A stretch of DNA of 28,260 bases from assembly GCA_910592005.1 (NCBI GenBank), contig CAJVPP010000649.1:1-28260 (forward strand), written 5' to 3'. Of the stretch, positions 1 through 28,260 are shown piece after piece (within the stretch, counting starts at the first letter, position 1; each line of letters begins with the position of its first letter). Both the position numbers and the translations under genes were made by a program. The notes beneath the pieces were generated by a model, which did no database searches, had not been told where the DNA came from, and saw only the letters and a program-made list of their open reading frames with translations. This stretch comes from Funneliformis mosseae. Taxonomy: Eukaryota > Glomeromycota > Glomeromycetes > Glomerales > Glomeraceae.

Positions 1-65
1 TAATAAAATTATAATATTTAATAAATTTAATAAATATAATATATCAATTTTATATACTTATTTGA

Positions 66-250
66 CTGAATTGATACTAAATTAAGGCCAATTTTAGGCT
101 GATTTATGGTTATTTAAATTCTGAATTAATGCTGAATGATGCTGAATTTGAGATCAATTTTAGGCTGATTTATGGTTATTTAAGTTCTGAATTGATACTG
201 AATGATGCTAAATTAAGGTCAATTTTAAGCCAATTTATGTTATTTAAGTT
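66..250. repeat. Imperfect tandem repeat, about 65-bp unit, about three copies
   Basis: Three successive units begin at 66, 121 and 187 with CTGAATT(G/A)AT and run through GGCTGATTTATGGTTATTTAA. They are 55, 66 and 64 bp long; the first lacks an internal block of about 10 bp. A related segment in inverted orientation lies at about 318-365 and contains CAAAATTGGCCTAAAATTGG. The arrangement may be the worn end of a transposable element or a small satellite. No coding sequence is visible. Confidence 0.7.
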
Positions 251-375
251 TTGAATAGTTATGTCTGATTGGAGTCGATTAGCGTCTATCAGCACCTGTT
301 TGTGCTGATCAGAAAATATGGCAAATCAGCCATAAATAGTATCAAAATTGGCCTAAAATTGGCTATCTGATTTTT

Positions 376-1170
376 AGCTGATTTGGACTATTTCGACTAA
401 TAATAGCTTATTTATTTATGTTTTGTTATATTTATTTAAATTTTTCAGATATTTATTTTTTATAAAACAGTTAACTATTATCAATTATTTTAGAAATTTT
501 TAAATTTCTCTTACTATATTAAAAGTAGCCACCAAAATTTATGTGATATTTGCAAGGTATATTTATATAAAAAGTTATATATAAAAAGTAAGTATAATAA
601 CTATTTTGTCAAAATGACTTTTTTATATTTTTGTTCTTATAGTTTATATATGCATAAAAATTTTAAGTATATATTTATTAATAACTTTTATATTAGTGAC
701 TGTTTTCTAGTTTATTATATATTTTTTTTGATTTCTATATACAATTAACTTTTATACAATGAATTATAATATAACAAATTTCACAATACAACAAATTTTT
801 AGTATAGTACAGATTTTTTTATATTAAAAAAATCTTGTTATAATAATTTTTACTAGTTAAAAACTATATAATAATGTATAAAGAAAATTTTATAAATATA
901 TATAATAATGACTCTTTTTAATAAATTCATATATAATGAACTCTTTTTTTAATACAATAAAGATTTTAAAAAACTTTAAAAAAAATTAGAACACAATAAA
1001 AAAAAATAAAGAAAAGAGGAATAAAGTAATACAATACTTAATAGTAATAACAATTAATCAAATTATTAGCATGCTAATTTCTAAATAATATCTATGTCAA
1101 AAAGGACAGATAATATGTTAAGCTATTAATAAATTATTAAATATATAATATGTAGTACTTTATATTATAT
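376..1170. other. A+T-rich noncoding DNA
   Basis: This stretch is almost entirely A/T with homopolymer runs and no open frame of note. Around 744-955 there are GTTCATTATAT-like and AATGAACTC-like phrases resembling those in the pogo-like remnant at 1172. They could be an older, more degraded copy, but the similarity is too weak to call an element. Confidence 0.5.
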
Positions 1171-1171
1171 A

Positions 1172-1337
1172 CAGTCAACTCTTATTATAATAAACTCTAT
1201 ATCCTAAACCTCAACTTTGCTATAAGGCTATAGTGAAGATTTTAAGAGATTTGATTGGCCAATTCACTATAATAAGATTATTTTTATTATATTTGTTCAA
1301 AAAATTCATTATATTAAAAGTTCACTATATTAAAAGT
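1172..1337 (+). mobile_element. Pogo/Tigger-like terminal remnant (solo end)
   Basis: The segment begins CAGTCAACTCTTATTATAAT directly after a TA dinucleotide. This is the style of terminus seen in pogo/Tigger DNA transposons, which start CAGT and duplicate TA. Further in, the phrase TTCA(C/T)TATATTAAAAG occurs twice in tandem near 1306-1336. No matching opposite end (GAGTTGACTG-TA) was found, so this is a remnant. The hAT element at 1338 starts immediately after it and may have inserted into it. Confidence 0.4.
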
Positions 1338-4308
1338 AAGGCTTTTAATTGAATTGAGTAAGATCAATGATTGATTATTTCAATCAATTTGTTGATCGCA
1401 GAATATTGCCATCAATTAAAATTAGACTAATTTTAATTAATTTTTAATTAATTAAATTTCTATGAATGATCAATTAACAATTATTATATTTGATTAATTA
1501 TGTCATTATAATATAATATGGCATATAAATAAATAATAAACAAAACTAAATAATATCATTATTAAAGAAAGAAAATTCTTTTTAAAGTTCAATAATATTC
1601 GTAAAAGGAGAAAAATTTTTTTATTCTTAAGATATAGCAACTAGTCTTTTAACATTGAAGTATTTTAAATAAAATTATCATAGTTATAGTATTATTCATT
1701 TTTTTTATCATAAAAATGTATTTCAAAGTATCAGATTTTTATCTATAATATTTAAATTTTTAAATATCAGATGATAATAACAATACGTTTAATTTTAACA
1801 TGAAAAATTCAAATTTTTTTTAATATTCTTTTAAATACTAGATCAGAATAAAAAATATTAACACTAAACAATATTATTTTGATTTGGTTAACTAAAAAAA
1901 ATAAAATTGTTAATTTATCTTCAGATATTAATTAGCAAGAACCTCAGTGGTTTGAAATTGAAAATAATAAAACAAGTTGAGTGTGAAAGCATTTTGGAAT
2001 CAAAACTAATAGACATTCTTATTATAGATATAAATATTAAAAAATGAAATAGAAGAAGAGTATAATTATAGTTGTATATATAATACTCAAACTAGTACTT
2101 AATAACATTTAAATTCTGTTCATAAAGAGTTTAAAAAAGAAAAATTGGTAAGATAACATTATTATTACACATTTTTATTATAGATAGATATACATTAAAT
2201 TAATATATTATTTTTACTTTTTAGAAACAATTAAAGTAGATGATCAAATAAAAAAAGTTATGCTACATAAAGAACCTAAGCAACGTGAATTAAGGAATAC
2301 TTTGGCTAATTGGCTAGTAACAGATTCTCAACCTTTTAATTCAGCAAATAGAGAAGAATTTTTACGTATGATTAATAAGTTTGATCTTACATTTTAGCTA
2401 CCATGTTATGTAATGATTAAAAAAGATATTGGTTATGGATATCAAGCTGCATTTCAGGCTATAAAAAAAATGATTACGCATACCTGTGATACAGTAGCTA
2501 TAATTACAGATCTTTAGACATCTCACACAAAATCAGGTTATATTAAAATTACATGTCATTGGCTTATAGAAAATATGAAATTATATGATATATTAATTTG
2601 TGTTACACTAATTAATTATCCTCATAATGGCAATAATATTTGCCAAACTATTTTAACTAAACTTCAACTGTTTGGATTAGATAGTAAAGTAAATTTAGCA
2701 ATTAGTGACAATAATAGTAATATGATTAAAGCTATCCATGAATGGAATAGTATTAATCATATTCTATGCAGTATATATATATTGCAACTTTGTGTTATTA
2801 AAGGGTTAAAAAAAATTAAACTATATACCAAATGATTTAAGGAATTAATTCAATTTTTTAATTCTTTAAAATAAAATAAACGGTTAGAAGGGCTCAGAAA
2901 GAAATTGCATCTAGATATGATATACAACTAGAAAATAATTCAATTTTATTGATTTAACATCAATTAACTAACATCTATTAAAAATTTTGCAAACTATTAA
3001 TAATATTAAGATCTGATAAGGATCATTTTTAGCTTCTTAAAAAAGATTACAAGTATTAAAAGATCCTATTAAATTGGTTCTTTTAAATTTATGTCTAGAG
3101 AATAAATTTAAAAAAGATTATGAAAAATTAAGAATGTGAATTCTTTTAAATTATGAATGTATTTTATTAAAAAAAATTAATTGTTTTTTTAAACTAATTA
3201 AAGAAGCAACAGAATGGTTAGGTAATCAAAAATATTGTATATTTTCTTTAATATATCAATCTATTTATACATTATATTATGATTATATACCAGATATAGA
3301 TGATAATATTATTAACGAAAGTGGTAAGTATATATTTAAATAATTAAAAATAATTAAATTATATTTATTAATATTAAAATTCTTTTTTTTAGATAATAAT
3401 AATATTACTATAGATGAGGATTCTGTAGATAATGAAATTATACTAGATAATAAAGAAAGTGATGATAATAATGATGAGGAACAAATTTTTTCAAATAATA
3501 CACAAATGTCTTTATCAGAAATTAATAATATTATTAATTCTGTCAAAAAAGTAATATATAACGCATTATTAAATATTTTAATTCACCATTTAAAATTGCT
3601 GTATTTACTAGCTTTTTAGATTCAAAATTTAAAAAAATGTATAGATGGCCTGAAGAAATATGTGAAATAGCAATATTTTCATTAAAAAGTAAATATTATT
3701 TATTAAAAAATGAAGAAACTGTTATGCCTTAAATAAATTCAAGAAATAATTATCTAATAAATAGGTTTAAATTACATTTATTTAGATCTATGAAATAATG
3801 AAAAAGATGATAAAATCAATTGCTATTTGCATAATTTTAGAACTTCACAAGCTATATTCAAAATGGATCCATTTCAATAGTGGATTGATAATAAAAAGAA
3901 ATTCCAACTTTATTTAAAGTAGCTAGAAATATTTGAGTGTACTAGCCACATCTGTTTTAAGTAAGCGGCTTTTTAGTAATGCTAGAAATCAAATTACCAA
4001 AGATCAGATCAGTTTAAAACCAGAGACTATTAATGAATTATTGTTTATAGTAAATATTATAATCCTTTTGTATAATTATATGTTGGCAAATTAAAGAGAT
4101 TTTAGTAGTTATTATAATATTTGTAATTAATAAAAATTAGTTTATTGTAATTTTTGATGCTTATATTAATATTAATAATCAATCAATGATCAAGCAATTA
4201 AGAAATTGATCACATATGATCAATCAAATAAATCAATTTTTAATCGATCAAGTAAGTAAGAGATTGACTAAATCATTAATTATAATTTTTTTATCAATTA
4301 AATGCCTT
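1338..4308 (+). mobile_element. Degenerate hAT-superfamily DNA transposon
   Basis: Terminal inverted repeats AAGGCTTTTAATTGA (1338-1352) and TCAATTAAATGCCTT (4294-4308) match at 14 of 15 positions. Sub-terminal regions on both sides are rich in GATCAAT/ATTGATC motifs, a common place for transposase binding. Flanking sequence gives an imperfect direct repeat, TTAAAAGTAA at 1330-1339 against TTAAGAGTAA at 4307-4316 (9 of 10). It overlaps the repeat tips, so the exact duplication of about 8 bp is ambiguous. Inside is a transposase pseudogene with BED finger, DDE-type core and hAT dimerisation region, which identifies the superfamily. The element is not autonomous because its transposase is interrupted by many stops and frameshifts. 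Confidence 0.8.
1944..4094 (+). pseudogene. hAT transposase pseudogene (BED finger, RNase H-like core, C-terminal dimerisation domain)
   Basis: hAT transposases cut and paste their element in the nucleus. In order, the sequence shows: a degraded BED zinc-finger region at about 1944-2147 (YSC, then HLNSVH followed by KEFKKE); a probable intron 2148-2224 (GTAAGA...TTTTTAG); a core exon from about 2224 containing FLRMI, GYGYQAAF, ITDL-stop-TSHTKSGY and the conserved ISDNNSNM; a probable second intron 3324-3392 (GTAAGT...TTTTTTAG); an acidic Asp/Asn/Glu stretch; and finally FTSFLDSKFKKMY, RWPEE, SVLATSVLSKRLFSNAR and LKPETINELLF, the hAT dimerisation signature. In-frame stops lie at 2395-2397 and at 2515-2517, where the family has Trp (TTDxWTS). 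Several frameshifts follow 2835. The reading ends at TAA 4092-4094. The only sizeable uninterrupted piece with an ATG is 2575-2835. Family identity is firm; the intron limits are inferred. Confidence 0.88.
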
Positions 4309-7025
4309 AAGAGTAACTATTTACTTATTATTTCTATATTGATAATGAATAAATAATATATGTCTAAAATAACTTCAGAAAAGATTACAAATGTAGGGTT
4401 CTTCATAATTGATAAAAGAATATGGTAGGGAGAAGAATGCTTAAATTAATAGATATAAGATTTAGACTAACATTTTCAAAAAAAAGAACAAATATTTTGC
4501 AGACATTCTGTAATCTTATTTAGTGAATTTGGGTAATTTTTACTAATATGCAATATATCTATACATATTAATATTCTATTATGTAATAATTTAGTAAATA
4601 GTAGAATAGTAGCATATAAGCAATTTAAAGAGGTATACAAACTGGATATAATTTAGCAGCAATCTGAAAATGAGTAACAGAAATTCTGAGACATACTATT
4701 AAGATTACGAGAAAGGAAAAGTATGTTAAATGATTATATTATTTTCACAATATAATTTAAAGAAAACTTAAGTGAGATTAAATATAATAGTTTTTAAAAT
4801 GCTATATCTTTATTAACAAAATGGATCAAAATAGATAAGATAAACAATAAGATGCTTATAAGGTTGAATAGACTAATAGCAAAAATATGTATAGTATATA
4901 ATGAAGGAAAAGAAGTTAAGTATATAAGCTCAGAAATTTCAAAGAAGCTCAAAATACAAATATTTTCTTGCAAAAGAAGCACAAATTATGCTAACTTTAA
5001 ACCTATGAATTAATGTAAGTTTGGTGAACAGACCTATGAAAATTGTAAAAGATATATTGTTCAAAAGGTAGAGATTATTATCACTTCTAATAGCAGTATT
5101 CATAAATTTTAAAAAATATAATAGACTTATCATAAAAACCAGAAAAATAAGAATATAATTCTAATAGTACCTATTAAACACAGCTAGAAAGGTAAAATGT
5201 GATAACTTATTTTAAAATTCAAATACCAGTTTATCTTGCATAGGTAATTATCATATATAATAACTAAGGTTAATGTTAAAAAAAGTTAAAATAGATATTA
5301 GAAGTAAGGAGTTTGCAATAGATTTTACGTTAATAGTGCTTTCATAAGCTCAGATTCTAAATGATATATATCTTAAATAATTCAGTTTTGATAGACTTAA
5401 GCATATAAAAAACTGTAAATAACTTCAAAAAAGAAAGAAAAAAGAAATATAATTGCATTTAAAGATATAATAATATGATCATTCAAATAAAAAATGGAAA
5501 AAAAACTGTATATTATTTTTAAAAAGTATATTAATTATATAAAATTCAATTTTTTTTATAAAATTTAAGTATTATTTTATAAAATATATTTGATACATAT
5601 ATTTCATTATAAGAATTTTTAAAAAATAAAAAATAAAAAAATATAAATAAAAATAAACATTATCATTTATCTATTGAATTCATACAAAAAAGAAAATTAG
5701 TATATATATTTTTATTTTAATAAAAGTATTTACTTAAGTTACAAGTGAAAAAAACATTAGGTGAAGTTGTAATGAAATTTGAATTAAAGAAATATCTTAA
5801 ATAGCTAAAGTAGCTGAGTAAAGGAATTATCTTTTTTTTTAAAAAAAAAATATAAATAAATACTTTTAAAAGTCTTTATATTTTGTGATAATTTTTATAA
5901 AATTAAAATATGCTATTTTATGAATATTATTTTTTTATTAAATATCTGAAAAATTCACTATTTAAAATTAATATCTTAAAATAAAAATTATATTTTTTTA
6001 TGAAAATTTATTCATAATTTCAAATCATCAATTAATTCAATATATTACTATATTTTGATATTTCATTTAAAATATTATATATTTTGAGTTAAATTGTAAG
6101 ATATATATCTTTTATTTTTATCACTTTTATTTTTATGATAACACACTTTTTGAATCCTATTATCAAAGAATATGAGATTATTAAAGAATGCTAGCTTATC
6201 AGATAATTTATAGAAAAAGCTAATTAAATTATAATTCATCAAATAATTGAAGTCATTTTAAAAATGTTTGAACTATAATGTTAAGTGATCTAGTTATTAT
6301 TATTATCTTTTTTATTCTAAATAAGTATTAAATTTTATTAAATTTTATAAATATCAATATATATATATAATCTTAATATTTTAACCTAAACAATTTTTCT
6401 GATTTTTTGATATTGGCATGCATTCACAAATTTTAAAATGAGAATTTAAAAATTTTTCTTTTGCTTGATACTTAAAACTAATAATAATATTAAATAGCAT
6501 AAGATTTTTTATACTAATACTTGTTTATAAATAAGATTAACATTGTTAGTTTTCTAATTTAATAAATAATAAATAAAATAATGGCAACTACTAAATAAAA
6601 ACTGTTATAGTTGATTCTTTTAGTTGACAAATATTTACTAGTAAGTATTATATATATATAAGAGTGACCTTTAAACTATATACAACTTTTCATGTTCTAA
6701 AATTTATTATTTAAAGAATAGTTATTAAAGTGAGTTTCTTTCAAACTTTATGATATGAATTCTATAATAACTTACAAAAAACTCATTATTTGCTTCTTCA
6801 GTTTATAAAAATACTAATTAAAATAATGAATATTACTATTAAAAAATAGAGATTTAATACTTTTTATAATTGAGCTTAACTTTATTACTATGTTAATTCA
6901 TATCAAATTTTGACATTAAACCTATTGTTAAAAAAATATCTGATTTGTCATTAAAGACAACTATTTCTATTTTAACATTTTGAATACAATAATATCTAAC
7001 TTATTTACTATTTATGTAGATATTT
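4309..7025. other. A+T-rich region with one unidentified degenerate coding-like stretch
   Basis: Most of this interval is noncoding. From about 4797 to 5109 on the plus strand one frame runs with a single internal TAA at about 5011 and has a believable composition (for example LLTKWIKIDKINNKML, ISSEISKKLKIQIFSCKR). It has no initiating ATG and no family I recognise. It may be an exon of a decayed element. The rest, especially 5450-7020, is extremely A+T-rich with homopolymer runs and ATATAT tracts and shows nothing else. Confidence 0.4.
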
Positions 7026-7029
7026 AATT

Positions 7030-7694
7030 TCTTTTCAGATTCAGAAAAGGTATAAGCTATATGATACATCTATCAAAACTCCATTGTTAAGTTCATATAT
7101 TCCTACATTATTAGTAAAGTTGCCAGTGTAGTGAGTATATAATGAGAATATTTTTGGTAATAACTTGAGCCTAGGTGTTTAGATAAATGTTTCAATACCT
7201 AAATATACATTTGTTTTATTTGAGATCAAGGAAACAAGATTTTAAGTTAAAAAAAAATCGGATCTGCTTTTGTGAAAAATAATAGTCTAATTAGAAGTAT
7301 GACTTTGAAGTTTAAATTGTAATATTAATTAATAGTTCTTCTTGTTTTTCTATGCTACCTAGCTTTAAAATTTAGTGTATTATAAAAAGAGGTTATAAGT
7401 TTTTTTTAGATTATATTGTTGCAGTAGTTGAAAGTAAATAATAAAAAGTATTTTCTTTTTATATATTTTCTGATTGTATGGTCAGAGAAATTCATCTAAA
7501 ACCTGACCAATTATGTTTATAAAAGCCTGATAATTAATGAAACTCAACAAAATATTTTGATAAGATCAATAACTGTTGATGATGAAGCTTTTGCTGAATA
7601 TCAAAGTTACAAAAAATATATATCAGGAAGACATACTAAAGAAACAAAGATTATTTTTTTTGTTGAACCAAACCAATTGATAAGTCATCAGTAA
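7030..7694 (+). pseudogene. Unidentified degenerate coding region
   Basis: The clearest part is an open frame at 7500-7694 (64 codons, no ATG, ending TAA) that includes SITVDDEAFAEYQSYKKYIS and KETKIIFFVEPNQLIS, with ordinary protein-like composition. Upstream, from about 7040 to 7215, another frame gives YDTSIKTPLL, SYIPTLLVKLPV and KYTFVLFEIKETRF, interrupted by stops. The two parts may belong to one decayed gene with an intron or frameshift between. I do not recognise the family. No neighbours help to assign a role. Confidence 0.3.
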
Positions 7695-8444
7695 TTTTTT
7701 TTAATTTTTAAAAAATGTAACTAACTTACCTTTGTACCTTGGTCTTGGTTCTTGAAAAAAGTTCTAATTAATAATATGTTATACTTTTAAAATATAAAAT
7801 AACTTACTTTGTAAAACGATCTGTTGTAAATATTATTGCACGAATATAATTATTAAACTATTAAACGAATCATTCCAAAAATTCTAGACTTAATCCACTG
7901 GGACCGGTCTTTTAAATCATTCTGTTCTAAAATTTATTCTAATTAATAAGCCCGATCCTTGAGTCCATTTTGTTTTATATAAAATGGTAATGAAAATAAC
8001 TTTGTTATTATACGACAACAAGGATTAAAAGTTATCAACTTTTGAGTGTGGTGAAAAATTTTTCTGTTAATAAATGTAACCACAATAATTTCATCAATTA
8101 TTTGCATCCTTATTATAACATTCATAGGATGGCCAGGAAAGTAAATATTTATTCAGTTATTTGTTGGGTTTTTTTATTTTTAACATAAAATAATTATATT
8201 GATAATGAATTTGTTACTCTGCATATAAGAATTACTACACCTGATTACATTTTAACAACAAATGAAAACAACATGAGTTTGCCAATTAAAATTCTCTTCT
8301 CAGAGGATTGTAGACTTGTCCTTTATTCTGATACATATAATTGGATGTGAAATTTTACATGTCAACATTTTTGATTATAGATAAAGTTTTAAGAAATTAA
8401 AAATGATACACACTAGCTTTCTTATCATTGTAATAATTCTATTA
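7695..8444. other. Intergenic region without a recognisable gene
   Basis: This interval has somewhat more balanced composition than the preceding DNA but no recognised coding or RNA feature. A 60-codon minus-strand frame at 7943-8125 has no family resemblance that I can see and no supporting context. It is left uncalled. Confidence 0.35.
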
Positions 8445-8649
8445 CTAATTAGTAAATCTCTTTATAACACGAAATGTTTGCTGTTGTATATGAAATAAAT
8501 CGATAATAACATCATTCGAGATTGGATATGGTGAAAGCGGTGGATGTTGACGAGGACAGCCTATGTAAATACAATGTGGTGAAATACTCAAAGTACGCAT
8601 TTCTGGAGCAGAACATCCATTATATAGTCGATTTTCTGCATCAATAGTT
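8445..8649 (-). CDS. Orphan exon of an unidentified gene (possible terminal exon)
   Basis: On the minus strand a frame stays open from a credible 3' splice site (TTTAATTCAG just above 8649) to TAG at 8445-8447. It supplies one leading base plus 67 sense codons. The peptide contains TIDAENRLYNGCSAPEMRT, ISPHCIYIGCPRQHPPLSP and VIIDLFHIQQQTFRVIKRF. Its Cys, Pro and His content and base composition are less A+T-biased than the surroundings, which argues for real or recently real coding sequence. The upstream part of the gene is not evident. The hAT-type MITE at 8730 lies about 80 bp upstream and may have disrupted or entered an intron. No family is recognised. Confidence 0.35.
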
Positions 8650-8729
8650 CTGAATTAAATCCGAAAAATATAAATATATAACGTGATATTGAATAAATAA
8701 AACGAATAGAATTCAACTGCCATTAAGAT

Positions 8730-9424
8730 TATAGTTACAGGGCAAAACCCTAAACCCAATTTGGCAAAATTAGAATCTTTTCAGAAATTATTTCGACAGT
8801 TTCGATGGGTTTTGATGGGTTTCGATGGGTCTCGAAAGTTTCGACAGTTTCGATAACAACTTTACGAAATTCGACGGGTTTTAACTGATTTATTGTATCG
8901 CAATGTATAATATAAAATGAGGTTTTAAATTTGTAAGCACAGGAACGTGTTGAAGAATTAGGAGAATTACCTTATAAAGATGATGATGATAGAGGTTGGA
9001 ACTGGGTTTATTTTTATCCGGTTCCAACCTCATATCATCGCACATAAAAGAATTTCATATTAATGCAATGTTAGTCATAATAGATGAATCTTTCAGTCAT
9101 TGTGCTGCATGAGATGTTGTTTTATCTCATTTCAAATTTTACCATCTACTAGTTCACACCTTAATTTAAAAGAAAATTTTTGATTAACGTTTTTTATTTT
9201 TATCAATATATGATATTATTATAAAAGAAAATTACCTTTAATATATATACAAAAATAATAAATTTTAAAATTCAAAATTGTATTTTATATCAAAAGGTTT
9301 CGATGGGTTTCACCACCCGTCAAAACTTTCGCAATTTTGCCTTCAATAAAAATATTTTGCAAAACGTTTCGACGGTTTCGATTTCGATGCCTGTCGAAAC
9401 ACCGGGTTTTGCCCGGCAACCTTA
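8730..9424. mobile_element. Non-autonomous hAT-type element (695 bp) with perfect 8-bp target duplication
   Basis: The left end TATAGTTACAGGGCAAAACC (from 8730) and the reverse complement of the right end, TAAGGTTGCCGGGCAAAACC (ending 9424), match at most positions (17 of 21 over the full repeat). The element is flanked by the exact direct repeat ATTAAGAT at 8722-8729 and 9425-9432, the 8-bp duplication expected of hAT transposition. Sub-terminal blocks carry many TTCGA(T/C)GGGT and TTCGACAG motifs in opposite orientations (about 8790-8880 and 9297-9400), probably transposase-binding clusters. There is no transposase gene inside. An internal hairpin and a short coding-like segment are listed separately. 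Confidence 0.85.
8943..9048 (+). other. Coding-like segment and 21-bp-arm hairpin inside the hAT-type element
   Basis: After TAAGCACAG, which resembles a 3' splice site, the plus strand reads ERVEELGELPYKDDDDRGWN, then WVYFYPVPTSYHRT and a stop. This composition is unusual for the A+T-rich surroundings. The same bases form a strong inverted repeat: GATGATAGAGGTTGGAACTG (from 8985) pairs with the segment at 9018-9039 across a 12-base loop. It may be a captured host exon, or the dyad may be functional for the element. The sequence alone cannot separate the two. Confidence 0.35.
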
Positions 9425-9603
9425 ATTAAGATATTAAATTATACTGGTAGGTAATTCCCATTGGAATCTTGAGAGCTAGTTCTACGACAGAATTTATAGC
9501 ACTACAAAAACCAAGGGCAAGTTATTAGGCAAATGAAATAAGTGAAATGACACTAAAAAAAAATACCGAACTGTTAAACGGCGTAGAGATTCGATTTATG
9601 GTA

Positions 9604-9760
9604 TGGGTCGATTGCTAGGAAAATCAGGTTCCGTGAATTTTTTAACGAAATTGAGATTTTTATTGAATTTTAGGTTTTGATGTTATTTGATTAAAATGCA
9701 TTAAGCTCTTAATTTTAGTGAAAAATTTCTCGGAACCTGATTTTCCTAGAAATCCTCCCA
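9604..9760. mobile_element. 157-bp Tc1/mariner-type MITE flanked by TA
   Basis: The element is almost entirely two inverted repeats of about 45-50 bp. TGGG...TTGCTAGGAAAATCAGGTTCC runs from 9604, and GGAACCTGATTTTCCTAGAA...CCCA ends at 9760. TA dinucleotides lie at 9602-9603 and 9761-9762, as expected for Tc1/mariner mobilisation. It abuts the last recognisable exon of the Uma2-like gene. Reading that gene's strand past the element, at about 9600 down to 9560, gives SLRRLTVRYF, a plausible continuation, so the MITE probably inserted into the gene. A single related arm occurs at 19717-19776. Confidence 0.75.
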
Positions 9761-9771
9761 TATGTTCTATT

Positions 9772-10651
9772 TCATTTCCACAACTTTAATACAACTTCAA
9801 CTCGATTTGGAGCTAACCAAAATTGAGTGGTCTTTTGGATAATACTTTCAAGACTTTGTGAATTAACAACCTCAACAATAACGGTTGGCCAAGGATTACC
9901 CTATAACCATTACAAATTTAAATCCAAATTACTCTTTATTTTTCCAATAACATAATAAATTCAAGAAAACATGCCTCAGTATCACATGGATTTGAGCTGG
10001 ATTAGGGAGAAGGTTTGGTACAAATGAAGCATCCGACTATTTATGAGATCCTCTGCCTCCAAGAGCTGAAGCAGCAGAATAACAAAGCTGAATACAACAA
10101 CAGAGTTAAGTTCGCAAATTTAGCAAACTGGAGTGTACATACTTGTGGATCCAGAATTGGTAACTTTATCTTGAAGTTGTAAATTAGAAAAAGCAGATAA
10201 AATTGTCCTGCGAATTCAGTATGTGTTACCTCATGATCACGTTTTGGCAATTCGATTATGATTACAGTTCTATCTCGACATTCCCAGAACTTTGATGTAT
10301 TCGCGCGCTCACATTTCTTTTCAAACTCTTTATAGTTAACAGCTTCCACAAGTATCAGTGGGAGTCTAATAAAATTAAACTAATTTTAGCAAGGATAGTA
10401 GAAATAAAATTTTTTGTTTTGCCATGACCTTACCTTTTTTCGTCAATAATTTTGTAATTTCAGTCGCTCCACCATTTTTTCTCATTTTTATTTGCTTTAT
10501 TAGTAACTACTTCTTCAACATTAGATTTGATAATTTTGACAAACTCCTGAAGCGTCAACTCATCTGCATTTGGATTAGATAAGGAAGATGACGAGCTGCT
10601 TAGGACAGAAGCTAAGGAACTTCGACGCGAACTTAGAGAGGAAGAAGATGC
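9772..10651 (-). pseudogene. Uma2-like (PD-(D/E)XK nuclease-fold) gene, four exons, disrupted
   Basis: Exon 1 (10651-10434) has a Ser-rich start, then ADELTLQEFVKIIKSNVEEV and EKKWWSD with an in-frame TGA just after it. Exon 2 (10365-10143) reads LPLILVEAVNYKEFEKKCER, RTVIIIELPKRDHEVTHTEF. Exon 3 (10087-9975) reads CYSAASALGGRG, SDASFVPNLLPNPAQIHV. Exon 4 (9900-9772) reads GNPWPTVIVEVVNSQSLESI, then KTTQFWLAPNRVEVVLKLWK and TGA. Introns are 10366-10433, 10088-10142 and 9901-9974; the last begins GC instead of GT. The last exon matches the Uma2/DUF820 pattern of an acidic hydrophobic VEV strand followed by Lys and a WL-N-RVE strand, the core of a PD-(D/E)XK fold. Bacterial Uma2 proteins are putative nucleases; the role in fungi is unknown. 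Defects are no evident ATG, the exon-1 stop, a TAG in exon 3, a one-base loss before the third intron, a likely internal frame slip in exon 2, and the MITE at its 3' end. Confidence 0.7.
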
Positions 10652-12010
10652 TCATATTCTGTTGCAAACATCTTTTAAAAGCTAAAAGTTTTAATATTAG
10701 CTAAATGAAATGTTTGGAAATAAAGAGGAGAGGTTAAAGTTTTATTTGCTTTCAAGACTGAACGATAAGAAAGTCTGTCAAAATATTTAACTAGTTAATA
10801 TTTATTGTTTCAAATGAAGAAAGGAGATGATTTAAAACTAGAAAGAAAGAAGCGCGTATAAATATGTAAAGTTGATTGGTTCTGCTTGTTATGACATGAC
10901 AAAATTTGGCAAAAAAGGTTACACCAAATAATGAAATCTCTAATGTGTCAATATTAATACTTTACTTACAATCTTCAACGCAAATTTGATCATCAACAAC
11001 GGAATTACGTAGCATTTACATCTCTAAAATTTTCATCACATTATTATAAAAAAAAAGGTAATTTAAGAAAATAATCATTAACAACGCACTAATTGAGTAA
11101 GACCACATTGAAACTGTTTTATAAATGATGCTATCAAGGTTGCCATAAAGATGGCATGAACGTTTTTTTCCAATATTAATTTTGTAATAGAAGTTTTGGT
11201 CAATAATCAAAGGCAATATCAACATGTTGAAAGGATATTACTCATAGATTAGGTAATACACGCATCACATAATATTGAAGAAAAATTATGATATCTCTTA
11301 ATATTTTTAGACCTTTACCTAATTTTCTCACAATCAGATCGATGATTTGTTACTACTAACGCTGAGCTAATGAAATAATAACCTATTGATTCAAAGGAAT
11401 TTCTCTTAAAACTTTTTTTCCATGTGTTTTAATCTGTTTACCGTTGTAAAAAAAAAAAATATTCGATCACTGCAACTATATATAAATTCGAAGGGACGAA
11501 ATTCACCGCAGACCGCTTCTGGTCGAGTCGAAGATGAGGTACTTTGATTGTAATTGCGGTTAATCCAATTAAGTCCACCAGAATTTATGATCATTGTAAA
11601 ATGGTTCTTTTTATTGGGATTATTCGTTAATCTTTTTTTTAAAATCAATTCTTTCTGTTAGGAAAATTAATTTTTAAAAATAATTTTTTTTTTTAGTAAG
11701 CTCTTTTAAAATAAATTCTTTTGTTAGGACATTGTTTAAAAAGAAGTGATTCTCTTCCCAAAAGTCGTTTATATATATATATTTGACAACAGTTTCACGT
11801 GGAAATACGGTAACTCGAACATGTTTTAACCTGGTTACGTAAATATAATTTCCGTTTTAGTAACATTTATATTTCGCTTAGAAAATTGTCTTTGTCATTT
11901 TTAGTTAGACCTAAAAGAAAATATTTTTTTTTTCATTCAAACTTCTGACCTACCAACCCACGTTTAATTAGTAAACTAATAATTCTTGTATTTAAGTTGA
12001 CAATTTTTAA
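10652..12010. other. Intergenic region; one short hypothetical minus-strand ORF
   Basis: An 80-codon minus-strand ORF at 11406-11648 begins with ATG and includes MIINSGGLNWINRNYNQST and RPEAVCGEFRPFEFIYSC. Its central part is richer in G+C than its surroundings and may be a fragment of a real gene, but no family is recognised. Another ORF at 11016-11225 on the minus strand is hydrophobic near its C-terminus (SALLMIIFLNYLFF) and could encode a membrane segment or be chance. The rest is noncoding. Confidence 0.25.
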
Positions 12011-12163
12011 ATAAGTAAAAGAAACACATTCCCAACATTAAGCGGATCTTTGTTTGATGACTTTTTAATAGATGAGGATATAGCAAAATATGCTTCAGTA
12101 GACCCAATGACACTAGTATATCAGGATTGTCTTTCCGGAGAGGAGGTATTCCATGCTAAGAAT
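12011..12163 (+). CDS. Exon-like segment of an unidentified gene
   Basis: The frame is open from just after a TAA at 12008 and gives NTFPTLSGSLFDDFLIDED, then IAKYASVDPMTLVYQD and CLSGEEVFHAKN. It ends at a strong 5' splice site (GTGAGT at 12164). If not spliced, the frame stops at 12176. The acidic, non-repetitive composition and the splice site support a true exon. No further exon could be joined with confidence on either side and the protein is not recognised. The segment may be an isolated gene fragment. Confidence 0.35.
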
Positions 12164-12178
12164 GTGAGTATTCAATAA

Positions 12179-14762
12179 TATTTTATTATATTTTTTTAAC
12201 AAAACAATTTAAAGTCCGAGATAATGAAAGATGAGAACTTGATGAGAATTAAGCATAAAAAAAAATATTTGATGTTTTAGTTTAATAAAAATTACATGCG
12301 AAAATAGTAGTTAAAGTAAAAAGTTAAAATTATCGTATCTGTTCAATTAATTATATTACTATTGTTACGATTGAATGTAAATCCTGCCGAAATCTTCATA
12401 ACTTCGTATGAAAATCGTTTTTGATAATTATAGTTAGTCACGGTGCCAGGATGACAAATGGTCAAAATGCCAGGCTGACTTAATTAATATTTTTTTATAT
12501 ATATCGAGCTGGAAATCCTAAAACAGCTCAATATCCCATGCTCGCCTTTAATATATTTCTTTGAAAACATTCCCTTCGCAATCCTCCTTTTTACACCTTC
12601 GCGATAATTTCGATTTTCGCCGTTTTAACTTTATGATTTCGCAATTGTAACATCGTTTATTATTTTTATTTCAATTTCCGATTTTATTAGTATTTCTTTA
12701 TTCAATTTTTATGTAATAGTTTCGTAATTTTCGCAGTTTTAATTAATTAGAATTTAGTATTTGACATTTATAGAGTTTAAAATATTGATCAAGAGAAAGT
12801 GTAGAGCGTCGACGTTGAGGCAACACTGATTAATTTGATATTATTAAATAAATATTTTTCATTTTTATTCAATAATTATTCATTAATACCTTCTGCTCCC
12901 ATTACAAATTGTTTATAAATACATAAACGAAAGAACTGAATACAACAATACTTAATTTGTATGTTATGATTTCTTTTTATCTGGCCAGGCAATCTTTTTT
13001 ACAGCATTCCTCCTATTGTCAAAATACTATTTATTTATTCTACATTATTAGTCTAGAATCTTATGTAAAACAATGGACAATTCCCAAAACATATTAAGAA
13101 CCTAGAGTTCCATTATACTGTCGGAGGAACCGGGTCGATTCTGAAGCGTGCTACTTCCATGAAAAAGTCTATCAAATACCTCCAAATTAAACTCAGAAAA
13201 GCAAATTGTTATTTCATTTCTTTATATTTTGCTTCTCTATTTCAAACTTTATAAAATGTCGGATAAGAGTAAAATCTTACTATATTGTTTGATAATTATT
13301 ATTTTATGAGCGTATTATATGATCACGAGACCTAAGAAATGACTATAAAAATAATTTTTAATATATTAGAATATACATGTTTTTACTTATATTCTCAATC
13401 AATTTATATTATTTAGAAATGAGTCATGATCGAAGAAGGGCAAAAAAATCTCCCAACAGAGTAATTTTTTTTTTGTTATATTAAAATTTTTCCTTCTATA
13501 AAAAAAAGTTACACAAATGTTAAAATCTACGAAAATAAATATTAAATCCTAATATCGTTTAAAACAATTTCTCAAGAGAAAAAAATAAATAAACCTATTC
13601 CATTTGAGTAAAGAAATAGTACAAAATTAAACTAAAATAATTTTTAGCGATTATGTTTATTGTTGCTTTTTATATCTTTTATTTTTTTCCTAAATTCAAG
13701 TGTTTGAAGGTATGCAATAATTTTGAATTTAGCTTTTTTCTTTCACCAAAAAGGTAGTCTTCTGAATGATGATGACCGTCGCACCATCTTAACTTTTTAA
13801 GTTACATTATAACGTTGAAATTAAGCTTTATGCCTTCCTAGCTATTTTCGAAAACATTTTTGGAGTAAATTATATTGCATAACAATCGAAGTACCATTTC
13901 ACTGTTAAACATTTTTTTAAGAAAAAATTTTCTTTTTATTAATCCATCAAAAAATTAACAAAGAAAAATAAACACAGGTTCTGATGAAATGAAACTATAA
14001 TGGTCAAGTTATAAAATCATTGAAAGCATATTAAATAATCCGTTAAAAATCAAAATCAAAATGTAGGAATTTCAGATTTTTATTATTAATATAAAAATAA
14101 AAAAAGGTCATCTTATTAATATAAATCTTTATCCATAATATACTTTGACAATTACATATAATATTGTCAAAAAAATGTTTAACTAAATTCATAATCATGG
14201 CTGATCATAGGTCAGCCTTAATATTTGAAAGTATTTTATATAATTTTAATTTGATTTTTAATAGCCCATGATGTTCTTTAATAAATTTTTGATTTTTAAT
14301 TTTATTTTTTTTATGTTTATTTTTTTATAATAACTTTTTTTTGATTTTGATTTTGGATTTCATTTTTTTTATATTTTTTATTATTATTATTTTTTTTAAT
14401 ATGTTTTTATTTTAATTTTCATTTTTATACAACCTTTATTTATGAGATCTTTTTTTTTTTTAATTTTATTTTATTATTTTTTTTATTTTATTTTTCTTGA
14501 TAATCATAATTTTCTCTGATTTTGATTCTTAGATTTCATCAAGTAATAATAATCACGAGTTATTGATATAATGCAAATTAAATATTATTTTGCAATTTAT
14601 CTTTTTTTTATAATCAAGTAGTAAAGTAGTTATCTGCATATGCATAACCTTAAATTTTTAAAAAAACCTTTGTATTGTTCAGTTATAAAGCTCTAAAATT
14701 TGTGAAATCCTTTAAAATAGGAGAAATTATGAGGCTAATAGTACTGGTTTAGCTTAATACTT
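12179..14762. other. Noncoding interval with small exon-like fragments and a T-rich tract
   Basis: Direct repeats of GCCAGG(A/C)TGAC occur at about 12445 and 12470. A minus-strand fragment near 12964-13013 reads RNAVKKIAWPDKKKS and stops after an AG, and another near 13085-13205 reads FNLEVFDRLFHGSSTLQN. Both could be remnants of one minus-strand gene. A possible start exon at 13424 reads MSHDRRRAKKSPNR before GTAATT. From about 14260 to 14510 the plus strand is nearly pure T with scattered A and G. A short perfect hairpin, TTTGACAAT...ATTGTCAAA, lies near 14143-14170. None of these justifies a gene call. Confidence 0.3.
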
Positions 14763-16456
14763 AGCAAAAAGTGGCAAAAGATGAGTCAATTGAATTACTA
14801 ATAATTATTCATAATAAGCCATGTGTTAGGCAATTCAGCAAAAATTAATCTTAAAGAAATCAGACATTAGTCTAAAAACTTTTGGATACTAAGTATAAAA
14901 TACTAACTGAAGATATCAAAGGAAAAGTTAACAGTTATTAGAATGCCTATTTTAGTAATGATATAAGTGAAGAATAAGCTTTAGCACTTAATCTATTCAT
15001 CTGATTTTGAAAAAAGCGAAATTGAAAAAAGAATAAAACTCATTTTAGACAAAACCAATTAGAAAGAATTTAATAGAACAATACTTCTGATTGTGAGTTA
15101 TTCAACCATTTGTTGTGGTAAAAGAATTGTAAAAGGTTAAATCAGAAAATCTCCAAGTCATCTGAAAGAAATTAATTCAAGCTAATAATATTCTAACTAA
15201 AGAATATTATAAAGCTGATCAAGCTGAAAAAATTGTTGAAGAAATTAAAGTTATAGAAAAAGCAGCTATGGAAAAAATTAAGCAACAAATTAGAAAGTGA
15301 AACCCTTCTTTATTAAAGGCTACCCATTTAACAGAATTACTTAAATATAAAACAATTGGCAAAAAATTCTAACTAATTGGCTTGAAAGGTGAAATTAAAG
15401 TCTTAATTAAAGTTTACTGCCAAGCAGCAAAATCTAACACTGATGAAAAAAACTCTGAATTAATCACTAAAATAATCAACAAACTATTTACTTTTGCGAG
15501 TGAAATAAAAGAAAAAGCAGTGAAAGAAATTGACCGTAAAGTGAAAGTGTTAAACATCTAAGTAGTTAAAACTATCTTAAAAATATTGATAAATTTAGAA
15601 ACTGCTACTTGGTAAAACTACTCAACTAACTGACAAAAAACATTAATTCCAAAACTGGTTAGATATATACTTACAACTGAAATTTCTATGACTAATATAC
15701 TTTTAAGCAGTGAAAAAATCTATGTAACTTTAAATAATTTAAAAAAAATTTACAAAGAGCTAAATGAAACTAAATTTATTTACTAATAATCTTTTATGTT
15801 TTATAAGTATACTAATAACTTAGGTTATATTAAATTAGAAAAAGACTTAACTACTGAATACGTATTGGTCACAATAAAAAATAATATATTAAACTTAGAA
15901 AAACAAAATCTATTAATTAAATTAAAAAATTTATTAAGCAAATTTAGCCAAAGGTTAATATTAATTATGAGCAAGAGCAGTAAGAATTGATCAGTAAGAA
16001 AGGTTTAGCTAAGGGGTAAAGTTCCAAAAGTTGAGAAAATTATATTAAAACAAGTAAAAGTAATTTACAGTTTAAGAACAGAAAATTAGTCATTAAAAAA
16101 AGTAATCTGAAACCTCATTTAATATTAGAAGTATTTGAGTTTTATAAAAATTAAGATGATTGCTTTGAACTTAATAAAATTAATGAATTTAATGTTAATA
16201 TAAACAATTTTTTACTGCTAGTTAAGTAATTAGAACCTTTAGTTAAAGAAATTAAAGTGCAAAAATTGAGATAAGAAGACTAAACAGTAACTATTCAAGC
16301 TTAATTAGCCAAAAATGGTAGAAAAGAAGCAGAATTTATGAATAGCATAGTAGATGAGTGATTACAAACTTTATTATTAAATAGAAAAAAAAATAATTGA
16401 ATCTAGAACTAGATGGAACCTTTAAAACAGAACCACCAGCTGTCATCACAATAAAG
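14763..16456 (+). pseudogene. Long lysine-rich coding region with preserved frame and many stops; family unknown
   Basis: One frame carries 14763 to about 15180 and, after a single frame change, another carries 15187 to about 16420 without further indels. The conceptual product is about 550 residues, rich in Lys, Ile, Leu, Asn and Glu, with helical and coiled-coil character (QAEKIVEEIKVIEKAAMEKI, KEKAVKEIDRKVKVL, NLLIKLKNLLSKF). In the second part I count about 19 internal stops: 10 TAA, 4 TAG and 5 TGA. Many sit where Gln or Trp would be natural. A 3' splice structure follows: exon end at 16456, GTAAGT...TTTAG intron 16457-16517, a short exon, then GTGAGC...TTTTAG 16588-16634. The phrase GAACCTTTAAAACAGAAC is echoed at about 16550 (GAACCTTTAAACAGAACTG). 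No catalytic motif is visible. It could be a structural (gag-like) or accessory protein of a transposable element. Confidence 0.55.
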
Positions 16457-16634
16457 GTAAGTCGTCAATATTTTATTTCTTTCTTTTATTTTTTTTAATA
16501 TTTTAATATTTATTTAGATTTAATCAATTGGCTAAGAATTGAACAGAACCTTTAAACAGAACTGATTGGTTCATCATCATGGCTAAAGTGAGCTGACTAA
16601 TCTTTCTTGATTTTTTTTTTTTTTCTTATTTTAG

Positions 16635-17506
16635 TAATTAATTTGCTTTTTCAAGGACTACTTTATATGTCAAAATATATAAAATGTTAAACCTTCTTAT
16701 TATCATACATAGGTGAAGATATAAAGAAAAAACAATTTTTTTTTTGTTTTTTATCTCTGTTACTTGCAAATTGTACTGCACCTCAGAAACATCAAACTGC
16801 TATGAAAGTTATAAATGATTATCTTGTTAAACATGTAAATCAACTTTGTAACATTTGAATTATTTTTGTTAATATTTATCAAATAATTTACTTTTCATTT
16901 CTTATATTATATAGTTTATTGTTTAGTATTATCTAGTTTTCTTATAAACCTGTAAGTTGACCTAAACTCTACAGAGTTTTATCAGATAGTGTTTTGAAGA
17001 AGTCTTAGGACTAGACTTATAATTTACAGATTAATAAAGTTATTATTTATACTTTCAACCTTCTTCTTGTCTTCATCATAGGATTGATCGTTATAATCAA
17101 TTACATAAGTAAATTGTAAATGTAATTGTTTTGTTTTGAAATCATTTATTTCTCTTAGGAAAGGCCTTCGTTAGCTTGGTTTCGGTACAATTCCAAGCGT
17201 AACACCTCTATATCATCGATTTTTTTTTTTACACTATTCTTATTTAATTACTAATTATAATTTAATTATTTCTTTTACGGAAATTTTTCAGGAGAATATG
17301 GAGAGTAAGAAAAATTTATTTTTCTTCAAATAATAAACATAAACTTAATGTGATAATATAAAAAAATTTTCATAAATAAACCTGAAACAAACCCATCAAA
17401 CAAATAAGATGAATATAAAAAACAGAAAAAGTCACATTTAAATGTCATAGCAATGTATTGAGTTTATTCCATATAAATCTCTTTTTTATTCCTAAAGTTA
17501 AATTAG
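16635..17506. other. Mostly noncoding; small coding-like fragment
   Basis: At about 16752-16857 the plus strand reads SLLLANCTAPQKHQTAMKVI followed by NDYLVKHVNQL, a believable peptide fragment. It may be a further exon of the degenerate gene that ends at 16456. A second short fragment near 17160-17215 has higher G+C. The remainder is A+T-rich with no feature recognised. Confidence 0.3.
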
Positions 17507-17945
17507 GAATTGTAACGGTCAGTCAACGGTTGGAAAAGGCTTTTGACTGACCGACCGGTTAACTGACCGATTACTAACTTGACCGACTGAAGTAAAATAT
17601 TTGAGCAGTTTTCGCTAAATAGAAAGTTTTAATTTATCCCAAAGGAATAAAAAGAAAAGAAAAAAATTTAATTATAATTTTTATTCTTGCTTTAGCAATT
17701 CTAGCAAGGTATTTTTTAAACTATTTTTTATTAGTGGCGCAACCTTGTCGCGGACAATCTTTTTTTATTTTTAATTTATAGATAATTAAAATAAAAAATT
17801 TTGATTTTGTTAATTTAACACAAAGTAATAGCCTTTGACTGACCGATATTAGTCACGATTATGATTGGTTATGCATCCTTATTTGAAATGAAAAAGGGTC
17901 AGTTACGGTCAATCAAAGATTTTATACTACCGACCGTACAAATTC
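17507..17945. mobile_element. Probable MITE-like element with imperfect inverted repeats rich in GACTGACCGA
   Basis: The left end GGAATTGTAACGGTCAGT and the reverse complement of the right end, GAATTTGTACGGTCGGT, align with few gaps. Further in, both sides carry GACTGACC and AACTGACC motifs in opposite orientation. The motif family GACYGACCGA recurs several times at 17550-17590 and 17830-17850. No clear target duplication was found and there is no coding sequence. The size of about 440 bp suits a non-autonomous element. Confidence 0.45.
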
Positions 17946-18324
17946 TGTTGGTGTGGAACAAACAATCAAAATATTCATAAATGTTATTACACAATCTATT
18001 AGATCTTAACTGGCATGATACTTTTTTATCTAATGAATATTTATTTTAGTAAGTTTGGCGTTAGGATTTTTTTGTTGGCTTAGTCTTATTTGTAATTAGT
18101 AATCAAGATATCAGAGATAGAAATTAAAGAATAAAGAAGAAACAAATTGCGTGTAATTTTGAGTCATTAACTATTTGGGAGGTTTGCTATTAAAATATTA
18201 AAATCAAGTTCGAATATAAAACCTCACATTTAACAAGGAATATTTCTTATAAAAAAGACAAATCAATTCTTTTCGCATTTTTTTTTAAAAAATTTATCTT
18301 TTATAAATGACTAATTTTAATGGG

Positions 18325-18540
18325 ACACAGAGTCACAAATTCACGGAGCCAATGGTCTAGAATTACTATAACTAATCATTAACTTTTCTTTTTATTAAAG
18401 GTGTACAAAAGAACATTTTAATTATGCTTTTTCTCATAATGTGAGTTGTGATGTTCTTATAAAATGCAGTACGTGCAAAACTTGCGATAGACATCGTAAT
18501 AATAATTCCATTTTTTCACGATGAATCTGTGACTCTATGA
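18325..18540. repeat. Inverted repeat pair enclosing the Cys-rich segment
   Basis: ACACAGAGTCACAAATTCACG (from 18325) is matched in inverse by CGATGAATCTGTGACTCTAT (from 18520), with about 15 of 17 core positions pairing around GAGTCACA. The spacing of about 215 bp suits a small MITE, but the arms are short and no target duplication is apparent. Confidence 0.35.
18402..18524 (+). CDS. Cys-rich exon-like segment (zinc-binding pattern), unidentified
   Basis: Directly after a good 3' splice site (pyrimidine-rich tract then TTAAAG, ending at 18400) the plus strand reads CTKEHFNYAFSHNVSC, then DVLIKCSTCKTCDRHRNNNS, and stops with TGA at 18522-18524. The Cys/His spacing C-x5-C-x2-C-x2-C-x2-H is typical of metal-binding loops. 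The 5' exon could not be joined in phase; an ATG at 18309 opens a short frame but no compatible splice site was seen. It lies between the arms of an inverted repeat, so it may be a gene fragment carried by an element. The function is unknown. Confidence 0.3.
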   Translation, partial: CTKEHFNYAFSHNVSCDVLIKCSTCKTCDRHRNNNSIFSR

Positions 18541-18549
18541 TTGTGACTC

Positions 18550-20167
18550 AAGATTTAAGAATAAACAATAAATGTGCGCGTTACTTTGAAAATTATTGGT
18601 GGTTTGGTATAATTTTACTGTGATGATACGAGAATTCTAGTAAAGAATGATACTTATATATACAATAAAAAATATAATCATCACCAATCGCATTTGTAAA
18701 GTTTTGAAATATTGTACAATATATTATTTCGACATTTTAACATGTATGGAATGCTTTAGATAAATAAACTTTATACTGTAAGTTAGATTTGAGAAATGAA
18801 TTATCAAGGAAAAAAAAATAAAAATTACCTGCGAATCTATAAAGTAAAAAGAACATAAAAAAAAATTTGATCGTAGCAATGAACCAGAAATTTTAAAAAA
18901 AAATCAATTATATCTAAAAAAAAAAAAATCCCGCGTACATCCGAAGCGATCTAGCTCCTAATTATCATTAATGAATAAATTTGAAATTACTGTATAATTG
19001 TGACTTTGTGAAATATAATCAGAAGTGCTTGCAGTATCATACATAATATAACGAAGAAAGATATGGTCGAGATTAATGAAAAAGCCCACCTAATATTAAA
19101 TCCAAAATTCACGTGATGTGATTGCTTCATGTAATAGATGCCCATGCTCTTTCGACTATAGTAGCGGTGAATCCTCTTTACCTTACTAATTGAAATTGTT
19201 TAAATTTTTTGTTTTAAAAAAATACTTTTTGAAACAAGTGGTCAATTTGTTTATTTAAATATAATAATGTAACAATATTGTTTCGATTTCTTAGGTTAGG
19301 CTTACTGCAGTATAGTTTTTAGGTTTTTTTTTCATTTGAATTCTTTATTTTAATAATAGGCCATTTTATTTTTATTATTTTCATTTCTCCAACAAATTAA
19401 TAACAAATCCTATATTTATAATTCATTTATATTTTAATTTTTCGATATATTCTTTTATTAGCATGTGTTCGATCGCTCGCGTCGATTAAATAATAGGTAG
19501 GTTTGGTTTATTTAATTTTCTTCCGATTCAATTTTTTTTATTTTTTTGAAATCTAAAATTTAATAAAATATTGTAACTGCTAGTATAATTTAAAACATAT
19601 TTTTCAAATTGGTCGTCCGGATGTGATGAAATTTATTTTTTTTTTTTTTTATAAAGTTGTCGAATGGAAGCAAACATTTATTGAATACATAACAATAAAA
19701 TAAAACATGAAATTTGAGCTTAACGTTAATTTTAGTCAAAAATTTCTCGGAACTTGATTTTTCTAAAATCCTCCCATAAATCTTAGACCAATTTTTTATA
19801 TGAAAGAAAAGAAAGTTTAAATCCAATAATATCATAAAACCTGCAACCTCGTATTTGGAATGACATATTAAAAAGAAATATCAGGTGTATATAAAAGGGC
19901 TGTTGAAAAATAATTTAAAGACAAAGTTTAAATGAAAACTTCTAATATTTTAACGCTTATAATTTTTTCTAATTTTCAAAAAAGAAAGCCTTTATACTTG
20001 AAAAAATAACCTTCTAATTGTCTATGCTATGTATTGCAAAATTTAATGAATGTAACTATGGCCACTATTTTGTCATCGATACTTAAGATAAAATAACCTA
20101 ATTTAACAATCAGAGTTCTTTACTCTTCAAAAACAGCACTAAGAAAGTTATGTAGAAGGTTAAAAAT
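18550..20167. other. Intergenic DNA downstream of the kinase gene
   Basis: There is no recognisable gene. Patches of more mixed composition occur near 18930-18960 (CCCGCGTACATCCGAAGCG), 19060-19190 and 19470-19490. An 81-codon minus-strand ORF at 19590-19835 overlaps the MITE arm at 19717-19776 and a long T run, so it is not called. The segment just below 20168 would hold the 3' untranslated region of the kinase gene. Confidence 0.4.
19717..19776. mobile_element. Solo arm of the TA-flanked MITE family
   Basis: The segment contains TTTCTCGGAACTTGATTTTT and ends AAATCCTCCCA followed by TA. It closely matches the right arm of the MITE at 9604-9760. No partner arm is seen nearby. It is a truncated copy and shows that the family is dispersed. 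Confidence 0.6.
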
Positions 20168-22718
20168 TTAGGTAATATTACAGGATTTATTCGAATTATT
20201 AATTAAAGATGCAGGTTTAATACTCGTTAAGGAATCGGGTAAATTTGGTAAGCTAGTTATTGAAGTATTTGTACAGTCAAGTTTCGTTAAGGAGTTGGGT
20301 AACGTTGGAAGGATAATTATTGGAGTATTAGAGCAATAAAGATAATTTAAGGAGTTGGGCAATGTAGGTAAGCTATTTATATGAGTGCTATAACAGTTGA
20401 GTACCTTTAAGGAGTTGGGTAAGGTTGGTAAGCTATTTATTTTAGTCATATGACAATAAAGTTTCGTTAAGGAGTTGGGTAAAGTTGGTAGGATAGTTAT
20501 TGGAGTATCAGCGCAATAAAGTTCCGTTAAGGAGTTGGATAATGTTGGTAAGCTATTTATTTTAGTACAACTACAAATGAGTAGCTTTAAGGAGTTGGGT
20601 AATGTCGGTAGGATAGTTATTGGAGTATTGGAGCATTCAAGTTCCGTTAAGGAGTTGGGTAAGGTTGGTAAGCTATTAATTTTAGTCATATGACAATAAA
20701 GTTCCGTTAAGGAGTTGGGTAATGTTGGTAGGATAGTTATATAAGTACTGGAGCAATCAAGTTCCGTTAAGGAGTTGGGTAATGTTGGTAAGCTAATTAT
20801 TTTAGTGTTTTGACACCAGAGTGTCGTTAATGAATTAGGTAATGTTGGTAGGATAGTTATTTCAGTACCAGAGCAATAAAGTACCGTTAAGGAGTTGGGT
20901 AAAGTTGGTAAGCTATTTATTCTAGTCCTATAACATTTGAGTTCCGTTAAAGAGTTAGGTAAGGTTGGTAATCTAGTTATTGGGGTATCAAAGCAATAAA
21001 GTTCCGTTAATGAGTTGGGTAATGTTGGTAAACTATTTATTTTAGTCCCATAACACCTGAGTACTGTTAAGGAGTTGGGTAATGTTGGTAGGATAGTTAT
21101 TGGAGTATCAGAGCAATATAGTTCCGTTAAAGAGTTGGGTAATGTTGGTAAGCTGGTTATCTGAGTATTATTACAGCCGAGTACTTTTAATTTCCGATAT
21201 CTTTGCAATCCTCCCAAGGCGTTTAATATGTCATCCTTATTATATTCCGAAATCGTTAAACTTTCAATAATATCATCGTAAATAATATTCGATAATTCAA
21301 TATTTGACTCAAATTTTTCTACATACTTCTGACCAGCCAAATGAATTTGATCTTTTAACTGATCAAATCGAAAAATTTGTGATGAATTATTTATACTAGA
21401 AGAAGTATTGTTGTTATTCAAATGACGAAGATTTGATTCATAATTTTTCGTTTGATTATTTACTGTTATGTTAGTTATCGTAACAATTGCATTTAATTTA
21501 TCAACTACTTGATTCATTGATGGACGCTTATCCGGCACATTATCCCAACACCCTGAAAATTAGGTAAAATTTTAATAATCATTTATATTCTATAATTAAA
21601 TTAAATATAATCGTATATTTACCAGTATAAATGTTCACATAATCTTCTGGTGTATCAGGAACGATCTTTTCTCTAAGTCCTCCTAAAATTTCGATAGCTA
21701 AACCAATATCATATCCTTCATCATAAAAAGGAGGACGACCACTCGAAATCTCCCACAAGAGCACGCCAACACTATAAACGTCACTCTTTTCGTTTAGTTT
21801 AAATTGTGGCAATTTATTGTCATTTTTCCGTCTATTAAAAATTTTTGGGTCAACATAAGGGATTACTCCAAAAGCTTTTGCTTTACTAGTTGCTGCTTCG
21901 ATTCTTTTCGATAATCCAAAGTCAGCTAGTTTAATAACTCCTTGATGAATTAATACATTGCCGGAATGCTATTATATACGAATATCAAAAAAATTAATTT
22001 TTAAACAGCAATATTCGGAAGAATATATATGTTTTGTAAGTTTACCAAATCGCGATGCACAATTCCTTCGTTATGTAAATACGATACAGCACAAGCCAAT
22101 TGGAATGCCAATTTGTATTTATCTCCCCAAGCTAGATTATCAAAATTACCCTTCAAATAATTTTTAAGTGAACCACCGTCAGCATATTCCATTACTATCC
22201 AATATTTTTTCAATTGAACATTTGGATTTTCTAATTTTTTTTTTTAAAAAAAAAAAAAATATTTATAAATAAATTAAAAATAAGATGCTAATATTAATAT
22301 ATTATCTCATTATTTAAAATTTTGTACCTTGGTTTAATGTTGATGTAATTCCCAAAAAGCGAATGATATTGCTATGAAAATCAACTTCCCGTTGAAGCTC
22401 AAGCTAAAGTTATTTGAAAATAAATTTTAGCTTGGTATCTATACTAAATAGACCGAAATAAACCGAAATGCATATTATGTTTGTACTTACCTCACGAATA
22501 AGTTCTTTAACAGTATCATTGTTAAAGATATGAAACGCTTTTAAGGCGAGATGTTGATATGAATTTTTCCAATTTGCACGATAAACTTTTCCAAAGCTGC
22601 CTGTACCAATCTCTTGAAAATTACTAAGTTGTTTATATTCGTAGTATTTGATACTTTTTTTTAAGATAGAATTTTCAATCCAATTAACCCATTCATTTGA
22701 AGCGTTAGCAGCTTGCAT
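20168..22718 (-). CDS. Tyrosine-kinase-like protein kinase with C-terminal array of 16 bacterial-type leucine-rich repeats
   Basis: Five exons on the minus strand, 22718-22491, 22403-22328, 22230-22046, 21968-21623 and 21552-20168, total 2220 nt and encode 739 residues. All four introns (70-97 bp) are GT-AG and all phases agree. Kinase domain, about residues 30-301: Gly loop GTGSFGKVYRA (38-48), Lys60 in LALK, alpha-C Glu82, catalytic loop HRDLHSGN (160-167), DFG (179-181), PYVDPK activation segment, KSDVYSVGVLLWEISSGRPP, and a final DKRPSMNQVVDKL. All catalytic residues are present, so it should phosphorylate proteins in the cytoplasm. No signal peptide or membrane segment is seen. An Asn/Ser-rich linker (about 310-340) and a helical stretch lead to 16 exact 20-residue repeats (401-720) of the form LPTLPNSLTELYCSDTPITI, then a 19-residue tail. 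The start at 22718 is the first ATG and allows a full N-lobe. Substrate and ligand are unknown. Confidence 0.93.
20228..21187 (-). repeat. 16 tandem 60-bp units encoding the leucine-rich repeats
   Basis: Each unit is exactly 60 bp with no indels across 960 bp. The half encoding LPTLPNSLT (plus strand GTTAAGGAGTTGGGTAA) is nearly invariant, while the other half differs from unit to unit. Two unit types alternate for most of the array, one ending PITI and one ending KINS, giving a 120-bp higher-order period that breaks where repeats 13 and 14 are both of the second type. This points to growth by duplication of pairs. Repeats 1 and 16 are the most divergent, as usual for array edges. Confidence 0.95.
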
Positions 22719-22863
22719 GTTGATTTATTAAATTTTTTTTTTTATATATAGCGTAATGAATTAAAAAATTCTTGAGAAAAGCAAAAAAAAAATGCATGCG
22801 GTAAATCATCACTTTATTATTTTTATTTAATGTTACACAAAGAATTTCTAAAATTCTATCTAT
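22719..22863. promoter_or_regulatory. Putative promoter region of the kinase gene
   Basis: Upstream of the ATG, read on the minus strand, lies CGCTATATATAAAAAAAAA (about 22751-22733), a TATA-like sequence only some 20-30 bases before the start codon. It could be a TATA box with a very short leader or simply A+T-rich DNA. No other regulatory motif is evident. Confidence 0.2.
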
Positions 22864-23076
22864 CTAATGAAATAATTCACAATTAACTATCATTTTTATT
22901 TTAAACTTCCCACACACAGTATGTATATCGTAATAAAACTTTTTAATATTCTTCTTCAAAATTGGTATTTTACAAGAACTTGCTGAAAGTTTAAGATGTT
23001 GAAATTTAGCAACAACACCGACAGGTAGTGAACCAATATAATTTTCGATTATGATAATTAATTTTCTAACTACACT
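22864..23076 (-). CDS. Unidentified exon-like open frame
   Basis: A minus-strand frame of 70 sense codons without an ATG ends at TAG 22864-22866. It contains IENYIGSLPVGVVAKFQHLK, LSASSCKIPILKKNIKKFYY and DIHTVCGKFKIKM. A possible 3' splice site (GTGTAG) lies at its upstream edge. Composition is protein-like but no family is recognised. It sits upstream of and on the same strand as the kinase gene, with no sign that the two belong together. It may be a terminal exon or a fragment. Confidence 0.25.
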   Translation of the reverse strand, partial: SVVRKLIIIIENYIGSLPVGVVAKFQHLKLSASSCKIPILKKNIKKFYYDIHTVCGKFKIKMIVNCELFH

Positions 23077-23973
23077 TCATCTCTTCTAGAACTACGTTCT
23101 CTTCCCTTTTTTTATGTTATAATTCCCTTTTCTTTTATTCAATCAAATAAAAATATAAATAAAACACTAATAGCCTAAGTTAAAGTAATATATCTGCTGA
23201 TCAGTGAATTCACTCCCTGAACTTAAGGACCAAAAAAATATAGAAAGAAGTATCCTCTTATTTCATACTATTGGAAAAGCAAGTAGAAAATATGGGTTCG
23301 CTTGTCCTATATCCAAATTGCGTCAAAGTGTATCTGCTAGTTTAGCTTTAGATAGTTTTTCTTTTGTTTCTTCTTCTATATAACTTTACTGAAATACCTG
23401 ATTTAGCAACTTTAATGCCACCAGCATGTGACCATCATATGACTATATGGTCACATATAAGTAGCATTTTTATTTTTTTTTGATCGTCTAGTTTCTACTT
23501 TATTTTTTTGTATCAGCGATATGAAGCATTAATTTAATAATTTATATAAATATTTTAAAAGAGCAGCTTTTTAAAAAAATGTTTATATGTTATTAAGTTT
23601 AAACACTACATCGTTAGGATAACAAAGCTTATTTGCTAACAGGAGTTTAAGTTATAAATTATGAAAGAAATAAACACAAATTTATTTAAGTTAAAGGGTC
23701 AGGTCATTTTTATTGATGATTTATGTTTTAAGAAAATAGATATTGGCAAAGATATAGTTTTATGTTGTTAAGATTATACTTTATTAATTGTATGATAGAA
23801 ACTTATTAGTTTATTAAGATGACAATACAGAATATTTATATAAAATACAATTATAAGAATGATATAATAAATATAATAAAGAAAACAAATGTAATTATAA
23901 AGTAAATATAATGATAATAAATGTAATAATAAATATAATAAATATCACAACAATAACTGTGTTAGAAGTAAAA
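23077..23973. other. A+T-rich region 3' of the retroelement; no gene recognised
   Basis: If the Ty3/gypsy element was once complete, its 3' long terminal repeat would fall here, but no matching copy exists in the window to prove it. A simple-sequence stretch of AATAATAAATATAAT type occupies about 23860-23945. An inverted pair, TGTGACCAT...ATGGTCACA, occurs near 23426-23455. Confidence 0.35.
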
Positions 23974-24498
23974 TTAGTAAAAATAATAATTACGATTTTC
24001 TAATAATCATTGGTGGCATTAACTAACGCAATCATTTAGTGATGCAAACAGATTATTACTAACAACTTCCTCTTCTAACATCTGAGCTCCTATGATAGTA
24101 CTAGCTTCCTATATGAGCTGTTGATATTATTCACAGTTGATACGAGAGAGCATTCCTATAGTTGTATACTTAGTTTGAGTAATTTGGTCTATTTCAATTA
24201 ATTTATATAGATAATATACTTGTACAAGTACTTTTTGATAGTATATTGAGAGAAGGTTTCATACATTAAATTCTTTCAGTTAGTAATTCAGCTTTAGTTT
24301 TAATAGCTTTTCCCATATACCAAAGGATTACTAATATTTTAACTTAGTCTCTTAAGCTTTTGCTTTTCTAAGTTATCGAAGTAGGAATTTTATTTGTTAT
24401 AATACAGTATCATTATGTTAATAGAAATGAGATAAAATATTTGAATAAAGTGGTTCAGTTTGTTGTAAGTTCACTAAAATTTGATTATACAGGTCCAT
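23974..24498 (-). pseudogene. Unidentified ORF downstream of the gypsy integrase, frame intact but 12 internal stops
   Basis: One minus-strand frame runs from ATG (24496-24498) to TAA (23974-23976), 175 codons, with no frameshift. It opens MDLYNQILVNLQQTEPLYSN and later reads QITQTKYTTIGMLSRINCE, EASTIIGAQMLEEEVVSNNL and FASLNDCVS. Of 12 internal stops, 8 are TAA, 2 TAG and 2 TGA, many beside or between Gln-like contexts. It starts about 60 bp after the end of the integrase-like sequence and is probably part of the same element, an extra 3' ORF. It shows no membrane segment or Cys pattern, so there is no basis to call it envelope-like. Confidence 0.5.
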
Positions 24499-24539
24499 TT
24501 TAATTTTAGAGAAAAGGGGTAAAATTCAGTCAGTATTCA

Positions 24540-25790
24540 CTCTATTTATATAGATTTTTAATAAACTTCCATTTACAGGAGTTTTTAGGACCTTTCCATT
24601 TAATTTTCTATTCTTATAAGCTTTATTTTTAATTATGTTATGTATGTAATATAGTTTTTTTCACTTTAGATCTAGTTTTCTGACCATACTTATCTAATAT
24701 TACTTTATAATATAAAACTTGATCGCCTATTTGGTAGATACAATTTTCTTTAATTTTTCATCATGTCAATCTTTCTGTTATTGTTGTTCTTTTTGTAAAT
24801 TTTGTTAAACAATATTATGAATAATTGTTTGCTGATCTAATTATTTTTTCACATAGTTGAACAAAAGGGATTCTTCTTCCATTTCTATACTATCTATTAG
24901 TAATTTAACTTCTCATTCATATATGAAAAAGAAGGGTAACATTTTTGTAATAGAATGTTCATTTGTACGATAGACAAAAAGTACAAAGGCAATAAAACAA
25001 TTCTCATCTCTTTAATAATTAGTAGTAGTTTAAGCAAGAGTTTCTATTAAAGTTCTGTTAAACCTTTCAACTAATCTATTAGTTTATGGATGATATGATA
25101 TTGACATTCTATAAGGTATTTCAAATTTTTATAATAATTCATGTAATAATTGATTGTTGAAATGAGTACTACAATCAGTAAGTATTTCTTCAGAAGATCT
25201 ATATTGACAAATAATATCTTCATACATAAATTGTACAGTTATTTTAGTAATAACTTTCTTACAAGCTTAACTTCTGACCACTTGGTTAAATAATCTATAG
25301 CAACGATTATGTATTTATTCCCTTTACTTGAAACTGATAAAGGTCTAATATAATCTATTCTAATATAATGAAAAGGTTATTAGAATGTAAAGGTTCTATT
25401 CTTAACTCTTTCTCTTTTCTGATAAGAGTCAATAATTGCACATAATTTTTGATATCTTCAAATATTTAAGGCCAATAAAATCATTTTCTGATTTCTCCAT
25501 CATCTTTTCTTTTAAACTATAAGTAGCAGTTGGGTCGTTATGAAACATATAAAAGGCAGGTTTTAATTCTACTTTCTTGAGTACTCTAATAGGATTATTT
25601 GAGTTATTTTTGTTAATTTTATATAATAAATTTTGTATGATAATATAATGTTTCAATAGTATTATTAATTTATGTTATTATGTTTGAATAAAAGTAGTGG
25701 AATAGGTTTAATTAGTTAAATAATTAAATAATTGATTATATTATTATTCTTCTATAATTAAGAATTCAAGCTATTTATCACATTGTAAAA
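24540..25790 (-). pseudogene. Ty3/gypsy retrotransposon integrase region, degenerate
   Basis: Integrase inserts the retroelement cDNA into the chromosome. Reading down the minus strand: an N-terminal segment with LLYKINKNNSNNPIRVLKKV and MFHNDPTA (about 25660-25520; zinc-binding region damaged); then core RIDYIRPLSVSSKGNKYIIV-AIDYLTKWSEVK with the first Asp near 25354; LTDCSTHFNNQLL with the second Asp near 25175; YHP-stop-TNRLVERFNRTL with the Glu region (the stop at 25084-25086 replaces Gln of the HPQTN motif); FVLFVYRTNEHS; YQIGDQVLYYKV; and the C-terminal VLKTPVNGSLLKIYI near 24560. Several stops and at least two frame changes make it non-functional. Reverse transcriptase and protease, expected upstream (higher coordinates), are missing, and the satellite occupies that space. 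Confidence 0.85.
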
Positions 25791-25974
25791 CATTTTTACT
25801 TTCACTTAATTCTTTTGTATTATATTAGTTATTGATTTAGTAATAGAGAGAAATGGATGCATTATCAATGTTACTAAAGTGATAGTATAATTACTAAAGC
25901 TTCAAACAGTTCAGAATAATCTAAAAATTTCAGTTCAGATCAACTTCAGTTTAGTTTCAGTTTGCAAAAAATTC

Positions 25975-26068
25975 AATCCGAAAGTTTTCAGTTCAGTTCA
26001 GATTTTTTTCAGATTATAAATCTAATCCAAACTAAAAAAAATCTGAACTAAACTGAAAATTTTGGATT
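25975..26068. repeat. Large imperfect hairpin made of TTCAGTT motifs
   Basis: The arms, 25975-26009 and 26034-26068, pair over about 35 bp with three or four differences around a 24-base spacer. The left arm runs from AATCCGAAAGTTTTCAG through GTTCAGATTTTTTT. Flanking DNA at 25890-25970 repeats CAGTTCAG and TTCAGTTT phrases. It marks the edge of the satellite array that begins about 30 bp further on. Confidence 0.7.
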
Positions 26069-26094
26069 AATCTGAAATTTCAGATTGTTCTAAT

Positions 26095-28035
26095 CGAACA
26101 ATTCTTTTATCATTCTTTTGGAATAATAATTTCAATCATTGCAAATAAACAATTTTTTTATTATTTGTTTGGAATTATAATTTCATCATTCTAATTGAAT
26201 GATTTTTTCATTGTTCTTTTGGAATGATAATTTAATTTTTCCAATTAAATGATTTTTTTATCGTTTGTTTGAAATGATAATTTAATCGTTCTAATCAAAC
26301 GATTCTTTTATCATTTTTTTAGAATAATATTTAATCATTCCAAATGAATGATTCTTTTATTATTCATTTGAAATGATGATTTAATCATTTCAATTGAACA
26401 ATTTTTTATTGTTTCAAATGAACGATTCTTTTATCATTCGTTTAGAATGATGATTTAATTATTTCAAATGAACGATTTTTTTATCGTTCATTTGGAATGA
26501 TAATTTAATCATTCCAAATGAATGATTCTTTATCATTCCAATTAAACATATTCTTATCGTTCATTTGGAATGATGATTTAATCATTCTAATTGAACGATT
26601 ATTTATCATTCTTTTAGAACGATAATTAAATCATTTCAATTGAACAATTCTTTTATTGTTCTTTTGGAATGATAATTTAATGATACCAATTGAACAATAT
26701 TCTTATCATTTGTTTGGAATGATAATTTAATTGTTCCAAATGAATGATAATTAAATCATTCCAATAGAACAATATTCTTATTATTCGTTTAGAATGATAA
26801 TTTAATCATTCCAATTGAACGATATTCTTATCATTCATTTGGAATGATGATTTAATTATTCTAATTGAATGATAATTTAATCATTCCAATTGAATGATTT
26901 TTTATCATTCATTTGGATGATAATTAAATCGTTCTAATCAAACAATTCTTTTATCATTCTTTTAGAATGATAATTTAATCATTCCAATTGAACAATATTC
27001 TTATCGTTCTTTTAGAATGATAATTAAATCATTCTAATCAAACGATTCTTTTATTGTTCTTTTGGAATAATAATTTAATCATACTAATCAAATAATATTC
27101 TTATCATTCATTTGGAGTGATAATTTAATTATTCCAAATGAACGATAATTAAATCATTCCAATAGAATGATATTCTTATTGTTTGTTTGGAATAATAATT
27201 TAATCATTCTAATTGAACGATATTCTTATCATTCGTTTGAAATGATGATTTAATTATTCCAATTGAATGATTTTTATTATTTCAATCAAACGATATTCTT
27301 ATTGTTCGTTTGGAATGATAATTTAATCATTCCAAATAAATGATTCTTTTATCATTAATTTGGAATGATAATTTAATCATTCTAATCGAATGATATTCTT
27401 ATCGTTCTTTTGAAATGATAATTAAATCGTTCCAATCGAATAATTCTTTATCGTTCTTTTGGAATGATAATTTAATCGTACCAATTGAACAATATTCTTA
27501 TCATTTGTTTGGAATAATAATTTAATCGTTCTAATGAATGATAATTAAATCATTTTAATCAAACGATAATTTAATCATTCCAAATGAATGATAATTAAAT
27601 CGTTCTAATTGAATGATTCTTTTATTATTCTTTTGGAAAGATAATTTAATCATTCCAATAGAACGATATTCTTATTGTTTATTTGGAATGATAATTTAAT
27701 CATTCCAAATGAATGATTCTTTTATTGTTCATTTGGAATGATAATTTAATTATTCTAAATGAACAATTCTTTATTGTTCATTTGAAATGATAATTCAATC
27801 GTTCCAGACAAACGATTCTTTTATCGTTCATTTGAAATGATAACCAATCATTTCAGACGAATGATTCTTTATCGTTCATTTGGAATAATAACTTCAATCA
27901 TTCCAATTGAACAATTTTTTATCATTCTTTTGGAATGATAATTTCAATCATTTTGAATAGATGATTTTCTTATCGTTCATTTGGATGATAAATTTAATCA
28001 TTCTTTTAGAATAATAAATTTAATCATTCCAAATT
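26095..28035. repeat. Satellite array, about 50-bp dyad-symmetric unit, roughly 39 copies
   Basis: The interval is a tandem array in which TTTGGAATGATAATTTAATC recurs about every 50 bp. Each unit combines AATGATAATTTAATCATTCC, close to its own reverse complement, with a second dyad such as GAACGAT...TTTTATCGTTC. The array can therefore fold at almost every unit, and its two strands look alike. Units differ by C/T and G/A changes (ATCATTC, ATCGTTC, ATTGTTC), by presence or absence of the TTCTTTTAT spacer, and by occasional half units. There is no open reading frame. It may be a satellite or an expanded palindromic transposon terminus. Confidence 0.9.
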
Positions 28036-28079
28036 ATTGATTAAAAATTGTTTATTAACAATAAAAATATTACTGCAAA

Positions 28080-28260
28080 AAGCTGCGAATGTGAAATTGT
28101 CAAATGAATTTTTGACTATTTTCTTCAAGTAGAATATTTGTATTAACTATTTTATCTTTGACTTTGCAATTAATCTTAGCTAACTTTGCCACTTACTTGG
28201 ACTTATCAAATTTTGCCATATAATTTTGTTACTTGGCTTTGATAACTCCGCCACTTGGCT
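28080..28260. repeat. Short CACTT(G/A)-containing repeats at the window edge
   Basis: Phrases of the type TTTGCCACTTACTTGGACTT, TTGTTACTTGGCTTTG and CCGCCACTTGGCT recur in the last 80 bases. They look like the start of another tandem or dispersed repeat that continues past the window. No coding sequence is visible. Confidence 0.35.

Follow-up and report, generated by a model that had tools for sequence, protein, structure and literature searches.

The window, a stretch of 28,260 nucleotides from the AM fungus Funneliformis mosseae, carries on its minus strand a gene that runs from 22718 to 20168 and joins a protein kinase to an array of leucine-rich repeats (LRRs; Table 1). Its five exons make up 739 codons and a stop codon with no internal stop, and the four introns all have GT-AG borders, measure 70-97 bases and are 75-92% AT. 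An initial annotation of this DNA had placed a consistently spliced gene between these positions, and the open frame and intron borders agree with it on both counts. The pieces in which kinase paralogues are found by tblastn break near residues 77, 100, 163 and 279, approximately the positions at which the window gene is interrupted, and because the break points coincide in this way the splice model is supported independently of RNA data. Exon 5 carries the last part of the kinase and the LRRs in one frame, which rules out two adjacent genes or a chance overlap; the earlier proposal of kinase and repeats in one spliced gene is upheld by this junction, and a separate LRR part is contradicted by it. 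The window has a low GC content, and neither an Rfam family nor a tRNA was detected in it.

Table 1. Exons and domains of the kinase-LRR gene, and other features noted in the window
Feature	Position	Strand	Basis
Exon 1: start codon, kinase N-lobe, glycine loop GTGSFG, Lys of LALKAF	22491..22718	-	Pfam Pkinase below cut-off on the ORF alone; at least 150 exon-1-like genome matches
Exon 2: kinase helix C region	22328..22403	-	GT-AG borders, frame kept; break points common to paralogues
Exon 3: kinase hinge to start of catalytic loop (HRDL)	22046..22230	-	PK_Tyr_Ser-Thr, E 8.4e-14
Exon 4: remaining catalytic loop (HSGN), DFG, activation segment (DPK replacing APE), KSDVYSVG	21623..21968	-	Pkinase, E 5.5e-13
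Exon 5: kinase end (CWDNVPDKRPSMNQVV), linker, N-cap, 16 LRRs, C-cap, stop	20168..21552	-	One open frame
Asn/Ser-rich low-complexity linker between kinase and LRR, residues 305-365	21293..21475	-	Sequence; modelled portion (from residue 350) mostly pLDDT <50
Solenoid N-cap, residues 366-399, IIYDD..SLTI..NKDDILNALGGLQRYRKL	21191..21292	-	Kept across family (12-member alignment); strand and helix in predicted model
16 LRR units of 20 residues, residues 400-719, apparently of the bacterial class, consensus LTxLxCxxTxIxxLPTLPNS	20231..21190	-	Sequence, Tandem Repeats Finder, Pfam, PDB, predicted model
C-terminal cap and tail (LTSIKPASL...)	20171..20230	-	Paralogues end similarly; final 11 residues pLDDT <50
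AT-rich tandem repeats, about 1.9 kb (periods 25, 50, 273), on ATCATTC/GAATGAT inverted motifs	26101..28029		Satellite-like
Short ORF, maybe a transposon relic	2188..2397	+	Weak, below-cut-off match to Hermes transposase DNA-binding domain
Short ORF	18987..19199	-	Saf_2TM effector domain match of 18.8 bits, below the cut-off of 29.5

The kinase half

The kinase spans residues 1 to about 304 of the 739-residue protein and is TKL-like. Among the best 120 of 1116 matches, which come from Rhizophagus, Glomus, Gigaspora, Funneliformis, Diversispora and Entrophospora, the closest listed (P0121) is 64% identical over 97% of the region. Placed by these listed best matches, the window kinase appears to belong with a Glomeromycotina group of TKL-like kinases, and this half of the protein is of fungal type. 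The glycine loop, the VAIK lysine, the catalytic loop HRDLHSGN and the DFG motif are all present, and the initial description of an intact kinase with all its catalytic residues holds for these (the loop fits HRDLxxxN) and fails at the APE glutamate, which is replaced by lysine to give DPK. A pattern search among the best 120 of 1116 kinase relatives found 117 such motifs, 89 of them DPK, which suggests a trait of the kinase group that is present in most relatives. In none of the same 120 did a pattern search find the 20-residue LPxLP unit of the window gene, and the Pfam scan of the window gene's ORFs gave no match to Sel1 repeats (PF08238). For Rhizophagus irregularis, PMC10234402 gives a count of 2,533 kinases. 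A kinase-LRR fusion of a different make is present in that sister fungus: P0240, a protein of 1118 residues, has two kinase domains and a GTPase-like domain, and its LRR is not of the window gene's type.

The window protein has no membrane segment (its highest hydropathy over 19 residues is 1.22), and for want of such a segment it should be cytosolic, which fits the cytoplasmic kinase that had been claimed from the sequence.

Class, fold and relatives of the repeats

From residue 400 the C-terminal half of the protein consists of 16 compact units, as had been read initially, each exactly 20 residues long; without exception, unit position 6 is Cys and position 9 is Thr. Tandem Repeats Finder reports two periods for the array, 60 (15.8 copies at a score of 831) and 120 (7.8 copies at a score of 1001), Pfam LRR_4 matches it with an E-value of 1.7e-31, and this regularity and these LRR matches exceed chance by far. 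The N-subtype of bacterial LRRs is defined, in the available part of PMC5976695, by a unit of 20 residues with the variable segment xxLPxLPxx; the length holds for all 16 units and LPxLP for 15, the unit at residue 600 having LPTLS. The conserved LRR segment, given in an excerpt of PMC2946307 as LxxLxLxxNxL with Asn, Thr, Ser or Cys at the N position, is also found, with Thr at that position in 16 of 16 units and Cys occupying the third L of this wide definition. In a search of PDB sequences YopM (4ow2) leads with an E-value of 5.3e-43, and the highest-ranking match that is plainly eukaryotic, Ras suppressor protein 1, follows far behind at 4.4e-5. The AlphaFold model (pLDDT 89), which begins at residue 350, is an LRR solenoid of YopM-like fold; YopM is its best structural match, with a TM-score by query of 0.81 to 4ow2 for the predicted model, and SHOC2 ranks high in the same listing, absence from which does not exclude a family. 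The elongated solenoid of the initial annotation is therefore reproduced by the structure prediction, and the comparison with LRR subfamilies yields no firm eukaryotic class. On sequence and predicted model together, the repeats appear to be of the bacterial LRR class.

Other assignments agree less well with the gene. An FNIP repeat protein is rejected at 19.1 bits, below the Pfam cut-off of 21. NCBIfam gives a match to SspH2 over the LRR part only (179 bits against a cut-off of 1243), which adds little because that library holds only bacterial and archaeal models. Four introns, an 82-Mb genome and the lack of an E3 ligase domain in the Pfam scan are at odds with membership of the type III effector family (YopM/IpaH/SspH), as are the missing membrane helix and the position of the kinase ahead of the LRR with a plant-type LRR receptor kinase. 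As regards NLRs and Roco/LRRK proteins, Pfam matched neither NB-ARC nor NACHT at E-values up to 0.1 in the four ORFs scanned, nor a Roc-COR GTPase in the ORFs scanned.

A search of 5.8 billion proteins with the LRR part yields 1330 matches, with a best listed E-value of 1.5e-135. Most of the best 120 of these name no organism; those that do name Bacteroidota, with the exception of one soil metagenome, and none of the 120 names a eukaryote. The sorting domain PF18962 is present in most of these 120 proteins (judged by eye) and a kinase domain appears in the Pfam column of none. Hence the sequence relatives of the repeats, among the matches listed, appear to be Bacteroidota surface proteins, and the YopM/IpaH-type label first given to the array is right for the structural class and wrong for these listed sequence relatives, which are not type III effectors. 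A scan of one genome per bacterial or archaeal species recovered 19 loci, 17 titled Bacteroidota or subgroups thereof and two Saccharibacteria. A viral origin was also considered and is rejected, with 57 pattern matches in viral contigs and none confirmed; a search with the N-cap region (residues 355-415) gave 59 candidates, none at an E-value of 1e-3.

The initial annotation had singled out Cys in place of Val and Thr in place of Asn in every unit. Both are indeed present in all 16, but only the latter sets the fungus apart from the listed bacterial relatives. Among 1593 bacterial repeats from the best 120 of 1330 proteins, Cys occupies position 6 in 95%, so that it is no oddity of the fungal gene, and Asn occupies position 9 in 90%; the most Thr-rich of the 119 bacterial proteins with at least five units has Thr at position 9 in 15% of its units, and one of the 19 loci of the genome scan (L075) in 25% of eight. 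In 469 fungal repeats, on the other hand, Thr is found at position 9 in 90%, and Thr for Asn appears to be their distinguishing change. The commonest residue is identical between bacterial and fungal repeats at 9 of 11 non-core positions, with one tied, in a bacterial set picked by its similarity to the fungal query; this agreement favours common ancestry and does not prove it. Horizontal transfer, convergence and local expansion had all been proposed for the repeats. We rate horizontal transfer the likeliest origin of the repeat class: a bacterial ancestry is likely from the residues that the two sets share, and we consider with fair confidence that transfer from bacteria explains the repeats better than convergence would.

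A different kind of traffic would be an exchange of kinase-LRR genes between the fungus and its Mollicutes-related endobacteria, with some of these genes serving to manipulate the fungus and not as its receptors. PknD kinases with LRRs occur in such endobacteria and have Glomeromycotina relatives, and the available part of PMC10507103 interprets them as acquired from fungi including Glomeromycotina; because such relatives are reported there, a kinase-LRR protein in Glomeromycotina is not unheard of. Yet the window gene has four GT-AG introns and many paralogues in an 82-Mb genome, and the 19 loci of the bacterial genome scan carry Bacteroidota or Saccharibacteria titles, in a collection to which the endobacteria may not belong. 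We regard this origin as very improbable.

A family of arrays and its variation

The gene is not a lone fusion. The protein of exon 5 has at least 151 matches at an E-value of 1e-10 or better in the Funneliformis mosseae assembly (82.0 Mb in 4154 contigs), which group by eye into 86 further loci and bring the number of arrays in the genome, window included, to at least 87. These counts are lower bounds: the candidates scored were 92 of 371 in the exon-5 search, 150 of 340 for exon 1, 150 of 616 for the coil, 145 of 1118 for the downstream kinase and 150 of 1020 in another search of the assembly. Sorted by coordinates, 41 of the 87 loci have a kinase exon 1 upstream, at 728-1960 bases from the array (median 1178; 1168 in the window), 32 have an apparent coiled coil, eight lie at a contig start and six are unassigned. 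This typing used 107 of 150 exon-1 matches and 70 coil-query matches, 32 of which were counted as coiled coils by eye, from sequence and not by a coil predictor. Four kinase-exon loci (C2168, C2293, C3265 and C1782) also gave weaker coil matches of 45-49% identity, which were excluded by hand, and the lack of loci with both modules is in part this choice; at C2168 and C2293 the sequence shows the Asn/Ser linker instead of a coil. A further kinase lies downstream of the repeats at nine loci, all of which have exon 1 upstream as well. The family thus seems to comprise three architectures, kinase-LRR, coiled coil-LRR and kinase-LRR-kinase.

Individual loci were read for the 20 best-scoring relatives, which are not a random sample, and for another four picked for their downstream kinase. 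Kinase sequence precedes the array in 14 of the 20, with L040, L054 and L057 cut by a contig edge, and is missing from six. An apparent coiled coil opens the frame in five of the six kinase-less relatives, and L046, the sixth, has its coil match immediately upstream, in a stretch of its own. The loci with a kinase on both sides are found on C2604, C2584, C2019, C1741, C136 (two), C2293, C66 and C1334, and six were read (L048, L055, L078-L081). In four of these six the first kinase looks impaired: it has GFG instead of DFG in L055, has no exon-4 match and no space for one in L078, carries three stops in its exon 1 in L079, where the second kinase has NLG instead of DFG, and is without its C-lobe in L081; in L048 an Arg replaces the third Gly of the loop. 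Some copies look broken, with internal stops, and in an assembly of 4154 contigs repeat arrays may be mis-assembled, array lengths depending on the assembly. Two copies of exon 1, at C2903:830-1057 and C837:445-672, are 96% and 87% identical to that of the window, and their LRR part would run off the contig if they keep the layout of the window gene; they are likely the closest paralogues of the window gene, cut at assembly breaks. Beside the kinase-LRR gene on C142 lies a second, short array of the same LRR class on the opposite strand (L051:173-568, minus strand), maybe a fragment.

Variation among the repeats was followed in 469 units from 38 arrays with at least five strict units, drawn from 36 of 41 sources (the window and 40 loci). 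Positions 1, 4, 6, 9, 11, 14, 15, 17 and 18 are nearly fixed, in part through the search pattern, since units without the demanded L and P letters were dropped, which fixes positions 1, 15, 17 and 18 by construction and helps 4 and 14; at pattern-free positions, Cys 6 is found in 97% of units, Thr 9 in 90% and Ile 11 in 93%. Positions 3, 5, 7, 8 and 10, the outward residues of the strand and following turn (the concave face), have entropies of 2.80, 3.24, 2.75, 3.31 and 2.35 bits in the fungus and of 3.80, 3.65, 3.44, 3.42 and 3.09 in the bacterial repeats of 120 proteins, and because these positions vary as much or more in the bacteria, the variability of the face alone is no mark of an immune receptor. 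The other non-core positions range over 0.63-1.89 bits in the fungus against 2.33-3.83 in the bacterial repeats; the fungal contrast appears to lie in this quiet remainder and not in a busy face alone.

When repeats of the same array are compared, the ratio of pN to pooled pS is 1.59, 1.82, 1.63 and 1.72 at positions 3, 5, 7 and 8, and 0.10 in the core; position 10, at 1.19 (interval 0.96-1.40), is not clearly above 1, and under other mutation models the exposed set comes to 1.48-1.79. A control on kinase exon 4, extracted with a loose pattern from 10 loci, gives 0.42 for 45 pairs of 10 sequences and 0.56 for the 10 pairs with pS below 0.30, with a maximum of 0.99. Amino-acid change is therefore concentrated on the concave beta-strand face, at a pN/pS of about 1.6 against 0.10 in the core, in a repeat-to-repeat comparison that is not an orthologue test and whose assumptions are violated by exchange among repeats. 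This pattern fits a recognition surface, in accord with the recognition solenoid first proposed.

Exchange is visible in a recent tandem pair of coiled-coil genes on C405. Ahead of the array the two are unlike at 4 of 117 codons; the array has changed faster, with 66 of 294 codons different and one whole unit besides (Fisher p 4e-7). Silent changes number 22 in 294 codons of the array against 1 in 117 before it, and amino-acid changes 44 against 3; over ten units, 20 differences fall on face positions, seven on the core and nine elsewhere. Since silent and amino-acid changes are both raised in this array, exchange of repeats is part of the process, and part of the variation is an effect of mutation or conversion. 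One may then ask whether anything more is at work than a coding minisatellite, a 60-bp repeat that a kinase gene has acquired and that grows, contracts and becomes uniform through slippage and conversion. Array variety would then be incidental, and the proteins would be ordinary kinases whose solenoid tail is tolerated. The exact 60-bp tandem repeats, the greater likeness of repeats within arrays (0.772) than between them (0.734) and the raised silent changes of the C405 pair all agree with such drift. However, the core stays nearly fixed while the face varies, the pattern-free positions 6, 9 and 11 included, and the arrays are joined to different N-terminal modules, so that we consider drift of this kind unlikely. 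Because the core is nearly fixed while the strand face varies, the solenoid appears to be under selection.

A putative recognition repertoire and its known parallels

A conserved core, a varied concave face, at least 87 copies and different signalling modules are what one expects of recognition receptors, and from these features we infer a receptor role for the window protein. With moderate confidence, we propose that the window gene encodes a cytosolic kinase-LRR protein of a large family that most likely serves as a repertoire of intracellular recognition receptors. A wider reading, which we offer tentatively, is that an AM fungus may have assembled, by joining a bacterial LRR class to fungal TKL-like kinases or coiled coils, an LRR-based repertoire of its own for intracellular recognition, including kinase-LRR-kinase members that often have an impaired first kinase, with a face diversified by repeat exchange and selection; as part of the same tentative reading, the repertoire would be comparable in layout to plant resistance genes. 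The repeat class would have entered the fungal line probably from bacteria with Bacteroidota-like LRRs and would then have been joined to a home-grown TKL-like kinase. In a working receptor of this kind, the concave face may bind a range of protein or peptide ligands of microbial, self or non-self origin; the kinase or coiled coil would thereby be freed or clustered and could start a phosphorylation response. New specificities would keep arising by unequal exchange and conversion among repeats, and selection would maintain the repeat core.

The LRRs might instead hold fixed internal partners, as in a SHOC2-like signalling scaffold whose family has diversified by division of labour and not through recognising foreign or changing ligands. 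SHOC2 indeed ranks high among the structural matches, and a protein with no membrane segment could serve in this way; nevertheless, 87 or more arrays whose faces vary strongly are a large number for a fixed scaffold, and we think this role improbable.

A survey of 101 species' genomes (PMC2939053) concluded that LRR pattern-recognition receptors are absent from fungi, LRR adenylate cyclases and a handful of LRR-protein kinases being the exceptions, and fungal NLRs are described, in the available parts of PMC5658179 and PMC10197012, as having no LRRs or mostly other repeats. A study of variable tandem-repeat surface proteins in Glomeromycotina (PMC8786786) does not contain the words leucine, LRR or kinase, and beyond PMC10507103 we found in the open-licence literature no account of the fungal family, its LRR class, the three architectures or the variation of the face. 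If our proposal is true, a bacterial solenoid class has been turned into a eukaryotic receptor family, and fungi possess recognition receptors of a kind that they were thought to lack. A large, face-variable and apparently cytosolic kinase-LRR family, in what seems to be a root symbiont, would be a concrete candidate for telling partners, endobacteria and other strains apart. The question can now be tested, as the face positions show which residues to trace across strains and the single-exon array is easy to express.

The window gene shares features with several known systems. With YopM, SspH and IpaH it has in common the 20-residue LPxLP unit and, in the predicted model, the solenoid; those proteins are secreted bacterial type III effectors, several with an E3 ligase domain, whereas the window encodes a spliced fungal kinase with Cys 6 and Thr 9. 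The Bacteroidota surface LRR proteins, among the matches listed, share Cys 6 with the fungal repeats but have an Asn ladder instead of Thr and no kinase domain. In Rhizophagus and its kin, TKL-like kinases and kinase-Sel1 proteins belong to the same kinase group, with DPK common to both, and their best 120 of 1116 representatives lack the LPxLP unit of which the window gene has 16. Plant LRR receptor kinases likewise combine an LRR with a kinase in a large family, but the window protein has no membrane segment, places the kinase first and carries the bacterial LRR class. For the fungal members with a kinase on both sides, plant tandem-kinase immune proteins are a parallel. The endobacterial PknD genes also join a kinase to LRRs and have Glomeromycotina relatives; they are bacterial genes, and the likeness is drawn from their description in an excerpt of PMC10507103. 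Finally, the LRR-protein kinases of Batrachochytrium and some ascomycetes, as the available part of PMC2939053 presents them, are also fungal, lack a membrane segment and stand near bacterial LRR-protein kinases, but they number four and five genes and are said to be intronless, whereas here we find introns and at least 87 arrays.
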